A stretch of 64,000 nucleotides of DNA, taken from the NCBI RefSeq assembly GCF_002163835.1, contig NZ_CP019331.1, positions 2,269,001-2,333,000 of the forward strand. Reading direction: 5' to 3'. Below, one piece after another: positions 1-64,000 of the stretch. The DNA comes from Polaribacter sp. SA4-10 (GTDB lineage Bacteria > Bacteroidota > Bacteroidia > Flavobacteriales > Flavobacteriaceae). The translations under genes and the position numbers were made by a program. Positions within the stretch are counted from its first letter, which is position 1. Every line of letters begins with the position of its first letter. Under the pieces are notes generated by a model, which did no database searches, was not told the DNA's origin, and saw nothing but the letters and a program-made list of their open reading frames with translations.

Positions 1-774
1 GTTGGCATACGTACCAGAGCCAATAATTGGTGCATCGCCAATTCTACCCCAACGTTTGTTAGTCATTCCACCGGTTGAAGTTCCTGCTGCAATATTTCCA
101 TTTTTATCTAAAGCCACGCAACCCACAGTTCCGAATTTTGCGTTTTTAATATCTGAATCATAAAAAACTGCTGTTTTAGCATCATAATCTAATTCCGTTT
201 TTTCTTTTTCCTTTATTCTTTGAAGTGACTGAAATCGTCTTTCTGTATAAAAATAGCTTGGATCTACAATTTCTAACCCTTTTTCTTTGGCAAATATTGA
301 TGCTCCTTTTCCTGAAAGCATTACATGATCTGAATCTGTCATAATCGTTATTGCTAATTCTATTGGGCTTTTAACATTCATTACCCCTGCAACTGCACCA
401 GCATTTAAGGTTTTTCCATCCATAAAAGATGCATCTAACTCATTGGTTTCTTCATGTGTAAAAACAGCACCTTTTCCAGCATTGAACAATGGTGATTCTT
501 CCATAATTTGAATTGTTTTCATTACTGCTTCTTGGCTTGTTCCTCCTTTTTTTAAGATTGTATGACCAACTTTGATAGCTTCTTCTAACTTTTCTTTGTA
601 TTCAGTTTCTTTTTTATCAGACATATTTTTCTTTAAAATAGTTCCTGCGCCTCCATGAATTATAATTGCAAATTCATTTACTTTCTCTGTCTTCTCTTTC
701 TCTGGTGATGATTTATCCGTTCTACATCCGAATAAAATTATTAAAAGTGATACAATAAAAGGTACTTTTCTCAT
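1..774 (-). CDS. Isoaspartyl peptidase / L-asparaginase family lipoprotein (3' part missing)
   Basis: Reading leftward from an ATG at 774, 258 codons stay open to the window edge, so the C-terminus is missing. The product starts with a lipoprotein signal ending LLIILFGC, so it is probably anchored in a membrane facing the periplasm. The mature part has IIHGGAGT, an alpha-subunit signature of Ntn-type asparaginases, then FNAGKGAVFT and GTVGCVALDKNGNIAAGTS. The Thr of GTVGC is the autocatalytic cleavage site and nucleophile in this family. The family hydrolyses isoaspartyl dipeptides or asparagine. The neighbour at 888 is divergent, and a 14-bp-arm inverted repeat lies between the two starts. 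Family assignment is secure; substrate is inferred. Confidence 0.9.
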   Translation of the reverse strand, partial: MRKVPFIVSLLIILFGCRTDKSSPEKEKTEKVNEFAIIIHGGAGTILKKNMSDKKETEYKEKLEEAIKVGHTILKKGGTSQEAVMKTIQIMEESPLFNAGKGAVFTHEETNELDASFMDGKTLNAGAVAGVMNVKSPIELAITIMTDSDHVMLSGKGASIFAKEKGLEIVDPSYFYTERRFQSLQRIKEKEKTELDYDAKTAVFYDSDIKNAKFGTVGCVALDKNGNIAAGTSTGGMTNKRWGRIGDAPIIGSGTYAN

Positions 775-787
775 AAGTTGAATGTTT

Positions 788-823
788 TATATTAAACAAA
801 TAACAATGTATTTGTTTAATATA
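788..823. repeat. Perfect inverted repeat in a divergent promoter region
   Basis: Two 14-base arms (788-801 and 810-823, left arm TATATTAAACAAAT) are exact reverse complements around an 8-base spacer. The element lies between the start of the asparaginase-family gene (774) and the aldehyde dehydrogenase gene (888). Position and symmetry fit an operator shared by both promoters. No T-run follows, so a terminator is unlikely. Confidence 0.6.
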
Positions 824-887
824 CATATGTCTGAAATTATTCGTAAATTCGTTTTTCGAAGTTAAACAACTAAAACGTAACTGCAAA

Positions 888-2429
888 ATGACAGATTTTG
901 GAATTAAAGAAGCCTTACAACAATTAGGTGTAAAAGACATAAATAACGGAACTTCTACTGGTTCTGATAATTTTTCTAACGGAGAAATAATTGAAAGTTA
1001 CTCTCCTGTTGATGGAAAATTAATTGGAAAAGTAAAAGCGACAACAAAAGAGGATTATGAAAAGGTAATGGAAACAGCTGGTAAAGCTTTCTTATCTTTC
1101 AGAGATATGCCTGCTCCACAAAGAGGAGAGATTGTACGCCAGTTTGGCAACAAATTAAGAGAATTAAAGGAGCCTTTAGGAAAATTAATTTCTTATGAAA
1201 TGGGTAAATCTTTACAAGAAGGCTATGGTGAGGTTCAAGAGATGATAGACATCTGTGATTTTGCTGTTGGTTTATCAAGACAATTAAACGGACAAACCAT
1301 GCCATCTGAGCGCCCTGGACACGTAATGAGAGAGCAATGGCACCCAATTGGTGTTGTTGGTATTATATCTGCATTTAACTTTCCGGTAGCTGTTTGGGCT
1401 TGGAATACTTCTTTAGCTTGGATCTGTGGTGATGTGTGTGTTTGGAAAGGTTCTGAAAAAGTACCTTTATGCTCTATTGCTTGTCAAAACATTATTGCTG
1501 GTGTTTTAAAAGAGAATAATTTACCAGAAGGTATTTCTTCTATTATAAATGGAGATTACAATGTTGGTGAAATGATGTCGAATGATACCAGAATGCCGTT
1601 ATTATCTGCAACTGGCTCTACAAGAATGGGAAGAATTGTTGGTGCAACTGTTGCCAAACGTTTTGGAAAATCTTTATTAGAATTAGGAGGAAATAATGCA
1701 ATTATTATTACACCTACTGCAGAATTAAAAGTTGTAGTTCCTGGTGCTGTATTTGGTGCTGTTGGAACTTGTGGACAACGTTGTACTTCTACAAGAAGAT
1801 TAATTATTCACGAATCTGTTTACGATAAAGTAAGAGATGCAATAGTAGGTGCTTACAAACAATTAACAATCGGAAATCCTTTGGATGAAACAAATCATAT
1901 CGGACCGTTAATTGATCATGATTCTGTAAACACCTATTTAGCTGCTATTGAAAAAGCAAAAGCTGAAGGTGGAAACATGTTAGTTGAAGGTGGTGTTTTA
2001 AAAGGTGAAGGTTACGAATCTGGTTGCTATGTAAAACCTGCAATTATTGAGGCTGAAAACCATTTTGACATTGTGCAGCATGAAACTTTTGCGCCTATTT
2101 TATATTTAATGAAATATTCTGGTGGAGTAGAAAATGCAATCGTACAACAAAATGGCGTTGCACAAGGTTTATCTTCTGCAATTATGACCAATGAGTTGAA
2201 AGAGGCTGAGAAATTTTTATCTTATACTGGTTCAGATTGTGGTATCGCAAACGTAAATATTGGTACTTCTGGTGCTGAAATTGGTGGTGCTTTTGGTGGT
2301 GAAAAAGAAACTGGTGGTGGACGTGAATCTGGATCTGATGCTTGGAAAGTGTATATGAGAAGACAAACAAATACTGTAAATTATTCAGATGAATTGCCGC
2401 TAGCTCAAGGAATTAAATTTGATCTTTAA
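888..2429 (+). CDS. ALDH7-family aldehyde dehydrogenase (alpha-aminoadipic semialdehyde dehydrogenase-like)
   Basis: The 513-residue protein covers a complete NAD-dependent aldehyde dehydrogenase. FNFPVAVWAWN forms part of the cofactor site, LLELGGNNAI carries the general-base Glu and GTCGQRCTSTRR the nucleophilic Cys. The GGNNAI and GQRCTSTRR forms, and the overall length, are characteristic of the ALDH7A1/piperideine-6-carboxylate dehydrogenase branch, which oxidises 2-aminoadipate 6-semialdehyde in lysine breakdown. No other lysine-catabolic gene is nearby, so the substrate is inferred from family only. The gene stands alone, divergent from the asparaginase gene, and ends in a strong hairpin at 2457. 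Soluble cytoplasmic enzyme. Confidence 0.93.
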   Translation: MTDFGIKEALQQLGVKDINNGTSTGSDNFSNGEIIESYSPVDGKLIGKVKATTKEDYEKVMETAGKAFLSFRDMPAPQRGEIVRQFGNKLRELKEPLGKLISYEMGKSLQEGYGEVQEMIDICDFAVGLSRQLNGQTMPSERPGHVMREQWHPIGVVGIISAFNFPVAVWAWNTSLAWICGDVCVWKGSEKVPLCSIACQNIIAGVLKENNLPEGISSIINGDYNVGEMMSNDTRMPLLSATGSTRMGRIVGATVAKRFGKSLLELGGNNAIIITPTAELKVVVPGAVFGAVGTCGQRCTSTRRLIIHESVYDKVRDAIVGAYKQLTIGNPLDETNHIGPLIDHDSVNTYLAAIEKAKAEGGNMLVEGGVLKGEGYESGCYVKPAIIEAENHFDIVQHETFAPILYLMKYSGGVENAIVQQNGVAQGLSSAIMTNELKEAEKFLSYTGSDCGIANVNIGTSGAEIGGAFGGEKETGGGRESGSDAWKVYMRRQTNTVNYSDELPLAQGIKFDL

Positions 2430-2456
2430 AATTATTTAAACTTTTTAATAAAATAG

Positions 2457-2487
2457 AAAAACCCAACATTAAATGTTGGGTTTTTTA
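2457..2487. terminator. Bidirectional Rho-independent terminator
   Basis: Thirteen-base arms AAAAACCCAACAT and ATGTTGGGTTTTT enclose a three-base loop, with T-rich flanks on both strands. It lies between the convergent aldehyde dehydrogenase (+) and FKBP (-) genes and can serve both. Confidence 0.85.
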
Positions 2488-2527
2488 TGAAATAGAATCT
2501 CTTATAATATTAAAAAAAAGACAGCTA

Positions 2528-2956
2528 TTATGTAATTTCTAAAACTTCAATATCAAAAATTAAATCCATACCTGCTAAAGGATGGTTTCCATCAATAACA
2601 ATAGTTTCTTCTTTAACTTCAACAACCTTCAAGTTCATTTCCTGTCCATCTGGAGTTTTAGAAACAAGTCCCATTCCAACTTCTGGAGCCATATCTTGTG
2701 GAAGTTCAGATTTATTTACTTCTTGAATTAAATCTTGATTGACTTCTCCGTAAGCTTCGTCTTTAGTAATTGTAATGGTTTTCTTTTCGTTTAATTTCAT
2801 GTCAATCAACGCTTTTTCAAAACCAGGAAATACCTGTCCTTGTCCTAGTGTAAATTGCATCGGTTCTTTTCCTTCAGACGTATCAAAAACCTGTCCGTCT
2901 ATTAGCTTACCTGTATAATTTACTTTAACTGTGTTGTTCTCTGCAACTTGACTCAT
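2528..2956 (-). CDS. FKBP-type peptidyl-prolyl isomerase, SlyD-like
   Basis: At 142 residues it matches the core of SlyD-type FKBPs. The N-terminal FKBP half (VKVNYTGKLIDGQVFDTS) is interrupted by an insert-in-flap chaperone domain (roughly residues 65-120, containing DEAYGEVNQDLIQEV), followed by NHPLAGMDLIFDIEVLEI, the standard closing FKBP strand. It catalyses proline cis-trans isomerisation and assists folding in the cytoplasm. The His/Cys-rich metal-binding tail of E. coli SlyD is absent, so a metallochaperone role is not supported. Monocistronic; a 650-base gene-poor stretch lies upstream. Confidence 0.92.
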   Translation of the reverse strand: MSQVAENNTVKVNYTGKLIDGQVFDTSEGKEPMQFTLGQGQVFPGFEKALIDMKLNEKKTITITKDEAYGEVNQDLIQEVNKSELPQDMAPEVGMGLVSKTPDGQEMNLKVVEVKEETIVIDGNHPLAGMDLIFDIEVLEIT

Positions 2957-3610
2957 ACGATGTTATTTAATTTTAAAAATATTCTTTGCATAATTCTTAC
3001 ACATCAAATATTTTAATTTTTACTTATAGCATACAATCCGCGAAAATCAAGCCAAAACCCTATAAAACTAGAATAAAAAGCTATAAACTCATAAACTCAT
3101 GATCTTAAAAGCATAAAATTAGTCTTGTATCCCTTTGATCGCAGTAAAACCTAACTTTTTGAACAAAAATTAAAATATTCTTATAAAAAACAATTGAATC
3201 AGCAAATATGTCAGTTAAAGTATAAATTTTTTGTCAAGTATGTAATAACGTTTAGTCAATAGTTAATTTAGCTCTTTAAAAGAATACAAAATTACAGCTT
3301 GATTTAAAACCCTATTTTTCGACAAATGGTTAGAAGTAGATCTTCTTGCCATTTTAAATAAAGCGTTTTCTAAATTAGGAGTCTAAAAATCGCTACAAAT
3401 ACGTTAAACGAATCACTTAATTATAATTCACCTTTCTAAAAAACAATGAGTTTAATGCTAATTCCTTAAAATTAAAAGATCAAATTCTTTAGACAATAAG
3501 TTGATTAGTACTATTATTAAAGTTGTAAGTTATTAAAATGAATACTATTTAAGTCTAATCTAGACGTATCTACACTCAACTGTAGTATATTGCATTTATA
3601 AACTATTATT
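2957..3610. other. Gene-poor AT-rich intergenic stretch with a degenerate duplicate
   Basis: No convincing reading frame or RNA gene is visible. The one recognisable structure is 3368-3439, which resembles 3841-3935: both contain TTCTAAATTAG, then AAAATCG, then CACTTAATTATAATTCA and TTTCTA in the same order, with the 3841 copy longer in the middle. The second copy includes the 3' end of the AlbA_2-domain gene, so the first looks like a decayed duplicate of that gene's tail. Confidence 0.5.
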
Positions 3611-3835
3611 ATGAAATTAAACTTATTATCTTGTGATACTCAAAGACCAGATAGAAGAGTAATTGCCAAATGTATTGCAGAGATTTCAGCTAACATTAAT
3701 GAATCTATGTCAAACGAACTTACAGAAATTCTCTTAGAAGGAGACGCTGTAGATATCGAAATAGAGGATAAAAACGCTGGTTCTGCTTTAAGAGCCTTGC
3801 GAAAATTAAGCATTGACTACGAAATTATAGAATAA
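3611..3835 (+). CDS. Small conserved-looking protein of unknown function (74 aa)
   Basis: A 74-residue frame starts with ATG (MKLNLLSCDTQRP) and has normal codon use. The predicted pattern is a short strand, a long helix (RVIAKCIAEISANINESM), a strand with acidic residues (DAVDIEIED), a helix (GSALRALRKL) and a final strand (DYEIIE): a compact alpha/beta fold with an acidic surface. No signal peptide, membrane segment or catalytic motif is seen, and I do not recognise the family. It is the only rightward gene between 2430 and 24465 and sits between the duplicated segments at 3368 and 3841. It looks coding because of its regular amphipathic layout, but a function cannot be assigned. Confidence 0.6.
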   Translation: MKLNLLSCDTQRPDRRVIAKCIAEISANINESMSNELTEILLEGDAVDIEIEDKNAGSALRALRKLSIDYEIIE

Positions 3836-3912
3836 TTGGTTTCTAAATTAGATTTTATTTAATTTTTGGTTTCTCAGAAAAATCGACTTATCATTATAAA
3901 TAAACAAAACAC

Positions 3913-5052
3913 TTAATTATAATTCATTTTTCTAACAACCCTCATTGCTTCTTTGTATTTGATATAGGTAGTTTTATCTTCTAAATTCTTTAAGAAATTT
4001 TTTGCTTTTTTTAGTTGTTCTGGTGCATCTATAAAGCCATGTAAAAAGCAAATAAGACAGTCTGTTGGTAAGCTTAAAATAGCATCATGTTCTATTACAG
4101 AGAGTGCAATGTCACCTACAATTTTCTTTATAATAGATTTACAGTTTTCGTAAATACGGGATATAATATGTATATCTAATTTTGGGGGAATAAATAAAAA
4201 CTCTTTTACAATATCGTGCTGTCCGTTTGCTTTAAAATTGATGATTGTTTTTTCTAAAGGATAATGAGTTTCATTTTTATCTATACCCAATAAAATATAT
4301 TCTGTTATGATAAATGACTTGTTATTATAACTAATTTGCACATCGTCTAAAGACGAAAAAAATAGCCTTACTTGTTCGTTAATTAATTCAATATCTACTC
4401 TTGTAAAAAATTCTTCTCCGTTAATAATTTTCTTTTCTCCAGCCCAACAGAGCACAAATTGCTCATTAAAAACTTTGTATTGTGGGTTGTATTCTGATTT
4501 GTGATTATTAATAAAATCGAAAACTCCATCGAGGGTTAATTCAATATTATTACGTGCATTTTTTTCAATAGCTTCAACGGTTTCTTTGTTGGTATTTCTA
4601 AGTTCAAAATTACCATAAGAAGGCATAGAATTGCTTCCTCTTCTATAAAAAATGGTTTCTTTTCTATATTTCCAAGCATTTTTTAAAAGAGAAGTAACTT
4701 TATTATTCGGATAAATAGTAACCAAACCAACAACTTTATACCTTGGTAGGGTTGGAAAAGGAACATTGTCATATTCAATCTTTGGTGGATTTTTTAAATA
4801 CGCATTTATCAAATTCTGAATCTTACTATCATCAAAAAAATCGACACCAATAATTTTATTTTCTTCGTCTTCAACTCCATTTACAATGTAAGAATTGTTT
4901 TCTGGGTTTGAATTTGAAAGTGCACAGATATGTTTTAAAAACTTTGCTTTTCCTTCCTTTGTGCTAAAGGATAATTTTTGCTTCTTATCATAAAAACTAT
5001 TCTCATCATTATGAGAAAGTAAATTTTTGATAAGTAAGCGTTTATTAATCAT
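3913..5052 (-). CDS. AlbA_2 (Schlafen-type) domain ATP/nucleic-acid-binding protein
   Basis: The 379-residue protein has an N-terminal AlbA_2/divergent-AAA region: KAKFLKHICALSNSNPENN, then YIVNGVEDEENKIIGVDFF, then VGLVTIYPNNK and ETIFYRRGSNS, the usual order in this superfamily. Residues from about 170 to the end are unassigned. Members are putative DNA/RNA-binding regulators and occur in transcription factors and defence proteins; a biochemical role here is unknown. It is the last gene of a tight operon, starting two bases after the aldo-keto reductase stop. A degenerate copy of its 3' end lies at 3368-3439. No helix-turn-helix tail was recognised. Confidence 0.75.
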   Translation of the reverse strand: MINKRLLIKNLLSHNDENSFYDKKQKLSFSTKEGKAKFLKHICALSNSNPENNSYIVNGVEDEENKIIGVDFFDDSKIQNLINAYLKNPPKIEYDNVPFPTLPRYKVVGLVTIYPNNKVTSLLKNAWKYRKETIFYRRGSNSMPSYGNFELRNTNKETVEAIEKNARNNIELTLDGVFDFINNHKSEYNPQYKVFNEQFVLCWAGEKKIINGEEFFTRVDIELINEQVRLFFSSLDDVQISYNNKSFIITEYILLGIDKNETHYPLEKTIINFKANGQHDIVKEFLFIPPKLDIHIISRIYENCKSIIKKIVGDIALSVIEHDAILSLPTDCLICFLHGFIDAPEQLKKAKNFLKNLEDKTTYIKYKEAMRVVRKMNYN

Positions 5053-5054
5053 AT

Positions 5055-5921
5055 CTAATTAACTTCTTTTCCAATACTTGCTTCTAATAATAAAAACCAA
5101 TCTTGGTTTTCTAAATCTATTTCTAGCGCTTTATTTGCGTTTAAAATTCGTTCTCTATTTGTGGTTCCAATAACGGGTGCTATTTTAGAAGGATGCTTTA
5201 AAATCCAAGCTAATAAAAGAACATCTTCAGTTGTATTATACTTTACTGTTAGTGTTTTTAAAACTACTTTTATTCTTGAAGTTTGCTCATTTTCTTCTCT
5301 AAAAACACTTCCTAAAGGGCTCCAACACATTGGTTGTATGTTTTTTTGTAGTAATTGATCTAAAGAGCCATTACTCATAGCAGTATTTTCTGTTAAAGAA
5401 AACTGAATCTGATTTACACAAATTGGAACTTTATCCGCAATTAAATCAACTTGGGAGGGTGTGAAATTTGATACTCCAAAATTGATGATTTTTCCACTTT
5501 CTTTTAATTCTGAAACTGCTTCTGCTATTTCATTAGGTTGCATTAACGGACTTGGTCTGTGTAATAAAAAAGTATCTAAATAATCTGTTTTTAAGTTTTT
5601 TAAAGATTGATTTGCGCTTTCAATAATATACTTTTTATCATATTGATACTGTTTTACCGCATTGTTTCTAGTTCCTCCTACTAATTGAATTCCGCATTTA
5701 GAAATCAATTGGATGTTTTCGCGTTGAATTCTACTTTCTAAAAAACCTTTTCCAAATCCTGCTTCTGTTGTATAATCTCCATAAATATCTGCATGATCAA
5801 AAGCCGAATTTCCATTTTCTAAACAGAATTGAATCATTTCTGCTTGTTCTTTGGTAGAAAACTGTTTGCCCCAATTTCCCCAAGACATACATCCTATTAT
5901 TATTTTTGATTGTATTTTCAT
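5055..5921 (-). CDS. Aldo/keto reductase (YdhF-like)
   Basis: The 288-residue TIM-barrel oxidoreductase shows the catalytic tetrad in order: Asp and Tyr in FDHADIYGDY, Lys in LISKCGIQL and His in FLLHRPSPL. PVIGTTNRERI near the C-terminus is the usual NADPH-phosphate-binding segment. The sequence is closest in style to E. coli YdhF-type reductases. It reduces carbonyls with NADPH in the cytoplasm; the natural substrate is unknown. It directly abuts the SDR gene upstream and the AlbA_2 gene downstream, implying co-transcription. Confidence 0.92.
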   Translation of the reverse strand: MKIQSKIIIGCMSWGNWGKQFSTKEQAEMIQFCLENGNSAFDHADIYGDYTTEAGFGKGFLESRIQRENIQLISKCGIQLVGGTRNNAVKQYQYDKKYIIESANQSLKNLKTDYLDTFLLHRPSPLMQPNEIAEAVSELKESGKIINFGVSNFTPSQVDLIADKVPICVNQIQFSLTENTAMSNGSLDQLLQKNIQPMCWSPLGSVFREENEQTSRIKVVLKTLTVKYNTTEDVLLLAWILKHPSKIAPVIGTTNRERILNANKALEIDLENQDWFLLLEASIGKEVN

Positions 5922-6674
5922 TTACGCTTTATTCATTATTGTTGCACTTGCTTGTGCGGTTGGATACACTACTAAATCTTCAATATTTACGTGATAAGGT
6001 CTAGAAATTACAAAGTAAATAATGTCTGCAATATCTTCTGCTTGTAAAGCCTTATAACCTGCATAAACAGCTTTTGCTTTTTTGGTGTCACCTTTAAAAC
6101 GAACCTCTGAAAACGCTGTTTCTACAGCTCCAGGGTGAATAGCAGCAACACGAATGTTATGTTTGTTTAAATCTATTCTCATCGCTTTATTTAAAGCGTC
6201 TACAGCGTGTTTAGAAGCGCAATATACATTTCCGTTAGGATAGACTTCTTTTGCTGCTATAGAGCCAATATTTACTATAAAACCTTTGTTTCTTTCTGTC
6301 ATTTGAGGAATGATTGCTTTAGAAACATAGAGTAACCCTTTTACGTTAATATCTATCATTGCATCCCAATCATCAACATCACCATCTTGAATGGTTGATA
6401 AACCATGTGCATTACCTGCATTGTTAATTAGAATATTTATTTGTTTAAAATTTTCTGGAATAGAATTAATAGCAGCTTCAACTTCAGTTCTTTTAGAAAC
6501 ATCAAACTGTAAAGTGGTAACTTCTGTAAGTTTACTTAATTCATTTTTAAGTTCTTTTAATCGTTCAGTTCTTCGTCCACAGAGAATTAATCTAATCTTA
6601 TTTTTTGCAAAAATTTCTGCTGTTGCTTTTCCAATTCCTGAAGTTGCTCCAGTAATAAATGCTGTTTGTTTCAT
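5922..6674 (-). CDS. Short-chain dehydrogenase/reductase (YdfG-like)
   Basis: A 250-residue classical SDR: TGATSGIGKATAEIF is the glycine-rich cofactor loop, NNAGNAHG the structural motif, and IGSIAAKEVYPNGNVYCASK supplies the Ser, Tyr and Lys of the active site with Y-x3-K spacing. LCGRRTERL with Arg after the second strand favours NADP(H). It resembles YdfG/serine 3-dehydrogenase-like enzymes that oxidise or reduce small hydroxy acids and malonic semialdehyde. First gene of the SDR-AKR-AlbA_2 operon, with no gap before the reductase. Confidence 0.92.
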   Translation of the reverse strand: MKQTAFITGATSGIGKATAEIFAKNKIRLILCGRRTERLKELKNELSKLTEVTTLQFDVSKRTEVEAAINSIPENFKQINILINNAGNAHGLSTIQDGDVDDWDAMIDINVKGLLYVSKAIIPQMTERNKGFIVNIGSIAAKEVYPNGNVYCASKHAVDALNKAMRIDLNKHNIRVAAIHPGAVETAFSEVRFKGDTKKAKAVYAGYKALQAEDIADIIYFVISRPYHVNIEDLVVYPTAQASATIMNKA

Positions 6675-6773
6675 CCTTTTTTATGTATGATAAAATTATC
6701 ATTAAAAATAAAAAATCTAAGAACACCAAACTAGTAAGTTTCTATAGTTTTTTCATGAATTATGAACAAAGAA

Positions 6774-6799
6774 AAACCGCTCTACCTCTAGAGCGGTTT
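6774..6799 (-). terminator. Rho-independent terminator downstream of the 311-aa lipoprotein gene
   Basis: Eleven-base arms AAACCGCTCTA and TAGAGCGGTTT around a four-base loop, followed on the minus strand by TTCTTTG-rich sequence. A second small palindrome, TTGACTATT-AAA-AATAGTCAA (6808-6828), lies between it and the stop at 6851. Confidence 0.8.
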
Positions 6800-6850
6800 C
6801 CTTTTAATTGACTATTAAAAATAGTCAACCAAAAATCAACTAACCAAACT

Positions 6851-7786
6851 TTATTTTAAATTTCTTCTAACCTTTCTATTTCTTTCTATTTTAGTACGTT
6901 TTCTGTTGTTATTCCTTACAGCAGGTTTTGGAGTTTTTGATGTTTTTTCACCTTTTAAATATTGTATAAACCCTCTACCTGAAAAATCGTACGTTGTTTC
7001 TGAACTTACATGATACAATCTAATTGTTCTATCATTGATAACGTTTAATTCAAATTCTTCAATATCTCCTCCATCATAATTAAGTGTTAAGATTTTTAGG
7101 TCTTCATAATCTATTACATCATACACTTCATAGCCACCAACATAACTCCAATTAATAAAATCAATATCTGTGCCAAAACCATCTTGAGAACTATAAAATG
7201 TTGTTATATTTTCTGGTGTAAATGCTAAATAGTTTTCATCATCAAATGCATTTGGAGTTCCTCCTTCAGTTGCTGTTTTTTCCCAAGCAACATACTCTTG
7301 TAAAAAATATTCTATGTTTTCATAAAACAACTTATCATAATCAAATTGATTTCTTTGATAGCCAACTAAATAATAATTTACATTATTTCTATAATTGTAT
7401 AACCTAATTTCATTGGCTGAAATCTCAAAAACTTCAAAATCGTTTGCACCATCTAAATCATGATCTGTTTCTAATAAACCATTATATGTATTGTAGGTTC
7501 CAACATCTATTCCTAAACCATTTCCTGTAATACCAATATCTGCAATATTATTATTTGCATATAATGTTCCGTTTAAAAACGAAAGTGTAAATGCTTTAGA
7601 AACATAAGGGATATCTACATTTCCTGTAGTTCTGTGATAATCTACATACCATAAATCATACCCAGAAACGATTTCTTCTAATGAAATCTGATTATTGTCC
7701 TCAAAAGAATCTTGATAAATTGTAGAACATGAACTTAATAAAGCTCCTGTAAAAATAATTGTGAAAAGTAATTTTAAAGATTTCAT
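6851..7786 (-). CDS. Flavobacterial lipoprotein of unknown function, basic C-terminal tail
   Basis: The 311-residue product has a signal peptide with lipobox LLSSC, so it is a lipoprotein. The mature region (GYDLWYVDYHRTTGNVDIPYVS onwards) is rich in aromatic and acidic residues and predicted beta strands. The segment resembles Flavobacteriia lipoproteins sometimes labelled nicotinic acid mononucleotide adenylyltransferase; no nucleotidyltransferase motif is visible, so I do not adopt that name. The last about 30 residues (KTPKPAVRNNNRKRTKIERN and beyond) are strongly basic, in contrast to the acidic body, and could contact peptidoglycan or LPS. Function unknown. Confidence 0.75.
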   Translation of the reverse strand: MKSLKLLFTIIFTGALLSSCSTIYQDSFEDNNQISLEEIVSGYDLWYVDYHRTTGNVDIPYVSKAFTLSFLNGTLYANNNIADIGITGNGLGIDVGTYNTYNGLLETDHDLDGANDFEVFEISANEIRLYNYRNNVNYYLVGYQRNQFDYDKLFYENIEYFLQEYVAWEKTATEGGTPNAFDDENYLAFTPENITTFYSSQDGFGTDIDFINWSYVGGYEVYDVIDYEDLKILTLNYDGGDIEEFELNVINDRTIRLYHVSSETTYDFSGRGFIQYLKGEKTSKTPKPAVRNNNRKRTKIERNRKVRRNLK

Positions 7787-7840
7787 AAGCTTGCCTTTTA
7801 TGGTTATGCTTATGTAATTTCAAAATGTGTGCCAAAAATA

Positions 7841-7866
7841 AAACCCATTCAAATTTGAATGAGTTT
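7841..7866 (-). terminator. Rho-independent terminator after the 163-aa lipoprotein gene
   Basis: Near-perfect inverted repeat centred on AAATTT (arms AAACCCATTCAAA and TTTGAATGAGTTT, one mismatch), followed on the minus strand by a T-rich run. It lies 20 bases after the stop at 7886. Confidence 0.7.
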
Positions 7867-7885
7867 TACACTAATTACTAATAAG

Positions 7886-8377
7886 TTATTGTTTTTTATT
7901 TGCTCTTGGAAAAAACACAGGTTTCGTTTTTTCTATATTTTCAATTTTAAAATATTTAATTTTATAACCTACTTTATAACTAATAATAGCTTGGTTTTCT
8001 TTTAATTCGAAAGGAAAATCATTTACATCTGGCGGTGTATTTTTCATTTCTTTAGTAACATCTGCATCTAAAATAAGATCTCTATTTTGTCTCTTTGATG
8101 TATTAAAATGTCCTATTAAAAGCATTTTACTTCCAGCAGTATTAATTTCCACTTTGGTTGATTTATTTCGAAAAAATAGTGAATCAAAAATGATACTTGA
8201 ATTTTCTTTCAAGGCTATTTCTACTTTAGTTCCACGAACTCCTGGTTGCCCTCCAACCCAATTATTATAAGATGCTTTTTCAATTTTAAAAGGAGGATTC
8301 TTTTCTACTTTTATGCTTCCACATTGTGTAAAGCTAAATAGGATAGCAATTATTGATATCAATTTCATTGTCTTCAT
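7886..8377 (-). CDS. Small lipoprotein of unknown function
   Basis: A 163-residue protein with signal peptide and lipobox FSFTQC, then a mature part beginning GSIKVEKNPPF. The rest alternates strand-like segments (FKIEKASYNNWVGGQPGVRG, KVEIALKENSSIIFDSLFF, KMLLIGHFN), consistent with a small beta-sandwich on the membrane surface. No catalytic motif is seen and I do not recognise the family. Stands alone with its own terminator, next to another lipoprotein gene on the same strand. Confidence 0.7.
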   Translation of the reverse strand: MKTMKLISIIAILFSFTQCGSIKVEKNPPFKIEKASYNNWVGGQPGVRGTKVEIALKENSSIIFDSLFFRNKSTKVEINTAGSKMLLIGHFNTSKRQNRDLILDADVTKEMKNTPPDVNDFPFELKENQAIISYKVGYKIKYFKIENIEKTKPVFFPRANKKQ

Positions 8378-8470
8378 TTTTTTGTGATTAATGAATAAGT
8401 TTCAAGCGCTATGCTAAGATATAAAAAAAGCACAAACTAGTTTTTTTGTATTGATCAAGTATATAAAAAT

Positions 8471-8501
8471 AAAAAAGCGAACCAAATTGGTTCGCTTTTT
8501 T
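8471..8501. terminator. Strong bidirectional terminator ending the ATP synthase operon
   Basis: Fifteen-base arms AAAAAAGCGAACCAA and TTGGTTCGCTTTTTT flank a single central base. It lies 33 bases after the atpG stop and before the lipoprotein gene promoter region. Confidence 0.9.
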
Positions 8502-8534
8502 AAATATAAAATTTGCTTGTCTTATTTTTAATAA

Positions 8535-9401
8535 TTAACTTTTTAAAGCTTCTGCTCCACCAACAATTTCTAAAATTTCATTAGTAATTGCCGCTTGACG
8601 CGCTTTATTATACGTTAATAATAAATCATCTCTAAGATCTGTTGCGTTGTCTGTTGCTTTGTGCATTGCAGTCATACGTGCTCCGTGTTCTGAAGCAAAA
8701 CTATCTCTAATAGATTTGTATAATTGAGTTTTTAAAGACTTCGGTATTAATGCTAAAACTATCTCTTCTTTAGAAGGCTCAAAAATATAATCAGATTTCA
8801 CTGCAGATGCATCTCCACCTTCAATAGGTTTGATTGGCAAAAATTGTTCTACTTGAGGTATTTGAGTAGCAGCATTTTTAAATTGATTGTAAACAATTTC
8901 AATTTTATCATAGCTACCATCAGTATACATAGCCATTAATTTTTCTGCTATTTCTGCAACATTATCAAAAGTTAAATCGTCAAATATGTCGTTTTGTCTT
9001 TCAATAATAGTAAACTGCTTTGATAATGTATCTGCTCCTTTTTTACCAATTGTAAATAATTCTACAGTTGCATTAGAATATTTTTCTTCAATAGTTTTTA
9101 CAACTTGTTTTGTAATAGAAGAATTAAAACCACCACATAAACCTCTATTAGAAGTAATTGCAACTATTAAAACTTTAGAAACTTCTCTTTGCGTAGAATA
9201 CGTTCCTCCAGCATCACTATCTAAAGTTGCGCTTAAATTCTGCAACAATTCAGTTAGTTTAGATGAATAAGGTCTCATTGCAGTAATTGCATCTTGCGCT
9301 TTTTTCAACTTTGCAGCAGATACCATTTTCATGGCAGATGTTATCTGCATTGTTGAACCAATTGAGGTGATTCTATTACGTATTTCTTTTAAGTTTGCCA
9401 T
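8535..9401 (-). CDS. atpG: ATP synthase F1 subunit gamma
   Basis: A 288-residue central-stalk subunit that couples c-ring rotation to catalysis in F1. The N-terminus MANLKEIRNRITSIGSTMQI and the C-terminal helix (NEILEIVGGAEAL) are the conserved coiled-coil ends, and ITSNRGLCGGFNSSI is the conserved strand of the globular domain. Length matches the family. It is the last gene of the leftward operon, 43 bases after atpA, and is followed by the strong hairpin at 8471. The beta and epsilon genes do not follow it. Confidence 0.97.
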   Translation of the reverse strand: MANLKEIRNRITSIGSTMQITSAMKMVSAAKLKKAQDAITAMRPYSSKLTELLQNLSATLDSDAGGTYSTQREVSKVLIVAITSNRGLCGGFNSSITKQVVKTIEEKYSNATVELFTIGKKGADTLSKQFTIIERQNDIFDDLTFDNVAEIAEKLMAMYTDGSYDKIEIVYNQFKNAATQIPQVEQFLPIKPIEGGDASAVKSDYIFEPSKEEIVLALIPKSLKTQLYKSIRDSFASEHGARMTAMHKATDNATDLRDDLLLTYNKARQAAITNEILEIVGGAEALKS

Positions 9402-9444
9402 CTACTTTAGTATTGGTAATTATAGCTTTAAGTCTACAATTAGA

Positions 9445-11025
9445 TTATTTTGCAAAATGACTTGAAATCTCTTTAGCTGCTGCTGTTAAAGTAGCAATTA
9501 CTTCCTCTGTTAATTTACCAGATTTTAAAGTATCTAAAGTATCTCTATGCTTTGCATTTAAATAATCGATATAATCTCTTTCGAATTTCTTTACTTGTTT
9601 TACAGGTACGTCTCTTAACAAGTTTTTAGATCCTGCATAAATAATTGCAATTTGATCTTCTACTGGATAAGGGTCATTTTGAGCTTGCTTTAAAATTTCA
9701 ACGTTACGTTGTCCTTTAGAAATTACATTCATTGTAGCTGCATCTAAATCAGATCCAAACTTAGCAAATGCCTCTAATTCACGGTACGCTGCTTGATCTA
9801 ATTTTAAAGTACCAGATACTTTTTTCATAGATTTAATCTGTGCATTACCTCCAACACGAGATACAGAAATACCTACGTTAATTGCTGGTCTTACACCTGA
9901 GTTAAATAAATCTCCATCTAAGAAAATTTGTCCATCTGTAATAGAAATTACATTTGTTGGAATATATGCTGATACATCTCCTGCTTGCGTTTCAATAATT
10001 GGCAATGCAGTTAAAGAACCTCCACCTTTTACAATTCCTTTTAAAGAATCTGGTAAATCGTTCATTTCACTTGCAATTTTGTCATCATTAATAACTTTTG
10101 CAGCACGTTCTAATAACCTAGAGTGTAAGTAAAATACATCACCAGGATACGCCTCACGTCCTGGAGGTCTTCTTAATAATAAAGAAATCTCACGGTAAGC
10201 AACTGCTTGTTTTGATAAATCATCAAAAATAATTAAAGCAGGTCTTCCAGAATCTCTAAAATATTCTCCAATTGCAGCTCCAGCAAATGGTGCATACACT
10301 TGCATTGCTGCAGGATCTGATGCATTTGCTGCTACAATTGTAGTATACTGCATTGCTCCTTTTTCTTCTAACATGTTTGCAATAGATGCAACTGTAGAAG
10401 CTTTTTGACCAATAGCAACATAAATACAAAATACTGGCTCTCCAGCTTCAAAAAATTCTTTTTGATTTAAAATAGTATCTAAAGCAACTGTAGATTTACC
10501 TGTTTGACGGTCTCCAATGATTAACTCACGTTGACCTCTACCAACAGGAATCATTGCATCAATAGATTTAATACCAGTTTGTAATGGTTCCGTTACTGGC
10601 TCTCTATAAATAACACCCGGAGCTCTACGCTCTAAAGGCATTTCATAAGTTTTACCAGAAATTGGTCCTTTACCATCAATTGGATTCCCTAAAGTATCCA
10701 CAACACGTCCTACTACGCCTTCACCTGCTCTTAATGAAGCAATACGCTCAGTACGTTTTACAGTAGAACCTTCTCTAATTGAAGTAGAAGCTCCTAATAA
10801 TACAACACCTACGTTATCTTCTTCTAAGTTTAATACGATACCTTCTAATCCGTTTTCGAATTCAACTAGTTCACCATATTGAACATTAGAAAGACCGTAA
10901 ACACGAGCAATACCATCTCCTACTTGTAAAACAGTTCCTACTTCATTTAAGGTAGCTTTCGCTTCAAAATTAGTTAACTGTTGTTTTAAAATTGCTGATA
11001 CTTCAGCTGGTTTAATACTTGCCAT
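9445..11025 (-). CDS. atpA: ATP synthase F1 subunit alpha
   Basis: The 526-residue non-catalytic nucleotide-binding subunit of F1 carries Walker A GDRQTGKS, the [19 protein letters not shown] segment, and the arginine-finger region [15 protein letters not shown] that completes the catalytic sites at the alpha/beta interface. The N-terminal segment [20 protein letters not shown] is the usual beta-barrel crown. Lies between atpH (21 bases upstream) and atpG. Peripheral membrane complex on the cytoplasmic face. Confidence 0.98.
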
Positions 11026-11046
11026 CTTGTATAATTTGATGTATTA

Positions 11047-11604
11047 TTAAATTTTTGGAATATAATGACTGTTGTCAAATTCCTTTTTCAATTCATTTAA
11101 ATAATTAGAGATACTTGCATCATATTGCACATCTCCAACACGTAAAATAAATCCACCTAAAATAGCTGGGTTAATTACGTTTTCTAAATTTGCTTTCTTT
11201 CCTGTTAAGGATACAATTTTAGCTACTATTTGCTTTTCTATATCTGCAGTTAAAGGTACAACTGTAGTAACTTTAGCTACTTGCATATGCTTATCAAAAT
11301 CATAAATGATTACATATTGTTTTGCTATAGATGCTAGCATTGCTATTCTTTTATTATCTAGTAATAAATGAAACAAACCAAGCGTAATATTGTTTACTTT
11401 TCCTTTAAATATAGCGTTTAAAACGTTTATCTTATCAGAAGACTTAACAATAGGACTTCTTAACATTACTTCAAATTCATCATTTTCAGAAATTGTAGTA
11501 GAAATAAATAACATATCGTCATTTACTGCAGTTTCTTCTTTAGAATCTTTAGCAAGATTTAAAATTGCTTTTGCATAACGTAATGCTGCTCTTGCGTCTT
11601 TCAT
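11047..11604 (-). CDS. atpH: ATP synthase F1 subunit delta
   Basis: A 185-residue OSCP/delta subunit that ties F1 to the b-subunit stator. The N-terminal helical domain starts ARAALRYAKAILNLA, and the C-terminal NPAILGGFILRVGDVQYDAS is the family signature. It begins eight bases after atpF and ends 21 bases before atpA, in the standard F-H-A order. Confidence 0.95.
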   Translation of the reverse strand: MKDARAALRYAKAILNLAKDSKEETAVNDDMLFISTTISENDEFEVMLRSPIVKSSDKINVLNAIFKGKVNNITLGLFHLLLDNKRIAMLASIAKQYVIIYDFDKHMQVAKVTTVVPLTADIEKQIVAKIVSLTGKKANLENVINPAILGGFILRVGDVQYDASISNYLNELKKEFDNSHYIPKI

Positions 11605-11611
11605 GGTTTGC

Positions 11612-12112
11612 TTAATTTAAAGTAACCTCTTTTAAGATTCCTTCAACTAATTCTAGTTGATCTTTCTTATTAGACAATTCTTTTCTAATTACTGATTCTG
11701 CAATACTTATAGATAATTCTGCAACGTTCTTTTTGATTTCTGCTAAAGCTGCTTGTTTCTCTTGTTGAATAGATGCTTGCGCATTTTCAATCAATTTTGT
11801 AGTAACTTCTTTTGCATCTTCTTTTGCTTCAGCAATCATATTATCTCTAATATCTCTTGCGTCTTTCATCATTGCATCTCTTTCTGCTCTTGCTTCCTTT
11901 ATCAAATTTGCATTATCTGCTTGTAAATTCTGCATTTCTTTACGTGCATTTTCTGCAGCTTCTAAAGCATTTTCAATTCCAGATTCTCTTTCTTCCAAAG
12001 AAGTTAAAATTGGTTTCCATGCAAATTTTACCATTAAAGCAATTAGTGCTAATAATAAGATCAACGAAACTACAAATAACCCTGGTGAAAAATCGTTTAA
12101 TAAAGTTTCCAT
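11612..12112 (-). CDS. atpF: ATP synthase F0 subunit b
   Basis: A 166-residue stator subunit with one N-terminal membrane helix (FVVSLILLLALIALMVKFAW) followed by a long charged, Ala/Glu/Lys-rich coiled coil typical of the b dimer. Conserved KFAWKPI follows the helix. It is separated from atpE by 100 bases holding a long hairpin at 12157, unlike the tight spacing downstream. Confidence 0.95.
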   Translation of the reverse strand: METLLNDFSPGLFVVSLILLLALIALMVKFAWKPILTSLEERESGIENALEAAENARKEMQNLQADNANLIKEARAERDAMMKDARDIRDNMIAEAKEDAKEVTTKLIENAQASIQQEKQAALAEIKKNVAELSISIAESVIRKELSNKKDQLELVEGILKEVTLN

Positions 12113-12156
12113 TCTATAAACTAGTTAATATATTTTATTCTTAAATGTTTAATTTT

Positions 12157-12196
12157 AAAACATGTTCTGTAACCAACCGTTACAGAAACATGTTTT
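12157..12196 (-). terminator. Long hairpin between atpE and atpF, possible partial attenuator
   Basis: Arms of 17 and 18 bases (12157-12173 and 12179-12196; AAAACATGTT...CTGTAAC with one bulged base) surround a five-base loop. On the coding strand it follows the atpE stop and is trailed by TTTTAAAATT. It may cut or stabilise transcripts so that the c subunit, needed in many copies, is made in excess of b. Confidence 0.6.
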
Positions 12197-12212
12197 TTGT
12201 TTTTTGCTTGGA

Positions 12213-12422
<210 letters not shown>

Positions 12423-12437
12423 TTAAACAAACTTTTA

Positions 12438-13571
12438 TTAATGATGCTCAGGCTCTGCTACTGCCATACCAATAAATAATGCTGAAAGCATTGTAAAGAT
12501 ATACGCTTGTAAAAAAGCTACTAAAACCTCAATTAATGTTATAAAAAATGATAATACTAATGACAATCCTGTTGCTCCAACAACCCCTAAAGATTCTTTT
12601 AGCGTAAACATAATTGCTATTAAACTCATTACCACAATATGACCTGCTGATATGTTTGCGAACAAACGCACTAATAATGAAAATGGTTTAATTATTAAAG
12701 CTCCAGCCAATTCTATAATTGCTAAAACTGGGCGAATTGCATAAGGAACTCCTGGCATCCACAACATGTGCATCCAATAATCCTTATTACCACTTACTGT
12801 ATAAATTACTAGTGTAAAAATTGCCAAACAAGCAGTAACTGCTAATTGACCGGTAACATTAAATCCTAAAGGTGTTAACCCTAATAAGTTTAATGCCCAA
12901 ATAAAGAAAAACACCGTTAATAGATATCCTGTAAATCTTCTATAATGTTTTTCACCAATGTTTGGCCTTGCAATTTCATCTCTAACATATAAAACTAACG
13001 GCTCTAAAACTCGTCCAAAACCAGTTGGAACCTTCTTGGTTTTATATTGTCTTGCTAATTTAGAAAACCAAAATAACATCAATAAACCTATTGCCAAAAT
13101 ACCAAAAGCACTTTTAGTAATTGAGAAATCTAAAGTTTTGTGTGCATTTGTTGCGTGGTGAGTTTCATCAAAAGAAACTGTTGAAGCTTCTTTGTCTAAC
13201 TCATAAATTTTACTGTGAATTTTAGCAAATTTTAATCCTTTCTTTTCTACAACCACATGACCATCATCATTATGATGAAATTCTGATGACATAAAAGCAA
13301 CTAAACCTTCACTTGTCCAAAGAATTACTGGTAGTGGAAAACCAACATGCTTTCTTTTACCTTCATCACTTGTGTATGAAAATAATGAGAAATCATGAGA
13401 ATCCTTAATGTGATGTAGAATATAAGCATCTACTTCTGCTTTAGTGTTTACACGACCTCCATCATTTTGGTTCTCCTGTTTTTTATCAGATTCTGAGGCA
13501 AAACTTGTAGCCGTAAAAAAGGCTATAGCTGCTATTGTAAGAAACTTGATTATTTTTTGTGCAATCTTCAT
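12438..13571 (-). CDS. atpB: ATP synthase F0 subunit a with long N-terminal periplasmic extension
   Basis: The C-terminal about 230 residues are a normal a subunit with several membrane helices; the essential Arg lies in PFSLLVRLFANISAGH. Before it comes a cleavable-looking signal (KFLTIAAIAFFTATSFASES) and roughly 110 polar residues with His-rich stretches, making 377 residues against about 270 in E. coli. This extension is common in Bacteroidota. First of the core genes, with its own promoter (-7 box at 13600). Confidence 0.95.
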   Translation of the reverse strand: MKIAQKIIKFLTIAAIAFFTATSFASESDKKQENQNDGGRVNTKAEVDAYILHHIKDSHDFSLFSYTSDEGKRKHVGFPLPVILWTSEGLVAFMSSEFHHNDDGHVVVEKKGLKFAKIHSKIYELDKEASTVSFDETHHATNAHKTLDFSITKSAFGILAIGLLMLFWFSKLARQYKTKKVPTGFGRVLEPLVLYVRDEIARPNIGEKHYRRFTGYLLTVFFFIWALNLLGLTPLGFNVTGQLAVTACLAIFTLVIYTVSGNKDYWMHMLWMPGVPYAIRPVLAIIELAGALIIKPFSLLVRLFANISAGHIVVMSLIAIMFTLKESLGVVGATGLSLVLSFFITLIEVLVAFLQAYIFTMLSALFIGMAVAEPEHH

Positions 13572-13599
13572 TATAAAAATAGGCTTTCTAAATTCCGCG

Positions 13600-13629
13600 C
13601 AAAGGTAGGAAATAATTCAAAACCACAAA
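13600..13629 (-). promoter_or_regulatory. Bacteroidota-type promoter for atpB
   Basis: On the minus strand TTTG (13626-13629) and TACCTTTG (13600-13607) are separated by 18 bases, matching the TTTG / TAnnTTTG promoter of this phylum. The start codon lies 28 bases further on. It would allow the core ATP synthase genes to be transcribed independently of sprE and the bactofilin. Confidence 0.7.
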
Positions 13630-13636
13630 CGTTTTT

Positions 13637-14038
13637 TTAAAATTGTTTTTTATTACTTCTGTTTAGGGTTTTTGCCACAAAAACAACTTCTGTTAATAAA
13701 AAAATAAATATTGGAATTAACAGCGATATTTTTTCTGAAAAAGTAAAGGTTTCTATTGTTAGTATAGACTTATAGAAAAAAATACAAAATAAAACTAACT
13801 TGATTACTAAGCTCGCTAAATAGATAAAACCTAGTTGAGTAAAGAGTTTATCAACAGTAGAAACAACTCTTAAATTAATACAAACAAGAGCTGAAAAGAA
13901 GGCGTGAAAAAGGTATATTTTTTCTAAAGAAAAACCTAAAGTTATTTCTTTACATGATAAAAAAGTTTGATGTGAATAAAATACAATTAAGAATAAAACA
14001 ACAAACACTATTATATAGGTAAAAATGTCTTTATTCAT
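13637..14038 (-). CDS. Small four-helix membrane protein in the ATP synthase cluster
   Basis: The 133-residue protein has four probable membrane helices (FTYIIVFVVLFLIVF, IYLFHAFFSALVCINL, LGFIYLASLVIKLVLFCIFF, IPIFIFLLTEVVFVAK) and a short basic tail. It sits where atpI often lies, between the AtpZ-like gene (eight-base overlap) and atpB. Position suggests an AtpI-like role in c-ring assembly or ion homeostasis, but sequence alone gives no motif. Confidence 0.7.
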   Translation of the reverse strand: MNKDIFTYIIVFVVLFLIVFYSHQTFLSCKEITLGFSLEKIYLFHAFFSALVCINLRVVSTVDKLFTQLGFIYLASLVIKLVLFCIFFYKSILTIETFTFSEKISLLIPIFIFLLTEVVFVAKTLNRSNKKQF

Positions 14039-14249
14039 TAATTTTATTGGCTTGTTTTATTAAAGAATACATTGATAAAAAAATAGCAAACAACGTAATT
14101 GTTTCTGTTAAAAATTCTAATTGAAATTTCTTATCTAACCATTGACCTAGCAAAAAACCTAGGTAAATAGTACCCCCCATTTGTAAGCCAGCTCCAGAGA
14201 GTTGAAGCGCTTTATTAAGCGGTTTTTTCTGAGGTTTTTTGTTGGTCAT
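14031..14249 (-). CDS. AtpZ/AtpI-family protein
   Basis: A 72-residue protein with two membrane helices (GAGLQMGGTIYLGFLLGQWL and ITLFAIFLSMYSLIKQ) and a basic N-terminus. The pattern G-x6-G-x2-LGxxLDxxF is the AtpZ family hallmark, linked to ATP synthase assembly or Mg/Ca transport. Its start overlaps the end of the bactofilin gene by 35 bases; no later ATG would keep the first helix, so the overlap is probably real. Confidence 0.85.
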   Translation of the reverse strand: MTNKKPQKKPLNKALQLSGAGLQMGGTIYLGFLLGQWLDKKFQLEFLTETITLFAIFLSMYSLIKQANKINE

Positions 14250-14628
14250 TTCCTTTATTCAATTCTTTAATTGCTCCTTTCATTGAACAAGTTGCGTTAA
14301 AAGATGCTCCTGGTTCTAAAGAAATTTTACCAATTACAACATCTCCAGAAATAGTAGCTGTTGCTTTTACTGTTAAAATTTTTGAGACTAGTAATTTACC
14401 AGAAAACTTACCTTCAATATCTGCATTTGCAGCATCTACATTACCTTTTACAAGTCCTTCAACACCAATAATTACACGTCCATTTGTTTTTATTGTGCCT
14501 TCTAAAGTACCATCTATTCTAAAATCTCCATCCGATTTTATATCACCAATAATTGTTGTGTTTTTAGCGATAACATTTCTTTCCATAGTTTTTGGTTTTT
14601 CTAGTTTTTTATTTTTACTGCTAAACAT
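14215..14628 (-). CDS. Bactofilin (polymer-forming cytoskeletal protein)
   Basis: A 137-residue bactofilin: polar N-terminal tail, then a right-handed beta-helix with regular Gly/Ile/Val turns (IIGDIKSDGDFRIDGTLEGT, NGRVIIGVEGLVKGNVDAAN, DIEGKFSGKLLVSKILTVKA) and a charged tail. Bactofilins polymerise without nucleotide and scaffold cell-shape and envelope processes, often at the membrane. Encoded between sprE/porW and atpZ with almost no gaps. Confidence 0.93.
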   Translation of the reverse strand: MFSSKNKKLEKPKTMERNVIAKNTTIIGDIKSDGDFRIDGTLEGTIKTNGRVIIGVEGLVKGNVDAANADIEGKFSGKLLVSKILTVKATATISGDVVIGKISLEPGASFNATCSMKGAIKELNKGNDQQKTSEKTA

Positions 14629-14631
14629 ATT

Positions 14632-16857
14632 TTATTTACTTAGTTGTTCTAAAATTTCTTTTGCTTTTTTTCCTTCTTCTGTAATAGCGTATTTTATAAC
14701 GATTGCCTCTAATGCAAATTTATACACTTCTCTACTAGAGTATTTACCTAATGCATAAGCTCTTAAGAGTTCAAATTTAGGGCATAATTTTGAGCTTTGT
14801 ATTGTTGGCAAAATAGCTACAATTTTAAAAACTGTTTCCTCAAACTTATTTTCCTTATATAAATAATATATTTCTTTATATTTTTTCTCTATTTCATCAA
14901 CTGCTGTTTCTTCTTCTACTTTGTTATTTGGTTCTTTAATTGCTTTTGCAAAAACGGTGTTCGCATATTTTGTAAGAATTATTTCTTTGTACTTACTTGC
15001 TTTATCTTCTAGCCCTAAATTAGTATAAATTTGATATAAATGCCAGTTAATTGGTAAAACTAGTTCTTGTTTTGGATTTAAAAATGCTACTCTTTCTAAT
15101 CTTTTAATTGCTAAAGATAGATTTTTAAACTGCTCTTTATAAATTAAACCTAGTTCATATAAAGCTTGATTTCTATCGGTCTTTAAGTTGTCTATTTGTA
15201 CTTTTTCTGAAGGGATCGTTTTTAAATAACTTGCCAAATCATAACGTATATCTATTTCATTTACTTGTACAGCATCTATTTCTGATGTGTTTATACTAAT
15301 CTTTGAAGACCAGCGCCAATTATCTTCTAACTTTCTGTTTCCCCATACTTTTTGAAACTCAGTTTGTCCAAACCCTAAAGATTGTGAATTATAAAAATAC
15401 CATTTTCCTTTTTTATTAGATTGTAATGAGTTATTGCCAAAAGCACTACCAAAAGCCAATTGATTTAACTTTAACTGCGCAGCTTCTTCGTCTTTCTTTT
15501 TTAAAGCATCAATATACTTTTGAAAATAACTTTCTTGCGCTCCTTTTGATAACGATGCAATTCTTAGAATACTATCATTTTCTGTAACAATCTCTTCAAA
15601 CTTTATTAATGAGGCTAAGTTTTTATACTTTCTTTTTATTCTTCTAATTCTTAATTCTTTAGGATCCTCAGAGATTTGTAAAACACTATCATAATAAGCA
15701 CTTGCTAATTGATATTCTGAGTCTTTAAAATACAAATCGCCCAATCTTTCATAAGTGAACGTTTTTTGTTTATTACCTCCTAATTTTGTTCTTATCGATT
15801 TATTATAAAAATTTATAGCTGTTCTTATACTGTCATTTTTTTCATGTAAAACTCCAGATTGGTAATACAATTCATCTAAAAAAGGTCTATTATCTCTATT
15901 TTTAATTAGCTTTTGCATTTGTTCTAACAAAGCTATTGATGAAGAGTCTTTAGAAGCATTTTTTGCCATTTCTATATTTGCATGTATTTTAAATTTATAG
16001 GGCGCTTTTTTAAAGTTTGCCAATTTATTAAATACTGCTAAAGCGGAATCTTTTTTGTTTTCTGAACTATAAATCTGACCTAAAATAAAAAGGTTTCTTG
16101 CAGATTGTTCTCTGTTTTTTAAGGTTCTTGTCGCTTTTCTTAAATGGTTTTTAGCTTTTTGAATACTGTCTGATGCTACATAAGCCATTGCAAGAGCAGT
16201 ATTTCCTTGTTCTTTTATTTCATCAGAAAAACTCACCTCTAATGTATCTTTTACAACCAGTAATAATTTTAAAGTTTCTATTGCTCTTTTTTCGTTATCT
16301 ATTCTGATGTTGGCTTTGGCTCTCCAAATTTTGGTTTCAGCAATTAAATCTGCATTTGGGTAATTTGCAATAACATAATTAAAAGCTTCTATTGCCGGAA
16401 TAAAACGCTGAGAATAATAACGTGATTTTCCTAATAGTAAATACGCATCATCTATTTGAGAATTACGTTCTAAACCATTAATGTTCATACCGTGTGTTTG
16501 AATTGCTTTTACCGCTTTTTCTTCAGCTTTATCAAAAGGGGTTTCTGCTTTTTCTTCTTCTTCTTCTTCATCACCAAACCCAGCTCCAATACCGCTGTTA
16601 GAATATTTAGGCATTACTATTTTATCTTCATCAAATGCTATAGGTTCTATTGGTAATTGCTTAAAAAAATCATCTTTATAGCCGTCATTTATACCTTTAA
16701 TTCCGTCTTTAAAAGCTTCTTTCCCGTTAAAAAGAACATTAAACTTTGTAGTAAGTGCGTGGTAGTTCCTGTTAATTATTGTGTCTTTTCTTGTGCTACA
16801 AGAATATAGCACTGCAAATACAGTAAGTAATAAAACTATTTTTTTTGTGTCTTTCAT
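14632..16857 (-). CDS. sprE: Type IX secretion/gliding motility lipoprotein SprE (PorW), TPR-rich
   Basis: The 741-residue lipoprotein (lipobox AVLYSC) has the hallmark mature N-terminus NRNYHALTTKFNVLFNGKEA of SprE/PorW, then an acidic low-complexity stretch (DEEEEEEKAE) and many TPR-like helical pairs (DDAYLLLGKSRYYSQRF, ELGLIYKEQFKNLSLAIKRL). SprE/PorW is required for T9SS export and gliding in Flavobacterium johnsoniae and Porphyromonas gingivalis and acts on the periplasmic side. It links directly to the T9SS cargo encoded at 58116. Slightly shorter than the F. johnsoniae protein. Its stop lies three bases before the bactofilin start. Confidence 0.87.
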   Translation of the reverse strand: MKDTKKIVLLLTVFAVLYSCSTRKDTIINRNYHALTTKFNVLFNGKEAFKDGIKGINDGYKDDFFKQLPIEPIAFDEDKIVMPKYSNSGIGAGFGDEEEEEEKAETPFDKAEEKAVKAIQTHGMNINGLERNSQIDDAYLLLGKSRYYSQRFIPAIEAFNYVIANYPNADLIAETKIWRAKANIRIDNEKRAIETLKLLLVVKDTLEVSFSDEIKEQGNTALAMAYVASDSIQKAKNHLRKATRTLKNREQSARNLFILGQIYSSENKKDSALAVFNKLANFKKAPYKFKIHANIEMAKNASKDSSSIALLEQMQKLIKNRDNRPFLDELYYQSGVLHEKNDSIRTAINFYNKSIRTKLGGNKQKTFTYERLGDLYFKDSEYQLASAYYDSVLQISEDPKELRIRRIKRKYKNLASLIKFEEIVTENDSILRIASLSKGAQESYFQKYIDALKKKDEEAAQLKLNQLAFGSAFGNNSLQSNKKGKWYFYNSQSLGFGQTEFQKVWGNRKLEDNWRWSSKISINTSEIDAVQVNEIDIRYDLASYLKTIPSEKVQIDNLKTDRNQALYELGLIYKEQFKNLSLAIKRLERVAFLNPKQELVLPINWHLYQIYTNLGLEDKASKYKEIILTKYANTVFAKAIKEPNNKVEEETAVDEIEKKYKEIYYLYKENKFEETVFKIVAILPTIQSSKLCPKFELLRAYALGKYSSREVYKFALEAIVIKYAITEEGKKAKEILEQLSK

Positions 16858-16946
16858 AAAATTAAAACCTCTTAATTACAACAGAATTTTAAGAAATATA
16901 TTATAAATAAGAATGTAAAAATAGTAATAAATTAAGAATACCTGAC

Positions 16947-17642
16947 CTATACAGAAAAATAGCTCTCTAATTCTTTTAAAGTCTCTGTAGAAGTCTTAAT
17001 ATCTTTTACAACAATTCCCTTGTCTAAAACCACAATTCTTTCACAAACTTCTGTTACATGACTTAAATCGTGACTAGAAACTAAAACAGTAATACCTCCT
17101 TTTTCAGTTAACTCTTTTATAATTGTTTTAAGTCTAATTTGTGTTGTTGGATCTAGATTTGCAAACGGTTCATCTAAAATTACCACTTGTGGATTGCCCA
17201 TCATAGCAGCAACAATTCCCACTTTTTTTTGATTTCCTTTACTTAAATCTCTTAAATATTTTTTCTTCCCAATAATTTCTTCATTAAAAAACTCATCAAA
17301 TTGAGATAGAAATGTAGCAACATCAGCGGTATTCATTTCTCTTAAATCGCCAATAAAATCGAAATATTCTTCTGGCGTTAAATAACCAATTAAAAAAGAT
17401 TCATCAATAAAAGATCCGGTAAAGACTTTCCAGTCTTCACTCTTATTCACAACGATATCATTAGTTGTAATCGTTCCTGTTGTTGGTCTTATTAAATCTA
17501 ATAAAATATTAAATAACGTTGTTTTTCCTGCTCCATTATTACCAACCAAACCAAAACTTTGCCCTGTTGGAATTTCTATAGACGAAACATTTAATACTTC
17601 TGCCTTTCCGTATTTTTTTGATATAGTATCTATTGTAATCAT
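16947..17642 (-). CDS. ABC transporter ATP-binding protein (ABC-2 type)
   Basis: A 231-residue ATPase with Walker A GNNGAGKTT, a divergent signature LSKGNQKKVG in place of LSGGQ, Walker B VVILDEPFANLD and switch His in SSHDLSH. The LSKGNQKKV form is typical of ABC-2 exporters. It is the last gene of the PadR operon, 21 bases after the DUF5687 permease gene, and presumably powers that permease. Confidence 0.93.
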   Translation of the reverse strand: MITIDTISKKYGKAEVLNVSSIEIPTGQSFGLVGNNGAGKTTLFNILLDLIRPTTGTITTNDIVVNKSEDWKVFTGSFIDESFLIGYLTPEEYFDFIGDLREMNTADVATFLSQFDEFFNEEIIGKKKYLRDLSKGNQKKVGIVAAMMGNPQVVILDEPFANLDPTTQIRLKTIIKELTEKGGITVLVSSHDLSHVTEVCERIVVLDKGIVVKDIKTSTETLKELESYFSV

Positions 17643-17663
17643 TTTGTGTGTTTTAAATTTTAA

Positions 17664-19130
17664 TTATGCTTCTTTTTCAAAAGCGTTAATCATAACATAT
17701 TTGTCTTTAATGTATTTATTTTCGATGAAACTCATAGCATAGTTTTTAAACAGTAAGCTAATTAACCCTATGCTTGCAACTATTATAAAGCCTGAATTAT
17801 AACCTACAAACTTGTTAAAAACCCAAAACAATAACATCGGAAATAACATTAATGGAATTATAATAAGAAACTGTGTTGCACTTGTTCCCTGTGTGTTTCC
17901 AAAACCACCTTTTGTTAAGTCTATTCTTTTTCTATTAAAAGAACCTGCATACAATAAAAAGAGAGAATTAAACCCAATATTAAAAATTGCTCCTACAGTT
18001 ATCATTAAAAAAACATCTATCCCAAAATACAAATAAGGGAAGCTTAATACATAAAGAATTGTGGTCATTGAGACCATTAAAACCCATTTTGATTCTAAAA
18101 ATTTTCTGTACCTAAAACTCTGACTCATTAACATTTTATAATGTGCGCTATCCCAAGCTGGAATAAACTGACCATAATTTAAGGCAAAACCTCCAGTAAT
18201 AAATAAAGATGCAAACATTAACATTGCTGGCATTTTTGCATACATTTCATTTGTAAAGAAAATTAAACCATAAAAAAGAAATAGAAAAGACATTAAGAAA
18301 ACTGTTTTTGTTCTTTTATTTCTCCAGATTAAACGCATATCATTTTTTATAAACGGAGCAACATCTCCTAACCTGTCTGTAAAAGATAAATCTGCAGATT
18401 TTGCTTCTTCTACTTTAGCTGCAACTGCTTCGTCCAAATATACTTGGTTTCGCAATTGTTTATAATTTAACTGATATAATACGACCAAAACAACAACACC
18501 AATTAAAGAAAAAATAGGGTTTGCATAAATAGCATTAAATACTTGACCTCCATAACTAACAACATCTAAAATATTAAACTTTTGTAAACCAATTAAAGAC
18601 AATAAGATTGCAGCAATAACAACTAAAGCAATGTTGTTTTTATTGATTAAAAAATTTAAAAAATTTGCAGACTGAATAATTAATATCATTGTAAATAACC
18701 ACCCTAATACCCCCGTTGTGTTATAGCCTTCTTTTATTAAAACAATTGCAAAAGGAATGTAAAAAAACAAGCCCAAAATATTAAAAAATGAGAAAGATGA
18801 TTTTCCTAAAACATAATGCACCAGATTACTTTTTTTAATTGGTAAAATAAGCATTGGTTTTATATTCATAATTGGTAATTTTTGCATTAAATACCTGAAA
18901 ATTAAATCTCCTAGAATTGCAAAAAGCAAGTAAGAGTTTACAAGTTCTAAAGGATCTGAATCTGGAAATTCTTTCTTTAAAATAAAATAACCTCCAACAC
19001 CAATTGCTAGGAAAGTAAGAATAAAATAGAGAGCAAAAAAGCCCATAAGTATTTTTACAGCAATGCTTTTTCCAAAGGCAGCAGAACGAACAAATTGTTT
19101 CCATTCTAGTTTTAAAAAATGTGAAATCAT
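17664..19130 (-). CDS. DUF5687-family ABC-2-type permease
   Basis: The 488-residue integral membrane protein starts HFLKLEWKQFVRSAAFGK, as in DUF5687 proteins, and has about 12 predicted helices including a central charged cytoplasmic loop (EEAKSADLSFTDRLG). The pairing with the downstream ATPase defines an exporter-like ABC system of the kind linked to lantibiotic or Na/drug export; the cargo is unknown. It follows the five-paralog array after 50 bases. Confidence 0.85.
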   Translation of the reverse strand: MISHFLKLEWKQFVRSAAFGKSIAVKILMGFFALYFILTFLAIGVGGYFILKKEFPDSDPLELVNSYLLFAILGDLIFRYLMQKLPIMNIKPMLILPIKKSNLVHYVLGKSSFSFFNILGLFFYIPFAIVLIKEGYNTTGVLGWLFTMILIIQSANFLNFLINKNNIALVVIAAILLSLIGLQKFNILDVVSYGGQVFNAIYANPIFSLIGVVVLVVLYQLNYKQLRNQVYLDEAVAAKVEEAKSADLSFTDRLGDVAPFIKNDMRLIWRNKRTKTVFLMSFLFLFYGLIFFTNEMYAKMPAMLMFASLFITGGFALNYGQFIPAWDSAHYKMLMSQSFRYRKFLESKWVLMVSMTTILYVLSFPYLYFGIDVFLMITVGAIFNIGFNSLFLLYAGSFNRKRIDLTKGGFGNTQGTSATQFLIIIPLMLFPMLLFWVFNKFVGYNSGFIIVASIGLISLLFKNYAMSFIENKYIKDKYVMINAFEKEA

Positions 19131-19180
19131 ATTTTAGTCATTAATTTGATTGATAATAAGTAGGTTAAAAATTGATTTTG

Positions 19181-19891
19181 TTACAGATTATTAACAAGTT
19201 TATATTCTGGGTAGGTTTCCTCTAATAATTCTTCTGCTCTTTGTGGAATGATGTAATTAATCACATAAAACAAAACACCTAACAAGGTTGCTGTTAATGA
19301 AACAATAATAGACCAATGAATCTCTAAAGCACTAAAGTTTACATGAGACAAATTAACAAAATTGAATGCGTTGATAAGTGTTATTCCTGTAAAACCTCCT
19401 TTAGTTTCGCCAATCATAGATTCTAATAAAAATATTTTTTCTTTCTTTTGTTTCTTTTGTTTTTGATTTTTTCTGTTCCTAAATTGATTTATTAAATCGA
19501 AAACTACAAAAATAAAAAGCGTTCCTAATAAAATATATTCTGAAAATGGAATTTTTAAAAAGAAGAAAATTGATAAAAAAACAGCTATTGTAGTTACTAC
19601 TTTAGGTAATGTAAACCATTCTTTAAAAAAGCGCCACAATATTTTTCTGTAGCGTTTATTCATGGCTTTTTGTTTTGCTTCTATTACATCCATAAAGCCA
19701 AAAATTCCGAATTTTTTGAATGATTTATCTCTGGCTTGTTCAAATGATAAATTCGGTGTTTCTTTCCAAGTACTTTCTATATCATTGGCCAAATGATCTA
19801 CCAACTCAGATTGTACATCATAATGATAAACATAATGTTTACGTGTAAATTTAAAAAGTTCATCTATTTGATTTGTTGTTAGTTTCATCAA
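19181..19891 (-). CDS. PadR-linked membrane protein, paralog 1
   Basis: The 236-residue protein has an N-terminal cytoplasmic helical domain with YDVQSELVDHLANDIE, a basic amphipathic segment, then about four membrane helices (FLSIFFFLKI, YILLGTLFIFVVFDLI, WSIIVSLTATLLGVLF) and the tail PQRAEELLEETYPEYKL. It is closest to the next gene upstream (shared RDKSFKKFG.FGFMDV). The layout resembles DUF1700/HAAS-type proteins that partner PadR regulators; that comparison is by context and motif, not by a search. Eight bases separate it from paralog 2. Confidence 0.75.
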   Translation of the reverse strand: MMKLTTNQIDELFKFTRKHYVYHYDVQSELVDHLANDIESTWKETPNLSFEQARDKSFKKFGIFGFMDVIEAKQKAMNKRYRKILWRFFKEWFTLPKVVTTIAVFLSIFFFLKIPFSEYILLGTLFIFVVFDLINQFRNRKNQKQKKQKKEKIFLLESMIGETKGGFTGITLINAFNFVNLSHVNFSALEIHWSIIVSLTATLLGVLFYVINYIIPQRAEELLEETYPEYKLVNNL

Positions 19892-19899
19892 TAAAAAAT

Positions 19900-20589
19900 T
19901 TAACCAAGTTTATATTCCGGATAGTTTTCTTGCAGCAATTCTTCTGCTTTTTGTGGGATAATAATTAAGCTGATGTAGGAGAAAATAATTGCCATCGTTA
20001 TTAAGCTCGAAAAGATGCATTTTCCCCATATAGAGGTTATACCATCAGAGAAATTTGATAGGCTAAGAAAGTTAGAAAAAAGAAGGATTGAATTTAAAGA
20101 GCCTGTTCTAAAAATCATTTCTTCTAACATATATTTCCTTTTTTTTTCTTTAAGTCTTTTATTCGCTTTTCTCAATAGTTTCGAAGCTAAAAAAATCTGT
20201 AGGATCGTTAATAAGATTAGGAAAACATCAATAATAATATTGTTAATTCTAAAACCCACCAAAGTGTAAAAGAACGTAAAAATTAAGAGTGTTAAAAATA
20301 GTTTGGGAATAGAAAACCATGCTTTCATAAACTTCCATAAAATCTTGGTATACCTTTTACTTAGTTGTTTTTGTTTGGCACTAACAACATCCATAAAACC
20401 AAAAACACCAAATTTTTTAAAGGATTTGTCACGAGCTTCTTGAAATGATATATGTGGTTGTGCCTGCCAAATTTCTTCAATATCATTTGCTAAATGATCT
20501 ACCAATTCTGTTTGCACATCATAATGTTCTACAAAATGTTTTCTGGTAAACTTATAGAGCTCTTCTATGTGGGCTGGGGTTAGTTTCAT
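19900..20589 (-). CDS. PadR-linked membrane protein, paralog 2
   Basis: The 229-residue protein is strongly similar to paralog 1 in its first 95 residues (FTRKHFVEHYDVQTELVDHL; RDKSFKKFGVFGFMDVV) and in its tail (PQKAEELLQENYPEYKLG), while the membrane region has diverged. Four helices are predicted. The conserved ends imply constraint on cytoplasmic contacts, with divergent membrane parts possibly sensing different signals. Starts with a four-base overlap with the stop of paralog 3, suggesting translational coupling. Confidence 0.75.
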   Translation of the reverse strand: MKLTPAHIEELYKFTRKHFVEHYDVQTELVDHLANDIEEIWQAQPHISFQEARDKSFKKFGVFGFMDVVSAKQKQLSKRYTKILWKFMKAWFSIPKLFLTLLIFTFFYTLVGFRINNIIIDVFLILLTILQIFLASKLLRKANKRLKEKKRKYMLEEMIFRTGSLNSILLFSNFLSLSNFSDGITSIWGKCIFSSLITMAIIFSYISLIIIPQKAEELLQENYPEYKLG

Positions 20590-21242
20590 GATAGTAATTG
20601 TTTTCTCATTTCTTCAACCTTAAGAATTGTTTTCTTGTACAAATGGTAGCCAGAATAAAAAGCTATGAAATGAACAGAAAGTATAACAAACCAAACTATC
20701 TTTTGTACAGTTTCGGTTTGATCTATAAAAAAATGCGGAAAAGCGTTTAAAATTAAAAAACTCATTAATAAGTACATAAAGCCATAATCTAAGTTCACGG
20801 ATCTACCATATTTTTTAAATAATGATTTCACAAACTCTATGAGTACAAAAAGCATGGGAGCGACAAATAAGGTAAAACTCAAATTTTTAAATGCCTTAAA
20901 TGAAATCATTTCAGAAACAACATAAAACACCAAAAGTGACGTTGCAAAAATTGAAACATTCTTAAATTTCTTAAAAAAATGCACAAATCCTTTATGATAC
21001 ATTTTTCTATAATATCTGTTTACGTTTTGCCAACTTTCTCTATTTATATCTGATAAGTTTCCTGACCAACCAATTCTTTTTAAAGTAACATCTAATTCAA
21101 TTTTAAAATCACTGGTTTTTGCGTTTTTTTCTAAATCAGAAACCACATGATCTACCATTTCTATTCTAATGTCCCAGTATTTTATGCCTTCTTTCTTCAG
21201 ACGATTATCTATATATTGTATTTGCTCTTTTGTGATTTCCAT
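20586..21242 (-). CDS. PadR-linked membrane protein, paralog 3
   Basis: A 218-residue protein starting MEITKEQIQYIDNRLKKEG, with the family core YWDIRIEMVDHVVSDLE and about four membrane helices (VSIFATSLLVFYVVSEMI, LFVAPMLFVLIEFVKSLF, YGFMYLLMSFLILNAF, IVWFVILSVHFIAFYSGYHL). It lacks the PQxAEELL tail of paralogs 1 and 2. Two bases separate it from paralog 4. Role unknown. Confidence 0.72.
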   Translation of the reverse strand: MEITKEQIQYIDNRLKKEGIKYWDIRIEMVDHVVSDLEKNAKTSDFKIELDVTLKRIGWSGNLSDINRESWQNVNRYYRKMYHKGFVHFFKKFKNVSIFATSLLVFYVVSEMISFKAFKNLSFTLFVAPMLFVLIEFVKSLFKKYGRSVNLDYGFMYLLMSFLILNAFPHFFIDQTETVQKIVWFVILSVHFIAFYSGYHLYKKTILKVEEMRKQLLS

Positions 21243-21244
21243 GA

Positions 21245-21922
21245 TTATACCAAAATATTTGGATATTGTTCTTTAACTATTTTTTTGTTTTGATTATAAA
21301 CAGATTGACAAGACCAATAAAATAATAAAGCCAATACAAAAATTACTAATTGAATATTATTATAAATTGGATTTAAAAAACTTTCTTCATTTCTAAAAAT
21401 TGTAATTGTATTAAAGTAAATAATAGCGTTATTTATAATAATAACTAGATTATTATTCATGTCTAAAGCTAGAAATAACTCTTTTTTCTTCTTCTTTTTA
21501 AAATATGAAATCAAAAAAAAACTAAATACAGTTACATACCCTGAAACTGTTAAGAGTTGGAAAAAGACTTCTTTATCTTCTATTAAATGCATCACTTCTA
21601 ATAACCCATAAAAAAAAGCACCCGTAATAATTATTTTAGGAAGTTTAAAAAAGGTAATAAAGTGTTTAAATGATGCTTTATAAAATCTTTTTTGAACAGA
21701 TTTGGTTTTCTCTTTTAATAAATTTTGAAAACCTCTCTCGCTAAAATTTTTATGAATATTTATAATTTCTTGTCTAAAATTTAAGTCCTGGTTTTTATCT
21801 AACTTTTGTTCTAAAATATTAGCAAAGTGATCTACAATTTCTGTTCTAACATCATAAAATTTAATACCACAACTAAAAATGTAATTGTCTATTTGTAAGA
21901 GTTGTTCTTTTGATAATTCCAT
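21245..21922 (-). CDS. PadR-linked membrane protein, paralog 4
   Basis: A 225-residue protein with N-terminal core FYDVRTEIVDHFANILE, a KRFYKASFKHFITFFKLPK linker similar in position to that of paralogs 1-2, and four predicted helices (IIITGAFFYGLLEVMHL, LLTVSGYVTVFSFFLISYF, NLVIIINNAIIYF, NIQLVIFVLALLFYW). The tail KEQYPNIL echoes the ExYPEYKL ending. Three bases separate it from paralog 5. Function unknown. Confidence 0.72.
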   Translation of the reverse strand: MELSKEQLLQIDNYIFSCGIKFYDVRTEIVDHFANILEQKLDKNQDLNFRQEIINIHKNFSERGFQNLLKEKTKSVQKRFYKASFKHFITFFKLPKIIITGAFFYGLLEVMHLIEDKEVFFQLLTVSGYVTVFSFFLISYFKKKKKKELFLALDMNNNLVIIINNAIIYFNTITIFRNEESFLNPIYNNIQLVIFVLALLFYWSCQSVYNQNKKIVKEQYPNILV

Positions 21923-21925
21923 AGC

Positions 21926-22579
21926 TTACAAAACGTTATATGTATTGACGGCCTCTTGGTGTTTTTTAAAAAAATAATGGCAGATATAAGTTACTGCGAA
22001 ACCACCACAAAGAAAGCCCGTAAAAACAGGCTCTAAGTTTCCTTTATCATTAAAATGACTTCCTATCAACAAAGGAATCACTAGAAAAATCATCCCTAAA
22101 TACTGAGTTCTTAGAATAAAACGATAGGTTGTTTTTACTTTCGATTTTATAACTTTTATAATGATAAAGATTACGTAGATTAAAAACACAGCGGTAATTA
22201 AATTCAAAAAACCATTTAATAAATAGATTGTATTTTTAGAAAAAATAATTGAAAAATTCTTAAGAAATAGTACAGGTAAAATATATGCTGAGAGGTACAA
22301 GAAGTAAAAAGGCTTAAACATTTTTATTGCTTTTTTTACTACAATCTTAGATTCGTGATATTGAAGACCAAAATAGAAACTAGATGTATCTTTAAAATGT
22401 TGATCCCATTTTAAAACAGTTCGTTTAAAAGCATTCTCAAAAGAATAATTGTTATCCAAGAAGCTTTCAATGTCAGAAATCATATGGTCTAAAACTTCTA
22501 CTTTTAAATCAATAAAATCAAAGCTTTTTTTATCAAGATAGGTTTCTACTTGTTGTATTTGTTTTGTTGTGATTTCCAT
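21926..22579 (-). CDS. PadR-linked membrane protein, paralog 5 (most divergent)
   Basis: A 217-residue protein, first after the regulator. It keeps the N-terminal pattern (ITTKQIQQVETYL; FIDLKVEVLDHMISDIE) but has Leu-Asp-His in place of Val-Asp-His and no paralog-type tail. About five membrane helices follow (FYFLYLSAYILPVLFL, IYLLNGFLNLITAVFLIYVI, YLGMIFLVIPLLIG, VFTGFLCGGFAVTYICHY). Thirteen bases downstream of padR. Function unknown. Confidence 0.72.
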   Translation of the reverse strand: MEITTKQIQQVETYLDKKSFDFIDLKVEVLDHMISDIESFLDNNYSFENAFKRTVLKWDQHFKDTSSFYFGLQYHESKIVVKKAIKMFKPFYFLYLSAYILPVLFLKNFSIIFSKNTIYLLNGFLNLITAVFLIYVIFIIIKVIKSKVKTTYRFILRTQYLGMIFLVIPLLIGSHFNDKGNLEPVFTGFLCGGFAVTYICHYFFKKHQEAVNTYNVL

Positions 22580-22592
22580 AGCGTATAAAATC

Positions 22593-22931
22593 TTACTCTA
22601 AACTAAATTTAGGATTCACCAAATGTTGCATCGTTCTTAAAAACTCTTGCATTTCTTCCAACTTATTGGCAGTTTCTTTAGATCCGCTTTCTGTAAGTTT
22701 GTAGTATTTTCTTAAGCGGTTTCCTACTTTTGCAACCTCAACATCTAACAAACCATCGGCTTCTAATTTGTGTAATGCAGGGTACAAAGCACCTTCAGTA
22801 ATTTTTAATTCGCCTTTGGTGAGTTCCTTTACTTTTTGTGTAATCTCATAACCATACATTTTATCGTTACTTTCTAATAACTTTAAAATGATGGTTTGTA
22901 AAGAACCTTTGTATAATTTCTGATTTCCCAT
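22593..22931 (-). CDS. PadR-family transcriptional regulator
   Basis: The 112-residue protein is a minimal PadR: winged helix-turn-helix with LQTIILKLLESNDKMYGYEI, TEGALYPALHKLEADGLL and a YYKLTESG beta wing, plus a short C-terminal dimerisation helix. Such regulators usually repress their own operon and are released by a ligand. It heads the eight-gene operon, and a perfect 9-bp-arm palindrome overlaps the edge of its promoter -7 box. Confidence 0.93.
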   Translation of the reverse strand: MGNQKLYKGSLQTIILKLLESNDKMYGYEITQKVKELTKGELKITEGALYPALHKLEADGLLDVEVAKVGNRLRKYYKLTESGSKETANKLEEMQEFLRTMQHLVNPKFSLE

Positions 22932-22998
22932 GTTGTGAAATGTGTAATCGTTTGTTTATTGAATCTACTCAAAAAAAATATCTGTGGTGATTCGCAAC

Positions 22999-23027
22999 CA
23001 AATATATACATAATTTTCTTATGTATA
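22999..23027 (-). promoter_or_regulatory. PadR operon promoter with overlapping palindromic operator
   Basis: On the minus strand the -7 box TATATTTG (22999-23006) fits TAnnTTTG. Directly upstream, overlapping by two bases, is the perfect inverted repeat TATACATAA-N5-TTATGTATA (23005-23027). It contains ACAT/ATGT half-sites as in known PadR operators and fills the spacer, so a bound dimer would block RNA polymerase. The padR start lies 67 bases downstream. Confidence 0.65.
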
Positions 23028-23059
23028 AAACTCTTATGCATTTTTTCCTTTAATAAAAA

Positions 23060-23087
23060 AATCCTGAGAATTAATTTCCTCAGGATT
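23060..23087 (-). terminator. Rho-independent terminator after thioredoxin
   Basis: Nine-base arms AATCCTGAG and CTCAGGATT around a ten-base loop, followed on the minus strand by a run of seven Ts. It isolates the thioredoxin transcript from the PadR operon. Confidence 0.85.
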
Positions 23088-23115
23088 ATATAAGTCTATT
23101 AAAATAGATTTTTGT

Positions 23116-23147
23116 ACTTGTGCTGAACTAGATTCAACACAAGCACA
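23116..23147. repeat. Short palindromic interspersed repeat, copy 1
   Basis: Contains ACTTGTGCTGAAC, a short loop, and TTCAACACAAGCACA. Arms TTGTGCTGAA (23119-23128) and TTCAACACAA (23133-23142) pair with one mismatch. Similar elements occur at 32079, 37714 and 43883. Confidence 0.65.
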
Positions 23148-23158
23148 GAATGTAAAAA

Positions 23159-23518
23159 TTACTTCTCCACTTCTAAAACATCAGCAATAATTCGCTCAAG
23201 TTCTTGTTTTGGCAAAGCGCCATTTGCCATTTGCGGTTGTCCTTCCATTGGGCAAAACAACATAGAAGGAATACTTCTAATGCCAAATGCAGCAGCTAAT
23301 TCTTGTTCTGCTTCTGTATCTATTTTATAAATATTTATTTTATCCCCATATTCTTCAGACAATTGCTCTAAAATTGGCGCAATGGTTTTACAGGGTCCAC
23401 ACCAATCTGCATAAAAATCTATAATTGCGGGTACTTTTCCTTCAAAATCCCATTCTTGGTTGTTTTCGAAATTAAAAACCTTTTCTAAAAAGGCTTCTTT
23501 TGTTAAATTTTCTGTCAT
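23159..23518 (-). CDS. trxA: Thioredoxin
   Basis: A 119-residue thioredoxin with active site DWCGPCK (Cys40 and Cys43) and the cis-proline segment IRSIPSM. FYADWCGPCKTIAPILEQL and KIDTEAEQELAAAFGIRS follow the classical fold. Cytoplasmic disulphide reductant for enzymes such as ribonucleotide reductase. A TATTTTTG -7 box lies at 23592-23599, and a terminator follows at 23060. Single-gene transcript. Confidence 0.95.
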   Translation of the reverse strand: MTENLTKEAFLEKVFNFENNQEWDFEGKVPAIIDFYADWCGPCKTIAPILEQLSEEYGDKINIYKIDTEAEQELAAAFGIRSIPSMLFCPMEGQPQMANGALPKQELERIIADVLEVEK

Positions 23519-23827
23519 AATAATACACTATTTTTCTCAAGGTAATTGAGATTTCATTAATTTGTCTTTTCCAACGTAGAAAAGATTTCGCAAAAATAGT
23601 CGTTTTTTAGGTCGATAAATATCACTTCTCTTATAAAAATTAAGAAAAGATCAAAAAAAACCTGTAGTCAAGGCATTTTTACTCACAACTGAATTATAAA
23701 AAAATCCAAAATAATAGGTTTCCTCTTGTTCTAAGACACTTATAAAAATAGTTCTTCTTTTTAATATTAGTTGCTCATTTCTTTTGAGAAAACAAACAAG
23801 AAGTTCCGCCCAAGGTTCTAATTAAAT
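23519..23827. other. Intergenic stretch, promoter of trxA only
   Basis: Apart from the TAnnTTTG-type box for thioredoxin (TATTTTTG, minus strand, 23592-23599) I see no gene, RNA or repeat in these 309 bases; it is AT-rich with only short chance frames. Confidence 0.5.
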
Positions 23828-24298
23828 CTACTTATAATCATCATTAAAAAAATGAGGAATTACATCCAAAATTACGTGTTTAAAAGTCCCAAAAAAGCCA
23901 CTTGGATGCGAATAATTATACGTTCCTTGCTTTCTTCCTGTTGTCAAGTAGGTTCCATCTGGCTGTAAAATTGCTTCGTAAGAGCACCCATTTTCTAGTT
24001 CCGATAAAAATTTAATGTTTGGGTTTTTAGTATCAAATGGAGGCAGCAAATCTACATTCGAATACGGATTTTCTATCGCTTTACTTTCTTCTTCTGGTTG
24101 ATGAAATATATTCTTACTATGGGGTAGCAGTTCCCAACATCTTCCGCGGTCATCATCATAAAAATTTGTAGTTACTTTTTTCAAAAAACCAATTGGTAAA
24201 ACATTATGGGTATTTCTGTTTAAATGCCAATCAGAATTACCTACAAACCAACCTATTAAAAGAAGAAGTATTATGACTGTAATTATTTTTTTTATCAT
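23828..24298 (-). CDS. Membrane-anchored protein of unknown function
   Basis: The 156-residue product has one N-terminal hydrophobic segment (IIKKI/TVIILLLLIGWFVG) and then a polar domain with several Trp, His and aromatic residues (YDDDRGRCWELLPH, LENGCSYEAILQPDGTYL, HPSGFFGTFKHVILDVIPHF). Two Cys could form a disulphide outside the cytoplasm. No family recognised. It lies alone, divergent from the S9 peptidase gene at 24466. Confidence 0.6.
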   Translation of the reverse strand: MIKKIITVIILLLLIGWFVGNSDWHLNRNTHNVLPIGFLKKVTTNFYDDDRGRCWELLPHSKNIFHQPEEESKAIENPYSNVDLLPPFDTKNPNIKFLSELENGCSYEAILQPDGTYLTTGRKQGTYNYSHPSGFFGTFKHVILDVIPHFFNDDYK

Positions 24299-24431
24299 AT
24301 TTCAGTACTTTTTTTTCCAAAAAAAATGTTTTTATAATTGATACTTCACAAGTTATTAAAGAAAACACATTCAAAATGTTAAATAGTGTTAAAACATTAA
24401 ATACAAGTAGAATAGACCTGTTTTTTTGCAG

Positions 24432-24439
24432 TAACTTTG
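24432..24439 (+). promoter_or_regulatory. -7 promoter box for the S9 peptidase gene
   Basis: TAACTTTG matches TAnnTTTG and lies 27 bases before the ATG at 24466. No clear -33 element at standard spacing was found. Confidence 0.55.
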
Positions 24440-24465
24440 AGTTAACATAAAAGCATCCACTCACC

Positions 24466-26622
24466 ATGAATAAAAATTTGATTAGTATTATCATGTTTGC
24501 AAGTGCAATTTTTGTTTCTTGTAAAGAAGAAATTAAACAAAGAGATATAGAAGTGAATTACCCAGAAACAAGTAAAAAGGCTATTGTAGATACCATTTTT
24601 GGAACAAAAGTAGTAGATAATTATAGGTGGTTAGAAGATGATAGAAGTAAAGAAACAGAGTCTTGGGTTACCACAGAAAATGAAGTTACTTTCAATTATT
24701 TAAGCAAAATTCCGTATAGAGAACAATTAAAATCTCGTTTAACAGAATTATGGAATTACGAAAAAGTAGGAATCCCTTTTAAAGAAGGCGGTTATACTTA
24801 TTTTTATAAAAATGATGGTTTACAAAACCAATATGTTGTTTATAGAAAGAAAGATGATAAGGAAGAGGTTTTTTTAGATCCAAATACTTTTTCTGATGAC
24901 GCTACAACTTCTTTAGGTACTTTAAGTTTTTCTAAAGACGGAAAAACAGTTGCCTATTCAATTTCTGAAGGTGGTTCTGATTGGCGTAAAATAATTATTA
25001 TAGACGCAACATCTAAACTCATTAAAGAAGATACTTTGGTAGATGTAAAATTCTCTGGAATTTCTTGGTATAAAAACGAAGGTTTCTACTATTCTAGTTA
25101 TGATAAACCAAAAGGAAGTCAGCTTTCTGCAAAAACAGATCAACACAAATTATATTACCATAAGTTAGGAACTTCACAAAAAAATGATCCCGTTATTTTT
25201 GGAGAAAAACCTTCAGAAAAACACAGATATGTAAGCGGTTATTTAACTGAAGACAATAAGTATTTAGTTATTACTGCTTCAACCTCAACCTCTGGAAATA
25301 AATTATTTATCAAAGATGTATCCGTAGAAAATTCTAAATTAATAACGGTTATAGATAATTTTGATAGTGATACATATGTAACAGAAAATAGAGAAAGCAA
25401 ATTATATTTGGTGACTAATTTAAAAGCTGCTAATAAAAAAGTAGTTACGGTTGATGCTGCAAATCCTACAGTTGAAAATTGGAAAGATTTTATTCCTGAA
25501 ACTGAAAATGTTTTAAGCCTAAATTCTGGTGCTGGATATTTCTTTGCAGAATATATGGTGGATGCAGTTTCTAAAGTTTTACAATATGATTTTGATGGAA
25601 ATTTAATTAGAGAAGTAAAATTACCTGGGGTTGGTTCTGCTGGTGGTTTTGGAGGAAAAACAGAAGATAAAGAATTGTATTTTTCATTTACTAATTACAA
25701 CACACCAAACTCATCATATAAATTTAATCCAAAAGACGGAACTTATGAGTCTTATTGGAAACCAACTATCAATTTTAATTCTGATGCTTATATAAGTAAT
25801 CAAGTTTTTTATACATCAAAAGACGGAACAAAAGTCCCAATGATAATTACTCATAAAAAAGGGGTGAAATTAAACGGAAAAAACCCAACTATTTTATATG
25901 GTTATGGAGGTTTTAATGTTAGTTTAACTCCAAGTTTTAGTATTGCAAATGCAGTTTGGATGGAACAAGGAGGCGTTTATGCTGTTCCTAATTTACGTGG
26001 TGGTGGCGAATATGGTAAAAAATGGCACGATGCAGGAACGCAACTTAAAAAGCAAAATGTTTTTGATGATTTTATTGCTGCTGCAGAATACTTAATTGCA
26101 GAAAAATATACTTCTTCAGAGTATTTAGCAATTAGAGGAGGATCAAATGGAGGTTTATTAGTGGGAGCAACAATGACACAAAGACCCGGTTTAATGAAAG
26201 TTGCCTTACCAGCAGTTGGTGTTTTAGACATGTTACGTTATCACACATTTACTGCAGGAGCAGGTTGGTCTTATGATTATGGAACTGCAGACCAGAGTAA
26301 AGAAATGTTTGATTATTTAAAAGGGTACTCTCCTGTTCATAATGTAAAAAAAGGAACAAAATATCCTGCAACTTTAATAACTACAGGAGATCATGATGAT
26401 AGAGTTGTACCTGCGCACAGTTTTAAATTTGCGGCAGAATTACAAGAAAAACAAGCTGGTGAAAACCCTGTTTTAATTAGAATTGAAACAAATGCGGGTC
26501 ATGGAGCAGGAACTCCTGTTACCAAAACAATAGAACAATATTCAGATATTTTTGGATTCACATTATTTAATATGGGGTTTGATCAATTACCAAATCCACC
26601 AAAAAGTAAAATCAAATCATAA
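24466..26622 (+). CDS. Prolyl oligopeptidase family serine peptidase, lipoprotein
   Basis: A 718-residue S9A peptidase: lipobox AIFVSC, an N-terminal capping segment ([20 protein letters not shown]), a seven-bladed propeller that excludes large substrates, and a C-terminal alpha/beta hydrolase domain. Catalytic residues are Ser560 in [11 protein letters not shown], Asp in GDHDDRVVP (about 642-645) and His in [22 protein letters not shown] is typical of the family. It would cleave short proline-containing peptides in the periplasm or at the surface, supporting peptide scavenging. Single gene with its own -7 box. Confidence 0.95.
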
Positions 26623-26643
26623 TTTATAGAAACTATTTTAATA

Positions 26644-26676
26644 AAAAAGGTAGCTGTAAATAACAGTTACCTTTTT
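26644..26676. terminator. Bidirectional terminator between convergent genes
   Basis: Fourteen-base arms (AAAAAGGTAGCTGT and ACAGTTACCTTTTT, one G-T pair) with T-rich ends on both strands. It lies after the S9 peptidase and overlaps the last bases of the oppositely oriented monooxygenase gene. Confidence 0.8.
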
Positions 26677-27730
26677 ATTTTTTAGCCATATAATTATTCA
26701 AGTATTCCGCATCTTTTTTAACGCCTCCTAAAGTAGCAGAACCTCTAGTATATAACCAAGGAAGTCCCAAAAAATACAAACCTTCAATATCACTTACACC
26801 TCTATAGTTTTTCGGATAATGGTTCTCATCTAATTCAATACCTTCAATCCAGTTAAAATTAGGTTTAAAACCTGTAGCCCAAACAATATTTTTAATATCA
26901 TTTATTTTTTGCTTTTCAAAGATGATGGTTTCATCATCTGCATCAAGCGTTCTACCAACACAAGTAATGTTTTGTTTCTTAAACAACGTTTTTACGTCTG
27001 TTCCAATAACGGGTTGTCCGTTTTTGCTTAGTTTTTTACCAATCCAAGAGTATTTGTGTGCCGTTAAAAAACCTGTTTTACTAAACCACCACCATAATGT
27101 TTTTCCTAAAAATTCCTGTGGAAGAGAAACAATATTTGTATTTCCAGAGAAATAAACAGCGCTATTTGTTTGCGAAATTTCATTTAAAATCTGTACCCCA
27201 GAATCTCCAGCTCCTACAACTAATGTTGCGCCGTCTTGTAATTGATCTGGACTTTTATAATGCTCGCTATGAATTTGGATTATTTCTTTTGATATTTTTG
27301 TGTGACAAGCAGGAGTAAAGGGTTTATGAAAAGGGCCAGTAGCTATAATCACATTTTTTGCCTCAAATGTTTTTGTATCACTTTTTAAGATAAAAACATC
27401 CTTTTCTTTTTTTAAAGAAGTTATTTTTTGGTTGAATTTAATAGGAATATTAAATTTTGAAACGTAGGCTTTTAAATAATCTGCTACTTCGTATTTATTT
27501 GCATAATATCCCTTTTCATAAGGAAAATCCATGCCTGGTAAACTATTAAATTCAGAAGGAGTAAATAATTTTAAAGAATTCCATCTTTTTAACCAAGGAG
27601 CACCTGTTTCAGTATTTGCATCAACGATTAAATAATTAGCGTTTTGTTTACTTAAATGGTAAGCAATCGCCAAACTAGATTGACCAGCACCTATAATTAT
27701 ATAATCCTTCATGTATTGTTTTAGAGCCAC
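26675..27730 (-). CDS. Flavin-dependent monooxygenase-like NAD(P)/FAD oxidoreductase
   Basis: The 351-residue protein has an FAD-binding IIIGAGQSSLAIAYHL, a second nucleotide site VVGAGDSGVQILNEI for NADPH, and the ATGFKPNF segment near the C-terminus: the layout of FMO/YUCCA/CzcO-like enzymes. Substrate unknown. The first ATG gives six extra residues (MALKQY) before MKDYIIIGAG; the second ATG at 27712 is the likelier start because it places the FAD motif in the usual position. Confidence 0.85.
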   Translation of the reverse strand: MALKQYMKDYIIIGAGQSSLAIAYHLSKQNANYLIVDANTETGAPWLKRWNSLKLFTPSEFNSLPGMDFPYEKGYYANKYEVADYLKAYVSKFNIPIKFNQKITSLKKEKDVFILKSDTKTFEAKNVIIATGPFHKPFTPACHTKISKEIIQIHSEHYKSPDQLQDGATLVVGAGDSGVQILNEISQTNSAVYFSGNTNIVSLPQEFLGKTLWWWFSKTGFLTAHKYSWIGKKLSKNGQPVIGTDVKTLFKKQNITCVGRTLDADDETIIFEKQKINDIKNIVWATGFKPNFNWIEGIELDENHYPKNYRGVSDIEGLYFLGLPWLYTRGSATLGGVKKDAEYLNNYMAKK

Positions 27731-27811
27731 AAAACTAACCTATTTAAAAAGGGTACACTTAAATTATGAGATTAGTTCTTAATAAAGTTTTTAATGCTAT
27801 TTTTTTTGATA

Positions 27812-27910
27812 TTTGGGCGTTACCACAAGGGTCACGCTTTTCGCACTCGCTTTTTTTTCGTTTCTCAAAAAAGAGCTCAAACAAATGCTTCAATCGTTAA
27901 CGCAAGCATA
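27812..27910 (+). repeat. Flavobacterial intergenic repeat, copy A (inverse of 44511-44607)
   Basis: About 100 bases beginning TTTGGGCGTTACCACAAGGG, then CGCACTCGCTTTTT, then GAGCTCAAACAAATGCT and CAATCGTTAACGC. The same segments in the same order occur on the other strand at 44511-44607. No reading frame. It lies between the monooxygenase start and the ABC ATPase promoter. Confidence 0.8.
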
Positions 27911-27949
27911 CTTGCCAATTTTTAGTGATCACAAACCAAATAGAAAACC

Positions 27950-27957
27950 TATTTTTG
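27950..27957 (+). promoter_or_regulatory. -7 box immediately before the ABC ATPase start
   Basis: TATTTTTG matches TAnnTTTG and ends four bases before the ATG at 27962. Transcription would begin at or next to the start codon, giving a leaderless or near-leaderless mRNA. Confidence 0.5.
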
Positions 27958-27961
27958 CAAC

Positions 27962-28885
27962 ATGCTAAAAGTCAATCATATTTCTTTTAAATACAAAAAA
28001 AACAAACCTGTTTTAGAAGCATTTAATTTCTCTTTAAAACAAGGAGAACATCTTTGTGTAATGGGAGAAAGTGGTTGTGGAAAATCTACACTTTTAAAAA
28101 CAATTTATGGGTTACTAGATTTAAAAAAAGGAACTATTTTTTGGAAAGAGCAACCGGTTTTGGGACCAAAAAAACATTTAGTTCCAGGAATGGATTTTTT
28201 TAAATATGTTGCACAAGATTTTGATTTAATGCCCTACATTTCTGTCTCTGAAAATATTAAAAAATTCTTATCTCGTTTTTACCCTGAAGAAAGTGAAAAA
28301 CGAACGCAAGAATTATTAGAAGTAATAGAAATGACCGCTTTTGAAAACACTAAAGTAAAGAACTTAAGTGGCGGACAAAAACAGCGTGTTGCTATTGCTA
28401 GAGCTTTGGCAAAAGAACCTGAATTGTTATTATTAGATGAGCCTTTTGGGCAAATAGATAACTTCAAAAAAAACTCTTTAAGAAGAAATTTATTCCGCTA
28501 TTTAAAAGAAAAAAACATTGCTTGTATTGTTGCTACGCATGATAAAAGTGATGCACTCTCTTTTGCAGATAAACTAATTGTAATAAAAGATAATAAAATA
28601 ATAGAAAACGATTCTCCAAAAGAAATTTACAACAATCCAAAAGAGAAATATGTTGCTGCTTTGTTTGATGATGTAAATGAAATTATCATCAATAATAAAA
28701 AGGTTTTGTTATACCCTCATCAAATTAAAATTATTGATAAATCAGACTTAAAAGCAACCGTTTTAAATTCTTATTTTAAAGGTTCTTATTGGTTACTAGA
28801 AGCAGAATTTAATGAACAAAAAGTGTTTTTTAATCACGCTTCAAATTTGGAAAAAGGTGAAAACGTGTTTTTAATTTTTAAATAA
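27962..28885 (+). CDS. ABC transporter ATP-binding protein with C-terminal regulatory domain
   Basis: The 307-residue ATPase has Walker A GESGCGKST, signature LSGGQKQRVAIARAL, Walker B LLLLDEPFGQID and switch His in VATHDKSDA. Residues from about 235 form a small beta domain (LLYPHQIKIIDKSDLKATVL) resembling the TOBE-type extension of PotA/FbpC-like importers. No permease or binding protein is adjacent, so the substrate is unknown. A -7 box ends four bases before the ATG. Confidence 0.9.
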   Translation: MLKVNHISFKYKKNKPVLEAFNFSLKQGEHLCVMGESGCGKSTLLKTIYGLLDLKKGTIFWKEQPVLGPKKHLVPGMDFFKYVAQDFDLMPYISVSENIKKFLSRFYPEESEKRTQELLEVIEMTAFENTKVKNLSGGQKQRVAIARALAKEPELLLLDEPFGQIDNFKKNSLRRNLFRYLKEKNIACIVATHDKSDALSFADKLIVIKDNKIIENDSPKEIYNNPKEKYVAALFDDVNEIIINNKKVLLYPHQIKIIDKSDLKATVLNSYFKGSYWLLEAEFNEQKVFFNHASNLEKGENVFLIFK

Positions 28886-28983
28886 AATAAGGATTACTTA
28901 TTTCTATTTGTTATTCTAGTGAAAACAACAATATAAAAGCACTCTATTATAGAATCCTACGTTATCAGGAATAGCAAAATACC

Positions 28984-29442
28984 TTAACCTATTTTAGTAA
29001 TCTTAATTGCATTTCCATTAAAAACTACCTCATCATTTTGTTGCTTCCCTAATAACAATTTCCCTATTGGAGAAGAAACAGAAATCGCAAAAAAATCATC
29101 CCCACAAGCTGTTAACTTGCCTACACTTATACTTAAAAAATAATTGACTTTATCAGTATAAATAACACTTCCTAAATGTCCAATTTTAGACGTTTTAGAA
29201 ACACTAACTTTTGCTAAAATTTCTTTCATTTGGTTAATTCCAGCTAATTGCTGACCTGCTTTTTCCATTTCTAACTGTAGCATTGCTCTACCAGTTTCAT
29301 GCTTGTCACCAGCAGAACTTTTAGTTTCAGATTGCAAAGCTTTTTGGTTTGATGAAATGATTTCTTCAACCGTTTTTGCACGTTTATTTACAAACGCTTT
29401 ACATTGGCTAAAAAGCGCTTCTTTAATTTTTATTACCAACAT
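28984..29442 (-). CDS. GreA/GreB-C-like protein (often mislabelled 3-oxoacyl-ACP synthase)
   Basis: The 152-residue protein has an N-terminal helical part with SETKSSAGDKHETGRAMLQL, then a beta-rich end with SSPIGKLLLGKQQNDEVVF, matching the C-terminal domain of GreA (SPIGxALLGKxxGDEV). In Flavobacteriia such proteins are widely named 3-oxoacyl-ACP synthase, but no ketosynthase motif is present; the label probably spread from neighbouring fab genes. It may bind RNA polymerase. The start overlaps the YceI gene by 20 bases, at the end of the polyketide/lipid block. Confidence 0.75.
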   Translation of the reverse strand: MLVIKIKEALFSQCKAFVNKRAKTVEEIISSNQKALQSETKSSAGDKHETGRAMLQLEMEKAGQQLAGINQMKEILAKVSVSKTSKIGHLGSVIYTDKVNYFLSISVGKLTACGDDFFAISVSSPIGKLLLGKQQNDEVVFNGNAIKITKIG

Positions 29443-29965
29443 ACTTCATTTTAATATTCACTTCCTTAGAAAGCAAAAAACTACTGCCACCAACACCAAA
29501 GTCTCTTCTATTTAGAGAAAAATCAGTCAAAATTGTTACTGTGCTTTTAGAGGTGGTTACATTTAATATGGTTTCTACCCTTTTCTTGATTCCTTTAATT
29601 GTTATAAAACCTTTTAGTAAATATTTAGCGCTGGTTATTTTCTCTATTGCAATAGATTCAAATACAATATTCGGATACTTTTTAATATTAAAATAATCTA
29701 CCTCTAAAAGGTGTTTATCTCTAGCCTCTGAATCTGTAAATATTGATGATACGCCTATTTTTACATTCAAAAAACTTCCCTTTAAATTACTCGCACTAAA
29801 ATTACTGGAAGCTATAAATTGATTAAAATTACCAGGTACATTAAATCCAAAATTCTTTATTGTAAATGTAATTTTAGAGGCTGTTTTATCTTGCACCAAC
29901 TCTTGTGAAAAACAAGTGAAAGCACCCAATACAAAAACCAGTAATATAATTTTAAGTCTCATCAA
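29423..29965 (-). CDS. YceI-family periplasmic lipid-binding protein
   Basis: The 180-residue protein has a Sec signal (KIILLVFVLGAFTCFSQE) and a lipocalin-like beta-barrel: DKTASKITFTIKNFG, NLKGSFLNVKIGVSSIFT, a central IVFESIAIEKI strand, and FSLNRRDFGVGG near the end, all typical YceI elements. Family members bind polyprenyl chains or quinone-like lipids in the periplasm. Its place just after the PPTase and ACP genes makes it a candidate carrier for the cluster product. Four bases from the PPTase gene. Confidence 0.88.
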   Translation of the reverse strand: MMRLKIILLVFVLGAFTCFSQELVQDKTASKITFTIKNFGFNVPGNFNQFIASSNFSASNLKGSFLNVKIGVSSIFTDSEARDKHLLEVDYFNIKKYPNIVFESIAIEKITSAKYLLKGFITIKGIKKRVETILNVTTSKSTVTILTDFSLNRRDFGVGGSSFLLSKEVNIKMKYVGNKN

Positions 29966-29969
29966 TATA

Positions 29970-30536
29970 TTAAAATTTAAAACCTAAATTAAAAGCATAC
30001 GCTCCGTAATTTCCATGATGAGAAATTGAGCATGATTTTATTAATAATTCTTCTTGATAATAAAAAAGTGGCGCACCAATAGTTGTTTTTCTCTTCTCTA
30101 TGCCTTCAACTGAAACACCTGTTTCTGCTGCTAGTTTTATTTTCAAATCTAAATCTATTGCGCTTGGCAAACCAATTTCAGAAAAAATAACAGTTTCTTC
30201 TTTTTTTTCTCTGGCGATTGTAGACATATAAAGTGTATTAAAAACAGATACTGTATAAAATGTGTTTTCTTCAAAAACTACGATTCCTTTATCTTTACTA
30301 ATTACAGTACACTCAAACTTTTTAGGAGCAAAAAATCGTTTTTTATGCTTTTGAGTATAACATTTGTAAGCCGCTTCTTTCATACTCCAAAACAACCAAA
30401 CTTGTAAAAATGGATTTTGAGAATTTAAAATAAGTTTTTGTTCTTTAGCTGTAAATTGTTTTTCTAAAAACCCTTTGCGTTGCCAGTTACTTTGCGTTTT
30501 TGCCAATTCTAAATCAATAATATCATTACCAATCAT
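29970..30536 (-). CDS. 4'-phosphopantetheinyl transferase superfamily protein
   Basis: The 188-residue enzyme contains GNDIIDLELAK (metal/CoA-binding Asp) and FWSMKEAAYK (Glu and Lys), the two signatures of Sfp/AcpS-type transferases, and a C-terminal HHGNYGAYAF. It transfers phosphopantetheine from CoA to a carrier protein. Its start overlaps the stop of the ACP gene by one base, so it most likely activates that ACP. Confidence 0.9.
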   Translation of the reverse strand: MIGNDIIDLELAKTQSNWQRKGFLEKQFTAKEQKLILNSQNPFLQVWLFWSMKEAAYKCYTQKHKKRFFAPKKFECTVISKDKGIVVFEENTFYTVSVFNTLYMSTIAREKKEETVIFSEIGLPSAIDLDLKIKLAAETGVSVEGIEKRKTTIGAPLFYYQEELLIKSCSISHHGNYGAYAFNLGFKF

Positions 30537-30787
30537 TACGCTGATAGCTTTTCTTCAATAATTTCTATGGCCGCTTTTACAGAAAGCATTTTTTCCATAG
30601 AATCGTTATCTATTTCGATGTCAAACTCATCTTCAACATCCAAAATAACATCCACTAAATTTGCCGAATTTATTTTTAAATCATTAATAAAATCGGTTTC
30701 TTCGGTTAAGTTTTTAAAAGCTTCTTCATCTTGAATGTACGGTTTTACAATCGCTTTTAATTTTAAGATTAATTCTTCTTTTTTCAT
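30536..30787 (-). CDS. Acyl carrier protein with atypical attachment motif
   Basis: An 83-residue acidic four-helix carrier. The phosphopantetheine Ser is Ser41 in KINSANLVDVILDVEDEF; most ACPs have DSL here, whereas this one has NSA before NLVD. The downstream helix (VEDEFDIEIDNDSMEKM) is canonical. The change suggests a dedicated carrier recognised by the cluster's own PPTase. Three bases after the ketosynthase stop. Confidence 0.9.
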   Translation of the reverse strand: MKKEELILKLKAIVKPYIQDEEAFKNLTEETDFINDLKINSANLVDVILDVEDEFDIEIDNDSMEKMLSVKAAIEIIEEKLSA

Positions 30788-30790
30788 TTT

Positions 30791-32065
30791 TTATAAAATA
30801 TATTTTTTAAAGATAACACAAGCATTTACATCGCCAAAACCAAAACTTGCTTTTGCAATAATATCAATGTCTTTTTCTATTATTTTAGTCGGAATTTTTT
30901 GAGCATCAATCAATTCAGATATTTCTGGATGAATGTCTTCACAATTAATATTTGGGAATACAAACTGTTCTTTAATTTGAAGCACAGAAGCTACCGATTC
31001 AATAGCACCTGCAGCTGCTAAACAATGACCAACCATTGATTTTAACGAATTTATATAAGGAAAATCAGCTCCTTTTCTTTGTAAAGCATTGGTCCAATTT
31101 TCTATTTCTAAGCCGTCTTTTGAAGTGGCGGTTAAATGACCGTTTATCACATCTATTTCTGCTGAGGATATGTCTGAATCTAATAATGCATCTGTAATAC
31201 ATTTCTGAACAGCTTCTGAATTTGGAGCCGTTAATGTGCCACCATTTCTTTGTCCGCCAGAATTTATATTTCCTCCTAAAACTTCTGCATAAATAGTTGC
31301 TTTTCTTTCTAATGCACTTTCTAAAGACTCTAAAACTAGCGCTCCAGCTCCACTTCCTGGCACAAATCCTGATGCTGTTTCACTCATGGGTCTAGAGCCT
31401 TTCTCTGGCGTTTCATTGTGCTTATACGTCATCACGCGCATCGCATCAAAACCACCCCAAGTATATAAACTACTATCGCTAGAGCTACCCACTAACATGC
31501 GCTTTGCTTTTCCGTTTTTTATGCGTTCAAAACCTAATAACAATGCTTCTGTTCCGGTTGTACAAGCTGATGAATTTGTAGTCACTTGATTTCCAAAACC
31601 TAAAATTCCGCCTAAATAGGCAGAAATGCCACTCGCCATGGTTTGCACTACAGAAGTACTTCCTAAACGTCTTACTTTTTGATCATCAATCTTATAAATC
31701 GATTCTCTAAATTTCTCAATCCCTGAAGTTCCTGTGCCAAAAATTAACCCTGAATCATAATCTAAATTTGAATTTTCATCCACAGAAAAACCAGCATCTT
31801 TCCATGCGTCAATTCCCGCCATACAACCATATAAAATAGAAGTGCTATTAAATCCTCGTAATTGTAACGGAGATAAATATTCTAACTTTTTTTCTTCTGA
31901 AACTTCTGGAATTCCACCAATACAGCAAGAAAAACCTTTGTCTTTTAATTCTTGATGAAAAGTAATTCCTGACGTTCCAGATTTAATAGCCTTTGTAAAT
32001 GCTTTTAAACCAACACCATTTGGAGCAACAACTCCTAAACCAGTAATAACAACTCTATTTTTCAT
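30791..32065 (-). CDS. Beta-ketoacyl-ACP synthase (FabF-like)
   Basis: The 424-residue condensing enzyme has the Cys-His-His triad: Cys168 in NSSACTTGTEALLLG, His310 in INGHLTATSKDGLEIENW and His347 in SMVGHCLAAAGAIES. Length and GFGDVNACVIFKK close the KASII fold. It elongates acyl-ACP by decarboxylative condensation. Located beside its ACP and upstream dehydratase, it probably builds the acyl chain for this cluster rather than serving bulk fatty acid synthesis. Confidence 0.93.
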   Translation of the reverse strand: MKNRVVITGLGVVAPNGVGLKAFTKAIKSGTSGITFHQELKDKGFSCCIGGIPEVSEEKKLEYLSPLQLRGFNSTSILYGCMAGIDAWKDAGFSVDENSNLDYDSGLIFGTGTSGIEKFRESIYKIDDQKVRRLGSTSVVQTMASGISAYLGGILGFGNQVTTNSSACTTGTEALLLGFERIKNGKAKRMLVGSSSDSSLYTWGGFDAMRVMTYKHNETPEKGSRPMSETASGFVPGSGAGALVLESLESALERKATIYAEVLGGNINSGGQRNGGTLTAPNSEAVQKCITDALLDSDISSAEIDVINGHLTATSKDGLEIENWTNALQRKGADFPYINSLKSMVGHCLAAAGAIESVASVLQIKEQFVFPNINCEDIHPEISELIDAQKIPTKIIEKDIDIIAKASFGFGDVNACVIFKKYIL

Positions 32066-32078
32066 TTATGCTCAATTT

Positions 32079-32106
32079 ACTTGTGCTGAACTTGCTTCAG
32101 CATCTC
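32079..32106. repeat. Short palindromic interspersed repeat, copy 2
   Basis: Sequence ACTTGTGCTGAAC-TTGC-TTCAGCATCTC; arms TGCTGAA (32084-32090) and TTCAGCA (32096-32102) are perfect. It sits in the 44-base gap between the dehydratase and ketosynthase genes, so it would be transcribed as part of their mRNA. Confidence 0.7.
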
Positions 32107-32109
32107 TAT

Positions 32110-32550
32110 CTATTTAGCCACAATCATCCCTGAAATGGTTCCTCTAGAAACCAATTCGTTCTTTTGATTATACATTTTTACTGCACACTTTAATTTGTTA
32201 AATCTAAAATACTCTTTTTCTGAAACCACCTTTACTTTTTCATTGGGGTACACCGGTAAAAAGAAATCAATTTGATTTGACGTTAGTGCTATTTGTGGTT
32301 TTTTTTCTGATGAAATTTCCTCTTCTAGTAAATATATCCCCAAACAAACCACACCGATTTGAGCCATCGTTTCCGTCAAAATTACACCAGGTGTTACTGG
32401 GTTGTCTTTAAAATGACCTTTATAAAAAAACTCGCTTTCCTTGAATGTATAATTTCCTGAAACGCCATTTTCTGAAATTTCAGTAATTTCATCCACAAAC
32501 AAAAATGGTTTTTTATAGGGTAAATATTGTATGAGCTGTTTTTGGTCCAT
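32110..32550 (-). CDS. FabZ-like 3-hydroxyacyl-ACP dehydratase (hotdog fold)
   Basis: The 146-residue protein has the FabZ active-site region GHFKDNPVTPGVILTETMAQ, with catalytic His46 and Glu60. PYKKPFLFVDEI at the N-terminus and QIDFFLPVYPNEKVKV complete the hotdog fold. It removes water from 3-hydroxyacyl-ACP. Two bases from the reductase gene upstream; the short repeat at 32079 follows. Confidence 0.9.
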   Translation of the reverse strand: MDQKQLIQYLPYKKPFLFVDEITEISENGVSGNYTFKESEFFYKGHFKDNPVTPGVILTETMAQIGVVCLGIYLLEEEISSEKKPQIALTSNQIDFFLPVYPNEKVKVVSEKEYFRFNKLKCAVKMYNQKNELVSRGTISGMIVAK

Positions 32551-32552
32551 TT

Positions 32553-33350
32553 CTAATTTAAACTTTCGCCTCCATCTACTTTTATAATCGTTCCATTAAT
32601 CCAAGAAGCCTCGTCCTTACTTAACAAGTAAACTACATTCGCAACATCTTCTGGAGTTGTTAATTTTTTAAATGGATTTCTTTTTAAGGTATGATTTTTA
32701 ATTTCTTCACTATCAGGAATCATATTAAGAGAAGCGGTATTTGTAACACCAGCTTGAATGCAATTTGCTCTAATTCCGAATTCAGCAAACTCTAAAGCAA
32801 TGTTTCTTGTAATCGCTTCTAAAGTTGCTTTTGCAGCAGAAACCGCAGCATAATTTTTCCAAGGTTTTAAATTTCCTTCGCTTGTAAAACCAATAACTCT
32901 TGCGTCCTCAGCAAATAATTCTTTGTCAAAAATTGCCTGAAACCAATCATATAAACTTATTGCCATTGCATTAATGGTAATTTGGAAATCGTCATTTTGC
33001 AATACTTGGGTCTCTTCAGAATACATGGGTTTTAAGTTCCCTTTTGCTATCGAATGAACCAAGGTTTTTACTTTGCCTTTTCTTCCTAATTTTTCTTCAA
33101 AATCGTGAAGAACTTTAGCTCTTTTTTCTACGTTTAAAGCATCAATATTAAAAGAAATAAACTCAATGTTTTCATTTCTAATTTCATCAAAATCCTTTTC
33201 TATCGAAACAATTTGAGCTCTTGAGTTTCTATGAACCACACAAATATTCATACCGTGTTTTGCCAACTTTTTTGCAGTAGCCAAACCCAACCCCATTGAA
33301 CCTCCTAAAACAAACGCCCAATAATTTTTATCCTGAAATTCTCTTACCAT
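32553..33350 (-). CDS. FabI-like enoyl-ACP reductase / SDR
   Basis: The 265-residue protein has GGSMGLGLA as cofactor loop, TLVHSIAKGN (the HSIA motif of enoyl reductases) and NYAAVSAAKATLEA, where Tyr and Lys are six residues apart as in FabI, not three as in common SDRs. The second FabI Tyr, ten residues before, appears to be Ser (FTSEGNL), so activity may be altered. It would saturate the acyl chain or reduce a pathway intermediate. Overlaps the PKS gene stop by seven bases, showing coupling. Confidence 0.85.
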   Translation of the reverse strand: MVREFQDKNYWAFVLGGSMGLGLATAKKLAKHGMNICVVHRNSRAQIVSIEKDFDEIRNENIEFISFNIDALNVEKRAKVLHDFEEKLGRKGKVKTLVHSIAKGNLKPMYSEETQVLQNDDFQITINAMAISLYDWFQAIFDKELFAEDARVIGFTSEGNLKPWKNYAAVSAAKATLEAITRNIALEFAEFGIRANCIQAGVTNTASLNMIPDSEEIKNHTLKRNPFKKLTTPEDVANVVYLLSKDEASWINGTIIKVDGGESLN

Positions 33351-34396
33351 TCTAACAAAATTCTTTGTGCAGAAAACCCAGGGCCAAAACTCAGCATTAA
33401 ACCTCGTTCTCCTTTTGCCGGGTTTCTATCCATAAACCGCTCTAAAACATACAGCACCGTTGCGCTAGACATATTGCCATACAGTCTTAAAACCTCTTTT
33501 GTATCATCAATATTTTTACCCAAAACACCAAATAAGTCTTCTACAGTTTGCACGATTTTTTTTCCTCCAGGATGAAAAATCAAATGATTTATATCCTCAA
33601 TTGTTAAGTTATTTCTTTCTAAAAAAGGATGTACAATGGCCGGAAAATGGTCTGATATTTTCTGCGGAACTTCCTTGTCTAAGATCATTTGTAAACCTGT
33701 ATTAACCAAATTAAAACCCATCATTTCTGTAGCATCGTAAAAATGATACATGGCTTCATCAATAATTTCCGGGCCTTTATCTTCTTCATATGAAGACAAA
33801 ATTACACTAGATGCACCATCACCAAAAATAGCTGCACTTACAATATTTGTCATCGAAAAATCGTCTAATTGAAACGTGGCTGTTGGCGCTTCAACCGCAA
33901 TAACAACAGCTCTTTTGTTTGGATTTGATTTTAAAAAATTCTTTGCATAAATAATTCCCGAGACTCCTGCTGCACAGCCCATTTCCGTAACTGGTAAACG
34001 CACAATATCTTGTTTCATTCCTAAGGAATTAATTAAATATGCGTCCATCGAAGGAATCATAATTCCCGTGCAACTTACGGTAATAATATAATCTAAATCG
34101 GTAGCTTTTAGGTATGCTTTTTCTAATGCTTTTTTTAGAGATTGTTCCCCTAACTTTACCACTTCTCGTGCGTAAATATTGTTTTTCTCTTCAAAAGAAG
34201 TTGCTATAAAAACTTCTTCAGGGTCCATAATTGAATAGCGCTTATCAACGCCAGCTCCTTCAAAAAGTTTAATTACTTTTCGCTGAAAACGAGTATCTTG
34301 ATTTTGCATCCAGAGTTTTACAAACGGAATAATATCTTTTGTTTCTCTATAATATTTTGGCAGCTGTTTTGCAACTGATGTTATTTTTACTTTCAT
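33344..34396 (-). CDS. Type III polyketide synthase (chalcone/stilbene synthase family)
   Basis: The 350-residue enzyme has the type III PKS triad: Cys141 in TEMGCAAGVSG, His275 in HLIFHPGGKKI and Asn308 in LYGNMSSATV, with the FGPGFS segment (SFGPGFSAQ) near the end. The GNMSSATV form separates it from FabH. It extends an acyl starter with malonyl-CoA and cyclises the chain into pyrones or resorcinols. Next to it are starter-making fab genes downstream and a methyltransferase and flavoprotein upstream. Product unknown. Confidence 0.93.
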   Translation of the reverse strand: MKVKITSVAKQLPKYYRETKDIIPFVKLWMQNQDTRFQRKVIKLFEGAGVDKRYSIMDPEEVFIATSFEEKNNIYAREVVKLGEQSLKKALEKAYLKATDLDYIITVSCTGIMIPSMDAYLINSLGMKQDIVRLPVTEMGCAAGVSGIIYAKNFLKSNPNKRAVVIAVEAPTATFQLDDFSMTNIVSAAIFGDGASSVILSSYEEDKGPEIIDEAMYHFYDATEMMGFNLVNTGLQMILDKEVPQKISDHFPAIVHPFLERNNLTIEDINHLIFHPGGKKIVQTVEDLFGVLGKNIDDTKEVLRLYGNMSSATVLYVLERFMDRNPAKGERGLMLSFGPGFSAQRILLEW

Positions 34397-34454
34397 AATA
34401 TTTTTTTCTCACAATTATTTTTTTTCACGGAATTCACAAGTTTAAATCTCAAAA

Positions 34455-35174
34455 TCAAAACTCTGTTCTTATTAATATCCACTGATATCGAAAAGCCCAT
34501 TTCCATGATATTTGTGGTTTTATATTTAATGTTTGAGAGATCATCACTAAATCTTTTCGTTTAAACCCTCTTAAAACGGAAGTTAAGCCGTCTTCAATAA
34601 TCATCTTATTTTTGATAAATACCGATAATAACATAAATAAATAATATGCCAATTTATGTCTGTGCAAGTCGTTTACAACCACTCCTATTTTTGTCTGCTT
34701 TAATGTGTTTTCTAAAAAAGACACCAATTGTTCTTCTTTAAAGTGGTGCAGAAATAATGTTGCTAAAACAACATCAAATTTTCTTTTTTTGAACTCCTTA
34801 GAAAAAATATCTTCCGTTTTAAAACTTAATTCATGAAATTCGGTCGATAGTTCATTTGCATATTCTATTGCTGTTGGGTTTGCGTCGATTCCTAACAACT
34901 TCATTTTGTAGCCATTTTTTCTACCAAACTTAGCAACATCCCTTAAAATATCGCCATGTCCACAGCCAATATCTACGATGCTTAATTCCTGTTCTTTTGG
35001 ATGGTTTTTTAAAATTTTTTTCAGCGAATTTACGGTGACTAAATTGCCGCCTAACCAACGATTTATATTTTCTAATTTATCTAAAGTATCACGTAACAAA
35101 TCTCCTCCAATAGAAAAATCGTCCATCAACTCTTCCTTGTCTGTTCTGTTTTTTGTGTTGATGAAAAAATCCAT
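34455..35174 (-). CDS. SAM-dependent methyltransferase
   Basis: A 239-residue class I methyltransferase: motif I VDIGCGHGDILRDV, motif II LLGIDANPTAIEYA, and VLATLFLHHF as motif IV-like. The C-terminal half is helical and basic with a hydrophobic segment (YYLFMLLSVF) that may touch the membrane. Directly linked to the flavoprotein (one-base overlap) and 58 bases before the PKS, as in phenolic-lipid clusters where such enzymes methylate the polyketide ring. Confidence 0.88.
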   Translation of the reverse strand: MDFFINTKNRTDKEELMDDFSIGGDLLRDTLDKLENINRWLGGNLVTVNSLKKILKNHPKEQELSIVDIGCGHGDILRDVAKFGRKNGYKMKLLGIDANPTAIEYANELSTEFHELSFKTEDIFSKEFKKRKFDVVLATLFLHHFKEEQLVSFLENTLKQTKIGVVVNDLHRHKLAYYLFMLLSVFIKNKMIIEDGLTSVLRGFKRKDLVMISQTLNIKPQISWKWAFRYQWILIRTEF

Positions 35175-36310
35175 TAAACTTTCATTAATTTTCCGTGAGT
35201 TTGTTTGATAATAATGGGTAATAAAAAAGGTAATTTCTTTAAAACTTGAAGTAAAACAGCTGCAATTTTATCTTTTCTAAACAACATTGCAATGAAATGA
35301 CCCGTTTTTAAACGAAAACTAAATTTTTTATTCCACTGCCTAATATATTGCTTTTCGAGTTCATTTCTCGAATTTAACGCTCCATTCAAGTAATTTAGAA
35401 TTAATTTAGACGCCATTTGAGCAGATTGAATTGCCATACTCATTCCGTTTCCGCATAAAGGGTGAATCATTCCTGCAGAATCGCCACACATTAAAATATG
35501 ATTTTCTACTGGTTTTTTTGTTTCAAAAGAAATCTGACTTATCGTTAATGGTTTTTCAAAAATAGCTTCGGAAGTAGTAAATATCTCTTTTAAAAATTGA
35601 TTTTTAAAAACTACTTTCTCTTGAAAATCCTCAATATTTTTATATTTTTTGAAGGATAAAAAATTGGTGATATAACACAAATTAATCGCGTTATTTTCTA
35701 CTTTAGAAACACCACAATATCCTCCTTTAAAATTATGAAGCGCTACTAAATCTTCTGGAAAATTTCCTTTTACATGAAGTTTCACTCCTAAATAAGGTGA
35801 TTTTTTTTTAATGAAATTACGGTTCATTTTTACATCCAAAAGACTTCTTTTCCCAAATGCTCCAATTGTGATTTTAGAGGTGTATGTTTTATTTTCTTTC
35901 GTTTGTATTAAAAAAGAATCATTGGAGTAATCAACATTAACAACAATGTCTTTTAATAGGGTTACCCCATTTTTCACAGCTTTTTTTGACAACTCAAAAT
36001 CCAGCTTATACCGAGAAATTCCAAATCCGCCCAAAGGTAATTTTGCTGAAATTAAATTACCTTTAGTCGTAGAAAGTTGAAACTTATTAATCTTTACTGC
36101 CCCAAAATTAAAAGGATTCACATTAAGAAATTCTAAATACGGTAGTACTTCATTAGAAATATATTCCCCACAAACTTTGTGTTTTGGGTAGTCATTTTTT
36201 TCAATCAATAAAACTTTTTTATCGAATTTAGATAGGTGAATTGCATTACACAAACCAGCCAAACCTCCTCCAATTATAATCACATCAAATTTTTTAGGGT
36301 TTTCTTTCAT
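35174..36310 (-). CDS. FAD-dependent oxidoreductase, geranylgeranyl-reductase-like
   Basis: A 378-residue flavoprotein: FAD loop VIIIGGGLAGLCNAIHL, LIEKNDYPKHKVCGEYIS (the KVCGE motif of GGR-like flavoproteins) and MCGDSAGMIHPLCGNGMSMA. Related enzymes reduce or hydroxylate lipids. Start lies four bases after the stop of the next FAD enzyme upstream. In this context it could hydroxylate the polyketide ring to a quinol or saturate chains; which one cannot be decided from sequence. Confidence 0.9.
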   Translation of the reverse strand: MKENPKKFDVIIIGGGLAGLCNAIHLSKFDKKVLLIEKNDYPKHKVCGEYISNEVLPYLEFLNVNPFNFGAVKINKFQLSTTKGNLISAKLPLGGFGISRYKLDFELSKKAVKNGVTLLKDIVVNVDYSNDSFLIQTKENKTYTSKITIGAFGKRSLLDVKMNRNFIKKKSPYLGVKLHVKGNFPEDLVALHNFKGGYCGVSKVENNAINLCYITNFLSFKKYKNIEDFQEKVVFKNQFLKEIFTTSEAIFEKPLTISQISFETKKPVENHILMCGDSAGMIHPLCGNGMSMAIQSAQMASKLILNYLNGALNSRNELEKQYIRQWNKKFSFRLKTGHFIAMLFRKDKIAAVLLQVLKKLPFLLPIIIKQTHGKLMKV

Positions 36311-36314
36311 AGTG

Positions 36315-37424
36315 CTAATTAAGTAAATCTGCCAATTCCTTACCTACTAAACTACCAATTGCAATACCCATGCCTCCTAAACGAACGCCACAAAACACAT
36401 TATCTGAAAGCTGTTTAACGATTGCTTTTTTCTGATTTCCAACACCCATAATTCCACTCCATTTGTGTTCAATTTCAAAGGCTGTATTTGGTAAAATTGT
36501 CTCTTTTAAGATTTTTTCTAATTGATTTTGAATAATTTCTGTCTGACCAAATACGGTTGTTTCTTCCGTTTTAAAATCCAGGTTTCTTCCTCCTCCAAAA
36601 AGAATTCTATTATCTATATTCCTAAAGTAGTAATATCCCTTTTCTAAATGAAAAGTGCCTTTTATCTGTAGGTTTTTAATTGGCTTTGTAATTAAAACTT
36701 GTGCTCTTACTGGTTGTACGTTTTCTTGTAAAAGTTCCGAAGCAAAACCATTGGTTGTAATAAATATTTTTTTAGTATAAAAATCTAACCTGTTGGTTTT
36801 TACGTGTATTTTATTTTGATTTTCTATAAAGTGTTCAACACTAATATTATTTAAAATTTTAACGCCTAAATTTTGAACTTTCTGTAGCAGTTCAAACGCC
36901 ATTTTTCCGGTATCAATTTGACCTTCAAAATTGTTTACAATATATTGTTGGTGCACTTTTTTAAAACTAAAAGTATTATCAGAAACTGAAAAAACATCAG
37001 TATTAAAAATCGGTTTTAATAACGCATTAATTTCATTTTTACGAGAAATACATTCCGAAAAAAAAGCTTGGTCTTCACACAATTCAAACCCTTTATTTTG
37101 CTGAAAATCGATATTGTTATCCCCTAAATTTTTACGCAGTAATTGTAAACCTTTCCATCGCTTATCTACTAAATTAAAAACCTCTTCTTCCGTATGAGAG
37201 TCTAAATCGTCTATTAATTCAGATAGGCTTCCAAAACAAGCAAAACCAGCGTTTTTAGTACTTGCGCCTTGTGGCAACATGCCTTTTTCTAGCATTAAAA
37301 TTTTTGCTTTAGGGTACTTTTTCTTCAATTCTAAAGCGCAATTTAAACCCACAATTCCACTACCAACAATGGTAAAATCAATGTTTGTAAACCATTCTTT
37401 TAATTCCCAGTAACTGTAATCCAT
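36315..37424 (-). CDS. FAD-dependent oxidoreductase of the DAO family
   Basis: The 369-residue protein has FTIVGSGIVGLNCALELK as FAD site, LEKGMLPQGASTKNAG (the GAS-x-NAG motif of DAO-type enzymes) and SGIMGVGNQKKAIVKQL and VRLGGMGIAIGS near the end. This is the glycine oxidase/DadA fold; amine or amino-acid oxidation is the usual activity. Four bases from the GGR-like gene, so it may be a cluster member or a bystander. Cytoplasmic. Confidence 0.87.
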   Translation of the reverse strand: MDYSYWELKEWFTNIDFTIVGSGIVGLNCALELKKKYPKAKILMLEKGMLPQGASTKNAGFACFGSLSELIDDLDSHTEEEVFNLVDKRWKGLQLLRKNLGDNNIDFQQNKGFELCEDQAFFSECISRKNEINALLKPIFNTDVFSVSDNTFSFKKVHQQYIVNNFEGQIDTGKMAFELLQKVQNLGVKILNNISVEHFIENQNKIHVKTNRLDFYTKKIFITTNGFASELLQENVQPVRAQVLITKPIKNLQIKGTFHLEKGYYYFRNIDNRILFGGGRNLDFKTEETTVFGQTEIIQNQLEKILKETILPNTAFEIEHKWSGIMGVGNQKKAIVKQLSDNVFCGVRLGGMGIAIGSLVGKELADLLN

Positions 37425-37901
37425 TTATAGTCGTTTTTTAAAGCAAATGCTATTTTCCATATTTTTATATTGTCCGTAATTGGGAATAATTTTATAATTA
37501 CACTTTTTATAAAACCTTACAGCCTCTACTTGTCTTATTCCTGTTTCTAAAATACAATTTTTATACCCAAGTTCTTTTGCCCACGTTTCTAGTTCTTGGA
37601 GTATTTTTTGTGCAACTCCCGAACCTCTATTTTCAGAGCAAACAAACATTCTTTTTACTTCAACAGTGTTGTTGTCAAATTTTTTGATCGCTCCACAACC
37701 GACTGCAACTTTCACTTGTGCTGAATTTATTTCAGTATCAACATAAGTTACCACAATATTCTTTAAAACATCAATATGATTAAACTGATTGTAAAAATCG
37801 TGTTCATCTCCATCGGTAGTTTTTAGATATGCATCTAATTTTTTTACTAATTTAATGAAATCTCTGTTTTCTGAGTTTGTTCTTTCTATTCTTGTGCTCA
37901 T
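37425..37901 (-). CDS. GNAT-family N-acetyltransferase with an embedded interspersed repeat
   Basis: The 158-residue protein has the GNAT core: KRMFVCSENRGSGVAQKILQ (acetyl-CoA pyrophosphate loop) and GYKNCILETGIRQVEAVRFY. Residues around DTEINSAQVK are encoded by a copy of the short palindromic repeat (37714-37739), so the repeat has entered or been kept in the reading frame. Substrate unknown. Directly before the DAO gene with no gap. Confidence 0.87.
   Translation of the reverse strand: MSTRIERTNSENRDFIKLVKKLDAYLKTTDGDEHDFYNQFNHIDVLKNIVVTYVDTEINSAQVKVAVGCGAIKKFDNNTVEVKRMFVCSENRGSGVAQKILQELETWAKELGYKNCILETGIRQVEAVRFYKKCNYKIIPNYGQYKNMENSICFKKRL
37714..37739. repeat. Short palindromic interspersed repeat, copy 3, inside a coding sequence
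   Basis: ACTTGTGCTGAAT-TTA-TTTCAGTATC; inner arms CTGAA and TTCAG around five bases. It shares the ACTTGTGCTGAA core with copies 1 and 2 but lies inside the GNAT gene, in frame. Confidence 0.6.
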
Positions 37902-37915
37902 TCTATTGAGAGTAG

Positions 37916-39013
37916 TTAAAGACGCTGTGGGTCAAAATTAAACTTTAATTGAACCCAAATAGGTTCTTTATTTTCGGTATTTAAATTCCCAAAAGAAAGC
38001 CCTAATAAGCGTACGGAATTCTGTAATTTTTCTTGAAATAGTAGCGCTTTAACTATCGGAAAAAACTCTTTTTTTTGTTGCATAAAATTAGCCACAGTTT
38101 TACTACGGGTTTGTTGCGTAAAATCTGAATATTTAATTTTTAAAGTAATTGTTTTTCCCTTGGTATCAGACTTTTTCATGCGTATTTCTATTTCATCAGC
38201 AATCTTTTCTAATCTTTCTAGCATAAAAATTTCCGATGAAATGTTTTCATTAAAAGTTCTTTCTGCTGCAATAGATTTACGAATTCTATTTGGTTTTACC
38301 TCGCTGTTATGAATTCCGCGTACAATATTGTAATAATGTGTTCCAGATTTACCAAATAAATTAGTTAATTCTTCTACTGTTTTTTTCTTTAAATCATTCC
38401 CTACAAAAATTCCTAAATTGTACATTTTTGCACTGGTAACTTTACCAACTCCATAAAATTTATTGACAGGTAGTTCTTCTAAAAATTGAAGAACCTCATC
38501 TGGATGTACTGTTTTTTGTCCATTTGGCTTGTTAATATCTGAAGCTACTTTTGCTATAAATTTGTTAATAGAAATTCCGGCTGACGCTCTTAAGCCTGTT
38601 TCTTCATAAATACGCTCTCTAATTTCTCTGGCAATATCATTTGCAGAAGCATTCCCTTTCTTATTCTCTGTAACGTCTAAATAGGCTTCATCTAAAGAAA
38701 GTGGCTCTACTAAATCTGTGTACTCATAAAAAATTTCTCTCACTTTTAATGAAATCTCTTTATAACGTTCAAAATCTGTTGTAACAAAAATAAGATGTGG
38801 ACATTTTTGTTTTGCTAAACTGCCACTCATTGCAGATTTTACTCCGAATTTACGTGCTTCATAACTTGCTGCAGAGATAACTCCTCTTCTACCTTCACCA
38901 CCAACTGCAATCGCTTTTCCTCTTAATTCTGGATTGTCTAATTCTGCTACCGATGCATAAAAAGCATCCATATCTACATGAATTATTTTCCGAAATGGAG
39001 GGTGTAGTTCCAA
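37916..39013 (-). CDS. dinB: DNA polymerase IV (Y family)
   Basis: A 365-residue translesion polymerase: IIHVDMDAFYASVAE and the catalytic PLSLDEAYLDVTE motif (Asp, Glu), the IRERIYEETGLRASAGIS-type palm, and a little-finger domain (RKSIAAERTFNENI). It bypasses lesions at stalled forks. Neighbour upstream is an ACT-domain protein two bases away. No clear LexA-like site was recognised. Confidence 0.95.
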   Translation of the reverse strand: MELHPPFRKIIHVDMDAFYASVAELDNPELRGKAIAVGGEGRRGVISAASYEARKFGVKSAMSGSLAKQKCPHLIFVTTDFERYKEISLKVREIFYEYTDLVEPLSLDEAYLDVTENKKGNASANDIAREIRERIYEETGLRASAGISINKFIAKVASDINKPNGQKTVHPDEVLQFLEELPVNKFYGVGKVTSAKMYNLGIFVGNDLKKKTVEELTNLFGKSGTHYYNIVRGIHNSEVKPNRIRKSIAAERTFNENISSEIFMLERLEKIADEIEIRMKKSDTKGKTITLKIKYSDFTQQTRSKTVANFMQQKKEFFPIVKALLFQEKLQNSVRLLGLSFGNLNTENKEPIWVQLKFNFDPQRL

Positions 39014-39015
39014 GG

Positions 39016-39435
39016 TTATTTTTGAGCTAAGTTTGTTAAAATTTCAAGTGCTTTTTGAGCCTCTTTTATATCGACAAAAATATGGTCATGATAATACCCT
39101 GCAACAACATTACACGCTATTTGATGTTTTGTTAATTCCGTAGAAAAGGCTGCTGTTAAACCAACGGCTTCTAAAGAGGAGTGGATTTTTAATGTAAGCC
39201 AAGCACTCACAAATTGGTAGGGTAATTTTAAGGCCTGCGCTTTGTTTTTTTCTAAAACAACAGTAATTCCTTCTGCTTCCTTAAACTCAAACAAGGTGTC
39301 TTTTCTTCCTATTTTTTCAAAATCTGAAACCGTTACAAAAACATACTCCCCTGCATTTAAAACGGGTTGTAGTCCTTTTAGTAAATTGGTTAAATTTTTT
39401 TCGCCACTCATGATTTTTGTTTTTTGGTTATTCAA
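39016..39435 (-). CDS. ACT-domain protein (ACT_7-like)
   Basis: The 139-residue protein consists of a beta-rich N-terminal half (LNAGEYVFVTVSDFEKI) and a C-terminal ACT-like half (LTLKIHSSLEAVGLTAAFST, ACNVVAGYYHDHIFV). ACT domains bind amino acids to regulate enzymes; the partner is unknown. The start at 39411 (MSGEKNLTNLL) is more natural than the first ATG, which adds eight residues (MNNQKTKI). Between dinB and the alpha/beta hydrolase. Confidence 0.8.
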   Translation of the reverse strand: MNNQKTKIMSGEKNLTNLLKGLQPVLNAGEYVFVTVSDFEKIGRKDTLFEFKEAEGITVVLEKNKAQALKLPYQFVSAWLTLKIHSSLEAVGLTAAFSTELTKHQIACNVVAGYYHDHIFVDIKEAQKALEILTNLAQK

Positions 39436-39454
39436 AAATACAAAAACAAAAAGT

Positions 39455-40297
39455 TTACTGTTTTAAAAAATTAATACAACTTTTGATTGTTTTTTCAAAT
39501 GCCTCTGAACTGCTCTTTTTAACCCAAGGATGAGAAACATTAAAAACGTGATTTGCGTTTTCTATAATTTTAAACTCACTGTTTGGATTCCATTTTTTTA
39601 AACTTTCTGCTTCATTAATCAATACAGAAGTATCATTATCTCCATGAATTATTAACTGTGGAATCTTTAAATTTTGAGCGGCTTTTTGAATATTTAATCG
39701 ATTTTCATTTTTTATAAAATCTTCGTAAAATTGATAAAAATGCGGCATTTCTTGATGAGTTCTTCCATTTTTTACATAAAAAACACCTTTTTCTTTCCAT
39801 TCTTGGAGTTTTTCGTTCTTTGGAAATCTACTTTTATAGTCTGAAACTCCTGCCAAAGTAATCACCTTTTTAATTCTAGCATCTTCATTCGATTTTAACA
39901 AAACAATTCCGCCGCCTCTACTATGCCCTATCAGAGAAATAGCATCAATATTAACTTCGTTTTTAAAATCATGATTTGTAGAAATCCAATCTATTACAGT
40001 TTCTAGATCAGCTACTTCTTTTGTGTAATTATTAGTTCCAAAAGCTTCTAAATCTGGAAAATCTATGGGTTGCTCAACAGTTCCTCCGTTATGAGAAAAG
40101 TTGAATTTTATAAAGAAAAACCCTGCTTTTGCCAAAGCTTCTGCCATTAAATTCCAAGCGCCCCAATCTTTAAAACCTTTGTAACCGTGACAAAAAATTA
40201 CCACTGGTTTTTGTTGATGAGTTTCTTTAAAAAACACATCTGTAAGAATTGGTTTGTTATGCTTTCCTTGTAAAATTATATCTTTAGAAATCTTCAT
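39455..40297 (-). CDS. Alpha/beta hydrolase (dienelactone-hydrolase/prolyl-peptidase-like)
   Basis: The 280-residue enzyme carries FCHGYKGFKDWGAW as oxyanion region, nucleophile Ser in LIGHSRGGGIVLL, Asp in IHGDNDTSV and His in IENANHVFNV. No signal peptide, so cytoplasmic. Substrate unknown. Four bases from the LysE-like gene upstream, likely co-transcribed with the ACT and dinB genes. Confidence 0.9.
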   Translation of the reverse strand: MKISKDIILQGKHNKPILTDVFFKETHQQKPVVIFCHGYKGFKDWGAWNLMAEALAKAGFFFIKFNFSHNGGTVEQPIDFPDLEAFGTNNYTKEVADLETVIDWISTNHDFKNEVNIDAISLIGHSRGGGIVLLKSNEDARIKKVITLAGVSDYKSRFPKNEKLQEWKEKGVFYVKNGRTHQEMPHFYQFYEDFIKNENRLNIQKAAQNLKIPQLIIHGDNDTSVLINEAESLKKWNPNSEFKIIENANHVFNVSHPWVKKSSSEAFEKTIKSCINFLKQ

Positions 40298-40300
40298 TTT

Positions 40301-40930
40301 TTAATCGTTTAAAACAAATAGTTTAAAAAGTGTTAATACCGCAAATAAACCTGTTAAAACACTTAATACCAAATTAATATCTTTTGTTATTTTTCCTGCT
40401 TTTTTCTGAATTTGTTTTGCATATTTTGCATATAAGAATAAGATAAAAAACGACCCAATTCCCGCACCAAAAACAAAAAATAGTACTGGAAATATATCGA
40501 AATTAAACAAATTAAAAAGAGCTAATGTTGCCACTATTCCGCAGAAAAAAGGAATTGCAAACATATTTAAAAAAGATAAAATTATTCCTGATAAAAAAGA
40601 GCTTCCTTTTTTTGTGTTACTTGCTTTAACTTGGGTTTTTTCTTTTTTTGATTGTCTGTAAAAATAAAAAGATAAAAGAATAAATATAAAGATTCCTGCT
40701 TTTTCTAAACTCTCTAAAAAACTTGGATTTTTTGAAATGTAATTTGTTAAAATTACTGCAATATAAGTTTGAATAAAAACAATTAAAGAAACACCTAAAT
40801 TATAATAATTAGCTGCTGTTTCATTTTTCTCTAAACTAATTTTTAATGCTGTCATATTTAACATACTTGGCGTAATTGAGCCAATAAATGAAAAAATAAA
40901 ACCAAATAAAAGGTGAAAAATCAAAATCAT
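40301..40930 (-). CDS. LysE/RhtB-like six-helix transporter
   Basis: The 209-residue membrane protein has six predicted helices in the LysE arrangement; FIFSFIGSITPSMLNMTALK corresponds to the conserved first helix and re-entrant segment (G-x2-TPGP in typical members, here SITPSML). A basic loop (YFYRQSKKEKTQVKASNTKK) divides the halves. Members export amino acids or similar metabolites. Likely first gene of the LysE-like/hydrolase/ACT/dinB run. Confidence 0.75.
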   Translation of the reverse strand: MILIFHLLFGFIFSFIGSITPSMLNMTALKISLEKNETAANYYNLGVSLIVFIQTYIAVILTNYISKNPSFLESLEKAGIFIFILLSFYFYRQSKKEKTQVKASNTKKGSSFLSGIILSFLNMFAIPFFCGIVATLALFNLFNFDIFPVLFFVFGAGIGSFFILFLYAKYAKQIQKKAGKITKDINLVLSVLTGLFAVLTLFKLFVLND

Positions 40931-40991
40931 CTATAAAAATATTTTTTGTACTATTCTCTCTGTAAAGATTACTTTTTTAAATAGTATGCAC

Positions 40992-41020
40992 AAAAAAAAA
41001 CGCATCAAATAAATTGATGC
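40992..41020 (-). terminator. Rho-independent terminator of gdhA
   Basis: Arms GCATCAA (41002-41008) and TTGATGC (41014-41020), followed on the minus strand by a run of nine Ts. Lies 30 bases after the gdhA stop. Confidence 0.8.
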
Positions 41021-41049
41021 ATTTTCTATATTAAATTTAATTTGATGTT

Positions 41050-42405
41050 TTATACAACTCCTTGTGCTAACATTGCATCTGCAACTTTAACAAAACCAGC
41101 AATATTTGCACCTTTGATATAATCTATAGAACCATCTTCATTTTCTCCATATTGTACACATGAATCATGAATGTCTTCCATAATATCTTTTAATTTGTCA
41201 TCAACTTCTTTACGAGACCAGCTTAAACGTAATGAATTCTGACTCATTTCTAAACCAGAAGTAGCTACACCACCTGCATTACTTGCTTTTCCTGGGGCAA
41301 ATAACATTTTTGCTTTTTGAAACTCATGAATTGCTTCTGGAGTTGAAGGCATATTTGCACCTTCAGAAACACACATACATCCATTTTTAACCAATTCTTT
41401 TGCTTCTTCACCATTTAACTCATTTTGAGTTGCACATGGTAAAGCAATATCACATTTTACAGACCAAGGTCTTTTTCCTGCAACAAATTTTGCATTTGGA
41501 TATTTCTCTAAATACTCACTTATTCTTCCTCTTTTTTCATTTTTGATGTACATTATGTGCTTCAACTTTTCTGTGCTGATGCCTTCTTCATCTAAAATAT
41601 AACCTCCAGAATCTGACAATGTTAAAACAGTTGCTCCTAATTCTATTGCTTTTTCAGCAGCATATTGCGCTACGTTTCCAGAACCAGAAATAACTACTTT
41701 TTTTCCATCAAATGAATCTTCTCTACGCAATAACATGTTTTGTGCGAAATACACAGTACCATAACCGGTTGCTTCTGGTCTAATTAAAGATCCTCCCCAA
41801 GAAGCACCTTTACCCGTAAGAACTCCAGTAAATGTGTTATTTAATTTTTTATACATTCCAAACATAAAGCCTATTTCACGTCCTCCAACACCAATATCTC
41901 CAGCAGGAACGTCTGTATTATGACCAATATGTCTAAATAATTCACTCATAAAAGAATGACAGAAACGCATAATTTCATTGTCAGACTTTCCTTTCGGATC
42001 AAAATCAGAACCACCTTTTCCTCCACCCATTGGTAAAGTTGTTAAAGAGTTTTTAAAGACTTGCTCAAAAGCTAAAAACTTTAAAATACTTGCATTCACT
42101 GATGGGTGAAAACGCAAACCTCCTTTATAGGGTCCTATTGCAGAATTCATTTGAACTCTATATCCTCTATTTACTTGTATCTCTCCGTCATCATCTACCC
42201 AAGAAACCCTAAAAGAAATTAATCTCTCTGGCTCTACCATCCTTAACAATATATTTTTTCCATTGTAAATATCGTGATTAGCGATATAAGGAATTACAGT
42301 TTCTGCAACTTCTTGAACAGCTTGTAAGAATTCTGGCTCATGGTTATTTCTTTTTGTAACCATTTCCATAAACTCATTTATCTTTAATTCTGCTTTTTTA
42401 GCCAT
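41050..42405 (-). CDS. gdhA: NADP-specific glutamate dehydrogenase
   Basis: The 451-residue enzyme has PYKGGLRFHPSVN with the substrate-binding Lys, LPMGGGKGGSDFDPKGKSDN with the catalytic Lys and Asp region, and the Rossmann loop VVISGSGNVAQYAAEKA. FHPSVN and PEATGYGTVYF are typical of the hexameric NADP type that assimilates ammonium into glutamate. Single gene, with a TATATTTG -7 box (42440-42447) and a terminator at 40992. Confidence 0.96.
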   Translation of the reverse strand: MAKKAELKINEFMEMVTKRNNHEPEFLQAVQEVAETVIPYIANHDIYNGKNILLRMVEPERLISFRVSWVDDDGEIQVNRGYRVQMNSAIGPYKGGLRFHPSVNASILKFLAFEQVFKNSLTTLPMGGGKGGSDFDPKGKSDNEIMRFCHSFMSELFRHIGHNTDVPAGDIGVGGREIGFMFGMYKKLNNTFTGVLTGKGASWGGSLIRPEATGYGTVYFAQNMLLRREDSFDGKKVVISGSGNVAQYAAEKAIELGATVLTLSDSGGYILDEEGISTEKLKHIMYIKNEKRGRISEYLEKYPNAKFVAGKRPWSVKCDIALPCATQNELNGEEAKELVKNGCMCVSEGANMPSTPEAIHEFQKAKMLFAPGKASNAGGVATSGLEMSQNSLRLSWSRKEVDDKLKDIMEDIHDSCVQYGENEDGSIDYIKGANIAGFVKVADAMLAQGVV

Positions 42406-42439
42406 ACTTTTTTATGAATTTAATAATATTTAAGTAGAA

Positions 42440-42447
42440 CAAATATA
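42440..42447 (-). promoter_or_regulatory. -7 promoter box for gdhA
   Basis: TATATTTG on the minus strand, matching TAnnTTTG, 34 bases before the gdhA ATG. Confidence 0.6.
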
Positions 42448-42574
42448 GTTAATTTATGAATCCTTAAATAAAAAAAGAATTTTTATTTATTCTTTAAACC
42501 ACCTTATTTCAATCGATTTCGGAAGCTCTTATTGTTTTCCTTACTTTAGGTGGATAAAGCTCTACAAAAAACAC

Positions 42575-42582
42575 TAAATTTG
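42575..42582 (+). promoter_or_regulatory. -7 promoter box for pheS
   Basis: TAAATTTG matches TAnnTTTG and lies 20 bases before the pheS ATG at 42603. Confidence 0.55.
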
Positions 42583-42602
42583 CAGCCTAATTTTATTGAA
42601 AA

Positions 42603-43622
42603 ATGTTAGATAAAGTAAAAGAACTGATTGGTGATGTAAAAGCATTTAATGCAACTTCTAAAGAAGAGGTTGAATCTTTTAGAATTAAATACTTAGGAAG
42701 TAAAGGTCTTTTAAAAGATTTATTTGCTGAATTTAAAAATGTTGACGCTGAATCACGTAAGGATTTTGGACAAGCGCTAAACAACCTTAAAAAATCTGCG
42801 GAAGAAAAAGTTATTCAATTAAATGAAGCTTTAGATAACTCTGTTGAAGAAAAAGGAATTTATGGCGATTTAACGCGTCCTTCTGAGCCAATAGAATTAG
42901 GTTCTCGTCATCCAATTTCATTGGTTAAAAATAAAATTATTGAAGTTTTTAATAGAATTGGTTTCACGGTTTCTGAAGGTCCAGAAATTGAAGATGATTG
43001 GCATAACTTTACTGCTTTAAACTTACCAGAATATCACCCTGCTAGAGATATGCAGGATACTTTTTTTATTGATAAAAATCCAGATACTTTATTAAGAACC
43101 CACACTTCTTCTGTGCAAGTTCGTTATATGGAAAATAATACGCCGCCTATTAGAACTATTTCTCCTGGAAGGGTTTTTAGAAATGAAGATATTTCTGCGC
43201 GTGCTCACTGTATTTTTCATCAAGTTGAAGGTTTGTATATAGATACTGATGTTTCTTTTGCAGATTTAAAACAAACGCTTTTATACTTTACTAAAGAGAT
43301 GTTTGGAAAATCTAAAATTAGACTACGTCCTTCTTATTTCCCTTTTACTGAGCCAAGTGCAGAAGTAGATATTTATTGGGGATTAGAAACTGAAACTGAT
43401 TATAAAATTACAAAAGGAACGGGTTGGTTAGAAATTATGGGTTGTGGTATGGTAGATCCTAATGTGTTGAAAAATGCCAATATTGATCCAACAAAATATT
43501 CTGGTTACGCTTTTGGTATGGGAATAGAACGTATTGCAATGTTGTTATATCAAATACCAGATATTAGAATGTTTTACGAAAATGATAAACGCTTTTTAGA
43601 GCAATTTAAATCTGTTATATAA
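42603..43622 (+). CDS. pheS: Phenylalanine-tRNA ligase alpha subunit
   Basis: The 339-residue class II synthetase subunit has an N-terminal coiled coil that binds tRNA, then [15 protein letters not shown], motif 2 [16 protein letters not shown], and motif 3 [19 protein letters not shown]. Conserved [16 protein letters not shown] follows the family. It charges tRNA-Phe together with PheT, which is not in the window. Its TAA shares one base with the ATG of the next gene. Confidence 0.97.
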
Positions 43623-43879
43623 TGAAATACTTTTCACAATTTTGGGACGAAAATAGAGATGATGAATATGCAGATTGGGGAACCTCAACTTGGTATTTTG
43701 AAACCAATGATGCAGATGAAGTTTTAAAACAAATTACTGTTTATAAAAACGAAAAAGTTACAAAATATAATGAAGACCATCTTGAAGATGAATTTGGTGG
43801 TTTATGTGAAGGAACTTTAACTATTGATGACTGTGATGGTGATATAGTATCTAAAGAAGATTTTTATAAACTTTGGTAA
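43622..43879 (+). CDS. Small acidic protein of unknown function downstream of pheS
   Basis: An 85-residue, strongly acidic protein (FWDENRDDEYADWGTSTWYF, EDHLEDEFGGLCEGTLTIDD) with the look of a small beta-alpha immunity-type or DUF6881-like fold. The ATG overlaps the pheS stop by one base, so translation is probably coupled. No motif permits a function. The next gene begins 27 bases on, after a short repeat. Confidence 0.65.
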   Translation: MKYFSQFWDENRDDEYADWGTSTWYFETNDADEVLKQITVYKNEKVTKYNEDHLEDEFGGLCEGTLTIDDCDGDIVSKEDFYKLW

Positions 43880-43882
43880 AAA

Positions 43883-43904
43883 GATACTAAAACAAGTTCA
43901 GCAT
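43883..43904. repeat. Short palindromic interspersed repeat, copy 4
   Basis: GATACTAAAACAAGTTCAGCAT corresponds to the reverse complement of the 32079 copy (GATGCTGAAGCAAGTTCAGC). It ends three bases before the ATG at 43907 and thus occupies the ribosome-binding region. Confidence 0.55.
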
Positions 43905-43906
43905 AA

Positions 43907-44302
43907 ATGAAAAAAGACATTCAAATACCTGAAGTTACAGATGTAGAAATTGCGGTAGTTTATGAATACAATGATATTTATAAAACTGATGATTGGAACA
44001 TTTATATTATCAATAATAAAAACATTGCTTTAGAATTGGTTGTAATTGTTTCTCAAGGTTTTTCTGAGAAAAAAACAACGTCTTTAATGCGTAAAAAATT
44101 AGAGGTATTACCTGCTAATTCTTTTGCAAAGATTGAGTTTATTCAACCTGATTTATTTGCCTTAAATAACCGTTTTCAGGTTTCTTTTTTTGCTGATAAC
44201 AAATTGTTTGATAAAACATATCTATTGAAACAAAACACCGTTAAAGAAGGTGCTTTAAGAATAATTCCTGAATTAAAAAAACGCGGAATTTTAGCGAAGT
44301 AA
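43907..44302 (+). CDS. Conserved flavobacterial protein downstream of pheS, function unknown
   Basis: The 131-residue protein is a predicted all-beta domain (VEIAVVYEYNDIYKTDDWNI, IALELVVIVSQGF, RFQVSFFADNKLFDKTYLL) ending in a basic LKKRGILAK. Similar proteins in flavobacteria are sometimes named phenylalanyl-tRNA synthetase subunit alpha, apparently because of position; no synthetase motif is present. No signal peptide. Function unknown. Confidence 0.65.
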   Translation: MKKDIQIPEVTDVEIAVVYEYNDIYKTDDWNIYIINNKNIALELVVIVSQGFSEKKTTSLMRKKLEVLPANSFAKIEFIQPDLFALNNRFQVSFFADNKLFDKTYLLKQNTVKEGALRIIPELKKRGILAK

Positions 44303-44383
44303 AAGTTCTCGATACATTTTTTATTTACACTTTGTTTCAATAAAAAACACTCGAACTGACAGGATGTTCTTACTCTCACAATC

Positions 44384-44460
44384 TCATTGCGAAGAGTGAA
44401 GCAATCCGCTTAATTGTACTCTAAATAAAAAGATTACTTCGTCATTCTTCCTAGTAATGA
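44384..44460. repeat. REP-like imperfect palindrome
   Basis: Left arm TCATTGCGAAGAGTGAAGC-AATC, right arm AGATTACTTCGTCATTCTTC, then CTAGTAATGA. The arms are imperfect reverse complements; such TTGCGA...GAAGCAATC elements are frequent in Bacteroidota intergenic DNA. Confidence 0.6.
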
Positions 44461-44510
44461 CAAGTCACGTGTCATCTTATCTTTGTAAAAACAACAAAAT
44501 TTTCTTAGAA

Positions 44511-44607
44511 GCCCGCGTTAGCGATTGTAGCATTTGTTTGAGCTCTTTTGTGAAGAATGAATAAAAAGCGAGTGCGGAAAGCGCGCCCCTTGTGGTAACG
44601 CCCAAAT
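44511..44607 (-). repeat. Flavobacterial intergenic repeat, copy B
   Basis: Reverse complement of the 27812 copy: GCGTTAGCGATTGTAGCATT, then TGAGCTC, then AAAAAGCGAGTGCGG and TTGTGGTAACGCCCAAA. Blocks agree in order, with substitutions and a small indel. Confidence 0.8.
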
Positions 44608-44629
44608 TCTTAAAAATTTTACATTCATT

Positions 44630-46105
44630 TTACCCCAAAAAACCAATAATTAAATACAAAATAGTGGTGATAGCTCCACCAACTAACGCATACGGTAATT
44701 GTGTTTTTACATGATCTATATGATCACTTGCAGACGCCATTGATGAAATAATAGAAGTATCTGAAATTGGTGAACAATGATCTCCAAAAATTCCTCCACC
44801 TAAAGTTGCAGCAACAACAATGGTTAAATCTGCTCCATGAATATTTGCCATTGGTACAGAAATTGCCAACATAATTGCAAAAGTTCCCCAAGATGTTCCT
44901 GTAGAAAATGCAATAAAAGAACTTATGATAAAGACAACTGCAGGTAGTAATTCTGGCGACAACCAATCTTTAGTAACGTTTGCAACATAGATTCCCGTTT
45001 CTAACTCCTTACAAGCATCACCAATTGCAAATGCTAACAACATCAATAAAGCTAATGGCATTAACTCACTAATTCCTTTTAACGTTAAATTCACCATTTC
45101 TTTTGGCTTCATAATTCCTTGTATAAAATACATGACCATTGCCACTAAAAGAGATGTAATTACCGCATATAAAACTGATGAAGATCCAGAACCATTTCCG
45201 ATTGCTTGTGCAGCATGGTTTAAAAATGAGGTTGCACCTTCTACAGCATTCCAACCTGTATAAATTAAGTTGATTGGCATCATTAAAACCATTACCAATA
45301 AAGGAACAATCATATTATATGCTTTCGCTTTTATCCCTTCTTTTGGTGGAAATGAAGTTACCTCATCAGAAACCATTGGTATTGCATTAGGATTCATTAA
45401 TTCTCCTGTTTCTTTGGTTCTCTTCTCTGCTTTTTTCATCGGACCAAAATCTTTTTTGGTGAAAATCACAATAAAAAGAATGGCGATGGCTAACAAAGGG
45501 TAAAAATTATATTTAATAGAGCTCATCATTAAAGAAAATGGCTTCTCTATTCCTTGCGTTAATAACAATCCCATAATAAAAGCGCCCCAAGCATTAAAGG
45601 GAATTAAGATGGATGAAGGCGCAGAGCTAGAATCTGCTATATATGCGAGTTTTTCACGCGGAATTCCTAACTTATCAAAAATTGGTCTGTATAAAGTTCC
45701 AACAGTTAAAGAACTAATACTTGTTTCTACAAATAATAATAACCCTGTAATTGTTGCTAAAAGCTGAACTAAAACGCGACTATAACCAGCTTGTTTTTTT
45801 TCAACTTTTAAAATCAGTTTATTTAAAATATTTATAAATCCTTCAACTCCTCTAGAATATTGAATAAAAATTAATAACGCACCAACCAAAGCACTAAACA
45901 TTATGGTTCTTGTATTTCCTGGTGATTTAAAAACATTTACCAATCCTTCTATCATTGCCAATGTTCCGTCTAACGGATTCCAACCCTTGATAATCAGCCA
46001 AGAAAACCAGATTCCAAATAACAAAGCAATATAAACCTGCTTTGTTCTTAACGCTAAAATAATTGCAACAATTGGCGGAACAATTGAAAGAAAACCATAC
46101 TCCAT
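44630..46105 (-). CDS. Na+/H+ antiporter of the NhaC family
   Basis: The 491-residue membrane protein has about 11-12 helices. FIAFSTGTSWGTFAIMLAIS and GGGIFGDHCSPISDTSIIS are NhaC-type ion-binding segments, with ADSSSAPSSILIPFNAWGAF in the first half. It exports sodium (or takes up an organic solute) in exchange for protons, in keeping with a marine lifestyle. Divergent from glpK. Confidence 0.9.
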   Translation of the reverse strand: MEYGFLSIVPPIVAIILALRTKQVYIALLFGIWFSWLIIKGWNPLDGTLAMIEGLVNVFKSPGNTRTIMFSALVGALLIFIQYSRGVEGFINILNKLILKVEKKQAGYSRVLVQLLATITGLLLFVETSISSLTVGTLYRPIFDKLGIPREKLAYIADSSSAPSSILIPFNAWGAFIMGLLLTQGIEKPFSLMMSSIKYNFYPLLAIAILFIVIFTKKDFGPMKKAEKRTKETGELMNPNAIPMVSDEVTSFPPKEGIKAKAYNMIVPLLVMVLMMPINLIYTGWNAVEGATSFLNHAAQAIGNGSGSSSVLYAVITSLLVAMVMYFIQGIMKPKEMVNLTLKGISELMPLALLMLLAFAIGDACKELETGIYVANVTKDWLSPELLPAVVFIISSFIAFSTGTSWGTFAIMLAISVPMANIHGADLTIVVAATLGGGIFGDHCSPISDTSIISSMASASDHIDHVKTQLPYALVGGAITTILYLIIGFLG

Positions 46106-46206
46106 AGAAATAAATTTAAGGAGCTAAAGGTAGTAATTAATACACAAAATTATATTTCGTTTTCTAAGGTCTTATTTTGTAAATTGCTTTTCAATTTTTT
46201 AAGGAA

Positions 46207-47691
46207 ATGACAAACAAATTTATCATCGCTTTAGATCAAGGAACAACAAGTTCTCGGGCTGTTGTTGTAAATATAAAAGGAGAAATTATTGCGATTGAAC
46301 AGCAAGAAATTGAACAAATTTTTCCAGAATCTGGTTGGGTAGAACATTGTCCGATAGCAATTTTAGAAACGCAACTTTCTACCTTAAAAAAGGTAATTAA
46401 AAAAGCTGAAATTCATCCGAAGGAAATTGTAGGAATTGGAATTACAAATCAAAGAGAAACTACCGTTGTTTGGAATAAAAACACCGGAAAACCAATTTAC
46501 AATGCAATTGTTTGGCAAGATAAACGAACTGCAAATAGTTGCGAAAACCTTAAGAAAAAAGGATTAGAAAATCATATAAAACAAACTACAGGTTTGGTAA
46601 TTGATTCTTATTTTTCTGCTACAAAAATAAATTGGATTCTAGAAAATGTAGAAAACGCCAGAGAAGAAGCTGAAAAAGGAAAGCTACTTTTTGGAACTAT
46701 TGATACGTGGCTTTTATGGAATTTAACCGATAAAAAAATTCACGCTACAGATTACAGCAACGCATCAAGAACAATGCTTTTTGATATTAAAAATTTGTGT
46801 TGGGATGAAAAAATATTGACAGCATTAACGATTCCAAAATCAATGTTACCAAAAGTAAATCCTTCTTCTTTTCACTTTGGAAATTATAAAATTGATGGAT
46901 TTAAAATTCCAATTACCGGAATTGCTGGAGATCAACAAGCAGCGCTATTTGGCCAAACTTGTTTCAAAAAAGGAGAAGCAAAAAACACCTATGGAACAGG
47001 TTGTTTTATGTTAATGAATACAGGAAATGATATTCAGTTTTCTAAAAGCGGTTTATTAACAACCATTGCTTGGGGAATTGATAACAAAATTTTTTATGCT
47101 TTAGAAGGAAGTGTTTTTATTGCTGGTGCAGCAATTCAATGGTTAAGAGATGGTTTAAAAATTATCTCTTCTGCAGAAGAATCTGAGATTTTTGCATCAG
47201 AAGTTGAAGGAGAGAATCCTGTAATTGTTGTTCCTGCTTTTGCTGGTTTAGGCGCTCCTTATTGGGACATGTATGCAAGAGGTGCCATCTTTGGATTAAC
47301 AAGAGATACTGGAAAAAATCATTTAATAAAAGCAACATTACAATCATTAGCATATCAAACAAAAGATCTTTTAATTGCGATGCAAAATGATGCAGAAACT
47401 AAGTTAACTTCACTAAAGGTTGATGGCGGAGCAAGCAATAATGATTTATTAATGCAATTTCAATCTGATATTTTAGATTGCATTGTAGAAAGACCAAAAA
47501 TAACGGAAACAACCGTTTTGGGAGCTGCTTACTTAGCAGGGATTTATGTTGGTTTATGGAGTAAAGAAGATATTTTATCCTTTAGAAAAATTGATAAAGA
47601 ATTCTCGCCAACTTTTTCATCAGAAAAGAGAGAAAAATTATATAAAAAATGGTTAAAAGCTGTTGAACGCTCTAAAGATTGGATTGATTAA
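46207..47691 (+). CDS. glpK: Glycerol kinase
   Basis: A 494-residue FGGY kinase: [17 protein letters not shown] (phosphate-binding), [24 protein letters not shown] and the C-terminal [19 protein letters not shown]. It phosphorylates glycerol to glycerol-3-phosphate. First gene of a tight rightward trio with a PNPOx-like protein (11 bases) and glpD (two bases further). No glycerol facilitator gene follows. Confidence 0.97.
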
Positions 47692-47702
47692 AAATTAAAA
47701 AC

Positions 47703-48248
47703 ATGTCGAAATTCTATAAAAAAATTACTCCAAGAATTCAAAAATTTATTGAGGCACAAAAAATGTTTTTTGTGGCTACTGCGCCAACTTCTGGAAGAAT
47801 AAATTTATCGCCAAAAGGAATGGATTCTTTTAGAGTACTAAATGAAAACAAAGTTTTATGGTTAAGTGTTACAGGAAGTGGAAACGAAACTGCAGCACAT
47901 TTACTAGAAAACGAACGCATAACAATTATGTTTTGTTCTTTTGAAGGCGCTCCTAATGTTTTACGTTTGTACGGGAAAGGAAAAGAAATAAAACCAAATG
48001 ATGCCGGTTGGAGTGATGTGATTTCACTATTTCCAGAAACTCCAGGAACCCGTCAAATCTTTGATATCACTATAGAATCTGCTCAAAATTCTTGCGGAAT
48101 GTCAATTCCTTTTTATGAATTTAAAGAGGAAAGAAATGAATTAAATGAGTGGGCAACAACAGAAGGAAAAGATAAAATTGAACACTATTGGGAAGACATA
48201 AATCAAACAAGTATTGATGGTTTACCAACAAATATTATAAAAAATTAA
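47703..48248 (+). CDS. Pyridoxamine 5'-phosphate oxidase family protein
   Basis: The 181-residue protein has the split-barrel flavin-binding layout: MFFVATAPTSGRINLSPKG and LWLSVTGSGNETAAHLLENE, then ITIMFCSFEGAPNVLRLYGK. Members bind FMN, F420 or haem; the exact reaction is unclear. Its place between glpK and glpD with no room for a promoter implies co-expression with glycerol use. Confidence 0.85.
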   Translation: MSKFYKKITPRIQKFIEAQKMFFVATAPTSGRINLSPKGMDSFRVLNENKVLWLSVTGSGNETAAHLLENERITIMFCSFEGAPNVLRLYGKGKEIKPNDAGWSDVISLFPETPGTRQIFDITIESAQNSCGMSIPFYEFKEERNELNEWATTEGKDKIEHYWEDINQTSIDGLPTNIIKN

Positions 48249-48250
48249 AT

Positions 48251-49897
48251 ATGAAAAAATTCTCCTATTTAGAAAGAGAAAATAGTACCAAAGAATTACA
48301 AGCTACAGAATTTGACTTATTAATTATTGGAGGAGGAATTACAGGTGCAGGAATTGCTTTAGACGCAGCTTCTAGAGGAATGAAAGTTGCTTTGATAGAG
48401 AAGAATGATTTTGCTTCTGGAACAAGTAGTAAATCAACAAAACTGATTCATGGAGGTTTGCGTTATTTAAAACAATTCGATTTTTGGTTGGTAAAAGAAG
48501 TAGGAACAGAACGTGCAATTGTACACAAATTAGCGCCCCATTTAGTCATTCCAGAAAAAATGATTTTACCTTTAATTGATGGTGGAACTTATGGTTCTTG
48601 GCTAACCTCAATTGGGTTAAAAGTATACGATATTTTAGCTTCTGTAGAAGGAGAAGATAAGCGTGTAATGTTGGATAAAGAGGAAGCTTTAGAAAAAGAA
48701 CCTTTACTGCCAGAAAGTATTTTAAATGGCGCTGGTTACTACGCAGAATACAGAACAGATGATGCTCGTTTAACAATTGAAGTTTTAAAAACTGCATTAG
48801 ATTATGATGCAAAATTGTTGAATTATGCAGAAGCAACTGAATTTATTTACAAAGATGAAAGGGTTGTTGGTGCAAAAGTAAAAGATACTTTTACGGATGC
48901 ATCTTTTGAAATTAAAGCAAAATATGTAGTAAATGCTTGTGGGCCTTGGGTAGATGAATTAAGACAAATGAATCACTCTAAAACAGGGAAAAGATTACAC
49001 TTAACAAAAGGGGTTCATTTAGTAGTTCCTCATGAAAAATTACCTGTAAAACAATCTGTTTATTTTGATGTTCCAGATGGCCGAATGATGTTTGCAATTC
49101 CGCGTGGAAAAGTCACTTATTTTGGAACAACAGATACGAATTATCAGTTAGATAAAAACAATGTAGAAACAAACCTAGTGGATGCAACGTATTTAATTTC
49201 TGCAGTTAATAATATGTTTCCAGAAATTAGTTTAACGCTAGAGGATGTTCAATCTTCTTGGGCTGGTTTGCGTCCGTTAATTCATGAAGAAGGAAAATCT
49301 GCTTCAGAATTGTCTAGAAAAGACGAAATTTTTGTTTCTGATACTGAACTTATTTCAATTGCTGGAGGAAAATTAACGGGTTATAGAAAAATGGCAGAAC
49401 GAATTGTAGATTTGGTTAGTAAAAAATACAACCGTCGCTATGATAAAGAGTTTAGTGCTATTAAAACGGAAGAAATTAACCTTTCAGGCGGAACTTTTAA
49501 AAATTCGTCTGAAGTTAAAAGTTATATCGATGCCATTCATAATCGAATTGCAGAAGTAGATTTTGATGAAAAAGATGCAGAATATCTAGTCCATAATTAC
49601 GGAAAGCAAACAGATACAATATTGCAAAAGTTTGATGATTTATATCATGACGATATGCAAGAAAAAATGATAATGGCTGAAGTTTGGTTTGCTGTAAACT
49701 ACGAAATGGCTTGCACGCCAACTGATTTCTTTATGCGAAGAACGGGTAGATTATTTTTTGACAAACCCTCTGTAGACCTATTTAAAAATTTGACTTTAAA
49801 AGAATTTACAAATCATTTTAAGTGGGATGAAAAAACAGCAAAAATGCACTTAAATGAATTAGATGAAAAAATTAATTTAGCATCATCATTTAATTAA
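48251..49897 (+). CDS. glpD: Aerobic glycerol-3-phosphate dehydrogenase
   Basis: The 548-residue flavoprotein has FAD loop LLIIGGGITGAGIALDA, FASGTSSKSTKLIHGGLRYL and LTKGVHLVVPHEKLP, all diagnostic. It oxidises glycerol-3-phosphate to DHAP, passing electrons to quinones at the membrane. Ends the glpK-PNPOx-glpD operon. It opposes GpsA (52390), which makes glycerol-3-phosphate for lipids. Confidence 0.96.
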   Translation: MKKFSYLERENSTKELQATEFDLLIIGGGITGAGIALDAASRGMKVALIEKNDFASGTSSKSTKLIHGGLRYLKQFDFWLVKEVGTERAIVHKLAPHLVIPEKMILPLIDGGTYGSWLTSIGLKVYDILASVEGEDKRVMLDKEEALEKEPLLPESILNGAGYYAEYRTDDARLTIEVLKTALDYDAKLLNYAEATEFIYKDERVVGAKVKDTFTDASFEIKAKYVVNACGPWVDELRQMNHSKTGKRLHLTKGVHLVVPHEKLPVKQSVYFDVPDGRMMFAIPRGKVTYFGTTDTNYQLDKNNVETNLVDATYLISAVNNMFPEISLTLEDVQSSWAGLRPLIHEEGKSASELSRKDEIFVSDTELISIAGGKLTGYRKMAERIVDLVSKKYNRRYDKEFSAIKTEEINLSGGTFKNSSEVKSYIDAIHNRIAEVDFDEKDAEYLVHNYGKQTDTILQKFDDLYHDDMQEKMIMAEVWFAVNYEMACTPTDFFMRRTGRLFFDKPSVDLFKNLTLKEFTNHFKWDEKTAKMHLNELDEKINLASSFN

Positions 49898-49906
49898 AAA
49901 ATAAAG

Positions 49907-49923
49907 TATATTTGGTATACCAA
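49907..49923 (+). promoter_or_regulatory. -7 box overlapping a perfect palindrome upstream of the 111-aa gene
   Basis: TATATTTG (49907-49914) fits TAnnTTTG; the overlapping 12-base palindrome TTGGTATACCAA (49912-49923) covers the likely transcription start. The next ATG is 118 bases downstream, leaving a long leader. Confidence 0.45.
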
Positions 49924-50041
49924 TTTTTAATTTTAAGGCCTATGAAAATATAGTTCGCTTTACTTCAACAAAATAGCACCTTCTTTTAGGAAAAAGAATA
50001 GCTACTATATTTATTAAAAAACAACTTTAAAATTAAAAATT

Positions 50042-50377
50042 ATGAAAACATTATATTCTGTAGCATTCGTGCTATTTATTTTAGTATCCCTATCTTTTAC
50101 TTCAAAAACTACTGTAAAAGAGAACACTTTAACGGCAACCTTTATTGGTCTTACTGAAGATGATTATTACAAATTTGAAGACGAAAATAAAAAAATAGTG
50201 CTATTTTATGACCTTAATGAAGAAATAGAAATTGGTTTATATGATGATGCGTTTATTGGTAAAAAGTTTACTATTTCTTGGGTTGAAAAGGAAATAGAAT
50301 TAATGGATGATGAAGGAGAATTAACAGGAGAAAAAAAGAAGGTAAAATCAATTACTGTACTCACTTTAATTAAATAA
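50042..50377 (+). CDS. Small secreted protein of unknown function
   Basis: The 111-residue product has a Sec signal (YSVAFVLFILVSLSFTSK) and a short acidic mature part (TATFIGLTEDDYYKFEDENK, LMDDEGELTGEKKKVKSITV) with strand-like segments, consistent with a small OB- or lipocalin-like barrel in the periplasm. Not recognised. A -7 box with palindrome lies at 49907, and the gene ends at a strong terminator. Confidence 0.7.
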   Translation: MKTLYSVAFVLFILVSLSFTSKTTVKENTLTATFIGLTEDDYYKFEDENKKIVLFYDLNEEIEIGLYDDAFIGKKFTISWVEKEIELMDDEGELTGEKKKVKSITVLTLIK

Positions 50378-50384
50378 ATTTTAT

Positions 50385-50416
50385 AAAACCGTTTTTGAAA
50401 CTCAGAAAACGGTTTT
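50385..50416. terminator. Bidirectional terminator between convergent genes
   Basis: Arms AAAACCGTTTT (50385-50395) and AAAACGGTTTT (50406-50416) followed by TTT. It ends the 111-aa gene (+) and the MFS gene (-), whose stop is at 50418. Confidence 0.85.
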
Positions 50417-50417
50417 T

Positions 50418-51683
50418 TTATTCTTTATCGTTTTCTTCAATATCTTTAGTTAGATCTAATTTTCTTAATTTAGGATTTAATATTCCTGTGGCTGTAACAG
50501 TAATTAAAGTCATTGTTCCACCAAAAACCACTGCAGCTACCGGTCCTAGTATTTTAGCCGCTAAACCGCTTTCAAAAGCACCTAATTCATTAGAAGAACC
50601 TACAAACATAGAGTTAACAGAAGCGACTCTTCCACGCATTTCATCTGGTGTTTTTAATTGTAAAATAGTTTGACGAATTACCATTGAAATTCCATCTGCA
50701 GCTCCACTAATAAATAAAGCTAAAACACTTACCCAGAAAATAGATGAAAGTCCAAAAGCAATGATACTTAAACCAAAAATGAAGACAGAAATCAACATTT
50801 TTTTACCTGTATTCTGACTGATAGGAATATAGGTTGTAATAAACATGGTAAGAATACTTCCCATAGAAATAGATGCGTTTAAAATACCAAAACCTTCTGG
50901 TCCAACTTTTAAAACATCTTGTGCAAAGACAGATAAAATAGCCACTGTTCCTCCAAATAAAACAGCGATCATATCTAAAGACAAAACACCTAAAATAGCT
51001 TTATTTTGAAAAACAAATTTTACTCCAGCTTTTAAACTTTCTTTCATCGGTTCACCAATTTTCTTATTTAAAATAGGTTTCTTTTCTATTTGAAAAAGAA
51101 CAATAAACGATAAAACAACTAAGATGAACACTAAACACAAAGTCATATCAACACCAATCCAACTTATAAAAAAACCTCCAAATAAAGCTCCTGAAACGGA
51201 TGCTGTTTTCCATGTACTTGTGCTCCAGGTTGCCGCATTATGATAAATGTTTTTAGGCACTAATAATGCTACCAAAGAAAAAATTGTAGGACCAAAAAAA
51301 GAACGTAAAAAACCGCCAAAGAAAACCAAGGCGTAGATAGAATATAAAATTGAGTTTGTAGACCAACTACCAACAATACCATCTGTAGTTAAGAGAAATA
51401 ACCCTAAACTAATTAATGAAAAAGCGGCGGTACAAATTGCTAGTAAATTTCTTTTTTCATTTTGATCTACAATATGACCTGCAAATAAAGCCATGCTAAA
51501 TGCGGGAATAATTTCCATTAACCCAATTATTCCAAGAGATAAAGGATCTTTAGTAATTGAATACACTTGCCATTCAATAACAATAAATTGCATAGACCAA
51601 CCAAAAACAAGTAGAAATCTAACAAACAAAAAAATATTGAATTCCTTTATTCTTAATGCTCCATAAGGGTCTTTTTTTGCCAT
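50418..51683 (-). CDS. MFS transporter
   Basis: The 421-residue membrane protein has 12 predicted helices in two halves. GIIGLMEIIPAFSMALFAGHIVDQNEKRN is the characteristic loop 2-3 region with the G-x4-D-x2-R type motif in modified form, and LKTPDEMRGRVASVNSMFVG is typical of enterobactin-exporter/TetA-like MFS members. Substrate unknown. Three bases after the ACT-like gene. Confidence 0.9.
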   Translation of the reverse strand: MAKKDPYGALRIKEFNIFLFVRFLLVFGWSMQFIVIEWQVYSITKDPLSLGIIGLMEIIPAFSMALFAGHIVDQNEKRNLLAICTAAFSLISLGLFLLTTDGIVGSWSTNSILYSIYALVFFGGFLRSFFGPTIFSLVALLVPKNIYHNAATWSTSTWKTASVSGALFGGFFISWIGVDMTLCLVFILVVLSFIVLFQIEKKPILNKKIGEPMKESLKAGVKFVFQNKAILGVLSLDMIAVLFGGTVAILSVFAQDVLKVGPEGFGILNASISMGSILTMFITTYIPISQNTGKKMLISVFIFGLSIIAFGLSSIFWVSVLALFISGAADGISMVIRQTILQLKTPDEMRGRVASVNSMFVGSSNELGAFESGLAAKILGPVAAVVFGGTMTLITVTATGILNPKLRKLDLTKDIEENDKE

Positions 51684-51686
51684 TTT

Positions 51687-52346
51687 TTAGCTTAATTTCA
51701 TATCCATTAAAATAGAAAATGTCTGGTTGATATCTTGTTCTTTTACAACAATTGTCATTTCATTTGTTGTAGAAATTATTTCCTGTAAAGGAATATCTGC
51801 CCAAGCCAATTGTTTTAAAATAAAATAATAAATACCCGATTGTTCTTGGTTTTCTTTTGGCAGTTTTATCGTAATTGAAGCGAGTTCTAAAACATTGCTA
51901 ATTAAAATTTCTTGTTCAAAAATATCATTAACAAAAGGTTGTAAATTCTTACTTGTAACAATATTCGTTTCAAAAATCCCTTGAGAAACTGTTAAGAAAT
52001 AATCAGTGTTTTCTGAAGATTTGGTTAATATTTTTGCAATTTCTCTTAATAAAGAAGGTGTGTTTTTAAAAGTGAAATCACACAAATCTGAACGAACAAT
52101 TACATCACCCAGCTCTAAAGCTAGTTTTTTAATATTCTTTCTTATTCTTAATTCGCTTGCAGGAGAAAGTCTGTTAATTGCCATCATTACAGCACCCGCT
52201 TTTACATCTTTCTTTAAAACTTTAGAAACTTCTGGTAAAATAATTCTTGCCAAAGAAGATACATTTATCAACTTTTCATTTAAAGCTTCTTCTATAAAAG
52301 GTGTTTTTCTGATAGTGCTTTCTACAACTTCTTGTATTGTTTTCAT
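51687..52346 (-). CDS. ACT-domain-containing protein (aspartate-kinase-like label)
   Basis: The 219-residue protein begins with a helical segment (FIEEALNEKLINVSSLARII) and two ACT-like halves (DFTFKNTPSLLREIAKILTK and SGIYYFILKQLAWADIPLQE). Homologues are often called aspartate kinase, but no kinase domain is present. Possibly an amino-acid sensor. Coupled to the MFS transporter downstream, so it may control export. Confidence 0.7.
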   Translation of the reverse strand: MKTIQEVVESTIRKTPFIEEALNEKLINVSSLARIILPEVSKVLKKDVKAGAVMMAINRLSPASELRIRKNIKKLALELGDVIVRSDLCDFTFKNTPSLLREIAKILTKSSENTDYFLTVSQGIFETNIVTSKNLQPFVNDIFEQEILISNVLELASITIKLPKENQEQSGIYYFILKQLAWADIPLQEIISTTNEMTIVVKEQDINQTFSILMDMKLS

Positions 52347-52389
52347 TGCAATTGTTTAATAAATTATACTAATGTTCAAAATTAAACAA

Positions 52390-53385
52390 TTAATCTAATT
52401 TATCAGTCAACTTATTAAATTCTTTTTTTGCGTCTTTATGGTTGTATAAAATACTATAAACAGCGTCTATAATTGGTGTATTAGCTCCGTTTTCTTCTTT
52501 TATTTTGAAAGCACTTTTAGCAGCATAATATCCTTCTGCAATCATACTCATTTCTAATTGAGCAGACTTTACAGTGTAGCCTTTACCTACCATGTTTCCA
52601 AAAAGTCTATTTCTACTAAAAGAAGAATACCCTGTAACCAATAAATCTCCTAAATAAGCAGAGTTATTAATGTTACGTTTCATTTTATGAACTTTCTTAA
52701 TAAAACGTTTCATTTCTCTAATAGAGTTACTCATTAACACAGCTTGAAAATTATCTCCATAACCTAAACCGTGTGCAATACCAGCAGCAATTGCATAAAT
52801 GTTTTTTAACATTGCAGCATATTCTGTACCAATAATATCATCAGAAATCTTTGTTTTTATATACCAACTCTCTAAAGAATCTGCAATTATTTTAGCTTTA
52901 TTCTCATCTTGACAAGCAATTGTTAAGTAAGATAAACGCTCCATTGCAACTTCTTCTGCATGACAAGGCCCAGTAATTACTCCAATATTTTCTAGTGGAA
53001 TATTATATTCTACGTTAAAATGTTCTCCAATAATTAAACCTGTTTCAGGTACAATCCCTTTAATTGCTGAAAAAATTATTTTCCCCTCTAATGATTTATT
53101 TAACTTTTCTAATTCGCTCATTAAAAACGCAGAAGGAATTGCAAAAATTAAAATATCATAATTTTCAACAGTAGTATTAATATCATTAGATAGATCTAAT
53201 TTAGTAGCATCTAACTCCGCAGCACTTAAATAATTTGGGTTGTGTCCATTCTTCTTTATATGCTCAATTGCTTGTTCATTTCTCATGTACCAGCCAACTA
53301 TATCTAAGTTTTCTGTTAACATCTTTACAATGGCAGTTGCCCAACTTCCTCCTCCTAAAACTGCTATTTTTGGCTGCTTACTCAT
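52390..53385 (-). CDS. gpsA: NAD(P)-dependent glycerol-3-phosphate dehydrogenase
   Basis: The enzyme (331 residues from 53385) has AVLGGGSWATAIVKML as cofactor site, SAIKGIVPETG, VITGPCHAEEVA, and the active-site Lys region YAAMLKNIYAIAAGI. It reduces DHAP to glycerol-3-phosphate for phospholipids. The upstream ATG at 53406 would add seven residues but lies inside the -7 box (53404-53411), so MSKQPKIAVLGG at 53385 is the likely start. Confidence 0.95.
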   Translation of the reverse strand: MSKQPKIAVLGGGSWATAIVKMLTENLDIVGWYMRNEQAIEHIKKNGHNPNYLSAAELDATKLDLSNDINTTVENYDILIFAIPSAFLMSELEKLNKSLEGKIIFSAIKGIVPETGLIIGEHFNVEYNIPLENIGVITGPCHAEEVAMERLSYLTIACQDENKAKIIADSLESWYIKTKISDDIIGTEYAAMLKNIYAIAAGIAHGLGYGDNFQAVLMSNSIREMKRFIKKVHKMKRNINNSAYLGDLLVTGYSSFSRNRLFGNMVGKGYTVKSAQLEMSMIAEGYYAAKSAFKIKEENGANTPIIDAVYSILYNHKDAKKEFNKLTDKLD

Positions 53386-53403
53386 ATTTAATATATTTTG
53401 GTT

Positions 53404-53411
53404 CAAAAGTA
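53404..53411 (-). promoter_or_regulatory. -7 promoter box for gpsA
   Basis: TACTTTTG on the minus strand, matching TAnnTTTG, 18 bases before the gpsA ATG at 53385. Confidence 0.6.
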
Positions 53412-53451
53412 ATAAAACTATTAACTTTTAAGGAATCCTTAGTCTATTTAT

Positions 53452-53459
53452 TATATTTG
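53452..53459 (+). promoter_or_regulatory. -7 promoter box for the esterase-dut pair
   Basis: TATATTTG, matching TAnnTTTG, 20 bases before the ATG at 53480. Confidence 0.6.
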
Positions 53460-53479
53460 TCTAAATTAGAATTAATCTT

Positions 53480-54346
53480 ATGAAGAAAACAATATTCTTA
53501 TTATTTTTTGCTTTTTTTCTGATGATTTCTTGCGGTGTAAAGCAAGCTAAAAAAGAAACTTCAATAAAAATTGAAGAAAAAAATTCTATACAAAAAGGTA
53601 CTGTTTCTATTTTAGAAAAGGAATTTATTATTGAAGGTTTAAATACTATTTCTCATAAAATTTGGTTGTATTTACCTCCAAATTACACTTCTTCAAAAGA
53701 AAGATTTTCTGTAATTTACATGCATGATGCTCAAAATTTATTTGATGCTAAAACTTCGTATGCTGGAGAATGGGAAGTTGATGAAACCTTAAATGACATC
53801 TATAATAAAACAGGAAAAAGCTTTATTGTTGTTGGTGTAGAAAATGGTGGCGAAAAAAGAATTGAAGAATATACCCCTTGGAAAAACAAAAAATATGGTG
53901 GTGGAAAAGGTGCTATTTATGTAGATTTTCTAGTAAATGAATTAAAACCATATATTGATACTACCTATAGAACAAAATCTACATCAAAAAATACAGCAAT
54001 AATTGGTAGTTCTTTAGGTGGATTAATTTCATTCTACGGCGGTTTAAAATATCCTAAGGTTTTTGGTAAAATTGGCGCACTTTCTACTTCTTTTTGGTTT
54101 TCTAGTGAAGTCCAAAAATTTGCTAGAGAAAATGGTAAACAAAGTAACTCAAAAATGTACCTTTTAGCAGGTGAAAAAGAAAGTGGTCCTATGGCTGTTG
54201 ATACAGAAAACATGGCAGCACTTTTAATAGAACTTGGTTTTCCAACAAAAAAATTAAAAACAAAAATTGTTCCAGATGGAACGCACTCAGAGTCTTTTTG
54301 GAGAGCAGAATTTTCAGAAACAATAACCTACTTATTTAATTTATAA
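53480..54346 (+). CDS. Esterase-family alpha/beta hydrolase, lipoprotein
   Basis: The 288-residue lipoprotein (lipobox LMISC) has the esterase-D/enterochelin-esterase-like fold: VIYMHDAQNLFDAKTSYAG, nucleophile in AIIGSSLGGLISFYGG, DGTHSESFWRAEF with the catalytic His. Members cleave ester bonds in siderophores or carbohydrates at the cell surface. Three bases before dut. Confidence 0.9.
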   Translation: MKKTIFLLFFAFFLMISCGVKQAKKETSIKIEEKNSIQKGTVSILEKEFIIEGLNTISHKIWLYLPPNYTSSKERFSVIYMHDAQNLFDAKTSYAGEWEVDETLNDIYNKTGKSFIVVGVENGGEKRIEEYTPWKNKKYGGGKGAIYVDFLVNELKPYIDTTYRTKSTSKNTAIIGSSLGGLISFYGGLKYPKVFGKIGALSTSFWFSSEVQKFARENGKQSNSKMYLLAGEKESGPMAVDTENMAALLIELGFPTKKLKTKIVPDGTHSESFWRAEFSETITYLFNL

Positions 54347-54349
54347 AAA

Positions 54350-54781
54350 ATGAACGTACAAATCATAAACAACTCTAAACACGCAACTCCAAATTACGAA
54401 ACTGAAGGCGCTGCAGGAATGGATTTAAGAGCAAATATAGAAGAAGAAATCACACTAAAACCTCTTGAACGCGCAATTGTAAAGACAGGCTTATTTATAG
54501 CTTTACCAGTTGGTTTTGAAGCACAAGTAAGACCAAGAAGTGGTTTGGCTGCAAAAAAAGGAATTACTGTTTTAAATTCTCCCGGAACTGTAGATGCAGA
54601 TTATAGAGGAGAAATAGGTGTAATTTTAGTCAATTTATCTAACGAAGATTTTATAATAAATGATGGAGAAAGAATTGCGCAACTTGTAATTGCAAAACAT
54701 GAACGTGCAATTTGGAAAGAAGTTACTGTTTTAAGTGAAACAGCACGTGGTTCTGGAGGTTTTGGAAGTACAGGAGTTTAA
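54350..54781 (+). CDS. dut: dUTP diphosphatase
   Basis: A 143-residue trimeric dUTPase with all five motifs: [52 protein letters not shown] and [10 protein letters not shown]. It hydrolyses dUTP to dUMP, preventing uracil incorporation. Its stop overlaps that of the convergent GNAT gene by four bases. Confidence 0.97.
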
Positions 54782-55314
54782 ATTTCTTTAAAAATCTGAC
54801 TCATTTTTCGAACCTCATCATGTAATAATTTAAAAGGTAAAAAAATGTGAGAATGATATTTGTAACCTCGCTTTTTATAAAACTGAAAAGCTTGAGGTTG
54901 CTCGTTCATTGCATCTAACCAAATAATTCTATATCCTTTTTCTTTGGCTTTGTTTTCTAACCAAGCCATCAATTCATTACCAATTCCGTTTCCTTGTGTA
55001 TTTTGGTGTAGATATACTCTATGTAGTTTTACTTGTTTTTCTTGTGTTAAACCAGCTAATTTATCGTCCCAAATAATTCTAAAATTACCAATTATTTTAT
55101 CTTTAAAAAGGATAAAGTAATTATCAGAATTTTCTTCTAATAACTCTTTTAAAAGACGCTCTTTAGAATATTGTGTATTCACATACCAATCTCCTTTATC
55201 AGTCCAAAAATGACTATAGGCTAAAGGATAAATTTCCTTCATTAACTTGTAAAGAGTTTCAGAATCTAAATTAGAAACCTCTTTTAACTTTATATTTTCT
55301 GATACTTTAATCAT
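54778..55314 (-). CDS. GNAT-family N-acetyltransferase
   Basis: The protein (178 residues from 55314, [17 protein letters not shown]) has the GNAT core: [20 protein letters not shown] for acetyl-CoA, then [23 protein letters not shown]. The earlier ATG at 55353 is unlikely because the extra 13 codons run through the recA terminator. Substrate unknown. It ends four bases into dut. Confidence 0.88.
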
Positions 55315-55327
55315 TATTTTAAAATAA

Positions 55328-55361
55328 AAACTGCTATAGAGAGTTACTTCCACAGCAGTTT
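55328..55361 (-). terminator. Rho-independent terminator of recA
   Basis: Arms AAACTGCT (55328-55335) and AGCAGTTT (55354-55361) with T-rich sequence after on the minus strand. Lies 24 bases downstream of the recA stop. Confidence 0.7.
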
Positions 55362-55384
55362 ATAATAATATAAGCTTTTAAAAA

Positions 55385-56392
55385 TTATTCTTGATTTTCA
55401 ATCGCTAATTTTATTTTTCCTTCTAACTCTTCTGCTAATTCAGGATTATCTTTAATTAACCCTTTAACAGCATCTCTTCCTTGACCTAGTTTTGTTTCAC
55501 CATAGCTAAACCAAGAACCACTTTTCTTTACAATACCTAATTCTACACCAATATCTAAAATTTCACCAACTTTAGAAATTCCTTGTCCATACATAATATC
55601 AAATTCTGCAATTTGAAAAGGCGGTGCTACTTTATTTTTTACAACTTTAACTTTGGTACTGTTTCCAATAACTCTATCTCCGTCTTTAATTTGAGTTCTT
55701 CTTCTAATATCTAAACGTACAGAAGCATAAAATTTTAAGGCATTACCACCAGTTGTTGTTTCTGGATTACCGAACATTACACCAATTTTTTCTCTTAATT
55801 GGTTAATAAAAATAACTGTACATTTTGTTTTAGAAATTGTACCTGTTAATTTACGCAATGCTTGAGACATTAAACGAGCATGAAGACCCATTTTAGAATC
55901 TCCCATTTCTCCTTCAATTTCTGCTTTTGGTGTTAAAGCTGCAACAGAATCAATAACAACAATATCTATTGCGCCAGAACGAATTAAGTTTTCCGCAATT
56001 TCTAGTGCTTGTTCACCATGATCTGGCTGAGAAATGATTAAATTATCTATATCTACGCCTAAATTTTCTGCGTAAAATTTATCAAATGCATGTTCTGCAT
56101 CAATAAAAGCGGCAATTCCTCCCGCTTTTTGAGCTTCTGCAATTGCATGTAATGTTAATGTTGTTTTACCAGAAGATTCTGGTCCGTAAATTTCTATTAC
56201 TCTTCCTCTTGGATAACCCCCAACTCCTAAAGCTAAATCCAATCCTAAAGAACCAGATGAAATTGCATCGATATCTTCTGTAACTACGTCTCCTAATTTC
56301 ATTACAGCTCCTTTACCATACGTTTTATCTAGTTTATCTAGTGTAAGTTGAAGTGCTTTAAGTTTTGCTACTTTTTCTTTATCTGCTGCCAT
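55385..56392 (-). CDS. recA: Recombinase RecA
   Basis: The 335-residue protein carries Walker A GPESSGKT (residues 70-77), [19 protein letters not shown] (Walker B and loop), [20 protein letters not shown] and the DNA loop L2 region [19 protein letters not shown]. It forms filaments on single-stranded DNA for strand exchange. Single gene; the divergent neighbour at 56467 is 74 bases away. No LexA-like operator was recognised. Confidence 0.98.
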
Positions 56393-56466
56393 AAATCTTT
56401 CTATGTATAATTTTAAATAAGTGCCACAAGTTACAAAAAAATAAACTACATTTTTGTACTATTGTA

Positions 56467-57276
56467 TTGGTTAATTTTAAAAAAATGAATTCAGAAATAC
56501 AATTAAATAATTTAGATAGTGCTGCTATTATTCTTGATGGAGAATTAACAAGTTTTAAAAAAAATGGCATTGAATTTATTCATCAAAAAGGAAATAAAGG
56601 TTGGCGTAATTCTGATGATGAAATGTTTCCTGTTATTGGTCCAACTTCAAAAAATAATTTTAGAGTTCACACAAAAAAAGGAGATGCAATTCAAGATCAA
56701 CATGGTTTGCTGCGTGAGTTAGATTATTCCTTAATTTCTTCGGATGAAAACACCGCAAACTTTATTAAAAAATATAATAAAAACACCAACATAACCAATA
56801 GTAAATTTCCTGAAAAATCTACTGAAGAGTTTCTATTTTGGTCTTTCGATTTTTCTTTTGAAAAGAATTTTACTTTAGAAAATGATGTTTTAAAAATCGA
56901 CTTTATTATCAATTCTATAAAAGGAATGCCTTTTATGTTAGGCTATCATCCCGCTTTTTTATTGTCTGATTCTGGTAAAGAGACTTTAAAATCAAATGAT
57001 AAAGAAATTACTATGTCTGATGTTTTTAAAACAGGCTCTAATGCATTTCCGGTTTTGAATTCTAATAAAATTATACTGCATAATATCGCTAAAAATGATT
57101 TAGAAATCACTACAAAAGGTTTTGATAATTTTATGCTTTGGACCCAAGTTAATAACATGCTTTGTATTGAACCAATTACACAATATACGTCTTATACAGC
57201 GCAAAAATTCTCTGAAGAAAATATGCGTTTATCCGAAGGAAAAAATATTTTTTCTATAACAATTAAAGTTTTATAA
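56467..57276 (+). CDS. Aldose 1-epimerase family protein
   Basis: The 269-residue beta-supersandwich protein has the sugar-binding features MPFMLGYHPAFLLSD (catalytic His region), TKGFDNFMLWTQ and MLCIEPITQYT with the catalytic Glu. LacX-like branch. An alternative ATG at 56485 (MNSEIQLNN) fits better with family starts. Followed by a one-base gap to the pseudouridine synthase. Confidence 0.88.
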   Translation: MVNFKKMNSEIQLNNLDSAAIILDGELTSFKKNGIEFIHQKGNKGWRNSDDEMFPVIGPTSKNNFRVHTKKGDAIQDQHGLLRELDYSLISSDENTANFIKKYNKNTNITNSKFPEKSTEEFLFWSFDFSFEKNFTLENDVLKIDFIINSIKGMPFMLGYHPAFLLSDSGKETLKSNDKEITMSDVFKTGSNAFPVLNSNKIILHNIAKNDLEITTKGFDNFMLWTQVNNMLCIEPITQYTSYTAQKFSEENMRLSEGKNIFSITIKVL

Positions 57277-57277
57277 T

Positions 57278-57847
57278 TTGATTAAAAAACAGCAACATTT
57301 TATAATTCATAAACCTTGGGGAATGATTTCTCAGTTTGTAAATCCTGCAAAAAGGAAGAAAAAATTATTAGGAGATTTGCATGATTTTCCAACAGGAACA
57401 ATGGCAATTGGACGTTTAGATGTTGCTTCTGAAGGGTTACTTTTATTAACTACAGATGGTAAAGTTTCTGAAGAAATTAGAAGTAGTAAATACGAAAAAG
57501 AATATTTTGTTCAGGTAGATGGTATAATTACTCAAGAAGCTGTAGAAAAATTAAAAACGGGTGTAGAAATTGGTTTTGATGGAAAGAAATACATCACAAA
57601 ACCCGGAAAATCTTTTTTAATTGAAGATCCTAAATTTCCGTTAAGAAGTCAGAAAATTAGAGATGAAAGACATGGGCCTACAAGTTGGGTTTCAATAATT
57701 ATTAGAGAAGGAAAATTTAGACAAGTGAGAAAAATGACTGCTGCTGTTGGTTTCCCTACATTGCGTTTAATACGTGTTAGAATAGGTGAGGTTAAATTAG
57801 AGAACTTAGAAGTTGGTGAAGTAAAAGAAGTCCTCAGTTTTACTTAA
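57278..57847 (+). CDS. 23S rRNA pseudouridine synthase (RluE-like), TTG start
   Basis: The 189-residue RsuA/RluE-type enzyme has HFIIHKPWGMISQF, the catalytic AIGRLDVASEGLLLLTTDG with Asp, and EGKFRQVRKMTAAVGFPTLRL. It lacks an S4 domain, as in RluE. No ATG precedes the core; TTG at 57278, one base after the epimerase stop, is the only sensible start. Modifies a uridine of 23S rRNA. Confidence 0.9.
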   Translation: MIKKQQHFIIHKPWGMISQFVNPAKRKKKLLGDLHDFPTGTMAIGRLDVASEGLLLLTTDGKVSEEIRSSKYEKEYFVQVDGIITQEAVEKLKTGVEIGFDGKKYITKPGKSFLIEDPKFPLRSQKIRDERHGPTSWVSIIIREGKFRQVRKMTAAVGFPTLRLIRVRIGEVKLENLEVGEVKEVLSFT

Positions 57848-57862
57848 AATTATTGCAAAAAA

Positions 57863-57891
57863 AAAAGAGAAGTAAAAATCACTTCTCTTTT
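57863..57891. terminator. Terminator after the epimerase/pseudouridine synthase pair
   Basis: Arms AAAAGAGAAGT and ACTTCTCTTTT around a seven-base loop, with A-rich left and T-rich right flanks, 16 bases after the stop. Confidence 0.8.
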
Positions 57892-57922
57892 CAATTTATT
57901 AAAAGCGTTTTTATTATTTTTT

Positions 57923-57988
57923 AAAACCCACTACCTAGAGCTTCAGGGCAAGCAGCTTGGGCTTTTTAAGGGTTTAACATTAGGTAGT
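57923..57988 (-). other. Crossing inverted repeats downstream of the giant cargo gene
   Basis: AAAACCC (57923-57929) can pair with GGGTTT (57970-57975), and ACTACCTA (57930-57937) with TAGGTAGT (57981-57988). The two helices cross, so the RNA could form a pseudoknot or switch between two hairpins. Position after the stop at 58116 suggests 3' end processing or termination. Confidence 0.35.
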
Positions 57989-58115
57989 ACCCAATGCTGT
58001 TAATGTTGCATCTTTACCACAGTTTCCTATTTTTTATATTGCTTCTTTTCTATTTATGGTAGGTACTTGTTTTTTATCTTAATGTTTCATTTTTTTGCTT
58101 TTCGATTTATAGGTA

Positions 58116-61100
58116 TTATTCAACAGCTATTTTTTTAGTCCAGTTTCCATTAGACTTATCTCGAAGCTGAACAATATAAACGCCTGTGCTTAAGTTTGGC
58201 AACACTAAACTAGTGTTTGCTTTGGAAGTAAACTTTGTTGAGAAAACATTTTTTCCCATTACATTATATACCTCTACTATAGCTTCCTCTTCTAATAAAC
58301 CTTTTATATGCAGCTCTTTTGAGTTGCCTACATAATACATGTTTATCGCTGTTAAATTTTCATTAGGCACACTTAATACCGCTGATCTAACATGTAAAAA
58401 GAATCTTCCTGCAGTTGTACTGGCTTCTGTTAGTGTTACTGTATAAATGCTTGCATCATCTAAACGTTTAAAAACACCTAATTCTTTATCTTCTATAAAT
58501 ACTTTATTTGCCTCGGAAGGTAAATTGGTTGCGTTAGCAGAAAAAGTAACTTCTCCAGCAGGTGCAATAACACCAATAGGGATTACCATCGCATCAAAAT
58601 TACTGTCTGGTAAAGATTGTATGGCTAATTTTTTATCTACACTACCAGTTACCAAACCTGTAAAGAGTTCTAAAGAAGCACTAACACCCTCAAAAATGCT
58701 ACTGTCATAACCATTATCAAAACCTGTTGTTGTTTTTCTTATATAAAATATTTCTGTTTCTTTAGCCGCTTCATTCTGTGAAACCTTTAGTTTAATTTCT
58801 GTTCGGTTGTTTGTAGCCTTTAAAAAAGTATCTGTAGTTTGATGCGATTGCATTGCTTTAGTAAAACTCAACGAGGTAGTATTACCCGTAGTTGCCGAAG
58901 TTTTTACAAAAAACCCTTGCCCTGGAGCAATGTATGTTACATCTGTAGAGGCTAAATTTACAGCCTTATACACACTACCTTGATCCCAAAACCAAAGTGT
59001 AGCCTCTTCTAACACAGCTGCTGCATCTGGTAGTGCTTTATTTACAGTTAATAAATTTTCTGTAGCATTTATTGCATTTGCATTAATAGCAATAAAAGAA
59101 GGGTAAGGATTCCCTACTAAATTAAAAGCATTGTCTGCATTGTTTATGGTTACATCCTTATTTATGGTAGCCATTGTACCTCTATAATTAAGTGTGCTCG
59201 CTGCTGTTAGTTTTATAGAATACCCTGTACCTAAAGAAAAATTACCAGAACCTGTAGCGCCACTTTGATAATAATCCCAACCTGGTGTTGCATTGTTATA
59301 AGGTGCTAAACCACGGTTATTGCCTGTACCACCAACAGCTAAACTTGTTGCACTTGCAAAGACATCAATGTCTTGTCCTGCAACAGGACTAGATACCATA
59401 TACCAGTCTGAAGTAGCAATATTTCTTTTATAATTTACAACAGCGTTTACAAAATAATCTGCCATAAAACTTGCGCCGTTGTTAATTTCTATGGTGTTTG
59501 CAGATATCGTTTTTGTAGCCGTCGGGTAACGTTCACTACCGCTCGGAATTACCACATAATCATTGCTTTTAGGAATCGAATTGTTAGACCAGTTGTAACT
59601 ATTTTCCCAATCAGTATTATCATCTCCTTGCCAAATAACATGACCTGTAACCTGTACACTTACAGTACCGGAAGAAGCACCATTTCCATCATTATAAGGA
59701 GCTCCAATTGCCACCACAGAGCCATCGGAACTTAAGCTCACTAACCATCCTGATTCATCTCCAGCTGCTTCCCCATAAATGTCTGCGCCTATTTTGGTCC
59801 AAGTATTATCTATATTTTTATACAAACGAACAGATCCTGAAGCATTACCATTTCCATCATTATAAGAAGCTCCAACTGCCACCACAGAACCATCAGAACT
59901 TAAACTCACTGACTTTCCTGATTGATCTCCAGCTACTTCGCCATCAATGTCAAAGCCTATTTGGACCCAAATATCTCCTCTATTTCTATACAAACGAACG
60001 TGTCCTGAATCTACCCGTCCACCACCACTTCCATTATTGGTAATTGCTCCAATTGCCAATACAGAGCCATCAGAACTTAAACTCACTGACCATCCTGATT
60101 GACCTTCTGCTTCTTCCCCATCAAAGTCTCCGTCTATTTGGACCCAACTACCAGCTATATCTGTACCTGTATTTTTATACAAACGAACGTGTCCTGAATT
60201 AGCATTATTATAAGGAGCTCCAATTGCCACCACAGATCCATCAGAACTTAAACTCACTGAAAATCCTGATTGATCTCCAACTGCTTCCCCATCAATGTCA
60301 GCGCCTATTTGTGCCCAAGAAGCAGTTCCAACTATATATTTATACAAACGAACCGATCCTGAATCAGCACCATTTCCATCATTACCAATAGCTCCAATTG
60401 CCACCACAGATCCATCGGAACTTAAACTCACTGACCATCCTGATTTATCTTCAACTGCTTCCCCATCGATGTCTGTGCCTATTTGGGCCCAACTACCACC
60501 TATGTTTTTATACAAACGAACCGATCCTAAATTTGATCCATTTACTCCAGCATTATAAGGAGCTCCAATTGCCACCACAGATCCATCGGAACTTAAACTC
60601 ACTGAGGTTCCTGATTGATCATTAGCTGCTTCGCCATCAATTTCTGCGCCGATTTGAGCCCAAGTGCCACCTGTATTTTTATACAAACGAACCGATCCTG
60701 CATCAGCACCATTTCCATCATTAAAAGGAGCTCCAATTGCCATCACAGCACCATCGGAACTTAAACTCACGGACCTTCCTGATTCATCTCCAGCTGCCTC
60801 CCCATCAATGTCTACGCCTATTTGGGTTTTAACATAGTTTGGGTTTTTATACACCCGAACCGATCCTGAATTTGATCCATTTCCATCATTCAAAATCGCT
60901 CCAATTGCCACCACAGCGCCATCGGAACTTAAACTCACTGACCATCCTGATTCATCTCCAGCTGCTTCGCCATCAATGTCTATGCCTATTTGGGCCCAAG
61001 TACCAGCTATATCTGTACCTGTATTTTTATACAAACGAACCGATCCTGAATTTGATCCATTTCCAACATTATAAGGAGCTCCAGTTGCCACCACAGCACC

Positions 61101-64000
61101 ATCGGAACTTAAACTCACTGACCATCCTGATTCATCTCCAGCTGCTTCCCCATCAAGGTCTGCGCCTATTTGGGCCCAAGTACCCCCTGTGTTTTTATAC
61201 AAACGAACCGATCCTGAATCAGTGCCACCTCCATCATTATAAGTAGCTCCAATTGCCACCACAGATCCATCGGAACTTAAACTCACTGAAATTCCTGATT
61301 GATCTCCTGTTGCTTCGCCATCAATGTCTGCGCCTATTTTGGCCCAAGTATCATTTGTATTTTTATACAAACGAACGGATCCTGAATCTGATCCAGTTCC
61401 ATCATTACCAATAGCTCCAATTGCCACCACAGATCCATCGGAACTTAAACTCACTGAAATTCCTGATTGATCTCCAGCTGCTTCCCCATCAATGTCTGCG
61501 CCGATTTGGGCCCAAGTACCACCTGTATTTTTATACAAACGAACAGATCCTGAATTAGCACCATTTCCATCATTATAACGAGCTCCAATTGCCACCACAG
61601 ATCCATCGGAACTTAAACTCACTGAATAACCTGATTGATCTCCAGCTGTTTCCCCATCAATGTCTCCAGCTATTTGATCCCAACTACCACTTGTATTTTT
61701 ATACAAACGAACGTGACCTATATTAGCATTATTATAAGGAGCTCCAATTGCGACCACAGATCCATCGGAACTTAAACTCACTGAATGACCGGATTGATCT
61801 CCAGCTGCTTCGCCATCAATATCTAAGCCTATTTGAGCCCAAGTGCCACTTGTATTTTTATACAAACGAACCGATCCTGAATTAGCACCATTTCCATCAT
61901 TATAACGAGCTCCAATTGCCATCACAGAGCCATCGAAACTCAAACTCACTGACTTTCCTGATTCATCATTAGCTGCTTCGCCATCAATGTCTGCGCCTAT
62001 TTGGGTTTTAACATAGTTTGGGTTTTTATACACCCGAACCGATCCTGAATCAGTACCATTTAATCCATCATTACCAATAGCTCCAATTGCCACCACAGAT
62101 CCATCGGTACTTAAACTCACTGAACTTCCTGAGTAATCATAAGCTACTTCCCCATCAATGTCTGCGCCTATTTGGGCCCAAGTACCCCCTGTGTTTTTAT
62201 ACAAACGAACCGATCCTGAACGAGTACCATTTCCATCGTTATAAATCCCTCCAATTGCCACCACAGCACCATCGGAACTTAAACTCACTGAAGTTCCTGA
62301 TTGATCTCCAGCTGTTTCTCCATCAATGTCTGCGCCGATTTGGGCCCAAGTACCACCTGTATTTTTATACAAACGAACAGATCCTGAATTAGCACCATTT
62401 TCATCATTATAAATCCCTCCAATTGCCACCACAGATCCATCGGAACTTAAACTCACTGAAATTCCTGAGAAATCTCCAGCTGCTTCGCCATCAATGTCTG
62501 CGCCGATTTGGTCCCAAGTACCACTTGTGTTTTTATACAAACGAACCGATCCTGAACTACTACCATTTCCAGCATTACGAGAAGCTCCAATTGCCACCAC
62601 AGCACCATCGGAACTTAAACTCACTGAAGTTCCTAAGTAATCTCCAGCTGCTTCGCCATCAATGTCTGCGCCGATTTGGTCCCAAGTACCACCTGTATTT
62701 TTATACAAACGAACCGATCCTGAACTAGTACCATTTCCATCATTATAAAGAGCTCCAATTGCCACCACAGATCCATCGGAACTTAAACTCACTGACCTTC
62801 CTGATTCATCTCCAGCTGCTTCCCCATCAATGTCTGCGCCTATTTGATCCCAAGTACCACCTGTATTTTTATACAAACGAACCGATCCTGAACGATAACC
62901 ATTTCCAGCATTACGAGGAGCTCCAATTGCCACCACAGATCCATCGGTACTTAAACTCACTGAACTTCCTGAGTAATCTCCAGCTGCTTCGCCATCAATA
63001 TCTGCGCCTATTTGGGCCCAAGTACCAGCTGTATTTTTATACAAACGAACGGATCCTGAACGAGTACCATTTCCATCATTATAAATCCCTCCAATTGCCA
63101 TCACAGATCCATCGAAACTTAAACTCACTGAACTTCCTGAGTAATCATCAGCTGCTTCCCCATCAATGTCTGCGCCTATTTGGGCCCAAGGATCATTTGT
63201 ATATTTATACAAACGAACCGATCCTGAATAAGCACCATTTAATCCATCATTATAACGAGCTCCAATTGCCACCACAGATCCATCGGAACTTAAACTCACT
63301 GAAAATCCTGATTCATCATTAGCTGCCTCCCCATCAATGTCTGCGCCTATTTGGGCCCAACTACCACTTGTATTTTTATACAAACGAACAGATCCTGAAT
63401 TTGATCCATTTCCATCATTATTACGAGCTCCAATTGCCACCACAGATCCATCGGAACTTAAACTCACTGACCATCCTGATTGATCTTGAGCTGCTTCCCC
63501 ATCAAGGTCTCCGCCTATTTGGACCCAACTACCACTTGTATTTTTATACAAACGAACCGATCCTGAATTAGCACCATTTTCATCATTATTAGGAGCTCCA
63601 ATTGCCACCACAGATCCATCGGAACTTAAACTCACTGAATGACCGGATTGATCTTGAGCTGCTTCCCCATCAATGTCTGCGCCTATTTGATCCCAAGTAC
63701 CACCTGTATTTTTATACAAACGAACAGATCCTGAATAAGCACCATTTAATCCATCATTAAGAAGAGCTCCAATTGCCACCACAGATCCATCGGAACTTAA
63801 ACTCACTGAAATTCCTGATTGATCTCCAGCTGCTTCCCCATCAATGTCTGCGCCGATTTGGGCCCAAGTACCACCTGTATTTTTATACAAACGAACAGAT
63901 CCTGAATTAGCACCATTTCCATCATTATAACGAGCTCCAATTGCCACCACAGATCCATCGGAACTTAAACTCACTGAAATTCCTGATTGATCATAAGCTG
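58116..64000 (-). CDS. Giant T9SS-secreted repeat protein (5' part missing)
   Basis: The frame is open from 64000 leftward to a stop at 58116, so the N-terminus and signal lie beyond the edge. It has about 26 repeats of some 56 residues, each like SVSLSSDGSVVAIGAPYNDG followed by SGSVRLYKNTGGTWAQIGAD and IDGEAAGDQSG, an FG-GAP/beta-propeller-like pattern. A linker domain (VIWQGDDNTDWENSYNWSNN and onward) follows, then a carbohydrate-adhesin-like middle and a type A sorting domain (ends VYIVQLRDKSNGNWTKKIAV). Predicted to be exported by T9SS and anchored on the surface, probably as an adhesin. Confidence 0.9.
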   Translation of the reverse strand, partial: AYDQSGISVSLSSDGSVVAIGARYNDGNGANSGSVRLYKNTGGTWAQIGADIDGEAAGDQSGISVSLSSDGSVVAIGALLNDGLNGAYSGSVRLYKNTGGTWDQIGADIDGEAAQDQSGHSVSLSSDGSVVAIGAPNNDENGANSGSVRLYKNTSGSWVQIGGDLDGEAAQDQSGWSVSLSSDGSVVAIGARNNDGNGSNSGSVRLYKNTSGSWAQIGADIDGEAANDESGFSVSLSSDGSVVAIGARYNDGLNGAYSGSVRLYKYTNDPWAQIGADIDGEAADDYSGSSVSLSFDGSVMAIGGIYNDGNGTRSGSVRLYKNTAGTWAQIGADIDGEAAGDYSGSSVSLSTDGSVVAIGAPRNAGNGYRSGSVRLYKNTGGTWDQIGADIDGEAAGDESGRSVSLSSDGSVVAIGALYNDGNGTSSGSVRLYKNTGGTWDQIGADIDGEAAGDYLGTSVSLSSDGAVVAIGASRNAGNGSSSGSVRLYKNTSGTWDQIGADIDGEAAGDFSGISVSLSSDGSVVAIGGIYNDENGANSGSVRLYKNTGGTWAQIGADIDGETAGDQSGTSVSLSSDGAVVAIGGIYNDGNGTRSGSVRLYKNTGGTWAQIGADIDGEVAYDYSGSSVSLSTDGSVVAIGAIGNDGLNGTDSGSVRVYKNPNYVKTQIGADIDGEAANDESGKSVSLSFDGSVMAIGARYNDGNGANSGSVRLYKNTSGTWAQIGLDIDGEAAGDQSGHSVSLSSDGSVVAIGAPYNNANIGHVRLYKNTSGSWDQIAGDIDGETAGDQSGYSVSLSSDGSVVAIGARYNDGNGANSGSVRLYKNTGGTWAQIGADIDGEAAGDQSGISVSLSSDGSVVAIGAIGNDGTGSDSGSVRLYKNTNDTWAKIGADIDGEATGDQSGISVSLSSDGSVVAIGATYNDGGGTDSGSVRLYKNTGGTWAQIGADLDGEAAGDESGWSVSLSSDGAVVATGAPYNVGNGSNSGSVRLYKNTGTDIAGTWAQIGIDIDGEAAGDESGWSVSLSSDGAVVAIGAILNDGNGSNSGSVRVYKNPNYVKTQIGVDIDGEAAGDESGRSVSLSSDGAVMAIGAPFNDGNGADAGSVRLYKNTGGTWAQIGAEIDGEAANDQSGTSVSLSSDGSVVAIGAPYNAGVNGSNLGSVRLYKNIGGSWAQIGTDIDGEAVEDKSGWSVSLSSDGSVVAIGAIGNDGNGADSGSVRLYKYIVGTASWAQIGADIDGEAVGDQSGFSVSLSSDGSVVAIGAPYNNANSGHVRLYKNTGTDIAGSWVQIDGDFDGEEAEGQSGWSVSLSSDGSVLAIGAITNNGSGGGRVDSGHVRLYRNRGDIWVQIGFDIDGEVAGDQSGKSVSLSSDGSVVAVGASYNDGNGNASGSVRLYKNIDNTWTKIGADIYGEAAGDESGWLVSLSSDGSVVAIGAPYNDGNGASSGTVSVQVTGHVIWQGDDNTDWENSYNWSNNSIPKSNDYVVIPSGSERYPTATKTISANTIEINNGASFMADYFVNAVVNYKRNIATSDWYMVSSPVAGQDIDVFASATSLAVGGTGNNRGLAPYNNATPGWDYYQSGATGSGNFSLGTGYSIKLTAASTLNYRGTMATINKDVTINNADNAFNLVGNPYPSFIAINANAINATENLLTVNKALPDAAAVLEEATLWFWDQGSVYKAVNLASTDVTYIAPGQGFFVKTSATTGNTTSLSFTKAMQSHQTTDTFLKATNNRTEIKLKVSQNEAAKETEIFYIRKTTTGFDNGYDSSIFEGVSASLELFTGLVTGSVDKKLAIQSLPDSNFDAMVIPIGVIAPAGEVTFSANATNLPSEANKVFIEDKELGVFKRLDDASIYTVTLTEASTTAGRFFLHVRSAVLSVPNENLTAINMYYVGNSKELHIKGLLEEEAIVEVYNVMGKNVFSTKFTSKANTSLVLPNLSTGVYIVQLRDKSNGNWTKKIAVE
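59662..64000 (-). repeat. Tandem 168-bp coding repeats in the giant cargo gene
   Basis: About 26 in-frame units of around 168 bases (range roughly 159-180 from small in-frame indels in the loop NDGNGANSG and near the Trp). Units at 61413-61626 and 63765-63978 are identical over 214 bases and lie exactly 14 x 168 bases apart. The array continues past the window edge. Confidence 0.95.

Follow-up and report, generated by a model that had tools for sequence, protein, structure and literature searches.

A type III polyketide synthase locus conserved together with fab-like genes in the Flavobacteriaceae

Genes of the block and its edges

The core block lies on the minus strand at positions 29970–36310 of the window (the whole 64-kb stretch of DNA that was analysed) and encodes a flavoprotein, a class I methyltransferase, a type III polyketide synthase (PKS), a FabL-like reductase, a FabZ-like dehydratase, a FabF-like ketosynthase (KS), an acyl carrier protein (ACP) and a PPTase. 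Every open reading frame that a preliminary description had placed in the PKS block is there, at the coordinates given and on that strand. From a DinB gene through a GreA-like gene the genes have spacings of −20 to +58 nt. Pfam and NCBIfam models labelled the products as GreA-like, YceI, PPTase, ACP, FabF-like KS, FabZ-like, SDR, type III PKS, class I methyltransferase and GGR-superfamily flavoprotein; a number of these assignments scored under the curated cut-offs. No Rfam element matched at gathering scores anywhere in the 64-kb window, and a tRNA search of the window found none.

The type III PKS (33344–34396, minus strand) has both chalcone/stilbene synthase domains, N-terminal (PF00195, 78 bits) and C-terminal (PF02797, 74.8 bits), each against a cut-off of 27. 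Its Cys141-His275-Asn308 triad, noted earlier, is intact and invariant in ortholog alignments of 24 and 44 rows, whose organisms may overlap. The top NCBIfam match is DpgA, at 181 bits far under the cut-off of 425. The closest solved relative is Mycobacterium tuberculosis Pks11, which is described in PMC6274091 as using long-chain acyl starters. At a Rhizobium locus, a type III PKS had neither a methyltransferase nor an FAD protein among the neighbours listed.

The flavoprotein (35174–36310, minus strand) belongs to the GGR superfamily or group A FAD proteins and is probably a ring hydroxylase. It scored 102.1 bits with the geranylgeranyl reductase model TIGR02032 (cut-off 158.8) and showed the group A FAD hydroxylase/halogenase fold across its full length; fold comparison set it apart neither from hydroxylases nor from the GGR-like structure 3oz2. 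Members of this family also occur without a type III PKS in the parts of Bernardetia and Hymenobacter plasmids that were read, and the Hymenobacter copy adjoins an isonitrile synthase. The PRK06202-like methyltransferase (34455–35174, minus strand) exceeded the cut-offs of PF13847 and PF13649 and reached 144.6 bits with NF004851, below its cut-off of 243. Only class I models matched it, and PF04140 was absent from its matches; it is thus not of the ICMT type, and ICMT-type methyltransferases do adjoin other type III PKSs. The best 120 of 5575 proteins retrieved with it (87–96% identical) gave no functional lead.

The Tyr-x6-Lys motif is the active-site signature of FabL. In the cluster SDR (32553–33350, minus strand) Tyr167 is kept in 44/45 aligned rows and Lys174 in 45/45, and the top PDB match is 3oic, a FabL. 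The top NCBIfam model is also FabL (NF005975), at 146.6 bits against a cut-off of 328, so that the protein is best called FabL-like rather than FabL. The FabI-like label given to it earlier should be replaced.

Next come the FabZ-like 3-hydroxyacyl-ACP dehydratase (32110–32550, minus strand; PF07977) and the FabF-like elongating KS (30791–32065, minus strand; PF00109/PF02801). The KS forms a distinct clade, in which C168, H310, K342, H347 and a GFGD loop are kept in 71/71 rows. A threonine stands in 64 of these rows where the housekeeping FabF of the genome carries isoleucine, at a position that lines the acyl pocket. The genome search turned up two KSs of the FabF type, which are 34% identical to each other; by sequence, the cluster KS is distinct from the housekeeping enzyme. 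No plasmid match to the KS clade was found at E 1e-60.

The dedicated ACP (30536–30787, minus strand) has an NSA/NSS serine motif, [IV]NS[AS][NH]L in 75/75 rows, and scored below the cut-offs of NF002148 (44 bits against 71) and, just barely, of PF00550 (20 against 20.8). The Sfp-type PPTase (29970–30536, minus strand; PF01648, 48.7 bits) shares its PF01648 match with a single other protein of the genome. In 9/80 named loci a gene for an MMPL-type transporter, labelled from one scanned member, comes after that for the PPTase.

The edges of the block are a property of the lineage and lie outside the core. The YceI-like protein (29423–29962, minus strand; PF04264, 92 bits) is probably exported and lipid-binding, with an N-terminus that looks signal-like by eye; its start as given is TTG, followed by an ATG codon, and it is one of four YceI proteins in the genome. 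Its suggested role as a carrier of the product is a guess: YceI lies within about 20 kb in only 16/50 ortholog and 20/80 named loci. The GreA/GreB-C-terminal-like protein (28984–29442, minus strand; PF01272, 25.5 bits, cut-off 26.9) and a DAO-type FAD oxidoreductase (36315–37424, minus strand; labelled by eye) are likewise lineage-specific and probably not part of the pathway. GreA (9/50 and 31/80 loci), DAO (9/50 and 29/80), GNAT (6/80) and DinB (10/80) genes stand beside the core in a minority of loci and were rejected as pathway members. Some relatives have fabH-accB-accC-like genes nearby, labelled by eye and by KAS III similarity.

Conservation and co-inheritance

We examined 50 fetched ortholog loci and 80 named loci; the two sets share some organisms, and contig ends truncate some of the loci. 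The order flavoprotein, methyltransferase, type III PKS, (SDR), FabZ, KS, ACP, and the strand, are kept among the genes present in 50/50 and 80/80 loci. All six core genes, the SDR not being counted, were found in 46/50 ortholog and 73/80 named loci. Among the ortholog loci the flavoprotein, methyltransferase and PKS were each found in 50 and FabZ, KS and ACP in 47; among the named loci the counts were 78 for the flavoprotein, 79 for the methyltransferase, 77 for FabZ, 76 for KS and 74 for ACP. The PPTase was found at 17/50 and 58/80 loci. Because the trio is present in every ortholog locus, FabZ, KS and ACP in 47/50 each, and order and strand are constant, the grouping of these genes is beyond chance.

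The genes are also inherited together. In a sample of 149 Flavobacteriaceae genomes from 148 genera, 48 had an ortholog of the PKS and 47 an ortholog of the KS; the KS never occurred without the PKS, and the PKS occurred once without the KS. Of three genomes from the same genus, two carried the PKS and the third lacked both PKS and KS. The preliminary description had asked whether the set is conserved as a unit, and had let the linked-pathway idea depend on the fab-like genes staying next to the PKS in related genomes. They do stay there, and they are co-inherited with it; thus, the idea of a linked pathway survives.

Two genomes depart from this arrangement. One (G138) keeps flavoprotein, methyltransferase, PKS and SDR and lacks KS, FabZ and ACP at the locus, with no KS found elsewhere in the genome. 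In the other (G144) the KS is on another contig and unrelated genes follow the SDR. A Brumimicrobium locus (L160; Crocinitomicaceae) and a Bizionia locus (L165; Flavobacteriaceae) share 92, 86, 81 and 70% identity in PKS, KS, flavoprotein and methyltransferase, respectively, and it is suggested that the cluster moved between families as a unit. Mantel correlations of the PKS with the core genes (0.59–0.82) were rejected as support. They reflect relatedness, because the flanks correlate about as well (YceI 0.79, DAO 0.67, GreA 0.65).

The SDR is missing from 6/50 ortholog and 28/80 named loci, and a genome-wide search found no replacement in 6/6 genomes tested that lack it at the locus. The FabL-like reductase is dispensable to the cluster. 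As it is absent from some loci and unreplaced in these genomes, the saturation of the starter may vary. The earlier remark that a dedicated 3-ketoacyl reductase is not obvious agrees with our search: a tblastn run through 130 loci with the cluster SDR as query, with family scans mainly of ORFs that resemble window proteins, yielded besides the cluster SDR two weak stray matches (L100, 27%; L160, 24%), and we therefore excluded a linked ketoreductase from the core. A housekeeping FabG in this genome scores above its cut-off. The genome has seven SDR matches besides the cluster gene, and the five of them that were scanned for a housekeeping enoyl reductase of this type matched no enoyl-reductase model at E <= 1e-60.

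Comparison with known systems

The Streptomyces srsABC genes encode a type III PKS, a methyltransferase and a flavoprotein, SrsB being an ICMT-type methyltransferase; to our knowledge they include no fab-like set. The parallel drawn earlier with srsABC holds for the gene trio, but the methyltransferase here is of class I. Flexirubin and dialkylresorcinol clusters make resorcinol lipids of Bacteroidota with discrete fatty-acid-type enzymes. The PKS of the window, in contrast, matched the model of their condensing enzyme DarB far under its cut-off (26.8 against 550 bits), and the FabF-type KSs found genome-wide are the two described above.

A closer parallel than srsABC is the trio of methyltransferase, oxidoreductase and type III PKS in the hierridin (hid) clusters of cyanobacteria, as these are defined in PMC8086630, and in plasmid loci. 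Hierridin is a methylated alkylresorcinol for which a C14 acyl-ACP starter is proposed, and one hierridin-like cluster carries a prenyltransferase (PMC8086630). All 50 ortholog loci have this trio in order. The core quoted for hierridin comprises three genes, however, and the likeness is one of gene kinds; a KS/FabZ/ACP/PPTase set is not part of that quoted description. Flavoprotein, methyltransferase and PKS also occur together in other phyla. For instance, sphingomonad plasmid loci (Sphingobium L192, Novosphingobium L224) resemble the cluster in joining ACP, KS, PKS, methyltransferase and FAD genes, but their KSs are 23–25% identical to the cluster KS and neither FabZ nor PPTase is listed in the stretches read. 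The Novosphingobium locus has an SDR (24% identical) about 2.7 kb away on the opposite strand.

In the ars operon of Azotobacter vinelandii a dedicated FAS passes acyl chains to type III PKSs, giving alkylresorcinol and alkylpyrone lipids (PMC3098273, PMC6274091). The ars synthase is described as a multidomain type I enzyme, whereas here KS, DH, ER-like and ACP genes are single-domain ORFs (83–424 aa) without a linked ketoreductase. A survey of 2,680 genomes puts the share of type III PKS clusters among the BGCs of Flavobacteriaceae at 10.74% (PMC10734526); in the text consulted, such surveys count these clusters and name no product. Searches of open-licence PMC papers turned up no title or abstract opening that reports this set of genes or a product of it.

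A model for the pathway

Our model starts from what we observed directly, namely the gene content of the block, the catalytic residues of PKS, KS and SDR, the conserved gene order and the near-perfect co-occurrence of KS and PKS. On balance, we think it probable that the block is a phenolic-lipid (or alkylpyrone) pathway in which the type III PKS is fed by discrete type II elongation enzymes of its own, as a private module. A phenolic lipid or alkylpyrone made from a dedicated acyl-ACP starter had been suggested before. Conservation and co-inheritance of the fab-like genes with the PKS speak for a linked pathway; the product class we retain as a proposal. The ars operon, with its dedicated FAS, and the hierridin cluster, with its proposed acyl-ACP starter, are precedents for such a supply of acyl chains.

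We propose that the PPTase turns the dedicated ACP into its active form. The cluster KS would load an acyl chain, probably from the housekeeping FAS, and use malonyl units to lengthen it on that ACP. The ketone would be reduced by the housekeeping FabG, the FabZ-like enzyme would dehydrate, and the FabL-like SDR would saturate the chain; where the SDR has been lost, a housekeeping enoyl reductase may take its place. The acyl-ACP made or held by the module would then prime the type III PKS, which would add malonyl units and cyclise the product to a resorcinol or pyrone. Finally, the methyltransferase would methylate the ring and the flavoprotein would probably hydroxylate it. The result would probably be a lipid of the envelope. 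Our inferences comprise all substrates, the length of the starter, the type of ring, the sequence of the tailoring reactions, the steps borrowed from housekeeping enzymes and the location.

Could the private KS and FabZ, with a borrowed FabG, instead build an unsaturated chain, be it only where the SDR is missing or in all lineages, leading to a polyenyl phenol or pyrone that is possibly a pigment? Several lineages drop the reductase, with no copy elsewhere in the six genomes tested, and keep KS, FabZ and ACP, and the clade-specific GFGD loop and the threonine of the KS fit such a chain. We nevertheless regard this as unlikely, since the SDR is present in this window and in 52/80 named loci with its motif nearly invariant, the cluster has no dedicated ketoreductase, and a housekeeping enoyl reductase could serve the dedicated ACP. 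It is less probable still that the PKS makes a malonyl-only aromatic unit in the manner of DpgA, its top NCBIfam match, with KS, FabZ and ACP providing a second chain that is joined on as in dialkylresorcinols. The conserved core contains no recurrent further condensing enzyme, ligase or acyltransferase (the scan covering mainly clustered ORFs), Pks11 takes long-chain starters, and the PKS keeps its cysteine, whereas DpgA is discussed in PMC6274091 as working without a catalytic cysteine.

A meroterpenoid or prenyl-quinone pathway, in which the flavoprotein would be a genuine geranylgeranyl reductase with an isoprenoid tail as its substrate, seems very improbable. The superfamily score, the fold comparison and the prenyltransferase of the one hierridin-like cluster favour it, as does a distant locus (L109) where a type III PKS and methyltransferase are accompanied by UbiA and by a flavoprotein of 43% identity. 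However, no prenyltransferase was recognised among the ORF families recurrent in the operon stretches (four families scanned), the conserved KS, FabZ and ACP indicate a fatty chain, and the GGR model scored under its cut-off. That the fab-like genes are mere neighbours serving general lipid synthesis is the least credible of all. The fabH-accB-accC-like genes near the block in some relatives point that way, but the KS ortholog is absent from all 101 sampled family genomes that lack the PKS ortholog, and the cluster KS differs from the housekeeping FabF.

On the reading we prefer, a private module feeding the PKS, the co-inheritance of a dissociated elongation module makes the starter question of this type III PKS experimentally addressable. 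We also put forward, as a long shot, a wider hypothesis: type III PKSs with dissociated KS, FabZ and ACP could define a widespread, so far undescribed group of envelope lipids in Bacteroidota. Within it, losing the FabL-like enzyme would turn a saturated side chain into a polyenyl one, and flexirubins and dialkylresorcinols would thereby be joined by a third family of lipids or pigments of the resorcinol type. The set of module and PKS may account for many type III PKS matches of marine Bacteroidota at once.

The gene block and its surroundings

On the minus strand of the window, genes labelled DinB, GNAT and DAO (all three by eye) are followed by those for the flavoprotein, methyltransferase (MT), type III PKS (T3PKS), SDR, FabZ, ketosynthase (KS), ACP, PPTase, YceI and GreA. 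Within this DinB-to-GreA block the spacing runs from -20 to +58 nt (overlaps to gaps). Family searches bore out the gene labels of the preliminary description, with refinements. The best NCBIfam model for the SDR is FabL. The SDR scored 146.6 bits against this model, whose cut-off is 328, and its nearest solved relative is FabL (3oic). Among solved structures, M. tuberculosis Pks11 is closest to the T3PKS. In a search that may omit very near records, the T3PKS shares 95% identity with its counterpart in Polaribacter sp. IC066 and 92% with the P. irgensii protein.

The genome is a single contig of 3,435,762 bases. An Rfam search of the window gave zero matches, and a search for tRNA genes there found none. 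At the higher-GC end of the window lies the gene for a 1952-aa protein (58116-63974, minus strand) with near-identical repeats of about 50 residues (SVSLSSDGSVVAIGA...SGSVRLYKNT) and, by eye, a C-terminal type IX secretion-like sorting tail.

Conservation and co-inheritance of the locus

A T3PKS search of 149 Flavobacteriaceae genomes (E <= 1e-40) gave 49 matches, of which 48, the window's own counted, share 65-100% identity; the remaining one, in genome G072, shares 31%. Across 395 Bacteroidota genomes (E <= 1e-30) there were 169 matches, and among the matches listed 33 stand at >=66% and the rest at <=36%. This gap in the listed identities sets the ortholog group sharply apart. Of the 33, again among the matches listed, three lie outside the family. 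Within the genus, the T3PKS is present in G234 and G454 and not in G131.

We fetched the DNA surrounding the 47 family orthologs other than the window's own and the three from outside the family (first set, 50 loci, some shortened by contig ends, e.g. L051) and, additionally, around 10 distant T3PKSs (that of G072 and nine from the phylum search). A named-genome scan, which confirmed at least 582 relatives among at least 590 pattern matches, provided a second set, consisting of the best 80 of these relatives. The two sets are not independent, since some organisms occur in both. The flavoprotein was found in 50/50 and 78/80 loci of the first and second sets, MT in 50/50 and 79/80, FabZ in 47/50 and 77/80, KS in 47/50 and 76/80, and ACP in 47/50 and 74/80. 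PPTase was found in 17/50 and 58/80; this protein is divergent and tblastn may miss copies in the first set. The complete six (flavoprotein, MT, T3PKS, FabZ, KS and ACP) occur in 46/50 and 73/80 loci, and the order and strand of the genes present are the same in all 50 and all 80.

In the same 149 family genomes, a KS ortholog (E <= 1e-90) occurs in 47, every one of them among the 48 with a T3PKS ortholog. The exception, G138, keeps flavoprotein, MT, T3PKS and SDR adjoining unrelated genes. In G144 the SDR and, beyond it, unrelated genes come after the T3PKS, and the KS is on a different contig; thus either the cluster has been broken up in this genome or its assembly is in error. The earlier proposal that the T3PKS and the fab-like genes form one linked pathway is therefore well supported, by the kept order and strand and by the confinement of the KS ortholog to genomes with the T3PKS ortholog.

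Correlation of the T3PKS distance matrix with those of the core genes gave r 0.59-0.82 (KS 0.82, MT 0.80, flavoprotein 0.78), values reached by 0/999 permutations. As the flanks correlate too (YceI 0.79, DAO 0.67, GreA 0.65), these values reflect relatedness and give no support for linkage. More telling is a comparison of Brumimicrobium L160 (Crocinitomicaceae) with Bizionia L165 (Flavobacteriaceae), where T3PKS is 92%, KS 86%, flavoprotein 81% and MT 70% identical. Judged from these identities, this looks like movement of the genes as one unit.

The elongation module

KS residues Cys168, His310, Lys342 and His347 are kept in 71/71 rows, and the ACP motif [IV]NS[AS][NH]L in 75/75. The KS loop reads GFGD; its counterpart in housekeeping FabF is GFGG. 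Genome searches found one further KS of FabF type (34% identical, exceeding the FabF cut-off), one PPTase besides that of the cluster, and a housekeeping FabG above its cut-off.

The SDR, whose YX6K tyrosine is kept in 44/45 rows, was counted in 45/50 and 53/80 loci, or 44/50 and 52/80 without strays in L100 (27%, opposite strand) and L160 (24%). It is thus missing near the T3PKS in 6/50 and 28/80 loci, including eight of the nine loci L111-L118 and L121. Genome-wide searches (E <= 1e-20) of the six first-set genomes concerned gave zero matches elsewhere; three control genomes gave exactly one match each, located in the cluster. The SDR is dispensable, and its absences leave KS, FabZ and ACP as the constant set. 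We infer that enoyl reduction would be optional or borrowed, and ketone reduction borrowed.

Five loci (L111, L114, L115, L135 and L140) carry one ORF family at the same place, between T3PKS/SDR and FabZ. The one member scanned (L135) is an IS200-type Y1 transposase (PF01797), and the SDR is absent in three of the five (L111, L114 and L115).

Flanks, relatives and overall reading

DAO was found in 9/50 and 29/80 loci and GreA in 9/50 and 31/80. The position of YceI varies with lineage. The genome has four YceI genes, so about 2% of loci would have one within 20 kb by chance, against an observed 16/50 and 20/80 (the loci being related). Directly 3' of PPTase, 9/80 second-set loci have an ORF of an MMPL-type family (one member scanned), e.g. 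L128:15503-17752, a candidate lipid exporter. Together, the YceI and MMPL-type neighbours hint at envelope transport. In several lineages a hydrophobic protein of 145-147 aa (ORF families x5 and c20, equated by eye) follows ACP or PPTase, e.g. L170:14716-15150; a second methyltransferase adjoins it in some, and a Pfam scan of one member gave zero matches.

Hierridin clusters, as described in parts of PMC8086630, comprise a T3PKS, a methyltransferase and an oxidoreductase; their proposed starter is a C14 acyl-ACP. In Azotobacter, according to passages of PMC3098273 and PMC6274091, a type I FAS supplies the T3PKSs. In two surveys, T3PKS clusters make up 9% (PMC7440613) or 10.74% (PMC10734526) of Flavobacteriaceae BGCs, and the parts of these surveys drawn on here name no product for them; neither 'T3PKS' nor 'type III' occurs in the main text of a Bacteroidetes-wide survey (PMC9248904). 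A distant Bacteroidota locus (L109:7934-12662) combines a T3PKS-MT pair, a UbiA prenyltransferase and a flavoprotein of 43% identity, which suggests a prenylated relative of the pathway. On a Hymenobacter plasmid (L223:4119-9128), a 36% identical flavoprotein adjoins an isonitrile synthase and a TauD-type dioxygenase.

In sum, the cluster is probably a variation on the phenolic-lipid T3PKS theme. The trio of flavoprotein, MT and T3PKS is itself widespread, and the unusual part is the private, discrete elongation module.
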